Below are positions 1 to 64,000 of a stretch of DNA of 64,000 nucleotides, in pieces. This stretch comes from an uncultured Eubacteriales bacterium. GTDB lineage: Bacteria; Bacillota; Clostridia; Oscillospirales; Oscillospiraceae. The notes under the pieces were generated by a model that saw only the letters and a list, made by a program, of their open reading frames with translations, searched no databases and was not told the origin of the DNA. A program made the translations under genes and the position numbers. The stretch is taken from NCBI GenBank assembly GCA_949293985.1, contig CASFFN010000001.1, positions 1 to 64,000 of the forward strand. Direction: 5' to 3'. Numbering within the stretch: the first letter of the stretch is position 1; every line of letters starts with the position of its first letter.

Positions 1-16
1 TCTGTAATACATAAAA

Positions 17-46
17 ATCGTGCCGGAGTTCTCGCTCCGACACGAT
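17..46. terminator. Hairpin, possible terminator at left edge
   Basis: A 12-bp inverted repeat with a 6-base loop and one mismatch that can pair as G-U. A run of five T follows it when read on the minus strand; the plus-strand tail is poorer. It may end a gene lying left of the window, or act in both directions. No gene inside the window clearly uses it. Confidence 0.45.
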
Positions 47-118
47 CTGTAACTTTTCTATTTTGGCTCTACCCCAACTATTGACATAGAACCTGTTTTT
101 TGAATATTTTCTCTGGGT

Positions 119-153
119 AAAAAAGACCCCCCGGTGAAATTTCACCGGGGGGT
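119..153 (-). terminator. Intrinsic terminator of tRNA-Thr
   Basis: Read on the minus strand, a GC-rich perfect stem (CCCCCCGGTGAAA pairing with TTTCACCGGGGGG) is followed by CTTTTTT. It begins directly downstream of the CCA end of the tRNA gene, so it is the expected terminator of that transcript. Confidence 0.85.
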
Positions 154-229
154 TGGAGCTACTGGCCGGACTTGAACCGGCGGCCTGCTGATTACGAATC
201 AGCTGCTCTACCGACTGAGCCACAGTAGC
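154..229 (-). tRNA. tRNA-Thr (CGT anticodon)
   Basis: The minus strand folds as a standard 76-nt tRNA. The acceptor stem GCTACTG pairs with CAGTAGC, followed by discriminator T and an encoded CCA. The anticodon arm GCTGA-TTCGTAA-TCAGC places CGT at positions 34-36, which reads the threonine codon ACG. The T arm carries the usual TTCAAGT loop. It has its own consensus promoter at 252-280 and a terminator at 119-153. Confidence 0.95.
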
Positions 230-251
230 AGGTGCTCATGAAAGCACGACT

Positions 252-280
252 ATTATAGCCGTTTTCCCCTCGTATGTCAA
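252..280 (-). promoter_or_regulatory. Consensus sigma-A promoter of tRNA-Thr
   Basis: On the minus strand TTGACA (275-280) is separated by exactly 17 bases from TATAAT (252-257). Both boxes match the consensus perfectly, as is common for stable-RNA genes. The expected start of transcription lies just before the tRNA 5' end. Confidence 0.9.
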
Positions 281-299
281 CACTTATTTCCCTTATCCC

Positions 300-328
300 T
301 TGCAAGCGGTGGGTATCGGTGTTATAAT
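300..328 (+). promoter_or_regulatory. Promoter of the ABC exporter pair
   Basis: TTGCAA (300-305), 17 bases, TATAAT (323-328), ending 33 bases before the first exporter ATG. It is divergent from the tRNA-Thr promoter. Confidence 0.75.
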
Positions 329-361
329 TTACTTCGTATTCTGACAGAATCGGGTGTATTT

Positions 362-2086
362 ATGAAAAAGCTTTTGAAGTATATGAAAGGATATGAGAAA
401 GAGTGCATCCTGGGACCCCTGTTTAAGCTCCTGGAGGCCTCCTTTGAGCTGTGTGTCCCTTTGGTGGTGGCTGGCATTGTGGATGTGGGCATTGCCAACT
501 CCGACCAGGGATATATCCTCAAAATGTGCGGCCTACTGGTGCTGCTGGGGGCGGTGGGCTTTCTCAGCTCTGTGGTTGCCCAGTATTTTGCAGCAAAGGC
601 AGCGGTGGGCTTTGCCGTCCGGCTGCGGAACGCCCTCATGCGCAATGTTTTGCGTCTGTCTTATACGGATGTGGATAACCTTGGCACCGGTTCCCTCATT
701 ACCCGGATGACCTCCGATATTAATCAGGTGCAAAATGGCGTGAACCTGACCTTGCGGCTGCTGCTCCGGTCTCCCTTTGTGGTGTTCGGTGCCATGATTA
801 TGGCCTTTACCATTGACTTTCAGTCTGCACTGGTATTTACCGGAGTGATTCCCGTGCTGTGCGTGATTGTTTTCGGCATTATGCTGGTGACCATGCCTTT
901 GTACCGGCGGGTGCAGGCTCGACTGGAGGATGTGACCTCTGCCACCCGGCAGAACTTCTCCGGCGTGCGGGTTCTCCGGGCCTTCAATAAGGAGGAGAGC
1001 CAGGTCCGGGAATTCCAAAAAAAGACGGAAGAGCTGAACCGGGTGCAGATTTTTGCCGGACGGATTTCTGCCCTTCTTAATCCCATTACCTTTGTGGTAA
1101 TCAATGTGGGCATTATTCTTCTGGTGCACCAGGGTGCGCTGAAGGTGCACCAGGGCCTGCTGACCCAGGGCATGGTGATTGCCCTTTATAACTATATGTC
1201 CCAGATTCTGGTGGAGCTCATCAAGATGGCAAACCTTATCATTAACATGACCAAGGCGGCCGCCTGCGGCAGCCGGGTGGAGAAAGTGCTGGAAATGAGG
1301 CCCTCCGGCAAAGGCACCGCTGGAGAGGAAATGTCCCTGGATGGCAAAGTTTCCTTTGACCATGTGACCTTCACCTATGCCGGAAGCTCTGAGCCCTCTT
1401 TGGAGGATGTAACCTTTACCGCCCAGCCGGGGCAGATGGTGGGCATCATCGGCGGCACCGGCTCCGGTAAAACCACTTTGGTAAACCTGATTCCCGGCTT
1501 TTATACCTGCCAGGAGGGGACGGTCGCCCTGGACGACCGGAATGTGGAAACCCTGTCCCACGCAGGAATCTCCCGGCAGATTGGCCTGGTGCCCCAGAAG
1601 TCCGTTCTTTTCCGGGGAACCATCCGAGAGAACCTCCAATGGCGAAACCCGGAGGCTTCCGATGAGGATATGAAAAATGCTCTGGAAATTGCCCAGGCCC
1701 TGGAGGTCGTGGAAGGGAAGGGCGGCCTGGATGCTCCCGTGGAGCAGGCAGGTCTTAACTTCTCCGGCGGACAGCGGCAGCGGCTGGCCATCGCCAGAGC
1801 CCTGGTGGGCAGCCCCAGAATCCTGATTTTGGACGACAGCGCCTCTGCCCTGGACTTTGCCACCGATGCCCGGCTCCGCCAGGCCATCCGTAATATGCCC
1901 AACGCCCCCACCACCTTCGTGGTCTCCCAGCGGGCGGCATCCGTCCGGTATGCGGATCTGATTCTGGTGCTGGAAGACGGCCAGGTAGTGGGGCAGGGAA
2001 CCCATGAGGAGCTGCTGGAAGGCTGCCAGGTCTATCAGGAAATCTACTATTCCCAGTTCCCGGAGGAGGTGAAGGCCCATGGCTAA
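362..2086 (+). CDS. ABC exporter subunit with degenerate nucleotide site
   Basis: This 574-aa protein is one half of a type IV (ABCB-like) exporter: an N-terminal block of about six membrane helices (residues about 15-310) and a C-terminal ATPase. Walker A GGTGSGKTT starts near residue 364 and the signature FSGGQRQR is intact. The catalytic Glu after Walker B is Asp (D491-D492), and the H-loop His is Gln (Q523, in VSQR). Such a lame site is typical of one partner in heterodimeric exporters of the TM287/288 or BmrCD type. It overlaps the next gene by 8 bases, so the two surely work as a pair in the membrane. The substrate (drug, lipid or peptide) cannot be told. Confidence 0.93.
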   Translation: MKKLLKYMKGYEKECILGPLFKLLEASFELCVPLVVAGIVDVGIANSDQGYILKMCGLLVLLGAVGFLSSVVAQYFAAKAAVGFAVRLRNALMRNVLRLSYTDVDNLGTGSLITRMTSDINQVQNGVNLTLRLLLRSPFVVFGAMIMAFTIDFQSALVFTGVIPVLCVIVFGIMLVTMPLYRRVQARLEDVTSATRQNFSGVRVLRAFNKEESQVREFQKKTEELNRVQIFAGRISALLNPITFVVINVGIILLVHQGALKVHQGLLTQGMVIALYNYMSQILVELIKMANLIINMTKAAACGSRVEKVLEMRPSGKGTAGEEMSLDGKVSFDHVTFTYAGSSEPSLEDVTFTAQPGQMVGIIGGTGSGKTTLVNLIPGFYTCQEGTVALDDRNVETLSHAGISRQIGLVPQKSVLFRGTIRENLQWRNPEASDEDMKNALEIAQALEVVEGKGGLDAPVEQAGLNFSGGQRQRLAIARALVGSPRILILDDSASALDFATDARLRQAIRNMPNAPTTFVVSQRAASVRYADLILVLEDGQVVGQGTHEELLEGCQVYQEIYYSQFPEEVKAHG

Positions 2087-3830
2087 GGAAGAAAAGCAGA
2101 GCGTGGTGTTGGGGAAGGTGCTGCGGCTCATCAAAAAGCAGTGGTTGAGTGTGGCCCTGTCCCTTTTGATGGCGGCAGTCTATGTAGCCATGAGCCTGTA
2201 TATCCCCATTTTGGTAGGACAGGCCATTGATGCCATTGTGGACGCCGGGAAAGTGGACTTCCTTGTGGTGTCCGGAAAGCTTCAAGGGGTGCTGATCTGC
2301 TGCCTGGCGGCAGGTCTTGCCCAGTGGATTATGAACCAGCTGAATAACCGGGTAACCTACCGGGTCACCAAGGATGTACGGGACCGGGTCTTTGCCCATA
2401 TCCAGAAGCTTCCGGTTTCCTACCTGGATGCCCACCCCCAGGGGGATGTGGTAAGCCGGGTGGTGTCGGATGTGGACACCTTTGCTGACGGCCTGTTGAT
2501 GGGCTTTACCCAGCTGTTTACCGGTGTCATTACCATTGTGGGAACGCTGGTGCTGATGCTTACCATCCGGTGGCAAATTGCCCTGGTGGTGGTTGTCATC
2601 ACCCCCTTGTCTTTGGTGGTGGCGGACTTTATCGCCAAGCGGACTTACAGTATGTTCCGGCTCCAATCCCAGACCCGGGGGGAGCAGACTGCCTTTATCG
2701 ATGAAACGGTGGAAAATATCAAGCTGGTGCAGGCCTTTGGCCACGAGAAGGCATCCATGGACACCTTTGAGGAAATTAACGACCGGCTGGGAAAATGTTC
2801 CCTGAAAGCCATTTTCTTCTCCTCTTTGACCAACCCTGCTACCCGGTTTGTGAATTCTCTGGTCTATGCCGGTGTAGCCCTTTCCGGCGCTTATCTGGTG
2901 CTGGTAAGCCCCGGTTTTACGGTGGGATATCTCACAAGCTTCCTGAACTATGCCAACCAGTACACCAAGCCCTTCAACGAGATTTCCGGCGTGGTAACGG
3001 AGCTGCAAAACGCCCTGGCCTGTGCCGGACGGGTGTTTGCCCTGATGGAGGAGCCGGAACGCAGACCCGACCCGATGCATCCCCGGCAGCCGGAGAAGGT
3101 TCAGGGGGATGTAGAGCTGCGAAACCTCTACTTCTCCTACACCCCGGAAAAGCCTCTCATCCGGGACTTTTCCCTCACGGTGAAGCCCGGCCAGAAAATT
3201 GCCATTGTCGGCCCCACCGGCTGCGGTAAAACCACTTTGATTAACCTGCTGATGGGATTTTATGACCCCCAGTCCGGGGAGATTCTGCTGGACGGCGTAC
3301 CTACCCGGGAGATGTCCCGAAAAGCCCTCCGGGAGAATATCGGCATGGTGCTCCAGGATACCTGGCTCCAGTCCGGAACCATCCATGAGAACATCGCCAT
3401 GGGAAAACCGGAAGCCACCCGCCGGGAGGTTATGGAGGCTGCCAAGCAGGCCCATGCCCATAGCTTTATCAAGCGTCTGCCCCAGGGCTATGATACGGTG
3501 ATCGGAGAGCAGGGGGGGAGCCTGTCCCAGGGACAAAAGCAGCTGCTGTGCATTGCCCGGCTGATGTTGTGCCTGCCGCCTATCCTGGTGCTGGACGAGG
3601 CCACCTCCTCCATCGATACCCGGACGGAGCGGAAGGTGCAGAAGGCCTTTGACACCATGATGCAGGGTAGAACCAGCTTCATCGTTGCCCATAGGCTTTC
3701 CACCATCCAGGAGGCGGATGTAATCCTCGTCATGCGGGACGGCCATATCGTAGAGCAGGGAACCCACGAAGGCTTGCTCCAGAAGCAGGGCTTCTATGCC
3801 CAGCTTTACCAAAGCCAGTTCGCGCACTAG
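2079..3830 (+). CDS. ABC exporter subunit with canonical ATPase
   Basis: This 583-aa partner of the preceding exporter half has six predicted membrane helices, then an ATPase domain. Walker A GPTGCGKTT is near residue 378, Walker B ends LVLDEA with catalytic E507, and H-loop H538 lies in VAHRLS. The signature is LSQGQ rather than LSGGQ, so the composite site formed with the degenerate partner is weakened on both sides, as known for asymmetric heterodimers. Its start lies inside the end of the upstream gene, which implies translational coupling. After the stop there are only 41 bases to the tRNA-Ser promoter. Confidence 0.93.
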   Translation: MAKEEKQSVVLGKVLRLIKKQWLSVALSLLMAAVYVAMSLYIPILVGQAIDAIVDAGKVDFLVVSGKLQGVLICCLAAGLAQWIMNQLNNRVTYRVTKDVRDRVFAHIQKLPVSYLDAHPQGDVVSRVVSDVDTFADGLLMGFTQLFTGVITIVGTLVLMLTIRWQIALVVVVITPLSLVVADFIAKRTYSMFRLQSQTRGEQTAFIDETVENIKLVQAFGHEKASMDTFEEINDRLGKCSLKAIFFSSLTNPATRFVNSLVYAGVALSGAYLVLVSPGFTVGYLTSFLNYANQYTKPFNEISGVVTELQNALACAGRVFALMEEPERRPDPMHPRQPEKVQGDVELRNLYFSYTPEKPLIRDFSLTVKPGQKIAIVGPTGCGKTTLINLLMGFYDPQSGEILLDGVPTREMSRKALRENIGMVLQDTWLQSGTIHENIAMGKPEATRREVMEAAKQAHAHSFIKRLPQGYDTVIGEQGGSLSQGQKQLLCIARLMLCLPPILVLDEATSSIDTRTERKVQKAFDTMMQGRTSFIVAHRLSTIQEADVILVMRDGHIVEQGTHEGLLQKQGFYAQLYQSQFAH

Positions 3831-3871
3831 GTTCCCAAAGGAAAGTTTTTTACAAAAACCGATTTTAGGTA

Positions 3872-3900
3872 TTGACAAACAGAGGAAAATCGTGTATTAT
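3872..3900 (+). promoter_or_regulatory. Promoter of tRNA-Ser
   Basis: TTGACA (3872-3877), 17 bases, TATTAT (3895-3900). It lies about 30 bases upstream of the tRNA 5' end and is close to consensus. Confidence 0.85.
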
Positions 3901-3930
3901 ACTCAGGCTGGCTGCGATTGCAGCGGACAT

Positions 3931-4022
3931 GGAGAAGTCGCGTAGCTGGCCGAGCGCGCACGATTGGAAATCGTGTATACCCCAAAAGGGTATCGAGGGT
4001 TCAAATCCCTCCTTCTCCGCCA
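3931..4022 (+). tRNA. tRNA-Ser (GGA anticodon)
   Basis: A 92-nt class II tRNA with a long variable arm (TACCCC...GGGTA). The acceptor GGAGAAG pairs with CTTCTCC, followed by discriminator G and an encoded CCA at 4020-4022. The anticodon arm CACGA-TTGGAAA-TCGTG gives anticodon GGA, which reads the serine codons TCC and TCT. It is a single gene with its own promoter and terminator. Confidence 0.96.
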
Positions 4023-4026
4023 TAGG

Positions 4027-4064
4027 AACCCCTCAGAAGTCACTTCTGAGGGGTTTTCTTTTTA
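4027..4064 (+). terminator. Intrinsic terminator of tRNA-Ser
   Basis: AACCCCTCAGAAG and TTCTGAGGGGTT form a strong stem, followed by TTTTCTTTTT. It lies directly after the CCA end. Confidence 0.9.
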
Positions 4065-4104
4065 CCTATATCTCGACAAAATTGAAAGAAATTCCAAATA
4101 TACC

Positions 4105-4132
4105 TTGACTTTGCGCCGTCCTATGCTATACT
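4105..4132 (+). promoter_or_regulatory. Promoter of tracrRNA
   Basis: TTGACT (4105-4110), 16 bases, and an extended -10 TGCTATACT (TATACT at 4127-4132). The predicted start, near 4139, lies just upstream of the anti-repeat. No other convincing promoter lies before cas9, so read-through past the tracrRNA terminator may also feed the cas operon. Confidence 0.8.
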
Positions 4133-4138
4133 AAATAT

Positions 4139-4232
4139 ATCTTGTACCACAACAAGAGACATTAGGTTACTGCGATCAGGCAGTATGCCTCAGAGCTCCG
4201 CCCCAACCACTTTTTGTGGTTGGGGCGTCTTT
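4139..4232 (+). ncRNA. tracrRNA of the type II-C CRISPR system
   Basis: About 92 nt, starting near 4139 from the promoter given. Bases 4145-4176 are the anti-repeat: they match the plus-strand array repeat (TACCACAACAAG identical, GACATTAGG next) and so pair with crRNA repeats read from the minus strand, with a small internal mismatch and several G-U pairs. A short nexus-like hairpin AGGCA-GTA-TGCCT follows at 4179-4191. The RNA ends in the strong hairpin CGCCCCAACCAC-TTTTT-GTGGTTGGGGCG (4199-4227) with TCTTT. This order (anti-repeat, small hairpin, terminator) and its place upstream of cas9 agree with known type II-C tracrRNAs. The exact ends are inferred. Confidence 0.85.
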
Positions 4233-4252
4233 GCATTTTGGGAGGGATGAAG

Positions 4253-7200
4253 ATGGAATATACGATTGGCTTGGATATTGGTGTTGCTTCCGTTGGCTGG
4301 GCGGTTTTGACCAACGATTCCCAGGGGGAACCTTGCCATATTCAGGATTTGGGCGTTCGTGTTTTTGAAGCTGCGGAAAATCCCAAAACCGGAGCCAGCC
4401 TTGCAGCGCCCCGGCGGGAGGCCAGAGGTGCCCGGCGGAGAACTTGCCGCAGACGGCACAGAAAAGAGCGCATCAAAGCCCTGCTGGTCAGGTGTGGTGT
4501 CATTACCCAGGAGGAAATGGACCGGCTTTTCCAAAACTCCGGCTTTGCCCAGGATGTCTATACCCTGCGTGCCGAAGGCCTGGACCGCTGCCTTACCCCG
4601 GAGGAATGGACGAGAGTGCTGCTCCACTTGTCCCAGCGCCGGGGCTATCGCTCCAACAGCACGGCAGAGGCTGCCAAGGACAAGGAAACCGGCGTGCTGA
4701 AGCAGGCGCTGGCAGGAAACCAGGCGCTGATGCAGGAGAAGGGCTACCGGACCGTTGGCGAGATGTTCTGTAAGGACGATAAATTCCAGTTTGTGGGCCC
4801 GGATGGAAAACTCTGGCGCAGAACCCACAATACCCCCGGGGATTACAGCTTCACCATCACCCGGGACATGATACAGCAGGAGGCGGCAGCCCTGTTTGCC
4901 ACTCAGCGGAAATTCTCCAATCCCTATGCAGATGAGGCGTTGGAGGAGCAGTATACCCAGATACTTTTGTCCCAGCGGCATTTTGACCAGGGGCCGGGGG
5001 GTAACAGTCCTTATGGCAAGGGAGATTTGCGGGGCTTTTGTACCTTTGAGCCCCAGGAGCGACGGGCCTTCAAAGCCACCTATACCTTCGAGTATTTCAA
5101 GCTCCTTCAGGACTTGAACCACATCCGTATTCTGTCCCCCAGTGAGCCCACAAGAAAGCTGACCCAGCAGGAGCGGGAGCAGCTGATTTCTCTGGCCATG
5201 GAATCCCCCTCTTTGGATTTTGCCAGAGTGCGCAAAACCTTGAACCTGCCGCCGGAGTGCAGCTTCAATGTGGTTCCCTATGAGAAGGATAAGGACGAGG
5301 CAGAGAAAAAGCGGAAGTTTCCCCAGATGCAGAGCTACCATACCCTGCGTAAAGCTCTCAATGGGGTGGAGAAAAACTACATCACCCACCTGGCCTTCGG
5401 CCAGTTGGATGAAATTGGCACCATCCTCAGCCTGTATAAGGCAGACGACAAGCGGCAGGAGGGGCTGGAAGCGCTGGGCCTGACCCAGGAGGTGATTGAT
5501 GCCTTGCTGCCCCTGTCCTTCAGTAAAGCGGGAAACCTGTCCCTGACCGCTATGAAGAAGCTGATTCCTTTCCTGGAGCAGGGGATTAACTACGATGAAG
5601 CCTGCCGGGAGGTTTACGGAGACCACCGGCGCATGGCAGGGGGACAGCGTTACCGGTACCTGACTCTGAACAAGGAGCTGTGGGACAGCGGTGCCCTGGA
5701 TGCCATCACCAATCCGGTGGTGCTCCGGGCTCTGTCCCAGACCACCAAGGTTCTCAACGCCATCATCCGCCGATACGGGCCGCCTCAGCGTATCTGCATC
5801 GAGCTGGCCCGGGAGATGAGCAATAACTTTGACCAGCGGAACAAAATCCAAAAGCAAAACGAAGAGAACCGTGCCAAGAACGAGAAGCTGATGAAGCAAA
5901 TCCAAAAGCTGAAAAAGGCCCGACCCACAGGCCAGGATTTGGTGAAATTCCGCCTGTACCAGGAGCAGGACGGTATGTGCCTGTATTCCGGCACCCAGCT
6001 GGATATGGAGCGGCTGTTTGAGCCGGGGTATGTGGATGTAGACCACATTATTCCCTATAGCATTTCCTTTGACGACAGCAACCGCAATAAGGTTCTGGTG
6101 CTGGCTAAGGAGAACCGGCAGAAGGGAAACCGGATTCCTATGGAATACCTGGCCTCCGACCCGGAGCGCCGGGAGCGGTATATCACCCTGGTGGAGCGGT
6201 ATGTCCGGGACTACCGGAAGCGGCAAAAGCTCCTGAAGGAAAAGCTGACCCCCGAGGACTGCCAGGGCTTCAAGGAGCGGAACCTGGTGGATACCCAGTA
6301 CATTACCCGCACCATTTATAATCTTCTGAAGGATTACCTGGAGTTTTCCCCCACTGCCTCCAAAACCCCTGTCCGGGCGGTAAACGGCGCTGTCACCGAC
6401 CATATGAGAAAGCGGCTGGGTCTTACCAAGCACCGGGAGGATGGAGATTTGCACCACGCCATGGATGCGGCGGTGGTGGCGGTGACCACCCCCGGCATGA
6501 TTCAGAAAATTTCCCGCTATGCGAAGCGTCGGGAGCTGGGGCAGAAGGTTGTGGGCAAGTATGTGGACCCGGAGACCGGGGAGCTTCTCTCCCAGGCGGA
6601 CTTTGACAAAAAATATGCCCCGGAATTTCCGGAGCCCTATGACGGCTTCCGGCAGGAGCTTCTGGCCCGGCTCTCTCCGGACCCGGATACCCGGATTCGG
6701 GAACTCCACCTGCCCCACTATGACGACGGAGAGGAAATCCGCCCTGTGTTTGTGTCCCAGATGCCCCGCCGGAAGGTCACCGGCCCCGCCCATGCCCAGA
6801 CCATCCGCAGCGGCAGGGAACCGGGCTACTCCCTGTCCAAAAAGCCTCTGACGGAGCTGAAGCTGGACAAGAATGGGGAGATTGCCGGATATTATAACCC
6901 CAAAGACGATGTGCTTCTCTATAATGCCCTGAAAGCCCGCCTCCAGGCATTTGGGGGCGATGCCGGGAAAGCCTTTGCCCAGCCCTTCCACAAGCCTAAA
7001 AAGGACGGCACCGACGGCCCGGTGGTGAACAAGGTGAAAATCCTGGAAAAATCCAGCCTCAATGTTTCCGCCTGCGGCGGCATTGCGGATAACGGCGGCA
7101 TGGTGCGTATCGATGTATACCGGGTGCCGGAGGATGGATACTACTTTGTGCCTGTGTATACAGCGGATGTGGTGAAAGGGATACTCCCCACCAAGGCGGT

Positions 7201-7546
7201 TGTGGCAAATAAAAATTATGAGGCATGGAAGCCCATGGAGGCACAGCACTTCCTCTTCTCCCTATATCCCGGGGATTTGGTGCGGGTGGTTGCCAAAAAG
7301 CCCATCAATATGAAGCTGAAAAACCAAAAGTCCCAGGGGGAACCGGGGCTTCTTCGGAAGGAGTGGTTGGGGTATTATGTAAAGGCGGGAATTTCGACAG
7401 CCTCTATCACTCTTTCTACACATGACCGAAAATATGAGCAACCCAGCCTGGGAATCAAAACCTTGCTGGCCTTTGAAAAGTATCAGGTAGACCCTCTGGG
7501 GGAATACCACCCGGTGCACCTGCCGGAGAAGCGGCAGGACTTTTGA
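4253..7546 (+). CDS. cas9: CRISPR-associated endonuclease Cas9, type II-C
   Basis: RNA-guided DNA endonuclease of 1097 aa, within the compact II-C size range. Domains: RuvC-I with D8 (IGLDIG), an Arg-rich bridge helix (about 54-80), the recognition lobe, RuvC-II with E517 (IELARE), HNH with D597, H598 and N621, RuvC-III with H735 and D738 (HHAMDAA), and a C-terminal PAM-interacting region. All expected catalytic residues are present. The start at 4253 has GGAGG seven bases upstream. A longer in-frame TTG at 4214 lies in the loop of the tracrRNA terminator and is unlikely. It is followed by cas1 after 15 bases. The PAM cannot be read from the sequence. Confidence 0.97.
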   Translation: MEYTIGLDIGVASVGWAVLTNDSQGEPCHIQDLGVRVFEAAENPKTGASLAAPRREARGARRRTCRRRHRKERIKALLVRCGVITQEEMDRLFQNSGFAQDVYTLRAEGLDRCLTPEEWTRVLLHLSQRRGYRSNSTAEAAKDKETGVLKQALAGNQALMQEKGYRTVGEMFCKDDKFQFVGPDGKLWRRTHNTPGDYSFTITRDMIQQEAAALFATQRKFSNPYADEALEEQYTQILLSQRHFDQGPGGNSPYGKGDLRGFCTFEPQERRAFKATYTFEYFKLLQDLNHIRILSPSEPTRKLTQQEREQLISLAMESPSLDFARVRKTLNLPPECSFNVVPYEKDKDEAEKKRKFPQMQSYHTLRKALNGVEKNYITHLAFGQLDEIGTILSLYKADDKRQEGLEALGLTQEVIDALLPLSFSKAGNLSLTAMKKLIPFLEQGINYDEACREVYGDHRRMAGGQRYRYLTLNKELWDSGALDAITNPVVLRALSQTTKVLNAIIRRYGPPQRICIELAREMSNNFDQRNKIQKQNEENRAKNEKLMKQIQKLKKARPTGQDLVKFRLYQEQDGMCLYSGTQLDMERLFEPGYVDVDHIIPYSISFDDSNRNKVLVLAKENRQKGNRIPMEYLASDPERRERYITLVERYVRDYRKRQKLLKEKLTPEDCQGFKERNLVDTQYITRTIYNLLKDYLEFSPTASKTPVRAVNGAVTDHMRKRLGLTKHREDGDLHHAMDAAVVAVTTPGMIQKISRYAKRRELGQKVVGKYVDPETGELLSQADFDKKYAPEFPEPYDGFRQELLARLSPDPDTRIRELHLPHYDDGEEIRPVFVSQMPRRKVTGPAHAQTIRSGREPGYSLSKKPLTELKLDKNGEIAGYYNPKDDVLLYNALKARLQAFGGDAGKAFAQPFHKPKKDGTDGPVVNKVKILEKSSLNVSACGGIADNGGMVRIDVYRVPEDGYYFVPVYTADVVKGILPTKAVVANKNYEAWKPMEAQHFLFSLYPGDLVRVVAKKPINMKLKNQKSQGEPGLLRKEWLGYYVKAGISTASITLSTHDRKYEQPSLGIKTLLAFEKYQVDPLGEYHPVHLPEKRQDF

Positions 7547-7561
7547 AGGGGGGCGGCCACC

Positions 7562-8464
7562 ATGGAATTTCGCTCCGTGTTCATTGCCAATCCGGCCCAG
7601 CTCTCCGTCTGTAGAGGGCAGCTGGTAATCCGCCAGGAGGGGGAGTACACCCTGCCTATGGAGGATTTGTCCGCCCTGGTGCTGGAGTCCCGGGCAATCT
7701 CCCTCTCCGCTGCCGCCCTCCAGGAACTGGCAGACCAGGGGGTTACGGTGTACCTGTGTGACGAGACCCATATGCCTGCCGCCCTGGTGCTCCCCATGAA
7801 CCGCCACAGCCGCCAGCGAAAGCTCCTGCAGAACCAGATAGACCTGTCCAAGCCCACCCAGAAGCGGCTGTGGCAGGGGGTGGTCACCGCCAAAATCGCA
7901 AACCAGGCCCGGTGCCTGAAGCTGCTGGGCCGCCGGGAGGGGGCGGATCTGGCCTTTGTAGCAACCCAGGTGCGCTCCGGGGACCCGGACAACCTGGAGG
8001 CGGCGGCAGCTGCCGCCTATTTCCCGGCCCTCTTCGGCCCGGGCTTTACCCGGGGAGAGGAGTGCCTTGCCAATGCCGCCCTGAACTATGGCTATGCCAT
8101 CCTCCGGGGGGCGGTGGCCCGGAACCTGGTGATTCACGGCCTGGAGCCCTGCCTGGGGATTTTCCACCGCAGCCAGTTAAACCAGTTTAACCTGGCGGAC
8201 GACCTGATGGAGCCCTACCGCCCCCTGGTTGACCTGTATGTAGCCTCTCACCTTCCGGACTGGGAGGGAGAAACCCTCACCCCCAGGGTTAAGCAGCAGC
8301 TGGTTCAGCTGATGAACTACCTGGTGGAGCAGGAGGGACGGCGTTACCGGGCCATCTCCGCCATTGGCCGTATGGCGGAGAGCTTCAGCCGGATTGTCCA
8401 GGGGGAGAAGGAGAGCCTGGAGCTGCCGGCCCTCCTCCCCCTCCAGCCCCATACCTATGAGTAG
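7562..8464 (+). CDS. cas1: CRISPR integrase subunit Cas1
   Basis: This 300-aa protein forms the Cas1-Cas2 complex that inserts new spacers at the leader end of the array. The metal-binding triad is E146 (in LEAAAAAAYF), H202 (IFHRSQ) and E217 (DLMEPYRP), with spacing like other type II Cas1 proteins. The conserved NAALNYGYAIL helix is present. A G-rich ribosome site precedes the ATG, 15 bases after cas9. With cas2 following and neither csn2 nor cas4 present, the locus is assigned to subtype II-C. Confidence 0.96.
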   Translation: MEFRSVFIANPAQLSVCRGQLVIRQEGEYTLPMEDLSALVLESRAISLSAAALQELADQGVTVYLCDETHMPAALVLPMNRHSRQRKLLQNQIDLSKPTQKRLWQGVVTAKIANQARCLKLLGRREGADLAFVATQVRSGDPDNLEAAAAAAYFPALFGPGFTRGEECLANAALNYGYAILRGAVARNLVIHGLEPCLGIFHRSQLNQFNLADDLMEPYRPLVDLYVASHLPDWEGETLTPRVKQQLVQLMNYLVEQEGRRYRAISAIGRMAESFSRIVQGEKESLELPALLPLQPHTYE

Positions 8465-8777
8465 GCTTATGCGGATTCTGGTGTTTTTCGACCTCCCGGT
8501 GAAAACCAGGGACCAGCGGCGGGCGGCCACCCGCTTCCGGAATTTTCTCCTGGGAGACGGCTACCACATGATCCAGTACTCCGTCTATGCCCGGGTGTGC
8601 AGCGGCATGGATGCGGTGGCGGTGCACAAAAACCGCCTGGCGCTGGCGGTTCCCCGCCGGGGGGCGGTGCGGGTGCTGGTGATTACGGAAAAGCAGTACA
8701 CCCACCTGGACATTCTCCTGGGGGAGCCTACCCCCTATGACGCCCCCCAGCAGGACAAAGACCTGATGGTTTTTTGA
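8457..8777 (+). CDS. cas2: CRISPR adaptation protein Cas2
   Basis: This 106-aa ferredoxin-fold protein is the structural partner of Cas1 in spacer acquisition. It begins MSRLMRILVFFDLP, with the conserved Asp after the first beta strand and the SVYARVC strand later. The ATG at 8457 overlaps the end of cas1 by 8 bases; an alternative ATG at 8469 would give the common MRILVFFDLP start. It is the last gene of the cas operon and is followed by the terminator at 8812-8866. Confidence 0.93.
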   Translation: MSRLMRILVFFDLPVKTRDQRRAATRFRNFLLGDGYHMIQYSVYARVCSGMDAVAVHKNRLALAVPRRGAVRVLVITEKQYTHLDILLGEPTPYDAPQQDKDLMVF

Positions 8778-8811
8778 AAAAAGCGCCGCTTCCCAGGTAA
8801 ACCCCTCATAA

Positions 8812-8866
8812 AAAAAGAAAAACCCTGAAGCCTCTGTTTGGCAGAAGCTTCAGGGTTTTCTTCTTT
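8812..8866. terminator. Bidirectional terminator between cas2 and the CRISPR array
   Basis: AACCCTGAAGC and GCTTCAGGGTT form the stem. The plus strand continues TTCTTCTTTT. The minus strand continues with TTTTTCTTTTTTT, an even better tail. It can stop cas operon transcripts from the left and array transcripts from the right. Confidence 0.8.
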
Positions 8867-8928
8867 TGCCTGCTTTCCCGGAAGTATACCCGGAAAAAAG
8901 TAAGTTTTTTGGCAGTTTCCCAAAGTCT
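8867..8928. promoter_or_regulatory. Presumed CRISPR leader
   Basis: A short A/T-rich stretch of 62 bases between the terminator and the first perfect repeat. The end next to cas2 carries perfect repeats while the far end is degenerate, so this side is inferred to be where new spacers enter. No gene is present. Confidence 0.55.
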
Positions 8929-10020
8929 ATTATACCACAACAAGAAACATTAGGGAACTACAACAAGATGGTGTGTTTGCTGATTTCTTTTGTATTATAC
9001 CACAACAAGAAACATTAGGGAACTACAACCAGATCAGACAACTGCTGTTTCCATTTCCGATTATACCACAACAAGAAACATTAGGGAACTACAACAAGGG
9101 TTTTACAAGTGAGGAGGCGTAACATATTATACCACAACAAGAAACATTAGGGAACTACAACTTGTGGAATATCAACCGCCAGAGTGACCTCGATTATACC
9201 ACAACAAGAAACATTAGGGAACTACAACTGCCAAAGTAGTAGGAAACGCACTCAACGCATTATACCACAACAAGAAACATTAGGGAACTACAACTCGTAG
9301 CCTGCACCTCTGGCCCATTCCATGATTATACCACAACAAGAAACATTAGGGAACTACAACGGTTGCGGTATCTTTTGTCGGAATTAGACCATTATACCAC
9401 AACAAGAAACATTAGGGAACTACAACGGAATCACCGTGTCTGCCTGGGGGATTTCCATTATACCACAACAAGAAACATTAGGGAACTACAACCTTATGAG
9501 CCGCCTTCCGAATCTTTTTTTGATTATACCACAACAAGAAACATTAGGGAACTACAACTATCCTGATGATGTTTCTCATATGGAAGCCATTATACCACAA
9601 CAAGAAACATTAGGGAACTACAACGACGATAAAGCCGACGAGCGAAAAGCCGAGATTATACCACAACAAGAAACATTAGGGAACTACAACTCGGTTCTAT
9701 CCTTCATTATGTAGTCAGCAATTATACCACAACAAGAAACATTAGGGAACTACAACATTATACTTCTACTTTTACTGTCCCTGGAAATTATACCACAACA
9801 AGAAACATTAGGGAACTACAACTCACACTGTAACACACCGTCCGTGTAGTCGATTATACCACAACAAGAAACATTAGGGAACTACAACCTTTGACACATG
9901 AGTATAAATGCGATCCATATTATACCACAACAAGAAACATTAGGGAACTACAACACTTGGTGCCCTCAAAACGCTGCAAGCGCTATTATACCACAACAAG
10001 AGACAATCGGGAAGGGGTAT
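8929..10020 (-). CRISPR. CRISPR array, 17 repeats and 16 spacers
   Basis: Repeats are 36 bp (starting ATTATACCAC and ending ACTACAAC on the plus strand). Repeats 1-16 (8929 to 9954) look identical. Repeat 17 (9985-10020) keeps the first half but is altered after about base 17. Spacers are 30 bp, except the first (29) and the fourth (31). Read on the minus strand the repeat begins GTTGTAG and ends TGGTATAAT, the layout known from Neisseria-type II-C arrays, where each repeat carries an extended -10 promoter for its crRNA. The tracrRNA anti-repeat also demands minus-strand crRNAs. The spacer targets are unknown. Confidence 0.97.
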
Positions 10021-10051
10021 AACGATTTTGGTGGGTAGGTGGCGAGTGACA

Positions 10052-10080
10052 TTGACTTTCCCTGGAATTTGTGATAGAAT
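10052..10080 (+). promoter_or_regulatory. Promoter of the cobalamin/heme gene run
   Basis: TTGACT (10052-10057), 17 bases, TAGAAT (10075-10080). Transcription would start a few bases before the first paired base of the riboswitch at 10091. It lies only about 30 bases beyond the degenerate CRISPR repeat. Confidence 0.75.
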
Positions 10081-10090
10081 GACAAAAATT

Positions 10091-10242
10091 CGTTGCAGTG
10101 CATAGGGAGCTATGCCGGGAATACGGTGCAAATCCGTAACAGTCACGCTGCTGTAAGGCGGACGAAAGCCAAGATGCCACTGGGAACCCCCTGGGAAGGC
10201 AGGCAAGTAGGAGGAAGCCAAGTCAGAATACCGACTGCAACG
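10091..10242 (+). ncRNA. Cobalamin riboswitch aptamer
   Basis: The closing stem is a perfect 9-bp pair (CGTTGCAGT at 10091-10099 with ACTGCAACG at 10234-10242). Between them are family hallmarks: GCCGGGAATACGGTGCAAAT, the GCCACTGGGAA region, and the B12-box-like GGAAGCCAAGTCAGAATACC near the 3' side. It senses adenosylcobalamin or a related corrinoid and heads the biosynthetic genes, so feedback repression is expected. Confidence 0.95.
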
Positions 10243-10325
10243 CCAGATGGACAAAATCCTTTCGGCGAAAAAGGATATCTGACCAAAAGAGCCCTGTGTG
10301 GGGGTAGTATATCTTTGCCTTTTTT

Positions 10326-10364
10326 GCCTTTGTAGATTTTTTATCTATAAAGGCTTTTTATTTT
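10326..10364 (+). terminator. Riboswitch expression-platform terminator
   Basis: GCCTTTGTAGAT and ATCTATAAAGGC pair (12 bp with one G-U), followed by TTTTTATTTT. It ends just before the ribosome binding site of the first gene, so cobalamin binding probably favours premature termination. I could not assign the competing antiterminator with confidence. Confidence 0.75.
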
Positions 10365-10384
10365 GCCTGCAGGTGGTGAAAGCC

Positions 10385-10939
10385 GTGAAAATACTGGTAA
10401 CCGGAGGCTCTGCCAGCGGAAAGTCCGCTGTGGCGGAGGAGCTTTGTGTGAAGCTGGGAAAGCAAACGGCCTACATCGCCACCATGCAGCCCTTCGGCAA
10501 GGATGCCGCCTACCGGATAGACCGGCACCGAAAGCTCCGGGAAGGGAAGGGCTTTCTCACGGTGGAGCAGTACACGGATATTGCCAAGGCAGCGGACAAG
10601 CTGGGCAGTCAGGCAGACACCCTGCTGATTGAATGTCTTTCCAACCTCTGTGCCAACGAGATTTTCTCCCCGGAGGGAGCGGGGCAGGAGGCGGAGCACC
10701 GGATCGCCCAGGGAATTGCGGCTTTGGGGGAACGGTATGAAAATGTGATTGTGGTGACCAACGAGATTTTCTCCGACGGAAGCGCCTACCCAAGGGAGAC
10801 CCAGGCTTACATCCAAACCCTGGGCAGGCTCAATGCCCGGCTGGCCCAGTGGGCGGACGGCGTGGTGGAGGTGTTCTGCGGAATCCCTCTGTACCGGAAA
10901 GACCCGGAGAACCGGGTGAAAGGATGTATGGAAACATGA
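10385..10939 (+). CDS. cobU: Adenosylcobinamide kinase / phosphate guanylyltransferase
   Basis: This 184-aa bifunctional enzyme phosphorylates adenosylcobinamide and then transfers GMP to make adenosylcobinamide-GDP. The P-loop GGSASGKS is at residues 7-14, and H48 in RIDRHRK matches the guanylylated histidine region; VVTNEIFSDG follows later. The GTG at 10385 is chosen because AGGTGG lies 8 bases upstream; longer in-frame starts run into the riboswitch terminator. It is the first gene after the riboswitch and overlaps cobS by 4 bases. Confidence 0.93.
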   Translation: MKILVTGGSASGKSAVAEELCVKLGKQTAYIATMQPFGKDAAYRIDRHRKLREGKGFLTVEQYTDIAKAADKLGSQADTLLIECLSNLCANEIFSPEGAGQEAEHRIAQGIAALGERYENVIVVTNEIFSDGSAYPRETQAYIQTLGRLNARLAQWADGVVEVFCGIPLYRKDPENRVKGCMET

Positions 10940-11700
10940 AAAAAATCCTCAGCAGCTTTGCCATTTGCTTTTCTACCTATTCCCGGATTCCCATGCCCCA
11001 CGTATCCTGGGAAGCCTCCAATATGGGCTATATATTCACCTTTTTCCCTCTGGTGGGACTGGCAGTTGGAGCAGTGCAGCTGCTCTGGCTTTGGTTTGCT
11101 CAGAATTTTGCCATCAACACCCTTTTGTACGCCGTGGCAGCCACGGTGATTCCCATTCTCATTACCGGGGGTATCCACTTAGACGGTTACATGGATACCT
11201 GCGACGCCCTTTTTTCCTACGGCGACCGGGAAAAGAAGCTGCAAATCATGAAAGACCCCAACGCCGGTGCCTTTGCGATGATCTACTGCGGCGTGTACCT
11301 GCTTCTAACGGTGGGGCTGTTTTCCCAGTTATACCTGGCCGCCGATTGGAAAACCATGGCATTTCTGGGACTGGGGTATCTTCTCAGCCGGAGCATCAGC
11401 GGCTCCTTTGTGGTGCGGATGGCCTGTGCCAAAAATTCCGGCCTTGCCTACCTGTTTCATAACGGTGCCGACCGGAAATTCTCCCAAGCAGCCCTGACGG
11501 TGTGGGCGCTCCTGCTTCTTGCAGCCATGTTCCTTTTGTGCTGGCAGCGGGCGCTTTTGACCCTGGTGCTGCTGGCCCTGTGGATTATCTGGTTTACCCA
11601 CATGGCCAGGAAGCAGTTTGGAGGCATTACCGGGGATTTGGCAGGCTTCGCTCTGGAAATTTCCGAGCTTCTCATTCTGCTCGCCACGGTAATTTTGTAA
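10936..11700 (+). CDS. cobS: Adenosylcobinamide-GDP ribazoletransferase (cobalamin synthase)
   Basis: This 254-aa integral membrane enzyme joins adenosylcobinamide-GDP to alpha-ribazole (phosphate), the last assembly step. The motif GGIHLDGYMDTCDALFS and the later MKDPNAGAFA match the family's acidic active site, and several hydrophobic helices follow. The ATG at 10936 overlaps the cobU stop as ATGA; an in-frame ATG at 10924 is possible. Confidence 0.94.
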   Translation: MKKILSSFAICFSTYSRIPMPHVSWEASNMGYIFTFFPLVGLAVGAVQLLWLWFAQNFAINTLLYAVAATVIPILITGGIHLDGYMDTCDALFSYGDREKKLQIMKDPNAGAFAMIYCGVYLLLTVGLFSQLYLAADWKTMAFLGLGYLLSRSISGSFVVRMACAKNSGLAYLFHNGADRKFSQAALTVWALLLLAAMFLLCWQRALLTLVLLALWIIWFTHMARKQFGGITGDLAGFALEISELLILLATVIL

Positions 11701-11716
11701 AAAGAGGGGAAAGACT

Positions 11717-12100
11717 TTGACCATACTGATTGTTGGCGGTGCCTGCCAGGGAAAAAGAGAATATGCAAAAAATGCCTTTGACCTGAATGAAAGAGAAATC
11801 CTGCCCTGGAATGAAGAGCGGGAAGAAGCTTCCTGCATTGCAGACCTGCACCTGCGGGTTCGTGCCTGCCTGGAGAAGGGGCTGACCCAGCAAGAGGTCC
11901 TGGAGAAGCTGCTGCCTTTCTGCCGGGGAAAAATCGTCCTTTGTGATGATATTTTCTGCGGCGTGGTGCCCCTGGATGCTATGGAACGGCAGTGGCGGGA
12001 GGTCACCGGGCGGCTTTTGTGCAGGCTTGCTCAGGAGGCAGATACGGTCATTCGGATGCAGTGCGGTCTGCCCCAGGCAATCAAGGGGGAGCTGCCATGA
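11717..12100 (+). CDS. Short CobU-like protein
   Basis: A 127-aa protein starting with TTG at 11717, with GAGGGG upstream. It begins ILIVGGACQGKREYAK, a P-loop-like motif in which Arg replaces the Ser/Thr after Lys. It ends with a CobU-like stretch (VLCDDIFCGVVPLDA, then CGLPQAIKG). The central part that carries the guanylylated His in CobU is mostly missing. Short relatives are known in Clostridia, but their role is not clear to me. It sits in the run between cobS and cobC and overlaps cobC by four bases. It may be an accessory, regulatory or single-activity derivative of CobU. Confidence 0.8.
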   Translation: MTILIVGGACQGKREYAKNAFDLNEREILPWNEEREEASCIADLHLRVRACLEKGLTQQEVLEKLLPFCRGKIVLCDDIFCGVVPLDAMERQWREVTGRLLCRLAQEADTVIRMQCGLPQAIKGELP

Positions 12101-12693
12101 AGAAAATTCTTTTAATTCGCCACGGAAAAACCCAGGGCAATCTGGAGCGGCGATACATCGGAAGAACCGACGAGCCCCTGTGTGAGGCCGGCCGTGCCGC
12201 CCTGGAAGGGCGCTCCTATCCTGCCTGTGACATCCTCCTTTCCAGCCCCATGGTGCGGTGCCTGGAAACCGGAGAGATACTCTATCCCGGGAAGAAGCCG
12301 GAGATTGTCCCGGATTTGCGGGAGTGCGACTTTGGCCGCTTCGAGGGAAAGACCTATACCGAGCTTTGCACCGACCCGGACTATCAGCGGTTTTTGGACA
12401 GTAACGGCACCGGGGAGATTCCCCAAGGAGAATCTGCCGCCCAGTTCCGGGAGCGGTGCCTCCGGGGCTTCCGGCAGGTGCTGGAGATTCTGGACAAGGC
12501 CCAATGGCAGACCGCAGCGGTAATTTGCCACGGCGGCACCATCATGTCGGTGCTGGACGCCTATGACCCGGAGCACCTGGGCTTCTACCAGTACCAGGTG
12601 GAAAACGGCGGCGGCTACCTGGGATATTATGAGGAAGAAAATCACCGCTTTTCCCGGTGGGAAAAGCTTTCCGGAAAGAGAGAAGCAACATGA
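12097..12693 (+). CDS. cobC: Alpha-ribazole phosphatase
   Basis: This 198-aa histidine-phosphatase-superfamily protein begins MKKILLIRHGKTQGN, the phosphate-accepting RHG motif. A second active-site His lies in VICHGGTIMS. In this context it should remove the 5' phosphate from alpha-ribazole phosphate or cobalamin phosphate. It overlaps both neighbours by ATGA junctions. Other phosphatases of this superfamily look similar, so the assignment rests partly on context. Confidence 0.87.
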   Translation: MKKILLIRHGKTQGNLERRYIGRTDEPLCEAGRAALEGRSYPACDILLSSPMVRCLETGEILYPGKKPEIVPDLRECDFGRFEGKTYTELCTDPDYQRFLDSNGTGEIPQGESAAQFRERCLRGFRQVLEILDKAQWQTAAVICHGGTIMSVLDAYDPEHLGFYQYQVENGGGYLGYYEEENHRFSRWEKLSGKREAT

Positions 12694-13661
12694 CAATGGC
12701 AGTAATTTTGGCGGCGGCCTTTCTCCTGGACGCTGTTTTTGGTGACCCTTACTGGATTCCCCATCCCATCTGCCTCATTGGAAAGCTGATTTCCCGGGGG
12801 GAGAAGCTGCTGCGAAAGCTCTCCGGTAAAACCCAAAGAAGCCAGTTCTGGTGCGGCGCCCTGCTGACGGTTTGCTGCGTGGTTGTGTGCTTTTTGGTGC
12901 CCTTTGGAATTTTGTGGCTCCTGGGGAAGATTCATTGGAGCCTGGCGGTGGTGGTGGAAACCTGGTTCTGCTTCCAGATTTTTGCCGCCCACTCCCTGAA
13001 AAAAGAGAGCATGAAGGTGATGGTTCCCTTGGAAAAAGGGGATTTGCCCCAGGCCAGAAAATACCTTTCTTACATCGTAGGCCGGGACACCCAGGCCTTG
13101 TCCCAGGAAGGGGTTGCCAAAGGCGCCGTGGAAACCGTGGCGGAAAACACCACCGATGGGGTGATTGCACCGCTGCTTTATATGGCCATCGGCGGTGCAC
13201 CCCTGGCCTTTGCCTATAAGGCAGTGAACACCTTGGACTCCATGATTGGCTACAAAAATGACAAATACCTGTACTTTGGGTGTTTTGCCGCAAAGAACGA
13301 CGATGTGTGGAACTATATCCCTGCACGGCTCACCGCCGGACTGATGATTCTTTCCGCCTTTTTCCTGGGCTATGACGGCAAAGAGGCCATTCGGATTTAC
13401 CGCCGGGATCGGAGAAAGCACGCCAGTCCCAACAGCGCCCAGACGGAAAGCGTGTGCGCCGGAGCCCTTGGCCTGCAGCTGGCGGGGGATGCCTCCTATT
13501 TTGGGAAGGTCCATCATAAACCCACCATCGGCGACCCGGTTCGCCCTATCGAACCCCGGGACATTGCCCGGGCCAACCGGCTGATGTACGCCACCTCTGT
13601 CCTGGGGGTAATCCTGGCGGTGGTTGTCCACCTGGCCTTGTGGTATTTTCTTTTCCGGTAA
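12690..13661 (+). CDS. cbiB: Adenosylcobinamide-phosphate synthase
   Basis: This 323-aa membrane protein attaches aminopropanol (phosphate) to the f side chain of adenosylcobyric acid. Family motifs visible are GDPYWIPHPICLIGKLIS near the N terminus, ENTTDGVIAP, TLDSMIGYKNDKY and SPNSAQTESVCAGALG, among several hydrophobic helices. The start overlaps the cobC stop as ATGA. The downstream cobD supplies its aminopropanol phosphate. Confidence 0.95.
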   Translation: MTMAVILAAAFLLDAVFGDPYWIPHPICLIGKLISRGEKLLRKLSGKTQRSQFWCGALLTVCCVVVCFLVPFGILWLLGKIHWSLAVVVETWFCFQIFAAHSLKKESMKVMVPLEKGDLPQARKYLSYIVGRDTQALSQEGVAKGAVETVAENTTDGVIAPLLYMAIGGAPLAFAYKAVNTLDSMIGYKNDKYLYFGCFAAKNDDVWNYIPARLTAGLMILSAFFLGYDGKEAIRIYRRDRRKHASPNSAQTESVCAGALGLQLAGDASYFGKVHHKPTIGDPVRPIEPRDIARANRLMYATSVLGVILAVVVHLALWYFLFR

Positions 13662-13676
13662 AAAAGGAGAAAACAG

Positions 13677-14732
13677 ATGATTTATGAGCATGGAGGGGAT
13701 ATTTATTCCCACCTGGAAAAAGGCGTGAAAATGCTGGATTTTTCCGCCAATATTAACCCCCTGGGGCTGCCCCCCCAGGTGTCCGCCGCCCTGAATTCTG
13801 CCCAGGCAGCGGCCACGGTGTATCCGGACCCCTATTGCCGGGCCCTTTGCCGGAGGATTGGGGATTTCCATGGCGTTTCCCAGGAGATGGTGGTCTGCGG
13901 CAACGGAGCGGCGGATCTCATCGACCGGATTGCCTATGGCCTGAAGCCCAAAACCGCCCTGGTCACTGCCCCTACCTTTTCCGAGTACGAAAAATCCGTC
14001 ACCCGGGCAGGGGGCGCGGTTTTCCACCATATTCTGAAAGAAAACCAGGGCTTTGAAATCGGGGAAGAAATTCTGGAAACAATCCGGGAAAAGAAGCCCC
14101 AGATGGTGTTTCTCTGCAACCCCAATAACCCCACAGGCCTTTTGACGGAAAAGCCCCAGCTTCTGGAAATTGCCCGGCTGTGCCGGGAACAGGGCACCAC
14201 CCTGGTGGTGGACGAGTGCTTTTTGGACTTCACCGGGAAGGAAAGCCAGTATTCCCTCATGGACAGCCTGGAGGACTTTCCCAACCTGATGATCCTGAAG
14301 GCCTTTACCAAGTTTTTCGCCATGCCGGGAATCCGCCTGGGCTATCTGCTGACCGCCAATCGGGACTTCCGGGAGGCAGTCTGGGCAGCCGGCCAGCCCT
14401 GGAGCGTCTCCGGTATCGCCCAGACCTGCGGCATTGCCGCTTTGGAGGATGGGGCGTACATACAAAGAACCCTGGAGGAAATCCCCCGGTTGCGGCATGA
14501 ACTGGCGAAAGCCCTGACTTCGCTGCCCATCACCCTTTACCCGGGAGCGGCGAACTTTTTACTGTTTCGCACGGACGATCCCGCCCTGGACAAAAAAATC
14601 CAGGAAAAGGGAATCCTGATTCGCAGCTGCGCCAACTATCCGGGGCTGGGAGAGGGTTTTTACCGGGTGGCGGTCAAATCCCGGGAGGACAACCAAAAAC
14701 TATCGGAAGCCCTGACCCAGGCGCTTTTGTAA
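13677..14732 (+). CDS. cobD: Threonine-phosphate decarboxylase
   Basis: This 351-aa PLP enzyme of the aminotransferase fold I group makes (R)-1-aminopropan-2-yl phosphate for CbiB. The Schiff-base lysine is K212 in AFTKFFAMPGIRLGY. NPNNPTG is the conserved substrate/cofactor loop, and HGGDIYSH near the N terminus is typical of CobD. AAGGAG precedes the ATG. A histidinol-phosphate aminotransferase is the main lookalike; context favours CobD. The kinase that would supply threonine phosphate is not in this window. Confidence 0.92.
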   Translation: MIYEHGGDIYSHLEKGVKMLDFSANINPLGLPPQVSAALNSAQAAATVYPDPYCRALCRRIGDFHGVSQEMVVCGNGAADLIDRIAYGLKPKTALVTAPTFSEYEKSVTRAGGAVFHHILKENQGFEIGEEILETIREKKPQMVFLCNPNNPTGLLTEKPQLLEIARLCREQGTTLVVDECFLDFTGKESQYSLMDSLEDFPNLMILKAFTKFFAMPGIRLGYLLTANRDFREAVWAAGQPWSVSGIAQTCGIAALEDGAYIQRTLEEIPRLRHELAKALTSLPITLYPGAANFLLFRTDDPALDKKIQEKGILIRSCANYPGLGEGFYRVAVKSREDNQKLSEALTQALL

Positions 14733-14756
14733 TCTGCAAAAGGGGAGTATGGAATC

Positions 14757-15836
14757 ATGTTGGATTGGGAGAAAATCAAATCAGAACTTACCGGACTGGA
14801 CGAGCGGGCCATGGAGGCCGCCCGGGAGCGGCAGCTGCAGCTGCTGAAGCCCGCAGGCAGCCTGGGACTTCTGGAGGATATGAGCATCCGGATGGCGGGC
14901 ATCACCGGAAAGGTGAAGAATCGCCTCCATAAGAAAATTCTGTTTCTGTTCGGTGCGGACAACGGGGTCTATGCCGAGGGCATTGCCGCCTCTCCCCAGG
15001 AGCTGACCCATACCCTGATGGATTTTTATGCCCGGGGTATCCAATGCGGCATCAATGTGATTTGCCAGGCCAACGGCGTGGAGCTGAGACTGGTGGACAT
15101 GGGCATCAAGGGCGAGTTCCACAGCCCCAACATTGACGACCACAAGCTTATGTGGGGCACGGACAATTTCGCCAAGGGTCTGGCCATGCCCCGGGATACG
15201 GTGCTTAAGGCCATGGAAGTGGGCTTCTCCTATGCCCGGTATGCCAAGGAAAACGGGTATGACATCCTGGGCAACGGAGAGGTAGGCATGGGCAATACCA
15301 CCACGGCGGCGGCCTGTATCATGGCCGCCCTGGGCCTGCGGGACCCGGAGCTGGCGGTGGGCCGGGGCGCCGGACTGACGGACGGGGCCTTTGCCCATAA
15401 AAAAGAGGTCATTGCCAAGGCTCTGGAACGGCACCGCCCCGATCCTTCCGACCCGGTGGACATCCTCAGCAAGGTGGGCGGGCTGGATTTGGCGGCCATG
15501 ACAGGCCTTTACATCGGTGCAGCCTATTACCGCCTTCCCATTGTGGTGGACGGGGTAATTTCCATTGCCGGAGCGCTCCTTGCCAGCCGGTTCTCTCCCA
15601 TTACCAGCCAGTACCTCTTTGGCTCCCATGTATCCAAGGAACCGGGCTATGTGCTGGCATCCCGGGCGCTGAACCTCAAGCCCATGCTCATGCTGGGAAT
15701 GCGGCTGGGAGAGGGCAGCGGCTGCCCGGTGGCTATGACGGTGATGGACACCGCCATGAGCGTCATGTGCGATATGAACACCTTTGGAGAAGAACAGGTG
15801 GATCAGGAATACCGAAAAGATATCAAAGCAGACTGA
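14757..15836 (+). CDS. cobT: Nicotinate-nucleotide:lower-ligand-base phosphoribosyltransferase
   Basis: This 359-aa enzyme activates the lower ligand base (dimethylbenzimidazole or another base) to its alpha-riboside phosphate. Catalytic E319 lies in GEGSGCP, and GNGEVGMGNTTTAA is the conserved central motif. AGGGGAG precedes the ATG. No base-synthesis genes (bza type) are in the window, so the lower ligand is unknown. Confidence 0.95.
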   Translation: MLDWEKIKSELTGLDERAMEAARERQLQLLKPAGSLGLLEDMSIRMAGITGKVKNRLHKKILFLFGADNGVYAEGIAASPQELTHTLMDFYARGIQCGINVICQANGVELRLVDMGIKGEFHSPNIDDHKLMWGTDNFAKGLAMPRDTVLKAMEVGFSYARYAKENGYDILGNGEVGMGNTTTAAACIMAALGLRDPELAVGRGAGLTDGAFAHKKEVIAKALERHRPDPSDPVDILSKVGGLDLAAMTGLYIGAAYYRLPIVVDGVISIAGALLASRFSPITSQYLFGSHVSKEPGYVLASRALNLKPMLMLGMRLGEGSGCPVAMTVMDTAMSVMCDMNTFGEEQVDQEYRKDIKAD

Positions 15837-15854
15837 ATCAGGAAGGAAAACAGA

Positions 15855-16625
15855 ATGAAAAAAGCCCTGTTGGTATTGAGCTTCGGCACCAGCGTGCCGG
15901 CGGCTCGCAAAAGCATTACGGCGGTGGAAGAAGCTCTAAAGGCGGTCTCGGACCGGGACTTTTTCCGGGCATTTACCAGCCCCACCATCCGCAAAATCCT
16001 TGCCCGGAAGGGCGAAACGGTTTGGAGCCTTTCCGAAGCACTGGAGGCGCTGCTGGAAATGGGATATGGGGATGTGGCCATCCAGCCTACCCATCTTCTT
16101 TACGGCTATGAATACGACAATATCCGGGAAACCGTGACCCAGTGGCAAGAGCGGTTTCCGGTGCTGCGCCTGGGGCAGCCTTTGCTGGCAACCCAGGAGG
16201 ATTTGTTTGCCCTTTCTGACTGTGTGGCAAAGGCCTATGCCCCCCGGGAAGGAGCGCTGGTTCTCATGGGCCACGGTACTACCCATTTTGCCAATATGGT
16301 ATATCCTGCCTTGCAGACGGTGCTTCGCAGCCGGGGCTATGAAAATATATTGGTAGGTACGGTGGAAGGCTGGCCCGGACTGGAAGATGTGCTGGCTGGG
16401 CTTCCTGCCCTGGGCAAAAAGCAGGTGCTGCTGGCGCCCTTGATGCTGGTGGCCGGAGACCACGCCTTGAATGACATGGCAGGGGAGGACGGCTGGAAAG
16501 GCCGTCTGGAGCGGGAGGGCTATACAGTCTCCTGTCATATGGAGGGACTGGGAGTATTGGAACCGGTGCAGGCCATGTATGCTGCCAGGTGTAAAACCCT
16601 TTTGGAGAACGAACATGGCCTTTGA
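15855..16625 (+). CDS. cbiK: Sirohydrochlorin cobaltochelatase
   Basis: This 256-aa class II chelatase inserts Co2+ into sirohydrochlorin, which commits it to the oxygen-independent (early cobalt) pathway. It opens ALLVLSFGTSVPAARK. Metal-binding histidines are expected in LMGHGTTHFAN and in LVAGDHALNDM. No signal peptide is seen, so it acts in the cytoplasm. Its end overlaps cbiD by 11 bases. Confidence 0.94.
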   Translation: MKKALLVLSFGTSVPAARKSITAVEEALKAVSDRDFFRAFTSPTIRKILARKGETVWSLSEALEALLEMGYGDVAIQPTHLLYGYEYDNIRETVTQWQERFPVLRLGQPLLATQEDLFALSDCVAKAYAPREGALVLMGHGTTHFANMVYPALQTVLRSRGYENILVGTVEGWPGLEDVLAGLPALGKKQVLLAPLMLVAGDHALNDMAGEDGWKGRLEREGYTVSCHMEGLGVLEPVQAMYAARCKTLLENEHGL

Positions 16626-17772
16626 GCATTACATTCAGTCGGGAGGTAAGCGGTTGCGGTGCGGCTATACCACCGGCACCTGTGCAGCCCTGGCGGCAGC
16701 GGCGGCCACGCAGCTGCTCCTGACCAAAGAGCCTCCCAAAACCATGGGTCTTATGACCCCCAAGGGAATTTTCGTGGAGGTGGAAATCTCTCAAAGTTCC
16801 CTGGAAGGGGGGAAAGCTACCTGCGGCGTTGTGAAGGACGCCGGGGACGATGTGGACGCCACCCAGGGGCTGCTGATTTGCGCCCAGGTGGAATATTCCC
16901 GGGAGCCGGGCGTCACCATTGACGGCGGCCTGGGGGTGGGCAGAGTGACAAAGCCCGGCCTTGACCAGCCGGTGGGGGCGGCAGCCATCAACCATGTGCC
17001 CCGGCAGATGATTGCCGCCGCCGTGGAGAAGGTGCAAAAAATCTTCGGGGATTCCCGGGGACTGGCGGTGACTATTTTTGTCCCCGACGGAGAGAAAATC
17101 GCCCAAAAGACCTTCAACCCTTATATGGGCATTGTGGGAGGCATTTCCATCCTGGGCACCTCGGGAATTGTGGAGCCCATGAGCATCCAGGCTTTGATTG
17201 ATACCCTGGAGCTGGAAATCCGCCAGGCGGCGGCTTTGGGGGCCAGGGACTTGATTCTGACCCCGGGTAACTACGGCAAGGACTTTCTGGAAGAGCATGG
17301 CCTGGAAGGGGGAAAGATCCCCATCGTGAAGTATTCCAATTTCCTGGGAGAGGCGCTGGATGCCGCTGCTGCCAATGGCTTTTCCCGGGTGCTGCTGGTG
17401 GGCCATTTGGGAAAGTTGGTGAAGCTGGCAGGAGGCATTATGAATACCCATAGCCGGTATGCCGACTGCCGGGGAGAGCTGTTCTGTGCCCATGCCGCCA
17501 TCGCCGGGGCAAGCCGAAAGACTTGTCAGGCTCTGATGGACTGCGCCGCCTCGGACGCCGCCCTGGAGATTTTGCAAAGCCACGGCCTGCTCCAGCCGGT
17601 GCTGGAAAGCCTTTTGGAGCGTATTTCCCACCACCTGCACCGGCGGGTAGCCGGCGCCTATCAGGTGGGTGCGGTGCTGTATTCCAATCAATACGGCTAT
17701 TTAGGAGAAACTGAAGCAGCAAAGGAGATTCTATACATATGGACGGGAAAAAAGGAATTTTTTACGGCGTAG
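16615..17772 (+). CDS. cbiD: Cobalt-precorrin-5B C1-methyltransferase
   Basis: This 385-aa enzyme of the anaerobic corrin pathway methylates C1. It contains the family hallmark RCGYTTGTCAALAA at the N terminus and GGISILGTSGIVEPMS centrally. The ATG at 16615 has GGAG upstream; a longer in-frame start would lie deep inside cbiK. It overlaps cbiK by 11 and cbiL by 34 bases, suggesting tight translational coupling. Confidence 0.95.
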   Translation: MAFEHYIQSGGKRLRCGYTTGTCAALAAAAATQLLLTKEPPKTMGLMTPKGIFVEVEISQSSLEGGKATCGVVKDAGDDVDATQGLLICAQVEYSREPGVTIDGGLGVGRVTKPGLDQPVGAAAINHVPRQMIAAAVEKVQKIFGDSRGLAVTIFVPDGEKIAQKTFNPYMGIVGGISILGTSGIVEPMSIQALIDTLELEIRQAAALGARDLILTPGNYGKDFLEEHGLEGGKIPIVKYSNFLGEALDAAAANGFSRVLLVGHLGKLVKLAGGIMNTHSRYADCRGELFCAHAAIAGASRKTCQALMDCAASDAALEILQSHGLLQPVLESLLERISHHLHRRVAGAYQVGAVLYSNQYGYLGETEAAKEILYIWTGKKEFFTA

Positions 17773-18446
17773 GCATCGGCCCCGGGGACCCGGAGCTTTT
17801 GACCCTGAAAGCCAAGCGGGTTTTGGAAGGCTGCCCGGTGATTGCCACGCCCCGGACCGCAGGCGGGAAGACCCTGGCCCTGGACATTGCCTCCCGGGCG
17901 GTGAACCTGGAGGGGAAAACCATTGTGCCCCTGTTTTTTACCATGGCCCGGGATAAGGAAAAGCAGCACGCCGCCCACTGTCAGGCTGCGGAGGAGATTG
18001 AAAAATATCTTGCCCAGGGCCTGGATGTGGCTATGCTGAACCTGGGAGATGTGTCCATTTTTGCTACTTACAGCTATCTCATGGAAATTTTCCAGAGCAA
18101 GGGCTATGAAACGGTGATGATTCCCGGCGTGCCCAGCTTCTGCGCCATCGCTGCCCGGCTGTCCATCAGCCTTACCACCATGAACCAGCCCCTGCACATT
18201 GTTCCTGCAGGTGGTACGGATCTGGAGGAGGCTCTGGCCATGCCCGGCACCAAAGTGCTGATGAAGGCGGGAAGCCAGATGCAGGAGGTGCTGGAAACTC
18301 TGGATAAGCACAACCTACTGTCTCACAGCGCCCTGGTCTCCAGCTGCGGACTGCCGGAGGAAGCGGTGTATCCCGACCTGTCTCAGAATGCCCCGGAGGG
18401 CAATACCGGCTATTTTGCCACCATTATCGTGAAAGAAGGAGAATGA
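17739..18446 (+). CDS. cbiL: Cobalt-factor II / precorrin-2 C20-methyltransferase
   Basis: This 235-aa SAM-dependent tetrapyrrole methylase carries the GVGIGPGDPELLTLKA N-terminal motif, NLGDVSIFATY in the middle and MIPGVPSFCA, which is typical of the C20 enzyme. It starts within the last 34 bases of cbiD. Its substrate should be the cobalt-sirohydrochlorin made by CbiK. Confidence 0.93.
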   Translation: MDGKKGIFYGVGIGPGDPELLTLKAKRVLEGCPVIATPRTAGGKTLALDIASRAVNLEGKTIVPLFFTMARDKEKQHAAHCQAAEEIEKYLAQGLDVAMLNLGDVSIFATYSYLMEIFQSKGYETVMIPGVPSFCAIAARLSISLTTMNQPLHIVPAGGTDLEEALAMPGTKVLMKAGSQMQEVLETLDKHNLLSHSALVSSCGLPEEAVYPDLSQNAPEGNTGYFATIIVKEGE

Positions 18447-18447
18447 C

Positions 18448-19203
18448 ATGGTACATTTTGTAGGCGCAGGCCCCGGAGCTCCCGACCTCATTACCTTGCG
18501 GGGGGCAGAGCTTCTGAAAACGGCGGATGTGGTGATTTACGCCGGCAGCCTGGTAAATCCGGCCCTTTTGGGAATGTGCAAGGAGGGCTGCTCTATTTAT
18601 AACAGTGCGGAAATGACCCTGGAACAGGTGATTGCCGTCATGAAGGCAGCGGAAGGAGAGGGAAAGACCACCCTCCGGCTGCACACCGGCGACCCCTGTC
18701 TTTACGGCGCCATCCGGGAGCAGATGGACGAGCTGGACAAGCTGGGGATCTCCTATGACGATACCCCCGGCGTATCCAGTTTCTGCGGCGCGGCGGCTGC
18801 TGCCCATGCGGAGTACACCCTGCCGGAGGTGAGCCAGAGTGTGATCATCACCCGGATGGCCGGGCGTACCCCGGTGCCGGAGCGGGAGGGGATTGCCGCT
18901 TTGGCCGCCCACGGGGCAACCATGGTGGTGTTCCTGTCCGCCGGTATGCTGGACGGCCTCCAGGCGGAGCTTCTGAAAGGAACCTATACGGAGAATACCC
19001 CGGCTGCGCTTGTGTATAAGGCTACCTGGCCGGAAGAGAAGGTGGTGCGCTGCACTCTGGGGCAGCTGGCGGAGGCCGGCAGAACCCACGGTATCCGCAA
19101 GACCGCCCTGGTGCTGGTGGGAGATTTCCTGGCGGGAGAATACCGGCGGAGCAAGCTTTATGACCCCTCCTTTACCACCGAGTTCCGGGAGGCAATCCAA
19201 TGA
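18448..19203 (+). CDS. cbiF: Cobalt-precorrin-4 C11-methyltransferase
   Basis: This 251-aa tetrapyrrole methylase begins VHFVGAGPGAPDLITLRG, has the CbiF-type YAGSLVNPALL stretch, and carries LHTGDPCLYGAIREQ and GVSSFCGAAAA, all features of the C11 enzyme family. It follows cbiL by one base and overlaps cbiG by four. Confidence 0.94.
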   Translation: MVHFVGAGPGAPDLITLRGAELLKTADVVIYAGSLVNPALLGMCKEGCSIYNSAEMTLEQVIAVMKAAEGEGKTTLRLHTGDPCLYGAIREQMDELDKLGISYDDTPGVSSFCGAAAAAHAEYTLPEVSQSVIITRMAGRTPVPEREGIAALAAHGATMVVFLSAGMLDGLQAELLKGTYTENTPAALVYKATWPEEKVVRCTLGQLAEAGRTHGIRKTALVLVGDFLAGEYRRSKLYDPSFTTEFREAIQ

Positions 19204-20189
19204 ATATCCGGCTGATTGCCTTCACGGACCGGGGCTTCCGGCTGGCCCAAAGGCTGGCGGAGGCGCTGCCCGGGAAAGCGGAGCGGTGCGGAGAGACCCG
19301 TAGCCTCCAAGAATGGACGGCGGAAGCTTTTCCCAATGTCCAGGCCCTGATTTTTGTGGGGGCTGCCGGGATAGGAGTGCGGGCCATCGCCCCTTATGTG
19401 AAAAGCAAGGCGCAGGATCCGGCGGTGGTGGTGGTGGACGAGAAAGGCCAATTTGCCATTCCCATTTTAAGCGGCCACCTGGGAGGCGCCAACGATCTGG
19501 CAAGGAAAATCGCGGCCCTCATTGGCGCCCAGCCGGTGATTACCACCGCAACGGATGTGAACCGGGTATTTGCGGTGGATGAGTGGGCAAAACGGCAAAA
19601 CTGCCATGTGGCAAACCCGGAGCGTATCAAGCTGGTGTCCGGCAAACTCCTGTCCGGCAGGGAAGTTACCGTCCGCTGTCCCTGGCCGGTGGCGGGAAAG
19701 CTCCCTGCCCTTGTGCGGCTGGGCGAGGAGAAGCCGGATGTGAATGTGGATATTCACAAATCCTTCCAGGAAGCTTTGTGCCTGGTTCCCAGAATCGCCG
19801 TGCTGGGGGTGGGCTGCAAAAAAGGAACCACCCGGGAGGCGCTGGAAAGGGCCTTTGAAAAGCTTTTGCGGACATATAGCCTCAATCCGCAGGCGGTGTG
19901 CCGGATTTGCAGCATCGACCTGAAAAAGGAGGAGCCGGGGCTTCTGGCCTTTGCCCAGGCCCATGGCTGGCATTTTGAAACCTTTTCCGCCCGGGAGTTA
20001 GCGGCGGCGCCGGGTGAGTTTTCTGCTTCCGGCTTCGTGAAAAGCGTCACCGGGGTGGACAATGTGTGTGAGCGCAGCGCCCTTCTGGGAAGCGGCGGAA
20101 CCCTTATCATCAAGAAAAATGCAGGGGATGGGATTACCATGGCGGTGGCTGTGGAGCCCTATGCCCCGGATTGGAGTTACAATGAATAA
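19200..20189 (+). CDS. cbiG: Cobalt-precorrin-5A hydrolase
   Basis: This 329-aa enzyme opens the delta-lactone of cobalt-precorrin-5A and releases the C20 fragment. The N-terminal half has VGAAGIGVRAIAPYV and LSGHLGGANDLA, and the C-terminal domain starts near VLGVGCKKGTT, as in the usual two-part CbiG. Start and stop overlap both neighbours, consistent with one transcript. Confidence 0.94.
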   Translation: MNIRLIAFTDRGFRLAQRLAEALPGKAERCGETRSLQEWTAEAFPNVQALIFVGAAGIGVRAIAPYVKSKAQDPAVVVVDEKGQFAIPILSGHLGGANDLARKIAALIGAQPVITTATDVNRVFAVDEWAKRQNCHVANPERIKLVSGKLLSGREVTVRCPWPVAGKLPALVRLGEEKPDVNVDIHKSFQEALCLVPRIAVLGVGCKKGTTREALERAFEKLLRTYSLNPQAVCRICSIDLKKEEPGLLAFAQAHGWHFETFSARELAAAPGEFSASGFVKSVTGVDNVCERSALLGSGGTLIIKKNAGDGITMAVAVEPYAPDWSYNE

Positions 20190-20916
20190 GCTGTATCTGG
20201 TTGGGATCGGCCCAGGCGGGGAGGTTTTTATGACTGCCCAGGCAAGAGCTGTCATGGAAAAGGCGGATGTGCTGTGCGGCTACACCGTGTATGTGGATTT
20301 GGTGAAGGGTCTATACCCGGAAAAAGAGGTGTTCACCACCCCCATGAAGCGGGAGATGGAACGCTGCCGGAAGGCTCTGGAGATTGCCCAGGGGGGCAAA
20401 ACCGTCGCCATGGTGTGCAGCGGCGACGCCGGGGTCTACGGCATGGCCGGCCCCATTCTGGAGCTGCTGGGGGAATATCCCAATGTGGATGTGGAAGTAG
20501 TGCCGGGCGTAACCTCCGCCACCTCCGGCGCGGCGGTGCTGGGCGCGCCTCTTATGCACGATTTTTGCGTGATTTCCCTTTCCGACCTGCTGACCCCCAT
20601 GGAAAAGATTGAAAAACGGCTGCAATGCGCGGCGGAAGGGGACTTTGTCACCTGCATTTATAACCCCTCCTCCAAAAAGCGCAGCACCTACCTGGAAAAG
20701 GCCTGCAATATTTTCCTGGCTGCGGGAAGAAGCCCGGAGACCGTCTGCGGCTGGGTGAAGAACATCGGCCGGGAGGGGCAGGAATTCAAGGTACTGACCC
20801 TGAAGGAGCTGGCAAAGGAGCAGGTGGATATGTTTACTACCGTGTTCATCGGTTCCTCCGCCACCCGGAGAATGGGGGACAAAATGGTCACCCCGAGAGG
20901 ATATGAGGCCAAATGA
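20182..20916 (+). CDS. cbiH: Cobalt-factor III / precorrin-3B C17-methyltransferase
   Basis: This 244-aa tetrapyrrole methylase contracts the ring and methylates C17. Motifs are LYLVGIGPGGEVFMT, VCGYTVYVDL-like CGYTVYVDLVKGLYP, CSGDAGVYGMAGP and YNPSSKKRS, all characteristic of the C17 group. The ATG at 20182 overlaps cbiG by 8 bases; the longer in-frame ORF upstream is not needed. It lacks the extra iron-sulfur domain seen in some CbiH forms. Confidence 0.93.
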   Translation: MNKLYLVGIGPGGEVFMTAQARAVMEKADVLCGYTVYVDLVKGLYPEKEVFTTPMKREMERCRKALEIAQGGKTVAMVCSGDAGVYGMAGPILELLGEYPNVDVEVVPGVTSATSGAAVLGAPLMHDFCVISLSDLLTPMEKIEKRLQCAAEGDFVTCIYNPSSKKRSTYLEKACNIFLAAGRSPETVCGWVKNIGREGQEFKVLTLKELAKEQVDMFTTVFIGSSATRRMGDKMVTPRGYEAK

Positions 20917-21656
20917 AGCACATTGTCATTTTCGGGGGTACGACGGAGGGACGGGAACTGGCGGAAGCCCTGGCCGGGAAACCCCTTTCCCTTACGGTTT
21001 GCGTGGCGACGGAGTACGGCAAGGAGGAGCAGGGGGAGCTTCCCGGGGTGCAGGTACGCAGCGGACGGCTGGACGCCACCGGCATGGAAAAGCTTCTGAA
21101 GGGGGCCAGCCTGTGCGTGGATGCTACCCACCCCTATGCCAAAGAGGCGAGCAAAAATATCCGCTCAGCCTGCGGCAGTACCGGCGTCCCCTACCGCCGC
21201 CTGCTGCGGAAGGCCAGCCCGCTGCCGGAATCTGCCGTGACGGTGGAAACCGCCAAAGCGGCGGCAGAGTACCTGGCGGACAAGCCGGGAAATGTGCTGC
21301 TGACCACCGGCTCCAAGGAGCTGGCTTCTTATGAAAGCCTGGAGCGGCAGCGTCTTTTCCCCAGAGTGCTGCCTTTGATGGATAGTTTACGGCTGTGCGA
21401 GGCGGCGGGGATTCCCCATAAAAATATTCTGGCTCTGCAAGGCCCCTTTTCCCGGGAGCTGAACGAGGCAATCATCCGTCAATATAATATTTCCTGGCTG
21501 GTAACCAAGGACGGCGGCGCCGCAGGCGGCTTTGCCGAAAAGGTGGAGGCGGCGGAACATACCGGCGTCCGGCTGGTGGTCATTGCCAGACCCCGGGAAA
21601 CAGGGCAGGATTTTGAAACGGTGCTTCGGGAATGCGAGGATTTTCTATGGAAGTAA
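20913..21656 (+). CDS. cbiJ: Cobalt-precorrin-6A reductase
   Basis: This 247-aa NAD(P)H-dependent reductase begins KHIVIFGGTTEGRELAEAL. It has DATHPYAKEASKNI and LLTTGSKELASY, hallmarks of the CbiJ/CobK family, and VTKDGGAAGGFAEKVEAA near the C terminus. It overlaps cbiH by four bases, and the next gene starts inside its 3' end. Confidence 0.94.
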   Translation: MKHIVIFGGTTEGRELAEALAGKPLSLTVCVATEYGKEEQGELPGVQVRSGRLDATGMEKLLKGASLCVDATHPYAKEASKNIRSACGSTGVPYRRLLRKASPLPESAVTVETAKAAAEYLADKPGNVLLTTGSKELASYESLERQRLFPRVLPLMDSLRLCEAAGIPHKNILALQGPFSRELNEAIIRQYNISWLVTKDGGAAGGFAEKVEAAEHTGVRLVVIARPRETGQDFETVLRECEDFLWK

Positions 21657-22849
21657 TTTTGGCTGCCCTGGGTGGCGGCACCCCCAATACTTTGACTTCC
21701 GAGTGTATGGAGGCGTTAAAGAGCGCCGGGAAGATTATCGGCGCACGGCGGCTTTTGGAGACGCTTCCGGAGGGCATTTCCTCGGAGCGTATCCCGGCGG
21801 TGAAGCCCCAGGAGATTCTGGAGGCCATTTCCGGGACAGAATCCACATGCGTGGTGGTATACAGCGGCGATACGGGTTTTTACTCCGGTACCCGGAGTCT
21901 TCTGCCCCTTTTGCAGGAGCGGGGGATTCCCTTCCGGGTGCTGCCGGGGATTTCCAGCGTCCAGCTCCTTTCCGCCCGGCTTTTGCGGCCCTGGCAGGAC
22001 TGGAATCTGGTGTCTGCCCACGGAACCCACTGCCCTGTGGTAGCGGAGGTTACCAAGGGCAAGCCCACCTTCTTTCTGACCGGCGGTAAGGATACGGGGG
22101 TACAAGCCCTGTGCACCCGGCTGACCCAGGCGGGGCTGGGGGATTTGCCCATTACGGTGGGGGAGCGGCTTTCCTACCCGGAGGAAAAAATCACCCGGGG
22201 AACTGCCCGGGAACTGGCAGAAATGTCCTTTCACCCTCTGGCGGTGATGCTGGCAGAGCCTGCACCCACCCAGCCCCGGCGGTGCCCCGGCTATCCGGAC
22301 AGCGCCTTTATCCGGGGAGAGGTACCCATGACCAAGCAGGAGGTGCGCGCTGCCGTCCTTTCCAAGCTGGCGGTTGCCCCCGGGGATATTCTCTGGGATG
22401 TGGGCGCCGGCACCGGAAGCGTCAGCGTGGAAATGGCCCTGGCTGCCTCCCAAGGGGAGGTGTACGCCGTGGAGTGCAACCCGGAGGGCTGCGCCCTCAT
22501 CGCCCAAAACCGGGAGAAATTCGCCGCCTGGAACCTGCACATTGTGGAGGGCCGGGCACCGGAGGCACTGGAAGCCCTGCCTGCCCCGGACGCTGTGTTT
22601 CTGGGCGGCACCAAAGGAGCCATGGAACCAATTCTTCACTGCGCAGTGGAGAAGAACCCCCGGGTTCGTATCTGTATTTCCGCCATCGCCCTGGAGACCC
22701 TTTCCCAGGCCATTGGCGCCCTGAATACCCTGGGCTACCGGGTGGAGGTCAGTCAGATTGCCGTCAGCCGCAGCAAGGGCGTGGGCAAGCTCCACCTGCT
22801 GATGGCCAATAACCCGGTGTTTTTGATAACAGGAGAAAAAGATGATTGA
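21647..22849 (+). CDS. cbiET: Fused CbiE-CbiT methyltransferase/decarboxylase
   Basis: This 400-aa fusion methylates C5 and C15 and removes the acetate carboxyl of precorrin-7/6B. The N-terminal CbiE part (about 1-210) has YSGDTGFYSGTRSL. The C-terminal CbiT part (about 215-400) starts TKQEVRAAVLSKL, with the SAM site WDVGAGTGSVSVEMA. The ATG at 21647 is chosen over 21632 because GAGGA lies six bases upstream. Separate genes exist in other species; here they are one reading frame. Confidence 0.94.
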   Translation: MEVILAALGGGTPNTLTSECMEALKSAGKIIGARRLLETLPEGISSERIPAVKPQEILEAISGTESTCVVVYSGDTGFYSGTRSLLPLLQERGIPFRVLPGISSVQLLSARLLRPWQDWNLVSAHGTHCPVVAEVTKGKPTFFLTGGKDTGVQALCTRLTQAGLGDLPITVGERLSYPEEKITRGTARELAEMSFHPLAVMLAEPAPTQPRRCPGYPDSAFIRGEVPMTKQEVRAAVLSKLAVAPGDILWDVGAGTGSVSVEMALAASQGEVYAVECNPEGCALIAQNREKFAAWNLHIVEGRAPEALEALPAPDAVFLGGTKGAMEPILHCAVEKNPRVRICISAIALETLSQAIGALNTLGYRVEVSQIAVSRSKGVGKLHLLMANNPVFLITGEKDD

Positions 22850-24206
22850 ATTTCTGATGGCAGCGCCGGCCTCCGGCAGCGGAAAAACCGCCCTGACCTG
22901 CGCCATGCTGGAAGCCCTCCGCCGCCGGGGCCTGAATCCCTGTGCCTTCAAGTGCGGTCCGGACTACATCGACCCCATGTTCCACCGCTCCGTATTGCAG
23001 GTGGACAGCCACAACCTGGATTTGTTTTTGGCAGAGCCGGAGCAGGTGAGAAAGCTCTATGCCCGGTATTCCGCGGGCCATGGGGCCAGTGTGGTAGAGG
23101 GGGTCATGGGCTTTTATGACGGCCTGGGGGGCTCTACGGCGGAGGCCAGCGCCTGGCACCTGGCGGATACTTTGAACCTGCCGGTGGTGCTGGTGCTGCG
23201 GCCCAAGGGTGCCAGCCTGACCCTGGCAGCCCAGGTAAAGGGGCTGTTGACATTCCGCCGGGAAAGTCATATTATGGGGATAATCCTGAATGATTGCTCT
23301 CCCATGCTCTATAAGAGCCTTGCTCCCATGCTGGAGCGGGAAACCGGCCTTCCGGTGCTGGGGTACCTGCCTCATATGGAGGAAGCCCGGTTTGAAAGCC
23401 GCCATCTGGGACTGCTGACAGCCGGGGAAATCGGTGACCTGAAGCAGAGAATTGCCGCCCTTGCCACCCAGCTGGAAAAGTCCGTGGATTTGGACAGACT
23501 CTTTGCCCATTGCACCGGTGAAATCAACCGGGATTTGACGGCAAAAGCCCAGCCCCGGGAGAAAAAGACGGTGATTGCCGTGGCCTGTGATGAGGCTTTT
23601 TGCTTCCTCTATGCCGAAACCCTGGATGCCCTCCGGGAGGCTGGGGCAGAGCTGCGGTATTTTAGCCCCCTGGAAGATGAAAAGCTCCCGGAAGATATCG
23701 GCGGACTGTACCTGCCGGGAGGCTACCCGGAGCTGTATGCGGAAAAACTGTCCCGGAATACCGCCATGCTGACCTCCATCGCCCAAATGGTGCGGGAGGG
23801 GCTTCCTACGGTTGCGGAGTGCGGCGGTTTTTTGTACCTTGGTAAGACTCTGGAAGGGGCGGACGGAAACGATTTGCCTATGGCGGGGGTGCTGCCGGGA
23901 GAGGGGAAGCGGCAGAAGCGTCTGGTGCGCTTCGGCTATGCCCGGCTGACCGCAAAGCAGGACTCAATGCTCTTTCGGGCGGGAGAGGAAATCCCCGTCC
24001 ATGAATTTCACTATTGGGACTCCACGGAAAACGGCAGGGACTTTGCGGCGCGGAAGCCGGTGACCGGCAGAAGCTGGGAATGCGGCTTTGCCACACCTAC
24101 CCTGTACGCCGGATTCCCCCACCTGTATTTTGCCGGGAATCCCCGGCTGGCCCAGCGGTTTGCAGATGCTGCGGCCCAATACCAAGAGAAACAAAAAGGA
24201 GACTGA
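22842..24206 (+). CDS. cbiA: Cobyrinate a,c-diamide synthase
   Basis: This 454-aa glutamine amidotransferase forms the a and c amides using ATP and glutamine. The N-terminal P-loop domain has [13 protein letters not shown] and [11 protein letters not shown]. The C-terminal GATase domain has LPGGYPEL and the nucleophile Cys in [10 protein letters not shown], with an HEFHYW histidine later. It overlaps cbiET by 8 bases. Confidence 0.95.
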
Positions 24207-24210
24207 AGCC

Positions 24211-25695
24211 ATGGCCAAGTGTATTATGGTGCAGGGCACCATGTCCGGTGCAGGCAAGAGCCTGCTGGCCACAGCCCTTTGCCGGATTTTCCGGCAGGAC
24301 GGCTACCGGGTTGCGCCCTTCAAGAGCCAGAACATGGCGCTGAACAGTTACATCACCCGGGACGGCCTGGAAATGGGCCGGGCTCAGGTGGCCCAGGCGG
24401 AGGCCGCCGGTATCGAGCCGGATGTGCGGATGAACCCCATCCTTCTCAAGCCCTCCAGCGACACCGGAAGCCAGTTGATTGTGAACGGCGAGGTGCGGGG
24501 GCTTTACCGGGCAGCGGACTATTTTAGGATGAAAAAGTCCCTGATTCCCGATATTCTGGAAGCGTTTGAAAGTTTAAGCAAGGAAAATGATATTATCGTC
24601 CTGGAAGGGGCGGGAAGCCCTGCGGAAATCAACCTGAAATCCGACGATATTGTAAATATGGGCATGGCAAAGCTGGTGAACGCCCCTGTTATCCTGGTGG
24701 GTGACATTGACCGGGGCGGCGTGTTTGCCCAGCTGTACGGCACGGTGGAGCTGCTGGAGCCGGAGGAACGGCAGCGGATTGTGGGCACGGTCATCAACAA
24801 GTTCCGGGGGGATGTGAAAATCCTCCAGCCGGGCCTTAGCATGCTGGAAGAAAAGACCCACCTGCCGGTGTTGGGCGTGGTGCCCTATACCAAGGCAGAC
24901 ATTGACGATGAGGATTCTCTTGCGCCTCGCCTGGGCCGGACCCAGCAGCATGCCCCGGTGGACATTGCGGTGATTCGTCTCCCCAGAATCTCCAATTTTA
25001 CGGACTTTTCTCCCTTGGAAAGCCATAGCTGCCTGGGAGTCCGGTATGTGGACAAGGTAAGCCAGCTGGGAACGCCGGACTTGGTGATTTTCCCCGGCAC
25101 CAAAAACACCATGGGAGACCTGGCCTGGCTCCGGCAAAGCGGACTGGAGGCTGCTGTCCAGAAGCTGGTGTCCGGCGGCACCCCTATCTTAGGCGTGTGC
25201 GGCGGCTACCAGATGCTGGGCTGCACCCTCTCCGACCCGGATTGTGTGGAGGAGGGAGGAAGCATGCAGGGCATGGGACTGCTGCCCTGCGATACGGTGT
25301 TCTCCCCCCAGAAGACCCGCACCCGGGTACAGGCCCAGGTGCTGCCGGAGCAGCTCTCCGGTGCCCGGCTGGACGGCTACGAAATTCATATGGGCAAAAC
25401 CACAAGAAACGCCGGAACCGCTTTTTGCGCCTTGACGGACGGCAAGGAGGACGGTACCGTGCTGGGCAATGTGTTCGGCACCTATCTTCACGGCCTCTTT
25501 GACACCGGGGATCTGGTGGAGAAGCTGGCAAACTGGCTTTTGAAGCGGAAGGGTCTGAAGCCCCAGACCGCCCGTGTGGAGAGCCATTGGGAGTACAAGC
25601 AGCGGCAGTATGATATTCTGGCTCAGGCGGTCCGGGAGAACCTGGACATGGAGAAAATCTATGCCGCCATGGATGCTTACGCAAAGGAGGACTGA
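24211..25695 (+). CDS. cbiP: Cobyric acid synthase
   Basis: This 494-aa amidotransferase adds amides at positions b, d, e and g. The P-loop is [18 protein letters not shown], followed by [12 protein letters not shown], both typical. The GATase nucleophile lies in [20 protein letters not shown] precedes the ATG at 24211; a longer in-frame start exists but would lie inside cbiA. Family members normally act on the adenosylated corrinoid. Confidence 0.95.
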
Positions 25696-25698
25696 CCT

Positions 25699-26376
25699 GT
25701 GACGGAGCATAAGCTTCCCGCAGACATTGAGCGGACAAGCCTTTCCATTATTACGAAGGAATTGGAGGCCCTGGGCATTGCCCTGGAGCCGGAAAACGCC
25801 CCGGTGGTGAAGCGGGTCATCCACACCACTGCGGACTTTGACTATGCGAAAAACTTATATTTAAGCTCCGGGGCTGTAGCCCTGGGGGCATCAGCCCTGG
25901 CAAAAGGCACGCCTATCATCACCGACACCAACATGGCAAGAGCCGGGGTGAGTAAGCCGGGCCTTGCCAAGTGCGGCGGTGAGGCGCTGTGCTTTATGGC
26001 AGAGCCGGAGGTGGCGGAAGCGGCTAAGGCTGCGGGAACTACCCGGGCGGCGGCGGCGGTGAAAAAGGCCGCAGCCCTGTACCCCACGGGAATTTTTGCC
26101 GTGGGCAACGCTCCCACGGCCCTCCTTGCTTTGTGTGAGGAAATGGAGAACAACCCGGATTTTCGTCCGGCTCTCATTGTGGGGGTACCGGTGGGTTTTG
26201 TGAATGTGGTGGAGAGTAAGGAACTGCTGGTAAAAACCTGCCGGAAGTTTTCCGTGCCGGTGATTGCCGCCATGGGACGAAAGGGCGGCAGCAATGTGGC
26301 GGCAGCCATCTGCAACGCTCTTATTTACACCGCAGCGGATATGCTGGACCCCACCAACCGGGGCTGGCAAGGATAA
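25699..26376 (+). CDS. cbiC: Cobalt-precorrin-8 methylmutase
   Basis: This 225-aa enzyme moves a methyl group from C11 to C12, giving (cobalt) hydrogenobyrinate. The catalytic His is in VKRVIHTTADFDY near residue 43, and ITDTNMARAGV and VGVPVGFVN are conserved. It starts with GTG, three bases after cbiP, with AAAGGAGG overlapping the previous stop. Confidence 0.94.
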   Translation: MTEHKLPADIERTSLSIITKELEALGIALEPENAPVVKRVIHTTADFDYAKNLYLSSGAVALGASALAKGTPIITDTNMARAGVSKPGLAKCGGEALCFMAEPEVAEAAKAAGTTRAAAAVKKAAALYPTGIFAVGNAPTALLALCEEMENNPDFRPALIVGVPVGFVNVVESKELLVKTCRKFSVPVIAAMGRKGGSNVAAAICNALIYTAADMLDPTNRGWQG

Positions 26377-26386
26377 GGTAGAATTT

Positions 26387-27010
26387 ATGACTTATTTTCC
26401 CATGTTTTTGAAGCTGGAAAACGCTCCATGCCTGGTGGCAGGAGGCGGGGCTGTAGCCCTGCGGAAGGTAAAAACCCTTCTGTCCTCCGGTGCGGAGATT
26501 ACCCTTGTAGCGCCGGAAATTGTTCCGGAGCTGGAGAAATTTCCCCGGGTTCACCTGGTAAAAAGGCGCTTTTGCCCGGAGGATCTGGAGGGAATGACCC
26601 TGGCTGTGGCGGCTACGGACGAAGCGGATGTGAACCGGGAGATTGCCCGGCTGTGCCGGGGGCTGCGGATTCCCGTGAATGTGGCAGACCAACCGGAGGA
26701 AGGCACCTTTGTCTTTCCGGCGGTGTTGCAAAAAGGAAGCCTTACCATCGGTGTATCCACCGGTGGGGCAAGCCCCGCAGCAGCGGTGTATGTAAAGGAA
26801 AAAATTGCCGCTGTGCTTTCCGGGGAAGATGAGAATTTTCAGGAAATTCTGGACTATTTGGCCCAAATGCGGCCGATTGTAAAGCAGGAGGTGGCAGAAC
26901 CCCACCGGAAAGCTTTGTTTTTGCGGCTGTTTGATTTGTGTATGGAGAAAAATCGGCCGCTGACCCAGGATGAGTGGGTAGCGTTGCGGCAGGAAGGAAA
27001 AATGCCATGA
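26387..27010 (+). CDS. sirC: Precorrin-2 dehydrogenase
   Basis: This 207-aa protein oxidises precorrin-2 to sirohydrochlorin using NAD+. The Rossmann motif is LVAGGGAVALRKVKTLL, then VAATDEADVNREIA and NVADQPEEGTFVFPA. It has the Met8p/SirC-like N-terminal half of CysG. The enzyme links the CobA step to cobalt insertion by CbiK and possibly to siroheme. The start at 26387 gives the expected length; the next gene overlaps its end by four bases. Confidence 0.92.
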   Translation: MTYFPMFLKLENAPCLVAGGGAVALRKVKTLLSSGAEITLVAPEIVPELEKFPRVHLVKRRFCPEDLEGMTLAVAATDEADVNREIARLCRGLRIPVNVADQPEEGTFVFPAVLQKGSLTIGVSTGGASPAAAVYVKEKIAAVLSGEDENFQEILDYLAQMRPIVKQEVAEPHRKALFLRLFDLCMEKNRPLTQDEWVALRQEGKMP

Positions 27011-28497
27011 GCGAGAACAAAATTGGCAATGTGTATCTGGTGGGCGCCGGCTGCGGCAAGGGGGATTTGATTACCCTGCGGGGTCTGCGGCTGCTGGAAA
27101 CCTGTGATGCGGTGGTATATGACGACCTCATTGACAAGGCCCTTTTGCAGGCTGCGGCAAAAGCGGAAAAATACCCGGCAGGGAAGCGGTGCGGCCGTCA
27201 TTCCATGCCCCAGGAGGAGACCAACCGGCTGCTGGTGCAGCTGGCAAAGCAGGGGAAAAATGTGGTGCGGCTGAAAGGAGGCGACCCCTTTGTGTTCGGC
27301 AGAGGCGGGGAGGAAATCCTTACTTTGCAGGAGGCGGGGGTTCCCTATGAGGAAGTGCCGGGCATTTCCTCCTCCATCGCTATCCCGGCGGCGGCAGGCA
27401 TCCCTGTGACCCACCGGGAGCTGAGCCGGAGCTTCCATGTGATTACCGGCCACACCAACAAGCTGGGAGATGAACTCCCGGAATCCATGGAGGCCCTGGC
27501 CGCGCTGGACGGCACTTTGGTGTTTCTCATGGGCCTTTCCTCTCTGGAAAAAATTGCCCAGCGGCTGATGGCGGCGGGGAAGTCTCCGGATACTCCGGCG
27601 GCTGTGGTCTCCGGCGGCAATGCCCCCCATAAGGCCACGGTGCGGGGCACTTTGCAAAATATCGGAGAAAAGACAAGACAGGCCCAGGTACAGGCCCCGG
27701 CGGTAATTGTGGTGGGACAGGTGGCAGCCCTGCATATGGAGCCCACCGTAGCCTACCCCCTGGAAGGGGCAAAGGTAGGGCTTCTGGGTACTGAAAGCTT
27801 TGTGTCCAAACTGGAAAAGAGCTTCGGGGAGCTGGGGGCAGAAACCCACCGGATTCTTCACGGTGAAGTGGAGCGGCTTTCCATGGATTACTCCCTGGAA
27901 AGCCTGACAGACGGAAAACCCAAGTGGATTGTCCTTACCAGCTCCAACGGCGTGCGGTGCTTCTTTCAATGGCTTCGGGAGGAGAAAGTGGATGTGCGCC
28001 GGCTTGCCGCCTGTAAGTTTGCGGTAATTGGAAAATCGACAGGGGAAACCCTGGCAGAGGCCGGAATCCAGGCAGACCTGTGCCCGGAGATTGCCACCGG
28101 CAAGGCCATGGCGAATGCGCTGTGTCAGACTGCCGCAGCGGCGGAGGAGATTCTGCTGTTCCGTTCCCGGCTCAGTGACGATACGGTGCCCGGAATTCTG
28201 ACGGCCCAGGGTCTGACCGTCCGGGAATATCCCCTTTATGATACCTGTTACACGGTTCAGGAAAGCCCGGAAAACATGGATTACCTGATTTTCTGCAGCG
28301 CCTGGGCGGTGAAAACCTATTTTGAGAATTTCGGCGCCATTCCGGAGAAAACCCGGGGGGTTGCCATCGGCCCGGTAAGCGCCGCCCAGCTGAAAAGGAA
28401 TACGGATAGGCCCTTCCTGCCGGCGGAGGAAATTTCCGTTCCGGGAATTTTGAAAACCGTCCGCAGGGACTGGTCCGGGAAGCATTGCGGGGAGTGA
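27007..28497 (+). CDS. cobA-hemD: Fused uroporphyrinogen-III methyltransferase and synthase
   Basis: This 496-aa fusion has two parts. The CobA part (about 1-250) makes precorrin-2 from uroporphyrinogen III: VYLVGAGCGKGDLITLRG, GGDPFVFGRGGEE and VPGISSSIAIPAAAGIP. The HemD part (about 255-496) cyclises hydroxymethylbilane: TSSNGVRCFFQWLREE and CSAWAVKTYFENF. The ATG overlaps the sirC stop. The fusion joins two steps that follow one another and is common in Clostridia. Confidence 0.95.
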   Translation: MSENKIGNVYLVGAGCGKGDLITLRGLRLLETCDAVVYDDLIDKALLQAAAKAEKYPAGKRCGRHSMPQEETNRLLVQLAKQGKNVVRLKGGDPFVFGRGGEEILTLQEAGVPYEEVPGISSSIAIPAAAGIPVTHRELSRSFHVITGHTNKLGDELPESMEALAALDGTLVFLMGLSSLEKIAQRLMAAGKSPDTPAAVVSGGNAPHKATVRGTLQNIGEKTRQAQVQAPAVIVVGQVAALHMEPTVAYPLEGAKVGLLGTESFVSKLEKSFGELGAETHRILHGEVERLSMDYSLESLTDGKPKWIVLTSSNGVRCFFQWLREEKVDVRRLAACKFAVIGKSTGETLAEAGIQADLCPEIATGKAMANALCQTAAAAEEILLFRSRLSDDTVPGILTAQGLTVREYPLYDTCYTVQESPENMDYLIFCSAWAVKTYFENFGAIPEKTRGVAIGPVSAAQLKRNTDRPFLPAEEISVPGILKTVRRDWSGKHCGE

Positions 28498-28503
28498 AGC
28501 GGC

Positions 28504-28761
28504 TTGCAGACAGAAAAAACCCAAAAGGCGATTTCCCTCTTACAGGAGAAAGCCCGGGAGCTGGACAGACTGCCGAAAAAAAGCGACTTTCCGCCGGAGA
28601 GCATCGTGTTTATCAAGCAAATGCTGGGGCCCTGGACCAGAGCCCTGGAAAAGGCGGAACTGAAGCCGGTGAGCCAAAGCTATTTGGACAAAAAGGCCCG
28701 ATGCAAGGCCAAGCGCAGGGAAAAGCGAAATTCCCGGCAGGAGAAACAGGAGAAGAAGTGA
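28504..28761 (+). CDS. Small basic protein with homing-endonuclease-repeat-like motif
   Basis: This 85-aa protein is very rich in Lys, Arg and Glu, with a charged C-terminal tail. It starts with TTG nine bases after GGGGAG and overlaps hemA by four bases (GTGA). Residues about 20-52 (LPKKSDFPPESIVFIKQ, then GPWTRALEKAELKP) resemble the short helical repeat attached to some homing endonucleases (pattern P-x-D...P...GxWxxALxxAxLxP), but no nuclease domain is present. It may bind nucleic acid. Its tight fit between hemD and hemA suggests it is translated. I do not recognise a function. Confidence 0.65.
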   Translation: MQTEKTQKAISLLQEKARELDRLPKKSDFPPESIVFIKQMLGPWTRALEKAELKPVSQSYLDKKARCKAKRREKRNSRQEKQEKK

Positions 28762-29999
28762 GCGTGACGAGTTTGGACATTCGGATGGCGGGCATCGACT
28801 ATCAGTTGGCTGGGGTGGAGATTCGGGAGATTTTCTCCTTCACCAAGGCTTCCCTGGCCGAGGCACTGCAGCAAATCAAAAAGGAAAACCCGGATTTAGG
28901 GTGCGTGATTCTCTCCACCTGCAACCGGACGGAAATCTGGCTCCACGGGGGCGACGTCTCGCCCATTGGCCTTTTGTGCCGGTTAAAGGGGGTGGAGGAA
29001 GATGCCTACCGCAGCTTCTTCCAGCACCGGCAGGGAAAAAAGGCGGTGCACTATCTTATGGAGCTGGCCTGCGGTCTGCGCTCCCAGATTTTCGGAGAAG
29101 ACCAGATTCTCACCCAGGTGAAGCAGGCCATTGGCTTTTCCCGGGCATATCAAAGCGCGGATACGGTGCTGGAGGTGCTGTTTCGGGATGCGGTGACGGC
29201 GGCCAAGCGGGTAAAAACCGAATTGCGGCTGACGGCGGTAAACCGCTCTATGGCGGCAGGTACCCTGGAACTGCTGGAAAAAAAGCTGGGAGCCCTGGAA
29301 AATAAAAAATGTATGGTTATCGGAAACGGGGAGATGGGCCGGCTGGCGGCGGCGGAGCTGCGGAGCCGGGGCTGCCGGGTGCTGATGACCCTGCGGCAGT
29401 ATAAGGGGCGGGACGCCATTATCCCCGCCGGCTGCCGGGCCATTCCCTACGAGGAGCGGATGGATTATCTGCCCCAGATGGATATTGTCCTCAGCGCTAC
29501 CTCCAGTCCCCACTACACCATCAAAAAAGAGACGGTAGAGGCGCTGGAGCTGCCCAACCCTGTGACCATTGTGGACCTGGCAGTCCCCCGGGATGTAGAC
29601 CCCCGTCTGAAAGACTACCATCAGCTGTCCGTTTATGATGTGGATGATTTGGGAGGCGCCCTCCGGCAGGAGGATGTGGCCCAGACCCAAAAGGCCCGGG
29701 CCTTGCTGGAAGAATACGAGGGGGAGTTTTCCCACTGGTATGATTTTCGGGAATGGGTGCCCCTGGTGCAGCATATCGGCGAAGTCGCGGGGCAGGAGGT
29801 GGCCTGGCGCAGCCAGAAGACCATCCGGGAGCTGGATATCTCCCAGGAGACAGGGAAAATTCTGTCCCAGGCGGTGTCCGTTGCCGCCCAGAAGTCCGTA
29901 GCCAAGCTGCTCTATGGACTGCGGGAGTACCTGGACGCCCAGCAGCTGAAAATCTGTATGGAGGGCTTGCGCCGCTCCCTGGAGGAGGATGGAGAATGA
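28758..29999 (+). CDS. hemA: Glutamyl-tRNA reductase
   Basis: This 413-aa enzyme reduces glutamyl-tRNA to glutamate-1-semialdehyde in the C5 route. The catalytic Cys is C55 in ILSTCNRTEIW. An NADPH-binding domain begins near CMVIGNGEMGRLAA, and a long helical dimer region ends the protein. The GTG at 28758 has CAGGAG upstream and overlaps the small gene before it. The C5 enzymes in this run make the supply of tetrapyrrole precursor part of the B12-controlled unit. Confidence 0.95.
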   Translation: MSVTSLDIRMAGIDYQLAGVEIREIFSFTKASLAEALQQIKKENPDLGCVILSTCNRTEIWLHGGDVSPIGLLCRLKGVEEDAYRSFFQHRQGKKAVHYLMELACGLRSQIFGEDQILTQVKQAIGFSRAYQSADTVLEVLFRDAVTAAKRVKTELRLTAVNRSMAAGTLELLEKKLGALENKKCMVIGNGEMGRLAAAELRSRGCRVLMTLRQYKGRDAIIPAGCRAIPYEERMDYLPQMDIVLSATSSPHYTIKKETVEALELPNPVTIVDLAVPRDVDPRLKDYHQLSVYDVDDLGGALRQEDVAQTQKARALLEEYEGEFSHWYDFREWVPLVQHIGEVAGQEVAWRSQKTIRELDISQETGKILSQAVSVAAQKSVAKLLYGLREYLDAQQLKICMEGLRRSLEEDGE

Positions 30000-30877
30000 G
30001 AACCATCAAAGTAGGCAGCCGGGACAGCCTCCTGGCGGTGGCTCAGACAAAGCTTGTGATGGAGCAGATACAAAGGGCCAACCCGGCGCTGAAGCTGGAG
30101 CTGGTGACCATGAAAACAACCGGAGATAAAATTCTGGACAAGAGCCTGGACAAGGTAGGAGGCAAGGGCCTGTTTGTAAAGGAACTGGACGATGCCCTTC
30201 TAAGTGAGCAGGTGGACATCACCGTTCACAGCCTGAAAGATATGCCCATGGAGGTGAATCCCGATTTGCCCCTGGTGGCTTTTTCCCGGCGGGGCGACCC
30301 CCGGGACGCCCTGGTGCTGCCCCAGGGGGGTGCGGAAAAACCGGAAATCAATATGGGTACATCCAGCCTGCGCAGAAAGCTCCAGCTGGCAAAGCTCTAT
30401 GACAATCCCAATTTTTCTCTGGTGCGGGGCAATATCATCACCCGTCTGCGGAAGCTGGACGAGGGGCAGTACACCGCCCTGATTCTGGCAGCCGCCGGAC
30501 TGGAGCGGGCGGGGCTGGGGAGCCGGATCTGCCGCCGGTTTGACCCGGTGACGGAAGTGATTCCCTCCGCCGGTCAGGGAATCTTAGCGGTGCAGGGAAG
30601 GCTGGGAGAGGATTACAGCTTCTTGCAGCCGGTAAACAACCCGGAATCCGCCTGGATGGCCCTGGCGGAGCGGGGCTTCGTTACCCGGCTGGATGGGGGC
30701 TGCTCTTCTCCCATGGCGGCCTATGCCCAGGTGCACGGGCAGGAGCTGCGGCTCACCGGGCTTTATTACCACGCTCCTTCCGGAGAATATTCCGTGGATT
30801 CGGCGGTGGCTTCTCTGGAGGAAGCGGAAAAAACAGGCACTCTGCTGGCGGAAAAAATGCTCCGCCAATGGATGTAA
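29996..30877 (+). CDS. hemC: Porphobilinogen deaminase (hydroxymethylbilane synthase)
   Basis: This 293-aa enzyme polymerises four porphobilinogens on a dipyrromethane cofactor bound to C236 (LDGGCSSPMAAY). The N terminus IKVGSRDSLLAVAQT, then LVTMKTTGD and VHSLKDMPM, are conserved. The ATG overlaps the hemA stop by four bases. It feeds the HemD half of the upstream fusion. Confidence 0.95.
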   Translation: MRTIKVGSRDSLLAVAQTKLVMEQIQRANPALKLELVTMKTTGDKILDKSLDKVGGKGLFVKELDDALLSEQVDITVHSLKDMPMEVNPDLPLVAFSRRGDPRDALVLPQGGAEKPEINMGTSSLRRKLQLAKLYDNPNFSLVRGNIITRLRKLDEGQYTALILAAAGLERAGLGSRICRRFDPVTEVIPSAGQGILAVQGRLGEDYSFLQPVNNPESAWMALAERGFVTRLDGGCSSPMAAYAQVHGQELRLTGLYYHAPSGEYSVDSAVASLEEAEKTGTLLAEKMLRQWM

Positions 30878-30894
30878 GAAAGGAAATGTTGGCT

Positions 30895-31881
30895 ATGGAA
30901 ATGTTACAGCGTCCCCGCCGTCTCCGGGGCAATGGTGTCATCCGCAATATGGTGCGGGAAACCAGAATCAGCAAAAATTCTCTCATGTATCCTGTGTTTG
31001 TCCGGGAAGGGTCCGGTATCGAGGAGGAGATTCCCACCCTGCCGGGTCAGTTCCGCTACTCCCCGGATAAGCTCCTTTATAAGCTGGAGACGCTGTCCAA
31101 GGCCGGCGTACCCTCTGTGATGCTCTTTGGCATCCCCGACCATAAAGACGAGTGGGGCACTTCTGCCTGGGTTGAGGATGGCGTGGTGCAGAAGGCGCTC
31201 CGCCAGGCAAAGGAAGCCTTCCCCAACCTCTACTATGTGACGGATGTGTGTATGTGCGAGTATACCTCCCACGGCCACTGCGGCATCCTCTGCGGTCACG
31301 ATGTGGACAACGACAAGACCCTGCCCCGGCTGGCTCAGATTGCTTTGTCCCATGTTCAGGCCGGTGCGGATATGGTGGCGCCTTCCGATATGATGGACGG
31401 CCGGATTCTGGCCATCCGCCGGGAGCTGGACAAGAACGGCTATGAAAACACCCCCATCATGTCCTATGCGGTGAAGTATGCCTCCTCCTTCTATGGCCCC
31501 TTCCGGGAGGCTGCCGGGTCCGCTCCTTCCTTTGGCGACCGGAAAAGCTACCAGATGGACTTCCACAACCGGATGGAAGGGGTAAAGGAAGCGGAACTGG
31601 ATTTGCAGGAGGGTGCGGACATCCTCATGGTCAAGCCTGCCATGGCCTACCTGGATGTGGTGAAAGAGATTGCCGACCGGTTCCCCATGGTGCCCACCGC
31701 CGCGTACAGCGTCAGCGGTGAATACGCCATGATAAAAGCCGCCGCCCAGAAGGGCTGGATTGACGAAACCCAGGTGGCCTGCGAAACCGCAGTGAATATT
31801 TTCAGAGCCGGAGCGGATATCCTCATCACCTACTATGCCCAGGAGCTGGCAGGCTGGATTGCGGAAGGCCGGATTGGTTAA
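30895..31881 (+). CDS. hemB: Delta-aminolevulinic acid dehydratase
   Basis: This 328-aa porphobilinogen synthase has active-site lysines in SYAVKYASSFYGPFR and LMVKPAMAYLD, and a cysteine-rich metal site VTDVCMCEYTSHGHC, pointing to a zinc-dependent form. The ATG at 30895 is preferred because AAAGGA lies ten bases upstream; earlier in-frame ATGs at 30868 and 30886 would overlap or touch that site. Confidence 0.94.
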   Translation: MEMLQRPRRLRGNGVIRNMVRETRISKNSLMYPVFVREGSGIEEEIPTLPGQFRYSPDKLLYKLETLSKAGVPSVMLFGIPDHKDEWGTSAWVEDGVVQKALRQAKEAFPNLYYVTDVCMCEYTSHGHCGILCGHDVDNDKTLPRLAQIALSHVQAGADMVAPSDMMDGRILAIRRELDKNGYENTPIMSYAVKYASSFYGPFREAAGSAPSFGDRKSYQMDFHNRMEGVKEAELDLQEGADILMVKPAMAYLDVVKEIADRFPMVPTAAYSVSGEYAMIKAAAQKGWIDETQVACETAVNIFRAGADILITYYAQELAGWIAEGRIG

Positions 31882-31894
31882 AGGTGGTAAAAGT

Positions 31895-33172
31895 ATGACA
31901 AGATCGGAAGAACTGTTTGAAAAAGCAAAAATTTTGATTCCCGGCGGCGTCAACAGCCCGGTGCGGGCCTTTGGCTCCGTGGGGGAGTGCCCCCGGTTCA
32001 TTGCAAAAGCCCGGGGAACCCAAATCTGGGATGTGGACGGAAACCAGTACACGGATTATATCGGCTCCTGGGGCCCCATGATTCTGGGGCATAACCACCC
32101 GGCGGTGCTGGAAGCTGCCATGGAGGCCGCCAAAAACGGCCTGAGCTTCGGCGCAGCTACCGAGGCAGAGGTGACCATGGCCCAGCTGGTGTGCGGCCTG
32201 GTGCCCTCCATCCAGATGGTGCGGATGGTAAACTCCGGCACGGAGGCGGTGATGAGCGCCATCCGGGCGGCCCGTGGCTTTACCGGGCGGGATAAGATTA
32301 TCAAGTTCGCCGGCTGCTACCACGGCCATTGCGACGCCATGCTGGTTAAGGCCGGTTCCGGCGTGATGACAAACGGCGTGCCGGACAGCGCCGGTGTTCC
32401 CGGCGGCTGCGCTGCCGATACCTTGACTGCCGTGTATAATGACCTGGAAAGCGTGGAGCAGCTTCTGCTGGACAATCCCGGTCAGGTGGCGGCGGTGATT
32501 ATCGAGCCGGTGGCTGCCAACATGGGCGTGGTGACCCCCAAGGAGGGCTTCCTCCAGGGCTTGCGCAAGCTGTGCGACCAGCACGGTACCCTGCTGATTT
32601 TTGACGAGGTGATTACCGGCTTCCGCCTGGGACTGCAAGGTGCCCAGGGGGTCTTTGGGGTCACTCCCGACCTGACCACTTTCGGAAAGATTGTGGGAGC
32701 CGGTATGCCTGTGGGCGCTTACGGCGGCAGAAGAGAGATTATGGAAACCATCTCCCCGGTAGGCCGGGTCTACCAGGCCGGTACCCTCAGCGGCAACCCG
32801 GTGGCTATGGCAGCCGGCATCTGCCAGCTGAATATTTTGCAGAACCACCCGGAGGTGTATACCCATATCAACGCCCTGGGGGATCGGCTCCGCAAGGGCC
32901 TCCAGGAGATTGTCACCCGCCGGGGCGCAGCAGCCCAGGTCACCGGTACCGGCTCTCTGGCCTGCCTGTTCTTCACGGACAAGGCTGTGGTGGATTACGA
33001 AACCGCCAAGACCTCCGATACGAAGCGTTTTGGGGACTACTTCCGCCATATGCTAAGCCACGGCTTCTACTTCGCCCCCTCCCAGTTTGAAGCCATCTTC
33101 CTCTCCAACGCCCATACCAACGAGGACATCGACCGGGTGCTGGAAACCGCAGACGCATTCTTTGCAAAATAA
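31895..33172 (+). CDS. hemL: Glutamate-1-semialdehyde 2,1-aminomutase
   Basis: This 425-aa PLP enzyme makes 5-aminolevulinate. K265 in TTFGKIVGAGMPVGAYGG is the PLP lysine, and NSGTEAVMSAIRAARG and GCYHGHCDAML are conserved. AGGTGG precedes the ATG at 31895. It is the last gene of the cobalamin/heme run and is followed by a terminator at 33178-33211. With hemA, hemB and hemC it gives a full route from glutamyl-tRNA to hydroxymethylbilane. Confidence 0.95.
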   Translation: MTRSEELFEKAKILIPGGVNSPVRAFGSVGECPRFIAKARGTQIWDVDGNQYTDYIGSWGPMILGHNHPAVLEAAMEAAKNGLSFGAATEAEVTMAQLVCGLVPSIQMVRMVNSGTEAVMSAIRAARGFTGRDKIIKFAGCYHGHCDAMLVKAGSGVMTNGVPDSAGVPGGCAADTLTAVYNDLESVEQLLLDNPGQVAAVIIEPVAANMGVVTPKEGFLQGLRKLCDQHGTLLIFDEVITGFRLGLQGAQGVFGVTPDLTTFGKIVGAGMPVGAYGGRREIMETISPVGRVYQAGTLSGNPVAMAAGICQLNILQNHPEVYTHINALGDRLRKGLQEIVTRRGAAAQVTGTGSLACLFFTDKAVVDYETAKTSDTKRFGDYFRHMLSHGFYFAPSQFEAIFLSNAHTNEDIDRVLETADAFFAK

Positions 33173-33177
33173 TATCA

Positions 33178-33211
33178 TGGGCCAACTCCCAAGCAGGGGT
33201 TGGCCCATATG
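33178..33211. terminator. Terminator between hemL and the convergent XRE gene
   Basis: ATGGGCCAACTCC and GGGGTTGGCCCAT pair almost perfectly around a short loop. The plus-strand tail is TATGTTTT and the minus-strand tail is GATATTATTTT, so it may work in both directions between the converging genes. Confidence 0.75.
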
Positions 33212-33213
33212 TT

Positions 33214-33690
33214 TTACAGCTTGTTCTTTATCCCCATAAGCACAATGCCCGTACAGGTGACGGTGACAATACAAAGATATATCCCAATTCCCAGACTCAC
33301 CGCTGCGTCTTTCGAGGTGGCGAAACGAGCCACAACCAGGGCAAAATAGAATCCCCCAAGGGCCACCAATATCCCCCAAAACACATACCGGAGAATCCCT
33401 TTCCATTTTTCCTGACTTTCCTCATAGCTGAGAGATTCCAGAATGATATGGTCTGTCTGACTTTTAATCTGGGAATCATCCATGCGTTTGCCAGACAGCA
33501 ATTCTCCCACGGAAACCCCGAATATTTCCGCCAGGGGTTTGAGAAGGGAGGTGTCCGGCAACCCTTTTCCCGTTTCCCACCGGGAGATTGCCTTGTCTGT
33601 CACCTCCAGTTTTTCCGCCAGCTCCTTTTGGGTCAGCCCCAGCTCCTTTCGCAGCTGGGCGATAAAACAGCCGGTTACCTTTGCATCCAT
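33214..33690 (-). CDS. XRE-family regulator with membrane anchor
   Basis: This 158-aa protein has an N-terminal helix-turn-helix (LGLTQKELAEKLEVTDKAIS, about residues 18-38, and RWETGKGLPD) and two hydrophobic segments near the C terminus (about 95-117 and 128-150). Such membrane-anchored HTH proteins often sense envelope or cell-state signals, but the target is unknown. GGAGGTGG precedes the ATG on the minus strand. It is divergent from the two-component system at 33858, which it could influence; nothing in the sequence proves this. Confidence 0.85.
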   Translation of the reverse strand: MDAKVTGCFIAQLRKELGLTQKELAEKLEVTDKAISRWETGKGLPDTSLLKPLAEIFGVSVGELLSGKRMDDSQIKSQTDHIILESLSYEESQEKWKGILRYVFWGILVALGGFYFALVVARFATSKDAAVSLGIGIYLCIVTVTCTGIVLMGIKNKL

Positions 33691-33798
33691 ACAGCCACCT
33701 CCTTTGCCTCAATTGTATTCTTTCCTTCTTCAAAATGCAACCTATGGAGGGTAGAATTTCGTAGAGAGGGGAAAATGATAACAAAACTGTAATATTCG

Positions 33799-33828
33799 TT
33801 GCAAGGGAGGTCGCCTTTGTGGTATGAT
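33799..33828 (+). promoter_or_regulatory. Promoter of the two-component system
   Basis: TTGCAA (33799-33804), 18 bases, TATGAT (33823-33828), 29 bases before the regulator ATG. Confidence 0.6.
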
Positions 33829-33857
33829 TACCCCAGAAAACAAAAGGAGGCAAGGAT

Positions 33858-34529
33858 ATGACAAAGCTTTTGCTGGTGGAGGACGACCCGGGGATTGTCC
33901 GGAGTCTGACGGAGTTTTTGCAGTCGGAAGGCTTTCTGGTGGACAGCGCCAGCGGACAGGGGAGAGCCTGCCGGCTTTTGGAGGAAAATTCCTATGATTT
34001 GGTGCTGCTGGATATTTCCCTGGGAGACGGCAATGGTTTTTCCCTGTGCAAAATCATCAAGTCTGAGTACCAGATTCCGGTGATTTTCCTCACCGCCTCC
34101 TCCGATGAGTACAGCACTGTCACCGGCTTTGAGCTGGGAGCGGACGACTATATCCCCAAGCCCTTCCGCCCCCGGGAACTGATTTCCCGGATCAAGAACA
34201 TTCTCCGGCTGACTGGCAGCTCCGGGGGAAAAATCCGCCTGGGGGATGTGCTGGTGGACACGGAAAAGGGAACCGCCAGCAAAAACGGACGGGACTTGTA
34301 CCTGTCCGCCCTGGAATACCGGCTTTTGCTGGTGTTTCTCAATAACCGGGGGCAGATTCTCTCCCGCACCCAGCTGCTGGAATCCATCTGGGACGTTGGA
34401 GGGGACTTTGTGAACGACAACACCCTGACGGTGTATATCAAACGCCTCCGGGAAAAAATCGAGGAAGACCCCCAGAACCCTGCCATCATCAAAACGGTCC
34501 GGGGGCTGGGCTATAAGGTGGAAGGCTGA
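33858..34529 (+). CDS. OmpR-family response regulator
   Basis: This 223-aa protein has a receiver domain (phosphoacceptor D52 in LLDISLGDGNGF, K near ADDYIPKPFRPRE) and a C-terminal winged helix ending VYIKRLREKIEED and RGLGYKVEG. It shares one base with the sensor kinase that follows and precedes an FtsX-type ABC transporter. This arrangement is typical of envelope-stress or antimicrobial-peptide modules of the BceRS type. The direct repeat at 35639-35655 may be its binding site. Confidence 0.93.
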   Translation: MTKLLLVEDDPGIVRSLTEFLQSEGFLVDSASGQGRACRLLEENSYDLVLLDISLGDGNGFSLCKIIKSEYQIPVIFLTASSDEYSTVTGFELGADDYIPKPFRPRELISRIKNILRLTGSSGGKIRLGDVLVDTEKGTASKNGRDLYLSALEYRLLLVFLNNRGQILSRTQLLESIWDVGGDFVNDNTLTVYIKRLREKIEEDPQNPAIIKTVRGLGYKVEG

Positions 34530-35533
34530 TGAAACTACTTAGAAATCCGGATGTACGGATGGGCAGCTGGGGAACCGTCGCCGTTACTGTGGCGGGCTGC
34601 GGCTTTGCCTGGTACCGGTGGGGGCTGGAAGCGGCGGGCTTCTTCCTGCTTCTCTGCGCCCTTTTCTATGGTATTTTCCTGGGAGCCGCCGCCTGGCGTT
34701 ACCGCCGGATTCGTACCATGGGGGAGGAGATTGACCGGATTCTCCATGGCAGCACGAAAATCTTTCTGGACAGCTGCCAGGAGGGGGAACTGGGAATCCT
34801 GGAAAGTGAGATTCAAAAAATGACCGTCCGCCTCCGGGAGCAGCACCACAGCCTGATGGAGGAAAAAGCCCACCTGGCAGACTCCCTGGCGGATATTTCC
34901 CACCAGATGCGAACGCCTCTCACCTCCATCAACCTTTTGGTGCAGCTTCTGGGGGAGGAGAACCAGTCCCCTCAGCGGAAAGCCCAGCTGCTCCGGGAGC
35001 TGCGAAGCCTTCTGGAGCGAATTGACTGGCTGATTACGGCGCTTCTGAAAATGTCCAAGCTGGATGCGGGAGTGGTGCAGCTAAAGCGGGAGAAGATTCC
35101 CATGGAAGCCCTGATTCACAAGGCGGCGGAACCCCTTCTGGTGCCCCTGGAGCTGCGGGACATTGCTTTGCGGATAGAATCCCAGGGTTTCTTTTATGGG
35201 GACATGGAATGGACCTGCGAGGCCCTGGGAAATGTGCTGAAAAACTGCATGGAGCATACCCCGGCAGGAGGAGAAATCCGGATAACCGCCCAGGAAAATC
35301 CCCTATACGCGCAGATTGTGGTGGGTGATAACGGGACAGGCATTGCTCCGGAGGATTTGCCCCACATCTTCCAGCGCTTTTACCGGGGAAAGAACGCCTC
35401 CGGCTCGGGCTTTGGGGTAGGGCTGGCACTGGCCAGAACCATTGTCATTTCCCAAAACGGCACCATCAAGGCGGAGAACAATCCCAGAGGCGGCGCCCGG
35501 TTCACCATTCGATTCTACAAAGGAGCCGTGTGA
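34529..35533 (+). CDS. Intramembrane-sensing type histidine kinase
   Basis: This 334-aa kinase has two N-terminal membrane helices (about 12-52) with almost no extracellular loop, then an H-box with H125 (DISHQMRTPLTSI), an N-box region (LGNVLKNCMEHTPAG), and the ATP lid GDNGTGIAPEDLPHIFQRFY. Kinases without a sensor loop next to FtsX-type transporters often sense through the transporter itself. It pairs with the regulator just upstream. Confidence 0.9.
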   Translation: MKLLRNPDVRMGSWGTVAVTVAGCGFAWYRWGLEAAGFFLLLCALFYGIFLGAAAWRYRRIRTMGEEIDRILHGSTKIFLDSCQEGELGILESEIQKMTVRLREQHHSLMEEKAHLADSLADISHQMRTPLTSINLLVQLLGEENQSPQRKAQLLRELRSLLERIDWLITALLKMSKLDAGVVQLKREKIPMEALIHKAAEPLLVPLELRDIALRIESQGFFYGDMEWTCEALGNVLKNCMEHTPAGGEIRITAQENPLYAQIVVGDNGTGIAPEDLPHIFQRFYRGKNASGSGFGVGLALARTIVISQNGTIKAENNPRGGARFTIRFYKGAV

Positions 35534-35550
35534 CAGCGGCTCCTTTTTCA

Positions 35551-35613
35551 GAAAGCTCTGAATAAATAGACAAGAGCTGTTATCCAGCCGCAGACGATTT
35601 ATTCAGAGTTTCC
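35551..35613. repeat. Short inverted-repeat element, copy A (deleted form)
   Basis: 63 bp bounded by CTCTGAATAAAT and ATTTATTCAGAG. On the minus strand it begins GGAAACTCTGAATAAATCG, identical to the left ends of the other two copies, and has the CGGCTGGA segment; its far end (CAGCTCTTG...) resembles the right end of copy C. It therefore looks like an internally deleted relative, inserted between the kinase and the ABC genes. Confidence 0.75.
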
Positions 35614-35618
35614 TTAAA

Positions 35619-35655
35619 TGACAGCTTTGTTATAAAACTGTCACCTGGGTGTCAC
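35619..35655 (+). promoter_or_regulatory. Candidate response-regulator binding repeats
   Basis: TGTCAC occurs at 35639-35644 and again at 35650-35655, an 11-base spacing that puts both on one face of the helix, as OmpR-type regulators prefer. TGACAG at 35619-35624 is an upstream inverted half. They lie 48 bases before the ABC ATPase gene. That the neighbouring regulator binds here is inference. Confidence 0.5.
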
Positions 35656-35703
35656 TTGCAGCTGGTAACATGATACCATAACATCCATGAGGAGTGACGA
35701 ACA

Positions 35704-36384
35704 ATGGAAATTTTGAGAGTGGAAAACCTTTGCAAGACCTATGGCAAAGGGGAAAATCAGGTAAAGGCCCTGGACAATGTATCCTTTTCCGTGGACAAAG
35801 GGGAGTTCGTAGCCATTATCGGCCCCTCCGGTTCCGGCAAATCCACCCTGCTGCATATCCTGGGGGGCGTAGATAAGCCCACCAGCGGAAAGGTGTATGT
35901 GGACGGGGAGGATGTGTACGCCCAGAACGATGAAAAGCTGGCCATCTTCCGCCGCCGGCAGGTAGGCCTGATCTATCAGTTTTACAATCTGATTCCGGTG
36001 CTGAATGTGACGGAGAATATCACGCTGCCGGTGCTGATGGACGGCCAGAAGGTGAACAAGGAACGGCTTCAGGAGCTGATTCAGACTTTGCAGCTTACCG
36101 GCCGGGAAAACCACCTGCCCAACCAGCTTTCCGGCGGTCAGCAGCAGCGGGTGTCCATCGGCAGAGCCCTGATGAACGCCCCGGCCATTGTGCTGGCGGA
36201 CGAACCTACGGGAAATCTGGACTCCAAAAACAGCCAGCAGATTATGGAGCTTTTGAAACTCTCCAACAAAAAGTACAACCAGACCCTGATAGTCATCACC
36301 CACGATGAGTCCATTGCCCTCCAGGCCGACCGGATTATCGCCATCGAGGACGGACGGATTCTAAGAGACGAGGTGCTGCGGTAA
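35704..36384 (+). CDS. ABC transporter ATPase, LolD/MacB-type
   Basis: This 226-aa ATPase has Walker A GPSGSGKSTLLHILGG, signature LSGGQQQRVSIGRAL, Walker B IVLADEPTGNLDS and H-loop VITHDES. It belongs to the class that drives FtsX-type permeases. It overlaps the permease by one base, and GAGGAG precedes the ATG. Its likely role is removing antimicrobial peptides or signalling envelope damage together with the upstream two-component system. Confidence 0.93.
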   Translation: MEILRVENLCKTYGKGENQVKALDNVSFSVDKGEFVAIIGPSGSGKSTLLHILGGVDKPTSGKVYVDGEDVYAQNDEKLAIFRRRQVGLIYQFYNLIPVLNVTENITLPVLMDGQKVNKERLQELIQTLQLTGRENHLPNQLSGGQQQRVSIGRALMNAPAIVLADEPTGNLDSKNSQQIMELLKLSNKKYNQTLIVITHDESIALQADRIIAIEDGRILRDEVLR

Positions 36385-39062
36385 TGAACATCTTCGCAAA
36401 GGTGACCATGCAGACCCTGAAGAAGAACCGGGTCCGCACCATCGTCACCATTATCGGCATCATTCTCTCCTGTGCCATGATTACCGCCGTGGCTGCCCTG
36501 GCCCAAAGCTTTTCCGGCTATATGCTGGACGTGGGGATTTACGAAAAGGGCAACTGGCACGGAGCGGCTTACAGCACCAGCTGGAGCCAGTATGAAAACA
36601 TCCAGAAGGACGAGGAGGTTTCCTTTGCCACCTACGGCCAGCTGATGGGCTATGCCAAGGTGGAAAGCGAGAACCCCGACAAACCCTACCTTTATGTCAT
36701 CGGCGGGGAAAAGGAGACCTTTTTTGAAAATATGCCGGTACACCTGGTGACAGGCAGACTGCCCCAGACACCTCAGGAAATTCTGATTCCGGAGCACCTC
36801 TACACCAACGGCGGCGTCAGCTATCAGGTGGGGCAGACCCTCACCCTGGAGCTGGGGGACCGGATGGTGGGACAGGACACTTTGAATCAGTTCAACCCCT
36901 ATATTTATGATGAAGAGACCGGGGAACCGGAGGAGGAACTGGTAATCCGCCAGACCCGCACCTTCCAGATTGTGGGCGTATATTCCCGGCCTGACTTTGA
37001 GGAATACTCTGCCCCCGGCTATACGGCCCTGACGGTTGCGGACCTGGAGGAAAACACCGGAGACAGCTATGATGTGTACTTTCGGATGAAGAATCCGGAC
37101 CAGGTTTACGATTACCTGGGAAATATGGACTGTGGTTCCGGCACCAACACGGATGTGCTGCTGTATTCCGGTGTATCCAAATACAGCTCCTTCAACATCA
37201 TGCTCAAAGGCCTGGTGACGGTGCTGGTGGGCCTGATTATGTTCGGCTCCGTGTCCCTCATCTACAATGCCTTTGCCATCTCCGTGGCGGAGCGCACCCG
37301 GCAGTTTGGCCTACTGTCCTCCGTGGGAGCTACCAAACGGCAGCTTGGCCGGATGGTGCTGCTGGAAGCCCTGTTTGTCAGCGCCGCAGGCATCCCCCTG
37401 GGCGTATTGGCAGGCTTGGGGGGCATTGGGATAACCCTTCGGATTGTGTCCGATATGATGATACGGCTTACTATGATTCCCGTACCGCTTCGGCTCCGGA
37501 TTTCCCCCTATGTGGTGGGAGCCGCGGTAGTGCTGAGCCTGATTACAGTGCTGCTGTCTGCCTGGATTCCCTCTGCCCGGGCCAAACGGGTCACGGCCAT
37601 TGAGGCCATCCGCCAGAGCCGGGATGTGCGGGGCAAAAGCCGCCCGGTGAAAACCGGCTGGCTCCAATATCGGCTCTTTGGCCTTCCCGGTGTACTGGGT
37701 AAGAAATACTACAAAAACAGCAAACGGAAATACCGTGCCACCATCGTGAGCCTCTTTATGAGCATTGTGCTGTTTGTATCTGTCTGCTCCTACACCGGGT
37801 ATCTGATGGAGATGGCTACCGCTTATAACAGCGACAATAATTGCGACATTGTTTTCGATTATTGGGGAGATCGGTACGCCCCCCAGGAGGTACTGAGCTG
37901 GATGAAAAACGCGCCGGAAGTGACCGAGGCGGCTATGCTCCAGTCCTACGGACAGATGGCGCAAATTCCCAAAGAGGCTATCCCGGAGAATACGCTGGCG
38001 TATCTGGAGCAGTCCGCAGACCCTCTGACGGATACGGTAGAGGTGCCTTGCGTAGTTTGGTTCGTGGACGATGAGAGTTACCGGCAGCTGCTGCTGGATA
38101 ACGGCCTGGAGGAATCGGTGTTCTTCGACGCCCAGGACCCGGTGGGGGTGGGCGTCGCCAGCACCAGATTTTTCGACTACAGCCAGGAAAAATACATTCT
38201 GCTGGACTTTCTGAAAGAGGAACAGAACGAAATCACCATCTCCTTCCCCGTCTATCTGGACGGATATGGAAGAGAGGGGGGAGAATGGGATGAAAACGGC
38301 AACGAGCTGTATGTTTATGTGAATGAGAGCAATCCTGAGGATGTGAAAAAACTCACCCGGGATGAGGCGTTTGAGCAGGTGCCCCTGAAGATAGGCGCCA
38401 ATATCGAAAATCTGCCCTACTATATCAGCAATTCCAGCTATGGTTCCCAGGTCATTTATCCTCTGAGCCTGCGGGATGCGGTATTCCCCGATTGGGAGAA
38501 AAACGACGGGAATCCGGGGTATAATTATTATATGCTTTCCCAGAACCATAGTGAAAGCTACGAGGCTTTGCGGGAGACTTTGTCCAAGGCCGGAGTGTCC
38601 AGCACCAGTCTTCGGGATTATGCCGCCGGCAACGAAAGCCAGCGGGCGCTGGTGACCATTGTGCAGATTTTTACCTACGGCTTCGTGGTGCTCATCTCCC
38701 TGATTGCCGCCGCCAATGTGTTCAATACCATTTCCACCAATATCCACCTCCGCCGCCGGGACTTTGCCATGCTCAAGTCTGTGGGTATGCCCCGGAAGGA
38801 TTTTACCCGGATGATGAACTATGAGTGCGTCCTCTATGGCACCCGGGCGCTGCTTCTGGGACTGCCGGTGTCCTGTATCATCACCTGGCTGATCTGGGGC
38901 TCCATATCCTACGGAGTGGAAACCCGTTTCCGCCTGCCCTGGGAGGCCATGGGCGTTGCCGTGCTGGGGGTATTTCTGGTGGTGGGAATCTCCATGGTCT
39001 ACGCCATGAGAAAGGTTCACAAGGATAACCCCATTGACGCGCTGAAAAACGAGAATCTGTAA
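36384..39062 (+). CDS. FtsX-type ABC permease with two large outer domains
   Basis: This 892-aa membrane protein has a first helix at about 17-45, an outside domain (about 46-270), a three-helix FtsX core (about 275-410), another helix near 450, a second outside domain (about 475-750), and a final three-helix core ending AMRKVHKDNPIDALKNENL. The duplicated FtsX plan is typical of two-FtsX permeases, unlike BceB with its single large loop. It overlaps the ATPase by one base. The substrate is unknown. Confidence 0.9.
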   Translation: MNIFAKVTMQTLKKNRVRTIVTIIGIILSCAMITAVAALAQSFSGYMLDVGIYEKGNWHGAAYSTSWSQYENIQKDEEVSFATYGQLMGYAKVESENPDKPYLYVIGGEKETFFENMPVHLVTGRLPQTPQEILIPEHLYTNGGVSYQVGQTLTLELGDRMVGQDTLNQFNPYIYDEETGEPEEELVIRQTRTFQIVGVYSRPDFEEYSAPGYTALTVADLEENTGDSYDVYFRMKNPDQVYDYLGNMDCGSGTNTDVLLYSGVSKYSSFNIMLKGLVTVLVGLIMFGSVSLIYNAFAISVAERTRQFGLLSSVGATKRQLGRMVLLEALFVSAAGIPLGVLAGLGGIGITLRIVSDMMIRLTMIPVPLRLRISPYVVGAAVVLSLITVLLSAWIPSARAKRVTAIEAIRQSRDVRGKSRPVKTGWLQYRLFGLPGVLGKKYYKNSKRKYRATIVSLFMSIVLFVSVCSYTGYLMEMATAYNSDNNCDIVFDYWGDRYAPQEVLSWMKNAPEVTEAAMLQSYGQMAQIPKEAIPENTLAYLEQSADPLTDTVEVPCVVWFVDDESYRQLLLDNGLEESVFFDAQDPVGVGVASTRFFDYSQEKYILLDFLKEEQNEITISFPVYLDGYGREGGEWDENGNELYVYVNESNPEDVKKLTRDEAFEQVPLKIGANIENLPYYISNSSYGSQVIYPLSLRDAVFPDWEKNDGNPGYNYYMLSQNHSESYEALRETLSKAGVSSTSLRDYAAGNESQRALVTIVQIFTYGFVVLISLIAAANVFNTISTNIHLRRRDFAMLKSVGMPRKDFTRMMNYECVLYGTRALLLGLPVSCIITWLIWGSISYGVETRFRLPWEAMGVAVLGVFLVVGISMVYAMRKVHKDNPIDALKNENL

Positions 39063-39083
39063 TTCCAGGCGTTTGAAAAAAAT

Positions 39084-39105
39084 GGTTCCCGGGAAACCGG
39101 GAACC
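39084..39105. other. Perfect GAAA-tetraloop hairpin
   Basis: GGTTCCCGG, GAAA, CCGGGAACC: nine perfect pairs closed by a GNRA tetraloop, between the permease stop and the C39-like gene. A T-run follows only on the minus strand (ATTTTTTT). On the plus strand it may slow transcription or stabilise the mRNA end. The role is undecided. Confidence 0.5.
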
Positions 39106-39124
39106 GTACCATTCGGTGAAGATT

Positions 39125-39925
39125 ATGAAAAGAATTATTATTTTCCTTTTTGCAATCCTGTGCCTGACCCTGGTGGTTTGGAGCAGATACGGGGAAGAAC
39201 TGGGGGAGGACATTGCCGTTTTTTCCCAATCCCCCGGACCGTCGGAAACCGTGGGCGCGGATTCCGACGCCATGCAGGCCGTCCAGGCCTTTGCCCAGGA
39301 ACATGGATTAAACCTGGCGGATTGGCCTGAGGATTTGATCGCGCTGCTGGAGAAGAATCCGGAGACGGAGGAATTTGTCCTCTATTATCCCCTGAAAAAG
39401 AATAAGCAGACTTCCTATGATTTGAAGGAATGCCTGAACCGTTCCCAAGTGCCGCTGCTTCTCCAGTGGGATGAACGCTGGGGCTACGGGGAGTACGCCG
39501 GGGAGCTGATGGGCCTCTCCGGCTGCGGCCCCACCTGCCTCTCCATGGTTTGTATTTACCTTTTGCAGGATGCTTCCTATACCCCCCAGTATGTGGCGGC
39601 CTTTGCGGAAGAAAACGGCTATGCCGTACCCGGAAACGGAAGCGCCTGGTCCCTCATTTCCGAAGGGGGCAAAAAGCTGGGGCTGGATGTGACAGAGATT
39701 CCTCTGGATGAAGGACGGATTATCCGGAATCTGGAAGTGGGCAACCCCATCATCTGTGTCATGGGCCCCGGGGACTTTACCACCTCCGGCCATTTCATTG
39801 TGTTGACGGAGTACGCCGATGGATATGTAAAAGTCAACGACCCCAACAGCCCTGCAAGGGCTCAAAAGCAATGGAAGCTGACGGATATTATGCCCCAAAT
39901 GAACAATCTGTGGGTATGCCGCTGA
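39125..39925 (+). CDS. Membrane-anchored C39-like cysteine protease fold protein
   Basis: This 266-aa protein has one N-terminal membrane segment (about 3-20) acting as signal or anchor. The C-terminal domain carries a papain-like C39 triad: C134 (LSGCGPTCLSM), H223 (SGHFIVL) and D239 (VNDPNSP). C39_2-type proteins are often predicted peptidases outside the cell. It follows the ABC permease by 62 bases on the same strand, so it may belong to the module. The ATG at 39125 is preferred over GTG 39116, with GGTGA five bases upstream. Confidence 0.82.
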   Translation: MKRIIIFLFAILCLTLVVWSRYGEELGEDIAVFSQSPGPSETVGADSDAMQAVQAFAQEHGLNLADWPEDLIALLEKNPETEEFVLYYPLKKNKQTSYDLKECLNRSQVPLLLQWDERWGYGEYAGELMGLSGCGPTCLSMVCIYLLQDASYTPQYVAAFAEENGYAVPGNGSAWSLISEGGKKLGLDVTEIPLDEGRIIRNLEVGNPIICVMGPGDFTTSGHFIVLTEYADGYVKVNDPNSPARAQKQWKLTDIMPQMNNLWVCR

Positions 39926-39934
39926 ACGAAAACA

Positions 39935-39972
39935 CCGCCCTCTCAGGGATTTCCTGAGAGGGCGGATTTTAT
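39935..39972 (+). terminator. Intrinsic terminator after the C39-like gene
   Basis: CCGCCCTCTCAGG and CCTGAGAGGGCGG form a perfect stem, followed by ATTTTATT. It ends the operon 10 bases after the stop codon. Confidence 0.85.
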
Positions 39973-39982
39973 TGGAAACTTA

Positions 39983-40075
39983 GGAAACTCTGAATAAATC
40001 GCCTTCGGCTGGACAGCGGATCTTTTTCGCCATCCATGCAGAATGAAAAACCGGAAATACACAAAGTATTCCCCG
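39983..40075. repeat. Inverted-repeat element, copy B (right end missing)
   Basis: 93 bp identical to the first 93 bp of copy C at 51432. It starts GGAAACTCTGAATAAATCG and stops where the glycosyltransferase 3' end begins, so the right inverted repeat is lost. Its last part contains a hairpin (AACCGG...CCGGTT) that acts as a terminator on the minus strand. Confidence 0.85.
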
Positions 40076-40080
40076 GTTTT
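40045..40080 (-). terminator. Terminator of the GT4 gene, inside repeat copy B
   Basis: On the minus strand AACCGGGGAATA pairs with TATTTCCGGTT (one bulge and one G-U) and is followed by TTTCATT. It lies directly at the glycosyltransferase stop codon and is mostly made of repeat-element sequence. Confidence 0.7.
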
Positions 40081-41341
40081 ATTTGGAAAAGGGCAGACTG
40101 CTGAGGGCTTCCATCAGCTTGGCGTTTAAGTGGATACAGTTGTCCACCGGCTTGTACCGCTTGGGATAGAAGCCGCTTTTGTACCGGTCGATGACCACAT
40201 CGTACCGCTTGATGGCGTTGTCCACCGCATCCTCCCAGGACAGATACAGCTCCCGGCTGGCAGCTTCGCCAATGGTGCGAAGATAGTCCTCCTTGCCATA
40301 CAAGTCCAGAAGGCAGGCAGCAAGGCTCTGGGCATTTTCCTCCACCTGGAAGCAGTTTTGATTGTGGGTAGTGCCGTCGGAGGCACAGCTTCCGGCAATC
40401 AGCACAGAGGGCAGGCTGCTGGCAGCCGCTTCCCGTACCACCAGACCGTTGGTATCGTAGGTGGAAGGAAACAGGAACAGATTTGCCCGGGCATACCAGC
40501 CCCGCAGAGCCTCCCGGTCCCGGATGGCACCGGTGAAAATGCAGGCGTCCTCCAGCCCCAGCTGACGGGCATAGCCTTGAATCTCCGGCAAATCGCTGCC
40601 GTCTCCCACAAACACCATGCGGTAGGGAAGCTTTTTGGCTTTCAGAGTGGCCAGAGCGTCCAGGATCATCCGGATACCCTTGTACCAGCGCATACGGCCT
40701 ACAAACAGATAGATGGGAACACCATCCGGCAAATCATACCCTTCCGTGTAGGCGGCAACCTGCTCCGGGGACAGACGGCTCCGGGGTACATCCACGCCGT
40801 TGGGCATAATCACATAATCTCCCTCATAGCCTAAGCAGCGAAGACTTTGTGCCGTTCCCTCACTGACGATCCATACCTCGTCACAGGCGTTGATGTTTTC
40901 CGCCAGAATCTTTTTGCAGCTGTTGCGCAGATGCACGGATTTGATGGTTCTTGCCAAGTCAACTTCAAACCGGGTGTGGTAGGTAAGTATCAAGGGTGCA
41001 TTTACAATATTCCGCAGAGCTCTTCCCATGAAGTTGGAGGCGAAGGGACAGTGGCTGTGCAGTACGGCCACATCCACACTGTCCAGCCGCTTGGCAACGG
41101 AAGGGGAGAAGGGAATCCCGGACATATAGCCAAACCCTTTGCGGGTATCCATACTGGGGTAGCGGAGAACCGGATAAGGAAACGGGGAATCTTCCGCTTC
41201 CGGCAGAGCCGGGGTAATCACCACCGGGGAGAAGCCCCGGGCATGCAGGATATTGCCGTAGTTTACCACGGCATTTGCAACGCCATCAATCTGGGGGGGA
41301 AAGGAATCGTTCAGTAATCCAATAATCTGCTTTTCCTGCAT
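40079..41341 (-). CDS. GT4-family glycosyltransferase
   Basis: This 420-aa cytoplasmic or membrane-surface enzyme has the GT-B fold. The acceptor domain starts GLLNDSFPPQIDGVANAV, with LTYHTRFEVDL typical of lipid glycosyltransferases. The donor domain has YLFVGRMRWYKGI and the acidic loop NGLVVREAAASSLPSV. It is most like family 4 enzymes that make glycolipids (diacylglycerol or phosphatidyl-inositol types), but the sugar and acceptor are not proven. It is a single gene, convergent with the C39-like operon. Confidence 0.85.
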   Translation of the reverse strand: MQEKQIIGLLNDSFPPQIDGVANAVVNYGNILHARGFSPVVITPALPEAEDSPFPYPVLRYPSMDTRKGFGYMSGIPFSPSVAKRLDSVDVAVLHSHCPFASNFMGRALRNIVNAPLILTYHTRFEVDLARTIKSVHLRNSCKKILAENINACDEVWIVSEGTAQSLRCLGYEGDYVIMPNGVDVPRSRLSPEQVAAYTEGYDLPDGVPIYLFVGRMRWYKGIRMILDALATLKAKKLPYRMVFVGDGSDLPEIQGYARQLGLEDACIFTGAIRDREALRGWYARANLFLFPSTYDTNGLVVREAAASSLPSVLIAGSCASDGTTHNQNCFQVEENAQSLAACLLDLYGKEDYLRTIGEAASRELYLSWEDAVDNAIKRYDVVIDRYKSGFYPKRYKPVDNCIHLNAKLMEALSSLPFSK

Positions 41342-41459
41342 ACCATCACCTTATATCGACATTATATTATAATTATAACATTATTCACAAAAAAGTAAAG
41401 AGCATATCCCAGATACCGGAAAGGGTTTTGTAGAAGGTAAACGAATCCTGCAAAATAAG

Positions 41460-41488
41460 TTGAATTGTGCCGAAATGTGCGGTATAAT
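41460..41488 (+). promoter_or_regulatory. Promoter of the zinc-ribbon protein gene
   Basis: TTGAAT (41460-41465), 17 bases, TATAAT (41483-41488), about 60 bases before the ATG. Confidence 0.75.
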
Positions 41489-41547
41489 CACCTCATCGAA
41501 AGGGATGCCTTTGGGTAAGTCCCAGGAAGGGAAAGGAAGGGATTTTT

Positions 41548-43344
41548 ATGTTTTGTAATCAGTGCGGCGGAAAAGTTCCGGACAATGTGAAGTTTTGCCC
41601 CAACTGCGGAGCACTGGTGGGGAATATTCCCGAAGAACCGGTAGCACCGACGGCTCAGGAACCGGAGAGCGGCTTTACCTTCTCCCCGCAGACGGATTTT
41701 GATGAGCAGCCGGAAAATAAAAAGCAGAAAATGGGAAAAGGCAAGATTGCGCTGCTTGCGGTTTTGGGCGTTGTGGTGGTTGCAGCCATCGTGGCTTTGT
41801 TGAATATGAATGCTATCCGGGCATTCTTTGCCCGCAACAACTCTCCTGCCAGCTTTATGCAGACAGTTGAGGGGGATGCCATGGGCGGTATGATAGATTC
41901 CCTCACCAATACATACGGCAGGCTGCTGGAATCTGTCGGTAGGTCCGGCGGCTATACGGGAAGCGTAGAGGTTCAGCTGTCCGACGGTACCATGACCATG
42001 CTCAACGCTATGCTGGCCCAGCAGGGTGCGGATGTGGACTTGAGCTGGCTGAATAACATTGTGTTCAATACCCAGAGCCAGTGGGACGGCAATCGCTCTT
42101 TGGTAAATGTGGGAGTGGGTCTGGGGGATGTCCAGATCGCGACCATCCAGATTATCACGGATATGGAGCAGATGAAAATGTGGCTGGCCGTTCCCGAGAT
42201 GAACCAGCAGTATCTCATGATGGACTTGTCGCAGCTCTACTCCATGGATGTGCAGATGGGGGATGTGTCTGCGGCTATGCAGCAGGCACAGACCATGCTT
42301 CTGGGTTTGATGGAGCGTATGCCCGATGAGGAAGTTGTCAACAGCCTGATGAAAAAGTATGTTGGCATTATTCTTGGCTGCATGAATCAAGTGGATAAGC
42401 AGAAAACCACCCTGAAGCTGAATGGGCTGGAGCAGACCTGTACGGAACTGACGACAACAATTACGCCGGAAAATATTTTGGAAATCTGCCAGAAGGTACT
42501 CAGTGAGGTAAAATCCGATGCCCAAATCAAGGAAATTATCCTGAATATGGGAGAGTTTGCCGAAGAAAACGGCGCGGTTGAGGACGCGCAGCAGATGTAT
42601 GATCAGTTCGCTGCGCGGATTGAGGAACTGCTGAATCAGTTGGAAGCCGGGAAAGAGGATTTGGTTGAGGAAGCCGGAGATGGCGTTCTGACGGTATATC
42701 ACTATGTGGATGGTCAGAACCGGATTATCGGCAGAGGCGTTGAGCTGACCGACAGCGATTCTTCCAGCATGGGTTCTGTGCATTACTACACCGTTACCCA
42801 GGACGGCAAGTTTGCCTTTGAGGCCAATCTGGGCCAGGTAGTGGTCACCGGCGACGGTACTGCCAGTGGAAATCTTGTAAGCGGCGCGTATGTTTTGACT
42901 GCTCAGGACGCAGAGATTCTGAAGGTAGAGGTTGAGGACTGGGATGATGCCCGTTGGGAACAGGGAGCCCCCTGCGGAACGCTTCGTCTGTCTTTGGGCG
43001 CCGATGCGCTGAGCCAGATGTCCGGCGCGGAGGAGATGGCCTCTATGCTCAGTCAAATGCAGCTGGCCTTTACATTTGACAGCAAGGAAGACCAGGCCGA
43101 TGTGAAGGTGAGCGTGCTGAACAGCGGCATGGAGATTGTCTCTTTGCGCGTTACCGGCTCCGCCACCGAAGGCGGCGAGATTTCTGTTCCTGCTGACGGC
43201 GTGGATGTGGAAGACCAGCAGGCACTGTCCCAGTGGGCTATGAATCTGGATGTCACCAAGATTTTGGATAACCTTGCCAAGACGGATATTCCTAAGGAAT
43301 ATTTGCAGCTGCTGCAATTGGCTCTTTCCAATGCGACGCGGTAA
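41548..43344 (+). CDS. Zinc-ribbon membrane-anchored protein of unknown function
   Basis: This 598-aa protein begins with a zinc ribbon (C3, C6, C17, C20, in FCNQCGGKV and FCPNCGAL), followed by a flexible acidic linker, one membrane helix (about 69-88), and a large outside part of about 500 residues rich in Gln, Met and acidic residues. Architectures with a cytoplasmic zinc ribbon and a single helix are common in gut Firmicutes and mostly uncharacterised. GGAAGG lies upstream of the ATG. It does not appear co-transcribed with the ABC genes, because a hairpin lies between. I do not recognise the outer domain. Confidence 0.85.
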   Translation: MFCNQCGGKVPDNVKFCPNCGALVGNIPEEPVAPTAQEPESGFTFSPQTDFDEQPENKKQKMGKGKIALLAVLGVVVVAAIVALLNMNAIRAFFARNNSPASFMQTVEGDAMGGMIDSLTNTYGRLLESVGRSGGYTGSVEVQLSDGTMTMLNAMLAQQGADVDLSWLNNIVFNTQSQWDGNRSLVNVGVGLGDVQIATIQIITDMEQMKMWLAVPEMNQQYLMMDLSQLYSMDVQMGDVSAAMQQAQTMLLGLMERMPDEEVVNSLMKKYVGIILGCMNQVDKQKTTLKLNGLEQTCTELTTTITPENILEICQKVLSEVKSDAQIKEIILNMGEFAEENGAVEDAQQMYDQFAARIEELLNQLEAGKEDLVEEAGDGVLTVYHYVDGQNRIIGRGVELTDSDSSSMGSVHYYTVTQDGKFAFEANLGQVVVTGDGTASGNLVSGAYVLTAQDAEILKVEVEDWDDARWEQGAPCGTLRLSLGADALSQMSGAEEMASMLSQMQLAFTFDSKEDQADVKVSVLNSGMEIVSLRVTGSATEGGEISVPADGVDVEDQQALSQWAMNLDVTKILDNLAKTDIPKEYLQLLQLALSNATR

Positions 43345-43373
43345 AAGCAAAGTCTCAGACGAATGAATAAAGG

Positions 43374-43410
43374 TTCGGCGCTGGTTTCGTAAGACATCAG
43401 CGCCGAATTC
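43374..43410 (+). terminator. Weak terminator-like hairpin before the ABC-2 operon
   Basis: TTCGGCGCTG and CAGCGCCGAA pair (10 bp) with a loop of about 14 bases, followed by TTCCTTATAGG. The stem is strong but the T-tail is poor. It may end the zinc-ribbon transcript, or fold in the 5' region of the ABC mRNA. Confidence 0.5.
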
Positions 43411-43432
43411 CTTATAGGAGGGCGGCAAACCC

Positions 43433-44101
43433 ATGCGGATTGAAGTGAAACATATCGCCAAAAAATACCGGAGCAAGATGGTGCTGCGGGATGTATCTTT
43501 TGGAGCGTCGGACGGGATGTGTATTGGCATTCTGGGCAGCAACGGCTCGGGAAAATCCACTTTGTTGTCGATTCTGGCAGGGATCCAGCGCCCGGACGGG
43601 GGAAGCTTCCTTTGCGATGGCAAGGATTTGCTGAAGGACGGAAAGACCCGTGCCGCCAGGGTAGGCTACGTACCTCAGGGAACGGCGCTGATTCCGGAGT
43701 TGACAGGCTGGGAAAATCTGCTTTTGTGGTACGACAAAAAGGACTTGCGGCAGCAGCTGAAAAGTGGTGTGCTGAGGCTTCTGGAAGTGGAAGATTTTCT
43801 GAAAAAGCCGGTGTGGAAGCTCTCGGGAGGTATGAAAAAGCGTCTGTCCATTGGTTGTTCTATGGCAAGATGCCCGCAGCTTCTGCTGCTGGATGAGCCT
43901 ACGGCAGCCCTGGACCTGGCCTGTAAACAAACCATCGGAAACTACCTGCGCTCTTACAAAAAAGCGGGAGGAATCCTGGTGCTGATTACCCACGACCCCG
44001 GGGAGCTGGCTCTTTGCGATGCCTGGTATATTCTCAAGGACGGCGTTCTGGAGCCTTATGCCTATGATGGCAATATCCAAAAACTGGTGGAGAATATGTA
44101 G
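43433..44101 (+). CDS. ABC transporter ATPase (ABC-2 system)
   Basis: This 222-aa ATPase has Walker A GSNGSGKSTLLSIL, signature KLSGGMKKRLSIGC, Walker B LLLLDEPTAALDLA and H-loop LITHDPGE. The Met-Lys after the signature is typical of CcmA-like ATPases that partner ABC-2 permeases. GGAGGGCGG precedes the ATG. Two permeases follow at short spacing, so a heterodimeric exporter is likely. Confidence 0.92.
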   Translation: MRIEVKHIAKKYRSKMVLRDVSFGASDGMCIGILGSNGSGKSTLLSILAGIQRPDGGSFLCDGKDLLKDGKTRAARVGYVPQGTALIPELTGWENLLLWYDKKDLRQQLKSGVLRLLEVEDFLKKPVWKLSGGMKKRLSIGCSMARCPQLLLLDEPTAALDLACKQTIGNYLRSYKKAGGILVLITHDPGELALCDAWYILKDGVLEPYAYDGNIQKLVENM

Positions 44102-44104
44102 CTT

Positions 44105-45328
44105 ATGAAAAGATATTGGAAGGTACAGCTGCGGCGGCTGATTCGCCCTCTGCCCCGGGCTCTTCTGACGGTGCTGGTGATTCTTGGCGCTCTGCTTCTG
44201 GTGGCCCGGGGTGTCATGGAGGACGCCCGGCAGGACAATCAGAAGATGAAAGTAGCTGTGGTGGGGATACAGGAGGACCCATTGCTGCAAATGGGGCTGA
44301 CGGCTCTGCAAAATATGGATGCTTCCCGGTACTCCCTGGAAATGATTGAGATGGACGAGGAACAGGCCAGGGCGGCGCTGGAGCGGGGGGAGATTGCCGG
44401 TTATGGGGTCATACCTCCGGATTTTGCGCAGGAGGCCATGTACGGTCATTTTCTGCCTATCACCTTTGTCACTACACCGGGCGCAGCGGGGTTGGTTTCG
44501 GTTCTGAAAGAGGAGATTACGGCCGCCATTGAGGAGATTCTGGTAACGGCTCAAAAGGGAATCTACGGAAGCTGGAACCTTCTGACGGACCATCAGCTGG
44601 AAGGTGAGGCTCCGGAGATTGTTAACGGCATCAGTCTGACCTATGTGGAACTGGTGCTGGCACGGAACCGGGTATATACCCTGGAAGAGCTGGGCATCTC
44701 CCAGGGGCTGTCATTAGGGCAGCATTTGGCCCTGGGGATTCTTGTTGTGTTTCTGATGCTGGCGGCTTTGTGCTACAGCCCCGTATTGGTGGGGGGCGAG
44801 CATACCCTTTCCCGGCTCCTGGCGTCCCGGGGCGTGGGGGCAGGAAAGCAGATTCTGGCGGAATTGGGCAGCTTTCTTATGAGTTTCGGACTGCTGCTCC
44901 TGTGTGCAGGGGCGCTGGGTTTGCTTGCGGCCCATCTGGGAGGCTTTTCCCTGCCTCCGGTAAAAACCTTACTTTTCTGGGTGTGGACAGCCCTTCCTGT
45001 GGTGGTGATGGTGGCCGCATGGAGCTTTTTCCTGTTTTCTCTTGCCAAGGAACTGGTCAGCGGCGTGCTGCTGGTGGCGCTCCTTTCTCTGGCGCTGTGC
45101 TTTGTGGGAGGCTGTATGTACCCGGCTTCCTTTTTCCCGGAATCCATCCGGCAGTTGTCCCGCTTTTTGCCCACGGGGCTAGCCATGGAGCAGCTGTCTT
45201 GCTGCGTGACCGGGGGGCGGGGAAGCGCCGGATGGCTGATTTTGTATAGTGCCTGCTTTGCGGTACTGGCATGGCTGCACAGGGCCGGAAGCATTCGGGG
45301 AGGTGACGGCTTTGCGACACCGGAATAA
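44105..45328 (+). CDS. ABC-2 type permease, first subunit
   Basis: This 407-aa protein has one N-terminal helix (about 17-36), an extracytoplasmic region of about 170 residues, and five or six helices from about residue 205 to the end. This is the usual plan of ABC-2 exporters with an outside domain. It starts three bases after the ATPase, and the second permease starts inside its 3' end. The substrate is unknown. Confidence 0.85.
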   Translation: MKRYWKVQLRRLIRPLPRALLTVLVILGALLLVARGVMEDARQDNQKMKVAVVGIQEDPLLQMGLTALQNMDASRYSLEMIEMDEEQARAALERGEIAGYGVIPPDFAQEAMYGHFLPITFVTTPGAAGLVSVLKEEITAAIEEILVTAQKGIYGSWNLLTDHQLEGEAPEIVNGISLTYVELVLARNRVYTLEELGISQGLSLGQHLALGILVVFLMLAALCYSPVLVGGEHTLSRLLASRGVGAGKQILAELGSFLMSFGLLLLCAGALGLLAAHLGGFSLPPVKTLLFWVWTALPVVVMVAAWSFFLFSLAKELVSGVLLVALLSLALCFVGGCMYPASFFPESIRQLSRFLPTGLAMEQLSCCVTGGRGSAGWLILYSACFAVLAWLHRAGSIRGGDGFATPE

Positions 45329-46457
45329 AGCGCTGCTTTGGGCTGCCTTGCTGACCAAGCGGCTGTATAAGAAGTGGACATTTCTTTTGATCCTTGCCCT
45401 GATACCGGCGTTGGTGTTGGGCTATGGGATGGTGGACAAGTCGGATTCCGGCGTGCTGACCATCGCCCTTTCCTGCCAGGATTGGAAGGACGAGGCCGCC
45501 ACGGAGATGGTAAACGCTCTGAAAAGCGGCTCGCAGCTGATTCGGTTTCGGGTTTACCCCACAGAGGCGGCTGCGGAGGACGCAGTAAAATCCGCCGAGG
45601 CGGATGCTGCCTGGATTTTTCTGGAGGGTACCCAAGAACGGCTGGAGGCCTTTGCCCATGGATTTTCCAACCGGGACGCTTTCATCCGGGTGGTGGAGCG
45701 GGAGGAGTCGGTTTCTACCATACTGGCCAGGGAAAAGCTGTCCGCCGCCGCCTACACCCAGGTGGGGGAAGCTTTGTATATTCAGTATCTGCGGGCAAGG
45801 GTTCCGGCGCTGGATGGGGTTTCTCAGGAGGTTCTGATGGACTATTACCGGCAGGTGAACCTGAACGGTCAGCTGTTCACCTTTGCCTCCCAGGGCCAGG
45901 TCACAACCTCCCGGGAGGCTTCCTACCTGACAGCACCGGTGCGGGGACTTTTGGCGGTGGTGGCGGTTCTCGCCGGGCTGGCGGGCACTATGTACCATCA
46001 GCAGGATAGAATTGCGGGAACCTTTGACCGCGTTCCGGAAAACCGGGGATTTCTGCTGGAAATGGGCTGCCAGCTTCTGATTCTTGTCAATGTCCTTGCG
46101 GTTGCGGAGGCGGCGCTGGCGCTGACCGGAGAGACCAGGGGTTTCTGGCTGGAGGCGGGGGCTTTTGTGGTGTTTCTGTTTACCTGCCTGGGGTTTTCCA
46201 TGCTCCTTGGCACCCTGCTTTCCAACCGAAACGCCATGGCCGTGGCTTTACCGGTGACTGCGGTGGCCATGCTGGCGGTGTGCCCCGTCTTTTTCGACCT
46301 GGGATTCCTGCGGAGGGTACAGTTCCTTTTTCCTCCCACTTACTTTTTGCGGGGAGTGTACCAGCCCCAGTACCTGATTTGGGGGCTGCTGTATGGATGT
46401 GTGACGCTGCTGAGCGCTTTTGTTTTGAGAAAAATCCTTGGAAACAGAAAAATTTAG
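45312..46457 (+). CDS. ABC-2 type permease, second subunit
   Basis: This 381-aa protein has the same plan as the first permease: helix near 22-40, an outside region to about residue 210, then six helices. The TTG at 45312 is preferred because GGGGAGG lies eight bases upstream; the GTG at 45303 overlaps that site. It overlaps the first permease by 17 bases. The two permeases differ in sequence, so they probably form a heterodimer with the ATPase upstream. Confidence 0.83.
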   Translation: MRHRNKALLWAALLTKRLYKKWTFLLILALIPALVLGYGMVDKSDSGVLTIALSCQDWKDEAATEMVNALKSGSQLIRFRVYPTEAAAEDAVKSAEADAAWIFLEGTQERLEAFAHGFSNRDAFIRVVEREESVSTILAREKLSAAAYTQVGEALYIQYLRARVPALDGVSQEVLMDYYRQVNLNGQLFTFASQGQVTTSREASYLTAPVRGLLAVVAVLAGLAGTMYHQQDRIAGTFDRVPENRGFLLEMGCQLLILVNVLAVAEAALALTGETRGFWLEAGAFVVFLFTCLGFSMLLGTLLSNRNAMAVALPVTAVAMLAVCPVFFDLGFLRRVQFLFPPTYFLRGVYQPQYLIWGLLYGCVTLLSAFVLRKILGNRKI

Positions 46458-46516
46458 ACTGGTAAAATTTTTCCGCCGTGCTATGTTTGTTCGGTACTCC
46501 TTTTGGCATAGAAAAA

Positions 46517-46568
46517 CACCCCATTTCTTAGTACAAGTATGAATCATACTTGTCTAACAAATGGGGTG
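46517..46568. terminator. Bidirectional terminator with nested palindrome
   Basis: The outer stem CACCCCATTT pairs with AAATGGGGTG, and the inner arms ACAAGTATGA and TCATACTTGT pair too. On the minus strand the tail is TTTTTC, fitting the end of the pst-pho operon; from the plus side it ends the ABC-2 operon. The nested symmetry could also bind protein. Confidence 0.75.
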
Positions 46569-46596
46569 CAGTTCATATTCCACAGCGGCGCTTTCC

Positions 46597-47265
46597 CTAT
46601 TTCATTGACAGGCGATAGCCTACATTGCGTACCGTTTCAATGCAGTTTCCGTAAACACCCAGTTTTTGCCGCAGGGTACGGATGTGCATATCCACCGTTC
46701 GGGTCTCTCCCAGAAAGTCTGTTTCCCACACATCCTTCAGCAGCTGCTCCCGGGAAAAGGCGGTGCCCGGGTTGCGCATCAGCTGCCGCAGCAAAGAGAA
46801 TTCCCGGAAGGTCAGGTGCAGCCGTTCTCCATCGGCGGTGGCTACATAGGATTGGGTGTCCAGGGTCAGCCCCTGGTATTGCAGCAGGGAGGCCTGCTGG
46901 GGGCGGAAACGCCGCAGCACGGCCTTCACCCTGGATACCATTTCCATCATGCCGTAGGGCTTTACCAGATAGTCGTCCGCTCCAATATCCAGACAGCGGA
47001 TTTTGTCAAACTCCGAGCCTTTGGCTGTTGCCATAATTACGGGAATGTTCTGGAGCTTCGGGCTTTTTTTCATGTTCTCCAGCAGGGTGACCCCATCCAT
47101 ACCCGGCAGCATCACATCCAGCAGCACCAGCTCCGGCTGCTCCTTTTGCAGAGCCTCCCAGAAGGACAGCCCATCGGAAAAGCCCTGGGCTTTCAAGCCG
47201 GTGGAATTGAGGGCGTAAACCGCAATATCCCGGATGCTGGCGTCATCCTCTACACACCAGATCAT
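46597..47265 (-). CDS. PhoB/PhoP-like response regulator
   Basis: This 222-aa OmpR-family regulator has D50 (LVLLDVMLPGMDG) as phosphoacceptor and a C-terminal winged helix ending VDMHIRTLRQKLG and NVGYRLSMK. It is the last gene of the phosphate operon and overlaps phoU by four bases, which supports a role in the phosphate response. Its partner kinase is not in the operon; a candidate is the unusual kinase at 55187-56251. Confidence 0.88.
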   Translation of the reverse strand: MIWCVEDDASIRDIAVYALNSTGLKAQGFSDGLSFWEALQKEQPELVLLDVMLPGMDGVTLLENMKKSPKLQNIPVIMATAKGSEFDKIRCLDIGADDYLVKPYGMMEMVSRVKAVLRRFRPQQASLLQYQGLTLDTQSYVATADGERLHLTFREFSLLRQLMRNPGTAFSREQLLKDVWETDFLGETRTVDMHIRTLRQKLGVYGNCIETVRNVGYRLSMK

Positions 47266-47912
47266 ACCGACTCTTCTTCATGCTTTCCGGTGATGGAGAA
47301 GATGACCCACTCGGCAATGTTGGTGGCGTGATCGCCGATACGCTCTAAGTACTTGGCGATCATGAGAAGATCCAGCGCGTACTCTCCGTCCTGGGGCTGC
47401 TGACCGATCCAGGCAATCAAATCCCTTTTGATTTCCGTGAAGTAGTTGTCCACCACATCGTCTTCCTGGATGGCTTTTTCCGCCAGTACCAAATCCTTGC
47501 GCACATAGGCGTCCACGCTGTCCACCACCATACCAATGGCGGCTTTGGCCATTTTCTGAATCTGGGTGTGGGTATCCCCTGTGCGTCCTCCCAGATAGGT
47601 GATAATCTCCGCAATGTCCTCTGCCTGGTCACCGATACGCTCCATGTCGGTGATGATTTTCAGGGCAGCGGAGATGACCCGCAAATCCCGGGCCACCGGC
47701 TGCTGGTGCAGAATCAGCTTCAGACACAGAGCCTCAATGTCCCGCTCCTTCTGGTCGATTTCCTGAGCCACAGGCTGAATGTTCTTTTTCAGGTTCGGCT
47801 CCCAATCCATCATAGCCTGGGAAACCTTAGAAAGGATATCCTCGCACAATGCACCCATCAGGGTCAGCTCTCTGTTAAGCAGCGCCAGCTGCTGATCGAA
47901 ACGACTTCTCAT
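47262..47912 (-). CDS. phoU: Phosphate signalling protein PhoU
   Basis: This 216-aa all-helical protein begins [20 protein letters not shown] and has two PhoU repeats with the acidic metal-binding motifs ERIGDQAEDIAE (about residues 85-96) and ERIGDHATNIAEW near the C terminus. It links the Pst transporter to the two-component control of phosphate genes. It overlaps pstB by one base. Confidence 0.95.
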   Translation of the reverse strand: MRSRFDQQLALLNRELTLMGALCEDILSKVSQAMMDWEPNLKKNIQPVAQEIDQKERDIEALCLKLILHQQPVARDLRVISAALKIITDMERIGDQAEDIAEIITYLGGRTGDTHTQIQKMAKAAIGMVVDSVDAYVRKDLVLAEKAIQEDDVVDNYFTEIKRDLIAWIGQQPQDGEYALDLLMIAKYLERIGDHATNIAEWVIFSITGKHEEESV

Positions 47913-48667
47913 TAACCAAACCTCCCGGTAATGTAATCTTCTGTCCGCTTGTCCCTGGGCTGGGAGAACATTTCGTCGGTCTTACCGAACTCAATCAAAT
48001 CTCCCAGAAGGAAGAAGCCGGTATAATCGGAAATACGCACGGCCTGCTGCATATTGTGGGTAACAATCACAATGGTGTACTTGCTCTTCAAATCCATGGC
48101 CAGCTCCTCGATCCGGGAGGTGGAGATGGGGTCCAGAGCGGAGGTGGGTTCATCCATCAGCAGTACCTTGGGTTCCACAGCCAGAGCCCGGGCAATGCAC
48201 AGACGCTGCTGCTGTCCTCCGGACATACCCAGCGCGTTCTTTTTCAGACGGTCCTTTACCTCGTCCCAGATGGCGGCGCCCCGCAGGGCCTTTTCCACAA
48301 TTTCGTCCAGTTCCGCCCGCTTGGTAATGCCGTGGGTTCTTGGGCCATAGGCCACATTGTCGTAGATGCTCATAGGGAAGGGGTTGGGCTTCTGGAACAC
48401 CATGCCCACTTCTTTCCGCAGCTCGTTCACATCCTGGTTTTTGGCAAAGATGTCCTTGCCCTGGAATGTGACCTTGCCGGAGATCTTCACCCCGGGAACC
48501 AGGTCGTTCATCCGGTTTAAGGTTTTCAGAAAGGTGGATTTGCCGCAGCCGGAGGGCCCGATGAGGGCGGTAATGCTGTTTTCCGGGATGTTCATGCTGA
48601 TGTCTTTCAGCGCCTGGAACTGTCCGTACCAAAGGCTCAGATCCTGGGCGGTAATAATATTGCTCAT
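47912..48667 (-). CDS. pstB: Phosphate ABC transporter ATPase
   Basis: This 251-aa protein has Walker [20 protein letters not shown] (the NRMND is typical of PstB), signature [15 protein letters not shown], Walker [13 protein letters not shown] and H-loop VTHNMQQA. It energises phosphate uptake through PstC and PstA. It overlaps pstA by four bases and phoU by one. Confidence 0.97.
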
Positions 48668-49506
48668 AGACTTCTCCTCTTTGCAAAGTATTTGCCGACA
48701 AGGGTAGCGGCAAGATTGATGATTACCGTCAGCACCATCAAAATGGCGGCGATGGCAAAGGCAACTCCAAATTCACCCTGCTCCTTTGCGTAGACATACA
48801 GGGCGACGGTCAAGGTAGCGCCGGGGCTGGCCAGACCGTCAAACAGGCCGTTGAGCACATGGGCAAATCCGGCGGTATACAAAAGGGCGGCGGATTCACC
48901 CAGAATCCGGCCGACGGTAAGGATACAGCCGGTGACCACGCCGTCCACACAACCGGGCAGAACCACGGTGCGAATCACACGCCATTTTCCGGCGCCCAGT
49001 CCGAAAGCGCCTTCCCGGTAGGATTGGGGAACGGTTTTCAGGCTTTCCTGGGTGGTGCGCATGATGGTGGGCAGATTCATGATTACCAGGGTCAGGCTGC
49101 CAGCCAGCAGGCAGCTTCCCATGTTGTTGGAGAAAATCAGCATACCCACAAGACCATAGATAATGGAGGGGATACCGGAAAGGGTTTCTGCGGCGTACTC
49201 GATGACTGCCACCAGCTTTTTGTTGGAGGCGTACTCCGTCAGATATACGGCAGCGCCCACGCCCAGAGGGATAATGATGACGAGGGTTGCCAGAACGATG
49301 TAAACCGTATTCAAAATATCCGGCAGAATACCAATCCGGTCAGACAGGTAGCTGGGGGAGGTGGAAAGCAGCTCCCAGCTGATGTTTGGAAACCCCTGAA
49401 CCAGAACATAGACCAGAAGGAAAATAACCAGCGCCGCGGTGATGCCGGTGCAAAGCCACATCAAACAGCGCATGATACCGACATAGGCAGATCTTTTTGT
49501 GGACAT
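48664..49506 (-). CDS. pstA: Phosphate ABC transporter permease PstA
   Basis: This 280-aa permease has six predicted helices. The coupling motif region [16 protein letters not shown] is intact, and the start [17 protein letters not shown] leads into the first helix. It ends RSL over the pstB start and lies 3 bases after pstC. Confidence 0.94.
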
Positions 49507-49509
49507 GAC

Positions 49510-50379
49510 TCAATCCTCCTTGCTTCGCTTCAAAAAGAAGTTCAGAGTAGCGTTGATCAGCATGATGAACAGGAACAGTACCAGGGCAATGGAGAACAGA
49601 GCCTGCCGCTGCAAGCCGCTGGAGTAGGACATTTCGCTGGCTACAGCCGTGGTGAGGAAACGGACGCTCTGAAACAGGGAAGGCATATTGGCGGCATTGC
49701 CGGATACCATCATAACGGCCATGGCCTCGCCGATGGCACGGCCCACGCCCAGCACCACGGCGGCGGCAATGCCGCTTTTGGCAGCCGGGGCGGAGACCCG
49801 GAAATAGGTTTCTACCGGGGTAGCGCCCAGAGCCAGAGAGGCGTCCTCATATTCCTTTGGCACGGCGTCCAGAGCCGTAATGGAAACTTTGATAATGGAG
49901 GGAAGAATCATAATGGCCAGGACGATGATGGCAGCCAGCAGGCTGGCGCCGTCCGGCACATGGAAAATCTTGCGGATACCGGGCACCAACACCATCATAC
50001 CCACAAGACCGTATACAACAGAGGGGATACCCGCCAGCAGGCTGACAGCGTTTTCCAGGGTGTGGCGCACCTTGGGGGAAGCTACCTTGGACAGGTAAAC
50101 CGCAGCGAAGAAACCAATGGGAACACCCAGCACAATGGCGCCGGCTGTGCCGTAAACGCTGGTGAGAATAAAGGGAAGAATGCCAAACTTTGCCTCTGCG
50201 GCGGTGGATTTCCATTCCTTTCCGAACAGGAAGGGGATCAACCCGATTTCTTGAATGGCGGGGATACCGGAAATCACCAGATATATGGTGATGAGCAGAA
50301 CACACAGCACGGTAATCAGGCCCAGTACCAGGAAGATTCCGTGTATGATATGCTCCGTAGCTTGCTTTTTCTTGTTCAT
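49510..50379 (-). CDS. pstC: Phosphate ABC transporter permease PstC
   Basis: This 289-aa permease has the usual helices, with the coupling motif LGATPVETYFRVSAPAAKSG and a preceding IPSVVYGLVGMM segment typical of phosphate permeases. It is the first membrane gene of the operon after pstS, separated from it by a terminator-like hairpin. Confidence 0.94.
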   Translation of the reverse strand: MNKKKQATEHIIHGIFLVLGLITVLCVLLITIYLVISGIPAIQEIGLIPFLFGKEWKSTAAEAKFGILPFILTSVYGTAGAIVLGVPIGFFAAVYLSKVASPKVRHTLENAVSLLAGIPSVVYGLVGMMVLVPGIRKIFHVPDGASLLAAIIVLAIMILPSIIKVSITALDAVPKEYEDASLALGATPVETYFRVSAPAAKSGIAAAVVLGVGRAIGEAMAVMMVSGNAANMPSLFQSVRFLTTAVASEMSYSSGLQRQALFSIALVLFLFIMLINATLNFFLKRSKED

Positions 50380-50395
50380 TTGCCTTACCTTTCTC

Positions 50396-50426
50396 TGAAA
50401 AAACGGCGGCCGAATCAGCCGCCGCC
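50396..50426 (-). terminator. Intercistronic terminator between pstS and pstC
   Basis: On the minus strand CGGCGGC and GCCGCCG form a short, very GC-rich stem around a 7-base loop, followed by GTTTTTTC. It lies 20 bases after the pstS stop. Partial termination here would give more pstS than permease mRNA. Confidence 0.7.
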
Positions 50427-50445
50427 TTTTGAATGGGAGCTTTGC

Positions 50446-51252
50446 TTAGTTGACCGCTACCACGCCGGCAGCCGCGATAACCTCGGCAGCGTCAGCGGAG
50501 GTGATGTAGTCGAAGAACCTCTGAGCGGCCTCGGACAGCTTGGCGTCCGTCTTGGTTACCAGAACGAAGGGACGCTGAATCACATAACTACCGTCCTTCA
50601 CGGTTGCTTCGCTGGGCGCTACGCCGCCAACGCTCAGAGCCTTCACATTGTCCTCCACAGCGGCCAGGGAGGTGTAGCCGATGGCGTCGGGGTTTCCGGT
50701 AACGGTGGCAATCACATCGCCGGTGGAGGTCAGCTCCTGACGGTAAACGCAGGCCTCCTCGGTGCCGGTGATGGATTCGAAGCCGTCACGGGTGCCGGAA
50801 CCGGCCTCACGGCCGATTACAACAATCTCGGCGTCGTTGCCGCCCACATCCTTCCAGTTGGTGATTTCGCCGGTGTAGATTTTGGCGATGGTCTCCAGAT
50901 CCAGGTCAGCAACAGGATTTTCGGGGTTGACAATCACGGCGATGCCGTCCAGAGCCAGGGTGGTGCCGGTCAGGCCGCTGGCCTTCTCCTCATCTTTCAG
51001 GTCCCGGCTGGCAAGACCGATGTCGCAGCGGCCTTCCTGAACGGCCTGCACGCCGGAGCTGGAACCGGTGGGGTTGTAGGTCACGGTGATGCCCTTGTTG
51101 TTGTTCATGAAGGACTCAGCCAGTCCGCCGATGACATCTTCCATGGAGGTGGAGCCGTCGGTGGTAACCTTACCGGAAGCACTCTTCTGACAGCCGGCGA
51201 ACACGGAGCCGACCAGCAGCAGGGCCATAACGCCACAGATTAACTTTTTCAT
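50446..51252 (-). CDS. pstS: Phosphate-binding lipoprotein PstS
   Basis: This 268-aa lipoprotein has a signal MKKLICGVMALLLVGSVFAGC with Cys at residue 21, an acylation site. The mature part has the phosphate-loop-like TTDGSTSMEDV and the later VIGREAGSGTRDGFES, both typical of PstS. The ATG at 51252 (AAAGGA upstream) is preferred over a longer in-frame start at 51303, which would delay the signal peptide. It captures phosphate outside and delivers it to PstCA. Confidence 0.93.
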   Translation of the reverse strand: MKKLICGVMALLLVGSVFAGCQKSASGKVTTDGSTSMEDVIGGLAESFMNNNKGITVTYNPTGSSSGVQAVQEGRCDIGLASRDLKDEEKASGLTGTTLALDGIAVIVNPENPVADLDLETIAKIYTGEITNWKDVGGNDAEIVVIGREAGSGTRDGFESITGTEEACVYRQELTSTGDVIATVTGNPDAIGYTSLAAVEDNVKALSVGGVAPSEATVKDGSYVIQRPFVLVTKTDAKLSEAAQRFFDYITSADAAEVIAAAGVVAVN

Positions 51253-51318
51253 AGATGATTTTCCTTTCCATTCGCACATCTTTTTTCTTCTTGTAACCCT
51301 CATTGATTACACGGACAT

Positions 51319-51371
51319 TGTAATTCTCCAATGTAAAATCAAAAAGTCATGGTGTGTAAAATCGATGTCAA
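51319..51371 (-). promoter_or_regulatory. Pho-box-like repeats and promoter of pstS
   Basis: On the minus strand TTGACA, five bases, TTTACA (51366-51371 and 51355-51360) match the TT(A/T/C)ACA direct repeats bound by PhoP-type regulators with 11-base period. Further copies TTTACA at 51332-51337 and ATTACA at 51319-51324 follow on roughly the same face. A TACAAT -10 box overlaps the last repeat (51317-51322). Regulation by the PhoB-like protein is inferred. Confidence 0.55.
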
Positions 51372-51431
51372 ATTTCTAAAATGAAAAGGCGCTGCCTTTT
51401 GTGTCGGACAGCGCCTTGTTCATTCACCTAA

Positions 51432-51579
51432 GGAAACTCTGAATAAATCGCCTTCGGCTGGACAGCGGATCTTTTTCGCCATCCATGCAGAATGAAAAAC
51501 CGGAAATACACAAAGTATTCCCCGTTGTCTGACGAAAAATCTCTCGCTGCCAGCTCTTGCCGATTTAATCAGAGCTTCC
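51432..51579. repeat. Inverted-repeat element, copy C (full length)
   Basis: 148 bp with terminal inverted repeats of about 19 bp: GGAAACTCTGAATAAATCG at the left and CGATTTAATCAGAGCTTCC at the right (two mismatches). It is flanked by CTAA on both sides (51428-51431 and 51580-51583), a possible target duplication. It has no coding capacity. The right repeat contains the last 11 bases (with stop codon) of the small gene at 51569. Confidence 0.8.
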
Positions 51580-51808
51580 CTAATTTTCGCAAAAGCTCTC
51601 GCAGCCGCCGTTCTTCCCGGGGGTCATCCGCGGAAAGCACAACGGCGTTGCCCGATTCCTCCAGCAGTTTTCCGATGGCGATGTACTGGGACAATGAGGA
51701 CTTGAGATTGAAAACATCCCCTTCCCGGGACTTGAGATATACCTCCCCCTTGCAGGCGGCCACAGCGTCCAGAAAGGCATGAATGGCGTCAATATTGGTT
51801 GGGTTCAT
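51569..51808 (-). CDS. Small HPr-like-fold protein
   Basis: This 79-aa protein starts MNPTNIDAIHAFLDAV with AAGGAG nine bases upstream. The pattern (DVFNLKSSLSQYIAIGKLLE, then a VVLSADD strand and a charged helix) resembles HPr-type phosphocarrier folds, but the phosphorylatable His of the N-terminal strand is absent, so phosphotransfer is doubtful. The stop codon lies inside the right end of repeat copy C, so the element may have replaced the original 3' end. The ORF can be extended upstream, but without a good ribosome site. Confidence 0.68.
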   Translation of the reverse strand: MNPTNIDAIHAFLDAVAACKGEVYLKSREGDVFNLKSSLSQYIAIGKLLEESGNAVVLSADDPREERRLRELLRKLGKL

Positions 51809-51845
51809 AGCAAAATACTCCTTTTGATGTATTTGTACTATGTCC

Positions 51846-51874
51846 ATTGTACCAAAGGGTTTTTGGATTGGCAA
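51846..51874 (-). promoter_or_regulatory. Promoter of the small HPr-like gene
   Basis: On the minus strand TTGCCA (51869-51874), 17 bases, TACAAT (51846-51851), 38 bases before the ATG. Confidence 0.65.
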
Positions 51875-52265
51875 GCCCCATGTGGGGAGGAAAGATTTTA
51901 CCGGAGCTTTTCTGTCAGCTACGGAATATTGCGATGGATTTCCCGGATTGGGGCGGAGAAAGCGGCAGGGTTTTCCGGCTCCCGGTTTTCCGCATACTGA
52001 CAGGGGCAGCTGCGCACCCGTTTGTTGCCATGGGGTAATGGTTCCGTTTCCCCCCGGTTTGACTGGACACAATTCCGGAGCCGTACAATACGCGCGGTAG
52101 CTTCCGGATTTGCGGCCGGTTTTCATCATGAAAGACTTTGAGGATTCGGGCATCTGCCGGATGCGGCTCCATTATGCGTACTTTTTTCATCGCAATCTTC
52201 CGACGGGAACACAGCGCAGCGTATAAGAAGATAAGGGCACGGCGGCTCTTTGCCGTAAATTGTTC
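51875..52265. other. Gap of about 390 bases without a recognised gene
   Basis: Between the HPr-like gene promoter and the uvrA promoter I see no ORF with a good ribosome site and no tRNA-like or strong terminator-like structure. Short ORFs exist on both strands but look random. Confidence 0.5.
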
Positions 52266-52294
52266 TTGTGGAACCATGAGGGCTGTGGTATACT
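52266..52294 (+). promoter_or_regulatory. Promoter of uvrA
   Basis: TTGTGG (52266-52271), 17 bases, TATACT (52289-52294), 33 bases before the ATG. A GTTC-N5-GAAC inverted repeat overlaps the -35, but it is not the usual LexA box orientation. Confidence 0.55.
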
Positions 52295-52327
52295 ATGAGG
52301 CAGAGAAAATGTAAACGGGAGCAGCCT

Positions 52328-55150
52328 ATGAAGGACAAAATTGTGATTCGTGGAGCCAGAGAGAATAATCTGAAAAATGTGGATTTGACCATCCCCAGAG
52401 ACAAAATGGTGGTGTTTACCGGGCTTTCCGGTTCGGGGAAATCCAGTTTGGCTTTTGATACCATTTACGCGGAGGGCCAAAGGCGTTATGTGGAGAGCCT
52501 GAGCGCTTACGCCCGGCAATTTTTGGGGCAGATGGATAAGCCGGATGTGGATTCCATTGACGGCCTGTCCCCGGCTATCTCCATCGACCAGAAAACCACC
52601 TCCAAGAACCCCCGGTCCACCGTAGGTACGGTGACGGAGATTTACGACTATCTCCGGCTTCTTTGGGCCAGAGCCGGTACGCCCCATTGCCCCAAGTGCG
52701 GCAAGGAAATCAAGCGGCAGACGGTGGACCAGATTGTGGACCGGATTGAGGCCCTGGGAGAGGGAACCCGCTTCATCATCTATTCTCCGGTGATTCGGGG
52801 GAAAAAGGGCGAGCATTCCAAGGTCTTTGAGGACGCCAGAAAGAGCGGTTTTGTCCGCGTCCGGGTGGATGGGATCCAGTATGATTTGAATGAGACCATC
52901 CCCTGTGAAAAGAACAAGAAGCATACCATCGAGCTGGTGGTAGACCGGTTGGTAATCCGGGAGGGGCAGCGCCGCCGTCTGACGGATTCTATCGAAACCG
53001 CCTGCGCCCATTCCGGCGGACTGGTGGTCATCCATCTGCCGGACAGGGATGAGGAGCTGAGCTTTTCCCAGAACTATGCCTGTGAGGACTGCGGCGTCAG
53101 TATGCCGGAGCTGGAGCCCCGGATGTTCTCTTTCAATAATCCGGCGGGGGCCTGTCCCTCCTGTTCCGGCCTGGGTTTTCGGCTGATTGCCGACCCGGAG
53201 CTGGTGATTCCAGATAAGACGAAATCCATCCTGGAGGGTGCCATTGAGGCGCCGGGCTGGAACAGCGCCAGAACCGACTCGGTATTCCGGATGTATTTTG
53301 AAGCTCTGGCACAAAAATACCATTTTTCCCTTTCCGTTCCTGTGAAGGAATTGCCCAAAGAAGCGCTGGATGTGATTCTTTATGGCACCAGGGGGGAGAA
53401 AATCCGCATGACCTATAACCGGGGCAACGGCATGGGTGTGCTGGAGCAGCCCTTCGAGGGCATCCTGAACAACATCAGCCGCCGCTTCCGGGAAACCCAG
53501 TCGGACGCGGCACGGAAGGAGTTGGAGGAATGTATGTCCACCGCTCCCTGTCCGGCCTGTAAAGGCAAGCGCCTGTCGGACATCGCCCTGGCGGTGACCG
53601 TGGGGGGCATTGGCATCATGGATTTCTGCGCCATGAGTGTCCGGGACGAGTTGGATTTTATGGAGAATCTGCGGCTGGAAGGGAACATGGCCATCGTTGC
53701 CCAGCAGATCGTGCGGGAGATCAAATCCCGTCTGCGCTTCCTCATGGATGTGGGCCTGCAATATCTGACCCTGTCCCGGTCTGCCGGAACCCTGTCCGGC
53801 GGCGAGAGCCAGCGTATCCGGCTGGCTACCCAGATTGGCTCTTCTCTTACGGGCGTGCTGTATATTCTGGATGAGCCTTCCATCGGCCTGCACCAGCGGG
53901 ACAATGATAAGCTGCTGATGACGCTGAAAAAGCTCCGGGACTTGGGCAATACCCTCATTGTGGTGGAGCATGACGAGGATACCATGCGGGAGGCGGACTT
54001 TATTGTGGATGTAGGCCCCGGAGCCGGAAGCCACGGCGGAGAGATTGTGGCGGCCGGTTCTTTGGAGGACATCTGCCGGGAGCCCCGGTCCGTTACCGGG
54101 CAGTATCTGTCCGGGGTGAAGAAAATTCCCGTGCCCTCCCACCGGAGAGCCGGGAACGGAAAAACCCTGAAAATTCTGGGAGCAACGGAAAACAACCTGA
54201 AAAATCTGGATGTGGAAATCCCCCTGGGAACCCTGACCTGCGTTACCGGCGTATCCGGTTCGGGCAAGTCCAGCCTGATTGGCCAGGTGCTGAATAAGAC
54301 TTTGTCCGCCAAGCTGAACCACGCCAGAACCCGCCCTGGTGCCTGCAAAGGCATTGAAGGGCTGGAGCATCTGGACAAGGTCATCAATATTGACCAGAGC
54401 CCCATCGGCAGAACCCCCCGGTCCAACCCTGCCACCTATACGGGGCTGTTCAACGACATCCGTGACTTGTTTGCTTCCACAGCCGATGCCAAAATGCGGG
54501 GCTATGGGCCGGGCCGCTTCTCCTTCAATGTAAAGGGCGGCCGGTGCGAGGCCTGTAACGGCGACGGTCTGGTGAAAATTGAAATGCACTTCCTGGCGGA
54601 TGTGTATGTGCCCTGCGAGGTGTGCCATGGTCAGCGATACAACCGGGAGACCCTGGAGGTGCAGTACAAGGGCAAGAATATTGCCCAGGTGCTGGATATG
54701 ACCGCTGAGGAAGCGGTGGAATTCTTCCAGAATATTCCCAAAATCAGCAAAAAAGCCCAGACCATGGTGGATGTGGGCCTGGGATATGTGAAGCTGGGCC
54801 AGTCCAGCACCTCTTTGTCCGGCGGCGAAGCCCAGCGGGTAAAGCTGGCGACGGAGCTGTCCCGAACCTTCACGGGACGCACCATCTATGTACTGGATGA
54901 GCCTACCACCGGTTTGCACGCCGCGGATGTGCACCGGCTGATTGAAGTGCTGCAAAAGCTGGTGGATGCAGGCAATACGGTGCTGGTGATCGAGCACAAC
55001 CTGGATGTCATCAAGACGGCAGACTATATCATTGACCTGGGCCCGGAAGGGGGCGACCAGGGCGGCTACCTGGTGGCCTCCGGCACACCGGAGGAGGTTG
55101 CCCAGATCCCCGAGAGCTATACCGGCCAGTATTTGAAAAAATACCTGTAA
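52328..55150 (+). CDS. uvrA: Excinuclease ABC subunit UvrA
   Basis: This 940-aa damage sensor of nucleotide excision repair has two ABC ATPase halves: Walker [16 protein letters not shown] near residue 31 and [15 protein letters not shown] near residue 641. Zinc-binding cysteine pairs are present ([33 protein letters not shown]). Signatures [12 protein letters not shown] and [12 protein letters not shown] are intact. GGGAG lies upstream of the ATG at 52328. uvrB lies 2.8 kb further on the same strand. Confidence 0.97.
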
Positions 55151-55178
55151 AAAATCCGGGAGCCCTTGGGCTCCCGGA
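55151..55178 (-). terminator. Terminator after the PAS kinase (converging with uvrA)
   Basis: TCCGGGAGCCC and GGGCTCCCGGA form a very strong stem. The minus strand continues with TTTTTTAC, so it mainly ends the kinase transcript (stop at 55187); the plus tail is poor. Confidence 0.8.
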
Positions 55179-55186
55179 GGAAGAAC

Positions 55187-56251
55187 TTAATAGCAGCTGG
55201 GGGGCAGAATGTCGGACAGCTCAATGAGCCCGTGATCCCGCTCGCCGGAGTAATCCACCCGCAGCATGGGAGAACGGACCTGACTGGTGCTCTGGTCAAT
55301 TTCCATGGTGAGGGTTGCCCGGAGATTCCCCTGGGGGGTGTAGTCCAGAAGCAGCGCGCCGCCGTGGGCGGAGGCGGCGGCCCGAACCAATACCATTCCC
55401 AGTCCGATGCCCTGTTTGCCGTCCTCAATGGAGGGCCGGCGCAAATAGCAGGAAAAGGCCTGGGCAGGATTAGGAAGGGCTTGCGAGGAGGCGGGATTTT
55501 CCAGGGTGAAATGCAGCCGGGTACCCTGCCGGGTAAGGCTGGCCCGGATGGTTTCTCCGGCGGGAGTGAACTTGGCACTGTTGGAAATCAGGTTATAAAT
55601 GCCCCGTTCCAGCAGTTCCCGATGAACCTGACAGTAAAGCGGCGCCGAAAGCCCCTGATACTCCTGCCGGATATTCGCCGCTTCCAGAAAGTGCCGGGTT
55701 TTTTCCATGATTTCCAGAATAAACCCGTCAATGTCCAGGGTTTCCTTGGGGAAAAACTCCTGGGATTGGTATTTCCCGGCGTCTGCCATATTGCCGATGT
55801 TTCGCAGAAGCTGGTGAAGGCCCCGGCTGATTTGGGCGGCCTGCTCTTTGGCCTTGGGATTTTCCTGAATCATGCCGGAGGGAAGGAGTGCCTCGGCGGC
55901 GGTCAGCATGGAGGATACGGAGCCGCGCAGGTGCTGAGCCACAAGAGCCATGGCCTGCAGCTCCGGGGAAACCGCCGTTTCCGTAAGGGTAAAAATGTCC
56001 CCGGTTTCCATAGGCGTGACGCCGGCCTCCCACAGCTTGTCGTGAATTTTCAGTTTCAGGGATAAAAAGCCGTGGGGGACGCTCAGATATTCCGCCTGAC
56101 CGGTGGAGAGTAAGGGCTGGATTTGCTGGTTTTCTTCCAGAAACAAGGACTTTGCCCGGGTGTTTACAAATCGAATCATGCCGTTTTCTACATAAAATGC
56201 GGGGCGTTCGATGAGATTCAGTAATTTTATCAAATCTTTTGATTGTTCCAT
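55187..56251 (-). CDS. PAS-domain histidine kinase with unusual H-box
   Basis: This 354-aa soluble kinase has an N-terminal PAS-like region (about 1-95). The phosphorylation helix has H107 in AQHLRGSVSSM, where the usual acidic residue after His is Leu. The ATPase has the N-box LISNSAKFTPAG and G-box QGIGLGMVLVRAAASAHGG. A tail of about 45 residues follows the core. The ATG at 56251 has GAGGAGG upstream. It has no adjacent regulator; the PhoB-like regulator 8 kb away is a candidate partner, which is only inference. Confidence 0.82.
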   Translation of the reverse strand: MEQSKDLIKLLNLIERPAFYVENGMIRFVNTRAKSLFLEENQQIQPLLSTGQAEYLSVPHGFLSLKLKIHDKLWEAGVTPMETGDIFTLTETAVSPELQAMALVAQHLRGSVSSMLTAAEALLPSGMIQENPKAKEQAAQISRGLHQLLRNIGNMADAGKYQSQEFFPKETLDIDGFILEIMEKTRHFLEAANIRQEYQGLSAPLYCQVHRELLERGIYNLISNSAKFTPAGETIRASLTRQGTRLHFTLENPASSQALPNPAQAFSCYLRRPSIEDGKQGIGLGMVLVRAAASAHGGALLLDYTPQGNLRATLTMEIDQSTSQVRSPMLRVDYSGERDHGLIELSDILPPSCY

Positions 56252-56384
56252 GATGTTCCTCCTCATGGCATATCATGTGCAGTTTCTCCGGAAATTCTCC
56301 GGGAGAATTTCGACAGGATTCGCACCGTTTTTATTGTAGCGAAAAAGCGGAAAAATAGCAAGAGAGAAAATGAGGTGAGAGGCA

Positions 56385-57083
56385 ATGGCAGTGCATGACG
56401 GACACCGGGAGCGGCTGAAAGAGCGGTTCCGCTCCGAAGGGCTGGATGGGTTTACAGAGGTGCAGGTGCTGGAATTGCTGCTGTTTTACTGTGTGCCCCG
56501 GAAAGACACCAACGAGATTGCCCATGCCCTTCTGGAAAGGTTCGGAACTCTTGCCCAGGTGCTGGACGCCAACCCGGCGGATTTGGAAAAAGTACCGGGG
56601 ATGGGCGGCAGCTCCGCTCTGTTCCTGAAGCTCCTCAGCGCCGCGGGCCGGCGGTATCAAATCAGCCGAACGGAAAGCGCCACCATCCTCCGCACCGTGG
56701 AACAATGCGGCGCCTACTTACAGCCCCGCTTTTTTGGACGAAAGCACGAAGCGGTATTTTTGCTGTGTATGGATGCCAAGTGCAAAGTGCTTACCTGTAA
56801 GCAGGTGGGGGAGGGAAGCGTAAATTCCGCCGGAGTGCCCATCCGCAGAATCGTGGAGACCGCCCTTTCCGATAACGCCACCATGGTGGTGCTTGCCCAC
56901 AATCACCCCAGCGGCCTGGCATTGCCCTCGGCGGATGATGTGCAAACCACCAAGCGGTTGGCGGTGGCGCTGGACGCGGTGGAGATTACCCTCATTGACC
57001 ATCTGGTATTTTCCGATGACGACTATGTTTCCATGGCGCAGTCCGGCTATTTCAAGGCGGGAGAGAGTATGTGCGTCCTGTAA
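56385..57083 (+). CDS. radC: RadC-family JAMM domain protein
   Basis: This 232-aa protein has an N-terminal helix-hairpin-helix region (DLEKVPGMGGSSALF) and a C-terminal JAMM metallo-domain with H172, H174 and D185 (AHNHPSGLALPSADD), all present. RadC-like proteins have been linked to DNA repair, but a specific role is not established. It sits upstream of the hydrolase gene by 12 bases, same strand. Confidence 0.93.
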   Translation: MAVHDGHRERLKERFRSEGLDGFTEVQVLELLLFYCVPRKDTNEIAHALLERFGTLAQVLDANPADLEKVPGMGGSSALFLKLLSAAGRRYQISRTESATILRTVEQCGAYLQPRFFGRKHEAVFLLCMDAKCKVLTCKQVGEGSVNSAGVPIRRIVETALSDNATMVVLAHNHPSGLALPSADDVQTTKRLAVALDAVEITLIDHLVFSDDDYVSMAQSGYFKAGESMCVL

Positions 57084-57095
57084 AGAGGAATTGGT

Positions 57096-57620
57096 ATGAA
57101 ACGCTTTTTGATCGTGGTGGATATGCAGAAGGACTTTGTGGACGGCGCTCTGGGAACACCGGAAGCCCGGGCCATTGTCCCGGCGGTGGTAGAGAAAATC
57201 CGCGGCTTTTCCGGGGAGATTTTTGCCACCCTGGACACCCATGGAGCGGATTACCTTTCCACCAGTGAGGGACAGGCGCTGCCGGTGCCCCATTGTATCA
57301 AGGGTACACCCGGCTGGGAGCTGAATTATCAGGCGGCTGCGGCTTTGGCGGAAAAGGGCTATACCCCAGTGGAAAAGCCTACCTTTGGTTCTCTGGCACT
57401 GCCGGAATTGCTCCGGGACTCTGCCTGTGGGGAGCCGTTTTCCGTTGAGCTGGTGGGGCTGTGTACGGATATCTGTGTGGTTTCCAACGCTTTGCTCCTG
57501 AAAGCTCACTTTCCCCAGCAGGACATTTTGGTAGACAGCAGCTGCTGCGCCGGGGTCACCCCCCAAAGTCATGAGGCAGCGCTTACCACCATGAGGATGT
57601 GCCAGATACAGGTAAAATAG
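57096..57620 (+). CDS. Isochorismatase-family hydrolase, nicotinamidase-like
   Basis: This 174-aa protein has the cysteine hydrolase triad: D9 (IVVDMQKDFVDG), a middle Lys (KGTPGWEL region) and C127 (GLCTDICVVSNALLLK). TLDTHGADYL and HCIKGTPGWEL fit nicotinamidase-like members acting in NAD salvage. The exact substrate needs enzyme work. It follows radC closely and is followed by a 300-base gap. Confidence 0.85.
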   Translation: MKRFLIVVDMQKDFVDGALGTPEARAIVPAVVEKIRGFSGEIFATLDTHGADYLSTSEGQALPVPHCIKGTPGWELNYQAAAALAEKGYTPVEKPTFGSLALPELLRDSACGEPFSVELVGLCTDICVVSNALLLKAHFPQQDILVDSSCCAGVTPQSHEAALTTMRMCQIQVK

Positions 57621-57655
57621 TGCCATATAGAAGCGGCAGGAGCTGGAGGCCGCCC

Positions 57656-57704
57656 GGTTTTGCTGACCTCGGTCGGGCTACGCCCTTCCTCCGTCAGCAA
57701 AACC
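57656..57704. repeat. 49-bp perfect inverted repeat
   Basis: GGTTTTGCTGAC (57656-57667) and GTCAGCAAAACC (57693-57704) are perfectly complementary, with a 25-base centre. There is no T-run directly after it, though T-rich sequence follows. It lies 35 bases beyond the hydrolase stop. It may be a terminator or a palindromic repeat. Confidence 0.55.
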
Positions 57705-57925
57705 AATCTAACAAACTCTATCTCTTTTTTGCGGTCTCACATCATTGCCAAACGAACAGTATCTGGGAATACAGAGATTAAAAACAAATGTTTGCCAAAT
57801 CTGAGGAAGAGGATTTTCTTTTGCCCGAATGTATGCTATAATAACAAAAACTGTGAATGTCGTGGATATTTTTTTCACCGACCAGGTTATCCGATAGTTA
57901 TGGAAAAGGAGGTTAAGAAGCCTGC
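57705..57925 (+). promoter_or_regulatory. Gap upstream of uvrB with promoter
   Basis: An extended -10 TGCTATAAT (TATAAT at 57837-57842) lies about 80 bases before uvrB; the -35 is weak. AAGGAGG at 57905-57911 serves as ribosome site. I found no gene and no clear LexA box in the gap. Confidence 0.55.
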
Positions 57926-59893
57926 ATGGATCATTTTCAGTTGGTTTCTTCTTATCGGCCCTCCGGCGATCAGCCGGAGGCTATCGCGAAATTGTCCCGG
58001 GGTATCGACCTGGGCCTGCGGGAGCAGACCCTTTTGGGCGTTACCGGCTCCGGAAAGACCTTTACCATGGCCTCCATCATTGAAAAGGTAAACCGCCCCA
58101 CTTTGGTGCTGGCCCACAATAAAACCCTGGCGGCCCAGCTCTGTTCCGAGTTTCGGGAGTTCTTTCCCAACAATGCGGTGGAATACTTTATCTCCTACTA
58201 CGACTATTACCAGCCGGAAGCCTATATTGCCCATACGGATACCTACATTGAGAAGGACTCGGCGGTGAATGAGGAAATCGACCGGCTGCGGCACAGCGCC
58301 ACCTCCGCGCTTTTTGAGCGCCGGGATGTGATTGTGGTGTCCTCTGTCAGCTGCCTGTATGGTCTGGGCGACCCCATCGATTATAAAAGCATGGTGGTTT
58401 CCCTGCGGGTGGGGCAGCAGCGGCCCATGGACGAGATTCTGAAAAAGCTGGCGGAAATCCGGTACGAGCGAAACGATTTGGATTTTTCCAGAAACAAGTT
58501 CCGGGTCCGGGGAGATACCCTGGAGGTGTACCCGGCTTACTGGGCCGGACGGGCCATCCGGGTGGAATTCTTCGGGGATGAGATTGATAGGATTTCGGAA
58601 ATCAATGCGGTTTCCGGTATGGTGGAGCGTTATGTGGAGCATGTGGCCATTTACCCGGCCAGCCACTATGTGGCGTCCCGGGAGAAGCTGGAACGGGCCA
58701 TCCGGGAGATTACCAAAGAATGTGACGCCCAGGTAGAGATGTTCCGCTCCCAGGACAAGCTGCTGGAAGCCCAGCGGATTGCCCAGCGGACGGCCTATGA
58801 CATTGAGATGCTGACAGAAATCGGATTTTGTACCGGGATTGAAAACTATTCCCGGGTAATCCAGGGCAGAGCGCCGGGTACTCCGCCTACCACGCTTTTG
58901 GATTACTTTCCCAAGGATTTTCTCATGTTCATAGATGAAAGCCATGTGACCCTGCCTCAGTGCCGGGCCATGTATGCCGGCGACCGGAGCCGGAAAGACT
59001 CTCTGGTGAATTACGGCTTCCGCCTGCCCTCCGCCTATGATAACCGTCCTCTGAATTTTGAGGAGTTTGACAGCAAAATCAACCAGGTGGTGTATGTGTC
59101 CGCCACCCCCGGAGAATATGAGCGGACACGCTCTGCCCAGACGGTGGAGCAGGTTATCCGTCCTACGGGACTGCTGGACCCGAAGATTGAGATTCATCCC
59201 ATTGAGGGTCAGATCGACCACCTGATTGGACAAATCAACGACCGGGCCGCCCGGAACGAGCGGGTGCTGGTGACCACCCTCACTAAGAAAATGGCAGAGG
59301 ACTTGACGGTGTACCTGCAAAAAGCCGGTATCAAGGTGCGCTATATGCACTCGGATGTGGGCGCTATGGAGCGGATGGAGATTATCCGGGATTTGCGGAT
59401 GGCAAAGTTTGATGTGCTGGTGGGTATCAACCTGCTGCGGGAAGGTCTGGATTTGCCGGAGGTCAGCCTGGTGGCCATTCTGGATGCGGATAAGGAGGGC
59501 TTCCTGCGCTCGGAAACCAGTCTGATTCAGACCGTCGGCCGGGCGGCCCGAAACGCCCAGGGCCTGGTGATCATGTATGCCGACCGGGTTACCCCCTCCA
59601 TGCGGGCGGCTATCAGCGAAACCAAGCGCCGCCGTCAGATCCAGGATGCGTACAACAAAGCCCATGGCATTGAGCCAAAGACGGTCATCAAATCCGTCCG
59701 GGACTTGATTGAAATTTCCTCCTCTGCCGGGGAAAAGAAGGGCAGAAACGGCATCAAGATGACCAAGGCGGAAAAAGAGAAGGAAATTGCCCGCCTGGAA
59801 AAGCAGATGAAGGAAGCGGCCCGGATGATGGAGTACGAGTATGCCGCCGTGCTCCGGGATCAGATTATCCGGCTCCGGGGCAACGGAACTTAA
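57926..59893 (+). CDS. uvrB: Excinuclease ABC subunit UvrB
   Basis: This 655-aa helicase-like subunit takes over damage from UvrA and recruits UvrC. Motifs: [16 protein letters not shown] (Walker A), the beta-hairpin region [21 protein letters not shown] (Walker B) and [15 protein letters not shown]. The C-terminal UVR helix pair (about 620-655) is present. AAGGAGG lies 14 bases before the ATG, rather far, but the N terminus fits the family. Confidence 0.96.
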
Positions 59894-59896
59894 GAG

Positions 59897-59932
59897 AAAG
59901 GAGCTGTGTGCGGCGCATACGGCTCCTTTTCT
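59897..59932 (+). terminator. Terminator after uvrB
   Basis: AAAGGAGC pairs with GCTCCTTT, and the loop can form further pairs (TGTGTGCGGCGCATAC), followed by TCTG. It ends the uvrB transcript just beyond the stop. Confidence 0.65.
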
Positions 59933-60007
59933 GCGGATACGAAGGGGAAAAACTTTTGAAATCCCTGGGCAATATTCACAATTTGTTTCTGAATAACAGT
60001 TTTTCCA

Positions 60008-60016
60008 TGCTATAAT
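60008..60016 (+). promoter_or_regulatory. Extended -10 promoter of the last ABC operon
   Basis: TGCTATAAT with no clear -35 at the usual distance. It lies 44 bases before the ATPase ATG. Confidence 0.55.
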
Positions 60017-60059
60017 AAATAGTAGTAAGCAGCAGTAAGCCGCTCAGGGGGAATGAAAA

Positions 60060-60761
60060 ATGGCGTTTGTAGAATTTCAAAATGTAGAAAAGGTTTATCA
60101 CACCGGCGAGGTGGATATCCAGGCGCTGCACGACACCAGCTTTACCATTGAAGAAGGAGAACTGGTGGTCATCGTGGGACCTTCCGGCGCGGGCAAGACC
60201 ACTTTGCTGAATATATTGGGAGGCATGGACAGCCTTTCCGGAGGAAAAGTATTTTTGGACGGGCGGGAGATTTCCGGCCTGAATAAGCGGCAGCTGACCC
60301 AGTACCGCCGGCAGGATGTGGGCTTTGTATTCCAGTTTTATAACCTGCTGGGGAACCTGACGGCTCTGGAAAATGTGGAGCTTGCCAACCAGATTTGCAA
60401 AAATCCCTTGGACGCGAAACAGGTGCTGATAGATGTGGGGCTGGAAGACCGGCTCAAGAACTTTCCCAGCCAGCTGTCCGGCGGCGAGCAGCAGAGAGTG
60501 GCCATTGCCAGAGCCCTGGCCAAGAATCCCAAGCTGCTGCTGTGCGACGAGCCCACCGGCGCGTTGGATTACCAGACCGGCAAGGCCATATTGCAGCTAC
60601 TCCAGGACACCGGCAGAAAAACCGGCATGACCATTATCATTATCACGCACAACAGCGCCCTGACAGCTATGGCGGACCGGGTGATCCGGGTGAAAAACGG
60701 CACGGTGGTATCAGAAACCCTGAACGAAACCCCCCAAAGTATTTCGGAGATTGAATGGTAA
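60060..60761 (+). CDS. ABC transporter ATPase, LolD/MacB-type
   Basis: This 233-aa ATPase has Walker [17 protein letters not shown], signature [15 protein letters not shown], Walker [14 protein letters not shown] and H-loop IITHNSA. It belongs to the class that works with FtsX-type permeases, and one follows directly (the stop and start overlap as TAATG). It is similar in type, but not adjacent, to the pair at 35704. Confidence 0.93.
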
Positions 60762-63700
60762 TGAAAAAGAACATGATGCGAAGAAACCTGTGGCGTTCCA
60801 TACGGAAATCCATGGGCCGGTATATTGCCATTATGTCGATTATTGCATTGGGCGCCGGCCTGTTTGTGGGACTTTTGTCCAGCAAGATTTCCATGATGGA
60901 AACGGCCCAGAATTACATGGACAGTCAGAATATGTACGACCTGACCTTGCTCAATGACTACGGCTGGAGCCTGGAGCAGGTGGAGACGGTGAAGCAGCTT
61001 CCCCAGGTGGTGGATGTGGAGGGAACCGTCTATGTGGATGTGATCGGTACCGTGGGAGATTCCCAGACCGAGGCGGTTTATGAGGTCTATTCCATCCCAC
61101 AGCAGGTAAACCAGCTGTATCTTTTGGAAGGACGGATGCCGGAGGCGCCCAACGAATGTCTGGCCGACGCCAATCTTCAGGGCAGCACGGATTTGAACGA
61201 CCTGTTCCGGATTGGGAGCGCCAATGAGGAGGACACGCTGGAGAGCCTCAACAACCAGACCTTCACCATTGTGGGATATGTTTCTTCTCCGCTGTTTATG
61301 GATACGAACCGGAACAATACCACTTTGGGAAAGGGTTCGGTCACTTCCAATATCTACATACCCTGGGAGGCGTTTGATGTCGATTACTATTCCCGGATAG
61401 ATGTCACCGTTGCCGGGGACTACGATGCTTATACGGAAGTATACAATCAGGCGATGGATGGGGTCTCCGAGGAGATCAAGCCCCAGATACAGGTTTTGGC
61501 CCAGAGCCGCTATGAAAAGCTCCTGGCTGACGGCTGGGAGGAATACAACCAGGGTTTCGCGGAGTACGAAGACGGTCTGGCCGCCTACAACGAAGGAAAA
61601 CAGGAGGCGGAGCAGTCGCTTCAGGATGCGAAAGACGCATTGCTGGAAGGGGAGCGGGAACTGGAGGAAAACCAAAAGCTGCTGGATGACGGCGCCGTTC
61701 AGCTCCAGGAGGGCATCAAACTCCTGGAACAAACCGAAAAGGACCTGGAGGACGGTCAGAAGGAGCTGGATGCCAGGAAGCAGTCGGTATACTGGCAGCT
61801 TGCCCAGGCCAGGCAGGAGCTGGAAGAAAACGAGAAAACGGTCAATGACAGTCTTGCCAAGGTGGAAGACGGACTTTACCAGATCACTTCCGGCTTGCAG
61901 CAGCTGGATTCGGGCATTCTGCAAATGGAACTGCTGGTAAACGGCGTGGATTCCGCTATCCGTATAGCGGAGAAGATGATTGCGGACACGGATTCCACAA
62001 TCGCGCGGGTGCAGGAGGCGCTGGATAAGGCTAAGGAAGAAGAAATTCTGGATGAAGAACTGCTGCAAAGACTGCAAGAGGAACTGGATAATCTTGTCGC
62101 CTCCCGAAACTGGTATGTAGAGGAGTTTGAACGGTTAAAGGAACAAGCGGAACCTCTGCGGCAGCAGCTGGAGGGTTTGCAGAAACAGCGGGCGGATTTG
62201 CAGGCGCAGCAAACCCAGCTGGAGGAAACGCGCAAAACCCTGCTGGATGCCCAGACGCAGATTGCGGCGGGCTATCAGGAACTGGAAAGCAAGACGGCTT
62301 TGGCGGAAGCGGAACTTGCCAATGCCCAGAAGCAGATTGACGACGGCAACGCGCAGCTGATTCAGGGACAGAAGGAACTGGAACAGAAGCAGCAGGAGCT
62401 GGAAGACGGCAAAATTGCCCTGGAAGAGGGACGGAAGGAACTGGAACAGGGTTGGGAAGAATACCGGCAGGGAGAAGCAGATGCCCAAAAAGAGCTGGAA
62501 GAGGGCTTCCGGGAGCTGGAAGACGCCCGGGTGCAGCTGGAAGACGCGAAAAAGACCCTGGAGGATATGGAGGAACCCTCCGTATATATCCTGACCCGGG
62601 AGTCCAATGCAGGCTATCAAGGTGTGAGCAGCAACTCCGACATTGTAGCGGGTGTATCCCGGGTGTTCCCGGCGTTTTTCCTCCTGGTGGCGGCGCTGGT
62701 GTGCATTACCACCATGACCCGTATGGTGGAGGAGGAGCGAACCCAAATCGGCACCTTGAAGGCTCTGGGATATGGAAACGGAGCCATTATCGGAAAATAC
62801 CTGTTTTACGCCGGCAGCGCGGCGGTGCTTGGCTGCGGAATCGGTGTGGTGGTGGGAAGCATTGTGTTCCCGCAAATTATCTGGACGGCTTACAGCCTGA
62901 TTCTGACTCTCAAGCCCCACCTGGATATTGTATTCAATATCCCTCTGTGCGTTGGGGTCGTTGCGGTGTATACGGCGCTTATGCTGCTGGTGACCTGGTA
63001 CTCCTGCCGGGTCGAGCTGCGGGAAGTGCCGGCGGAACTGGTGCGCCCCAAGACCCCGGCGGGGGGCAAGAAGATTCTGCTGGAGTACACCCCGCTTTGG
63101 AAGCACCTGCGCTTCCTGGATAAGGTCATGCTGCGGAACATTTTCCGCTACCGGCAGCGGCTTCTCATGATGATTGTGGGCATTTGCGGCTGTACGGCTC
63201 TGCTGGTGACGGGCTTTGGCATCGGCGATTCCATCAAGGACATTGTTTCTTACCAGTTTGAGGAAGTGACGCTGTACGATATGCAGGTGCAGTTTGGGGA
63301 GAGCCTTACGCCCCAGGAGCAGCAGCGGATTACGGAGCAAATGCAAGATGACATTTCCGCCATTTCCTTTGCCCATCAGTCCACAGCGGAGCTGGAATTT
63401 GGGGACAAAACCAACAGCGTAAACCTGCTGGTGGGCGGCGAGGATATGGGACAGTTTTTCGACCTGCACGATGGCAGTACCCCCTTGTCCTTGCCGTCGG
63501 ATGGGCAGGCGCTTATCTCCGTGGGCGTTGCGGAACTGCTGGATATTTCCGCCGGGGATGAGATTGTAGTGCGTAACGCGGATTCGGAAGAGTTGCGGGT
63601 CACGGTATCGGGAATCTTTGATAACCATGTGTTCAACTATGTGATTGTCAGTCCTCAGACCTGTGAGAGTCAGCTGGGAGAGGCGCCGGATTATCAGGTG

Positions 63701-64000
63701 GCTTTTGCCACGGTTCCCGATGGGAAAGACCCAAGAGTTGTGGGCGCGGACTTCTCCTCTTTGAATAATGTGATGAATGTGACGGTCAGCCAGGCCCTGG
63801 CGGAGCAGGTGGGTTCCATGCTGGAGGTACTGGATTTGATTGTGGCTACGGTAATTGTCTGCGCCGCGCTGCTGGCGGTGATTGTGCTTTACAACCTGAC
63901 CAACATCAATATCACGGAGCGGATGCGGGAGATTGCCACCATCAAGGTGCTGGGCTTTAACAGCTGGGAGACGGCGCTTTATGTGTTCAAGGAGAATCTG
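60761..64000 (+). CDS. FtsX-type permease with long coiled coil (cut by window edge)
   Basis: The reading frame is open from the ATG at 60761 to the end, at least 1080 residues with no stop. Order: one helix (about 20-42), an outside domain (to about 245), a long Glu/Gln/Leu-rich coiled coil (about 250-605), a three-helix FtsX core (about 630-750), another helix near 800, a second outside domain, and a final core starting near 1025. The coiled coil has repeated patterns such as EGRKELEQG and DGQKELDARK. Similar long permeases are common in gut Firmicutes; the substrate is unknown. The 3' end lies outside the window. Confidence 0.9.
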   Translation, partial: MKKNMMRRNLWRSIRKSMGRYIAIMSIIALGAGLFVGLLSSKISMMETAQNYMDSQNMYDLTLLNDYGWSLEQVETVKQLPQVVDVEGTVYVDVIGTVGDSQTEAVYEVYSIPQQVNQLYLLEGRMPEAPNECLADANLQGSTDLNDLFRIGSANEEDTLESLNNQTFTIVGYVSSPLFMDTNRNNTTLGKGSVTSNIYIPWEAFDVDYYSRIDVTVAGDYDAYTEVYNQAMDGVSEEIKPQIQVLAQSRYEKLLADGWEEYNQGFAEYEDGLAAYNEGKQEAEQSLQDAKDALLEGERELEENQKLLDDGAVQLQEGIKLLEQTEKDLEDGQKELDARKQSVYWQLAQARQELEENEKTVNDSLAKVEDGLYQITSGLQQLDSGILQMELLVNGVDSAIRIAEKMIADTDSTIARVQEALDKAKEEEILDEELLQRLQEELDNLVASRNWYVEEFERLKEQAEPLRQQLEGLQKQRADLQAQQTQLEETRKTLLDAQTQIAAGYQELESKTALAEAELANAQKQIDDGNAQLIQGQKELEQKQQELEDGKIALEEGRKELEQGWEEYRQGEADAQKELEEGFRELEDARVQLEDAKKTLEDMEEPSVYILTRESNAGYQGVSSNSDIVAGVSRVFPAFFLLVAALVCITTMTRMVEEERTQIGTLKALGYGNGAIIGKYLFYAGSAAVLGCGIGVVVGSIVFPQIIWTAYSLILTLKPHLDIVFNIPLCVGVVAVYTALMLLVTWYSCRVELREVPAELVRPKTPAGGKKILLEYTPLWKHLRFLDKVMLRNIFRYRQRLLMMIVGICGCTALLVTGFGIGDSIKDIVSYQFEEVTLYDMQVQFGESLTPQEQQRITEQMQDDISAISFAHQSTAELEFGDKTNSVNLLVGGEDMGQFFDLHDGSTPLSLPSDGQALISVGVAELLDISAGDEIVVRNADSEELRVTVSGIFDNHVFNYVIVSPQTCESQLGEAPDYQVAFATVPDGKDPRVVGADFSSLNNVMNVTVSQALAEQVGSMLEVLDLIVATVIVCAALLAVIVLYNLTNINITERMREIATIKVLGFNSWETALYVFKENL

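Follow-up and report, generated by a model that had tools for sequence, protein, structure and literature searches.

Comparative analysis of a type II-C CRISPR locus from an Oscillospiraceae bacterium points to crRNA promoters within the repeats

Introduction

The type II-C array of Neisseria meningitidis is reported to contain extended −10 promoters embedded in its repeats, with initiation in each repeat, and RNase III is dispensable in this organism (Zhang et al. 2013, as cited in PMC7038990 and PMC5006608). For the II-C array of Campylobacter jejuni, primary transcription starts were located at about position 5 of the spacer by dRNA-seq and primer extension, and processing of the crRNAs by RNase III was shown (PMC3656092). 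Among the Clostridia, Clostridium cellulolyticum H10 has a II-C array that runs opposite to the cas genes and a repeat whose last nine bases resemble an extended −10 element. Small-RNA sequencing of its crRNAs expressed in E. coli revealed 23 to 26 nt of spacer joined to 24 to 28 nt of repeat, and internal starts were suggested, not mapped (PMC7038990). A survey of extraneous crRNAs assumes that the repeats of II-C systems in general bear promoters, and describes the addition of spacers at the downstream end and an oldest repeat whose mutations fall mainly within the first 15 nt (PMC12080349).

The locus described here shares with that of C. cellulolyticum H10 a Clostridia host, an antisense array, a repeat that ends in an extended −10 element, and a tracrRNA upstream of the cas genes. 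It belongs to another species and has another Cas9; for C. cellulolyticum RNA was sequenced, and the present locus was analyzed at the level of its DNA sequence. It resembles the C. jejuni system in having only three cas genes, the box being GGTAAAAT in C. jejuni and GGTATAAT here, and the N. meningitidis array in carrying extended −10 boxes within the repeats. The design is therefore already known, and the locus is a well-supported further example of it rather than a new mechanism. A Clostridia host, the setting named in the first-pass annotation, is likewise not new, since the same inference has been published for C. cellulolyticum (PMC7038990). What the present analysis adds is the comparison across the clade, in particular the finding of anti-repeats that retain pairing while dropping the box; the accessible text of the survey contains no measurement of box conservation or of box loss from anti-repeats, and does not treat this clade separately (PMC12080349).

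Results and Discussion

Organization of the locus

The window, i.e., the whole 64-kb stretch of DNA that was analyzed, comes from a member of the family Oscillospiraceae; among named organisms, Candidatus Faecousia excrementipullorum (locus L016; Cas9 94% identical) is the closest relative. The CRISPR locus lies between an ABC transporter pair (362-3830), upstream, and cobalamin genes, together with a cobalamin riboswitch (10079-10253), downstream of the array. Its cas complement consists of cas9, cas1, and cas2 only, all on the plus strand. The cas9 gene (4247..7546) encodes a protein of 1099 aa (TIGR01865, E=4e-245) with HNH_4, RuvC_III, and Cas9_RuvC matches, for which the nearest solved full-length chains are compact Cas9s. 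The cas1 gene (7562..8464) is of the type II (NMENI) kind (TIGR03639, 283.8 bits against a cut-off of 120; PADLOC Cas1_II), and cas2 (8457..8777) matches TIGR01573 and PADLOC Cas2_II. Since neither csn2 nor cas4 is present in the locus, it is assigned to type II-C, in keeping with the three cas genes, the compact Cas9 with HNH and RuvC domains (a size of about 1000-1100 aa being typical), and a predicted tracrRNA with an anti-repeat complementary to the repeat. The features of type II-A, namely a leader promoter, box-free repeats, and csn2, are not those of this locus, whose repeats carry the box described below.

The array (8929..10020) is composed of 17 repeats of 36 nt and 16 spacers of 29 to 31 nt. 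Sixteen repeats are identical (starts at 8929, 8994, 9060, ... 9919) and read GTTGTAGTTCCCTAATGTTTCTTGTTGTGGTATAAT on the minus strand, while the 17th, at 9985-10020, is decayed. The gap between cas2 and the array contains an intrinsic terminator on the minus strand (8818..8860; a 19-pair stem with a CTTTTTTTAT tail), followed by a stretch without assigned strand (8861..8928) that would be the leader and the acquisition end and that is homologous in L016 by flank alignment. The terminator hairpin is equally able to stop transcription of the cas operon on the plus strand. A promoter-like site on the plus strand (10052-10080; TTGACT-17-TAGAAT, with TG before the −10) is found about 30 bp off the array end, directly ahead of the cobalamin riboswitch.

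Strand of the crRNA and pairing with the tracrRNA

A tracrRNA is predicted on the plus strand at about 4139..4233, comprising an anti-repeat (about 4142-4177) and, after it, hairpins and a stem at 4199-4210 / 4216-4227 that forms an intrinsic terminator. Its predicted promoter (4105..4132, plus strand) has a −35 element TTGACT (4105-4110) and, 16 nt further, a −10 element TATACT (4127-4132), which is preceded by TATGC to give TRTGnTATACT. Within the window, the anti-repeat matches the repeat locally over 30 nt with few mismatches, and cofolding of repeat and tracrRNA yields −80.2 kcal/mol, with a duplex over 33 of the 36 repeat nucleotides and a small internal loop. Because the anti-repeat, situated between the predicted promoter and terminator, is on the plus strand, the minus strand has to be the source of functional crRNA. 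The same arrangement, with the anti-repeat upstream of cas9 and on its strand, was observed in all 57 loci in which an anti-repeat was found (window included), which fixes the crRNA strand. This bears out the earlier proposal that the array runs against the cas operon. Trimming of crRNA 3′ ends by RNase III, as in C. jejuni (PMC3656092), is to be expected, given that the host genome encodes rnc and that pairing with the tracrRNA is this extensive.

In several loci of AT-rich Clostridia (L045, L048, L053, and L087), a short hairpin similar to the repeat end (TGTACTAGGGAAGTACA-like) directly precedes the anti-repeat. This hairpin could belong to a longer form of the tracrRNA.

Extended −10 boxes at the repeat ends

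On the minus strand, all 17 repeats end in TGTGGTATAAT, a perfect extended −10 box, as the first-pass annotation had stated. In the newest repeat the box occupies 8929..8939, and the same 11 nt are found at the low-coordinate end of the others, at 8994, 9060, 9126, 9193, 9259, 9325, 9391, 9457, 9523, 9589, 9655, 9721, 9787, 9853, 9919, and 9985. The box agrees at all defined positions with TRTGnTATAAT, which joins the extended −10 element to the Gram-positive −16 motif; TRTG is the consensus of this motif in extended −10 promoters of Bacillus subtilis (PMC6570832). Across the 64 kb, all 17 occurrences of the sequence TGGTATAAT fall inside these repeats and on the minus strand, and the looser TGnTATAAT is found only 4 further times on the two strands together. 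A chance match exactly at the repeat end is thus very unlikely. The hexamers at −35 distance within the repeat (TTCCCT and its neighbours) are poor matches to TTGACA, and the element would therefore be an extended −10 promoter. The newest, cas2-proximal repeat directs its box toward the leader and not toward a spacer, which leaves 17 boxes for 16 crRNAs.

Conservation of the box among related repeats and anti-repeats

To collect relatives, genome contigs were scanned once with an alignment of four Cas9 sequences, which yielded 80 loci, most of them with an array beside. One array (L035), mis-framed by the array finder, was excluded. Among the 47 distinct repeats, whose counts overstate the number of events because related loci are not independent, 41 end in TATAAT, 39 in TGnTATAAT, and 32 in TRTGnTATAAT. 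A perfect TATAAT is hence the norm of the clade, and the box is not the specially strong version that had been proposed. Positions 13 to 19 of the repeat vary freely in this set, and the most variable position within 28 to 36 is position 30, which corresponds to the unspecified n in the promoter consensus. Two observations count against a promoter reading: the −35 region of the repeat is poor, and eight repeats deviate from TGnTATAAT, in four cases by a change of the important last T. In type II-A arrays of the same order, the box was absent from either strand of all seven arrays.

The repeat end is also the partner of the anti-repeat. Pairing with the tracrRNA is possible at positions 28 to 34 in 96 to 100% of loci and at position 35 in 86%, and could account for much of the conservation at positions 28 to 35. 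It fails to account for the final T of the −10 element at position 36: 54 of the 57 repeats have T there, and only 35% of the anti-repeats can pair with it. TATAAT itself is kept in only 10 of the 57 anti-repeats; in 42 loci it is present in the repeat only, and the reverse case was never observed. In short, anti-repeats keep the pairing but usually drop the box.

Three arrays have TATAAC in place of the box. In the array that starts from 7870 in L105, a locus from the same genus, the crRNA strand has a TTGACA-18-TAGGAT site immediately upstream of the oldest repeat; this array has possibly shifted to an external promoter. No similar site was found upstream of the oldest repeat of L026, and the contig of L057 ends too early for such a site to be judged.

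The oldest repeat

The oldest, or "extra," repeat (9985..10020, minus strand) has one change in its promoter half (crRNA positions 19-36) and eight in its crRNA-handle half, and its duplex with the tracrRNA weakens from −48.7 to −36.2 kcal/mol. In the 38 arrays with a readable far end, the oldest repeats carry 165 substitutions at positions 1 to 18 and 12 at positions 19 to 36, only 3 of which fall at positions 24 to 36 (19-23 versus 24-36: Fisher p = 0.0008), and 31 of them retain TGnTATAAT. For II-C extra repeats, the survey likewise reports a surplus of mutations within the first 15 nt, and it states that the extra repeat must retain its promoter (PMC12080349). Type II-A arrays show the opposite pattern, in which the 3′ part of the oldest repeat is lost and the crRNA handle is kept. 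Since the half adjacent to the spacer is retained in both types, recombination between repeats may have contributed, and this test is not decisive on its own.

Ends of the transcription unit and the probable acquisition end

Terminators on the crRNA strand were found in the gap between array and cas2 in 40 of 57 arrays, where 3.8 were expected from dinucleotide shuffles, and in none of 40 arrays at the far side. The hairpin in this gap also works in the opposite direction in 31 of 57 loci, so part of the signal reflects termination of the cas operon. Beside the array, promoter-like sites on the cas strand showed no excess (13 versus 13.0 expected), and those on the crRNA strand at the far side were slightly above expectation (11 versus 6.4, among 40 arrays). 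The expectations for the far-side scan and for a first terminator scan came from single-base shuffles; the terminator count was then redone with dinucleotide shuffles. In the window, no minus-strand promoter-like site was found between the array and the riboswitch. The far flanks of the window and L016 are unrelated, while their cas2-side flanks are homologous, which indicates that the two arrays share no external promoter.

The decayed repeat at the far end and the conserved leader at the cas2 end fit acquisition at the cas2 side, as far as sequence comparison goes. Shared spacers, which were sought among the loci as evidence on the acquisition end, were not found. In most arrays the bases adjoining the newest repeat end in GTCT, GCCT, or CCCT (8925-8928 in the window); this end is perhaps a leader anchor read by Cas1-Cas2.

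Alternative explanations

Transcription could in principle be arranged otherwise. A single external promoter beyond position 10020 might drive a long minus-strand precursor that is cut by tracrRNA and RNase III, the box being incidental. The presence of rnc, the pairing of the consensus repeat over 33 of 36 nt, and the slight surplus of far-side promoter-like sites agree with such a precursor, but we regard it as very unlikely: the gap between the array and the riboswitch lacks a minus-strand promoter-like site, the far flank is unrelated to that of the 94% relative, and RNA pairing does not account for one of the positions at which the box is conserved. Transcription of the array from the plus strand is barely credible. 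The leader does lie beside cas2, and a leader-promoter model has been put forward for the Riemerella II-C system (PMC5006608), but plus-strand RNA would be unable to pair with a plus-strand anti-repeat, no promoter excess was detected at the leader, and the terminators on the cas2 side are those of the crRNA strand.

The conservation of the repeat end may also have causes other than transcription. It is unlikely, though not to the same degree as the two preceding arrangements, that the end is conserved for integration by Cas1-Cas2 and resembles a −10 element for that reason. The box does occupy the edge of the repeat that faces the leader, at which integration starts, and the bases beside the newest repeat look conserved as well. 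Integration could account for position 36, yet the oldest repeat, which is no integration site, retains the box while its other half decays, and the II-A repeats of the same order end differently although Cas1-Cas2 integrates them too. The integration and promoter functions of the repeat end are not mutually exclusive. Conservation solely for tracrRNA pairing is highly improbable. It would explain the near-universal pairing at positions 28 to 34 and its high frequency at position 35, but compensatory changes, which are seen at positions 13 to 21, leave positions 28 to 36 as TGnTATAAT, and position 36 remains T in nearly all repeats while being mostly unpaired.

Probable transcription from promoters within the repeats

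On the comparative evidence, it is highly probable that this type II-C locus makes its crRNAs from promoters inside the repeats. The earlier proposal that each repeat bears a promoter for the spacer downstream of it, read on the minus strand of a Clostridia-type II-C system, gains support from the strand set by the tracrRNA, the conservation in relatives, and the box kept in the decayed oldest repeat. It is supported, moreover, by the loss of the box from anti-repeats, the terminators on the crRNA strand, and the box-free II-A arrays, and by precedents with RNA data (PMC3656092, PMC7038990). The range first assigned to the unit, 8929-10020, covers the array; two elements outside it, the tracrRNA (about 4139-4233) and the terminator (8860-8818), make the unit complete.

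Alongside the box, strand, anatomy, and conservation pattern observed, we infer the following course for initiation, processing, and acquisition. The housekeeping sigma factor would recognize the extended −10 element (TGTGGTATAAT) at each repeat end without a usable −35, and transcription is predicted to start 6 to 8 nt into the next spacer, i.e., 6 to 8 nt below each box coordinate on the minus strand; the starts mapped in C. jejuni, at about position 5, are comparable (PMC3656092). A possible purine preference at the predicted starts was considered and set aside as evidence, because spacers are not under selection for it. Each transcript would consist of a guide of about 23 to 24 nt, which matches the 23 to 26 nt of C. 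cellulolyticum (PMC7038990), and the next repeat. This repeat would pair with the plus-strand tracrRNA, and trimming by RNase III would set the 3′ end. Transcripts that read through would stop at the terminator between array and cas2, as would the RNA driven into the leader by the newest repeat. New spacers, inserted at the cas2 side, would lie directly downstream of a promoter-bearing repeat and be expressed immediately. The oldest repeat would no longer serve as a crRNA handle and would be left with a single role, that of driving transcription of the oldest spacer.

A more tentative proposal is that the repeat of this clade is jointly a promoter, an integration site, and a partner of the tracrRNA. 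Selection might then have removed the final base of the box from the anti-repeat, most often by a change of TATAAT to TATAAG, so that the anti-repeat could pair with the crRNA without starting transcription within the tracrRNA region or attracting spacers. The outward promoter of the newest repeat might keep the integration site transcribed, a new spacer being expressed at once.

The repeat-promoter design would thus extend beyond two Gram-negative models and one suggested Clostridium case, into a wide range of gut Clostridia. If this is true, every spacer has its own promoter regardless of its position, and arrays move together with their own promoters. The contrast between repeats that keep the box and anti-repeats that lose it offers a sequence-only test that can be used on other II-C systems.

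Searches for protospacers and related arrays

No protospacers were found when the whole array was compared with phage and plasmid records or when the 22-nt PAM-side parts of five spacers were compared with viral contigs, and the repeat pattern was absent from the viral contigs searched. The sole plasmid match to the array (67.5% identity over six places) was OY725839.1 from Subdoligranulum variabile, the record of a 100-kb non-mobilizable plasmid with a related array, which suggests that relatives of the system occur on plasmids.
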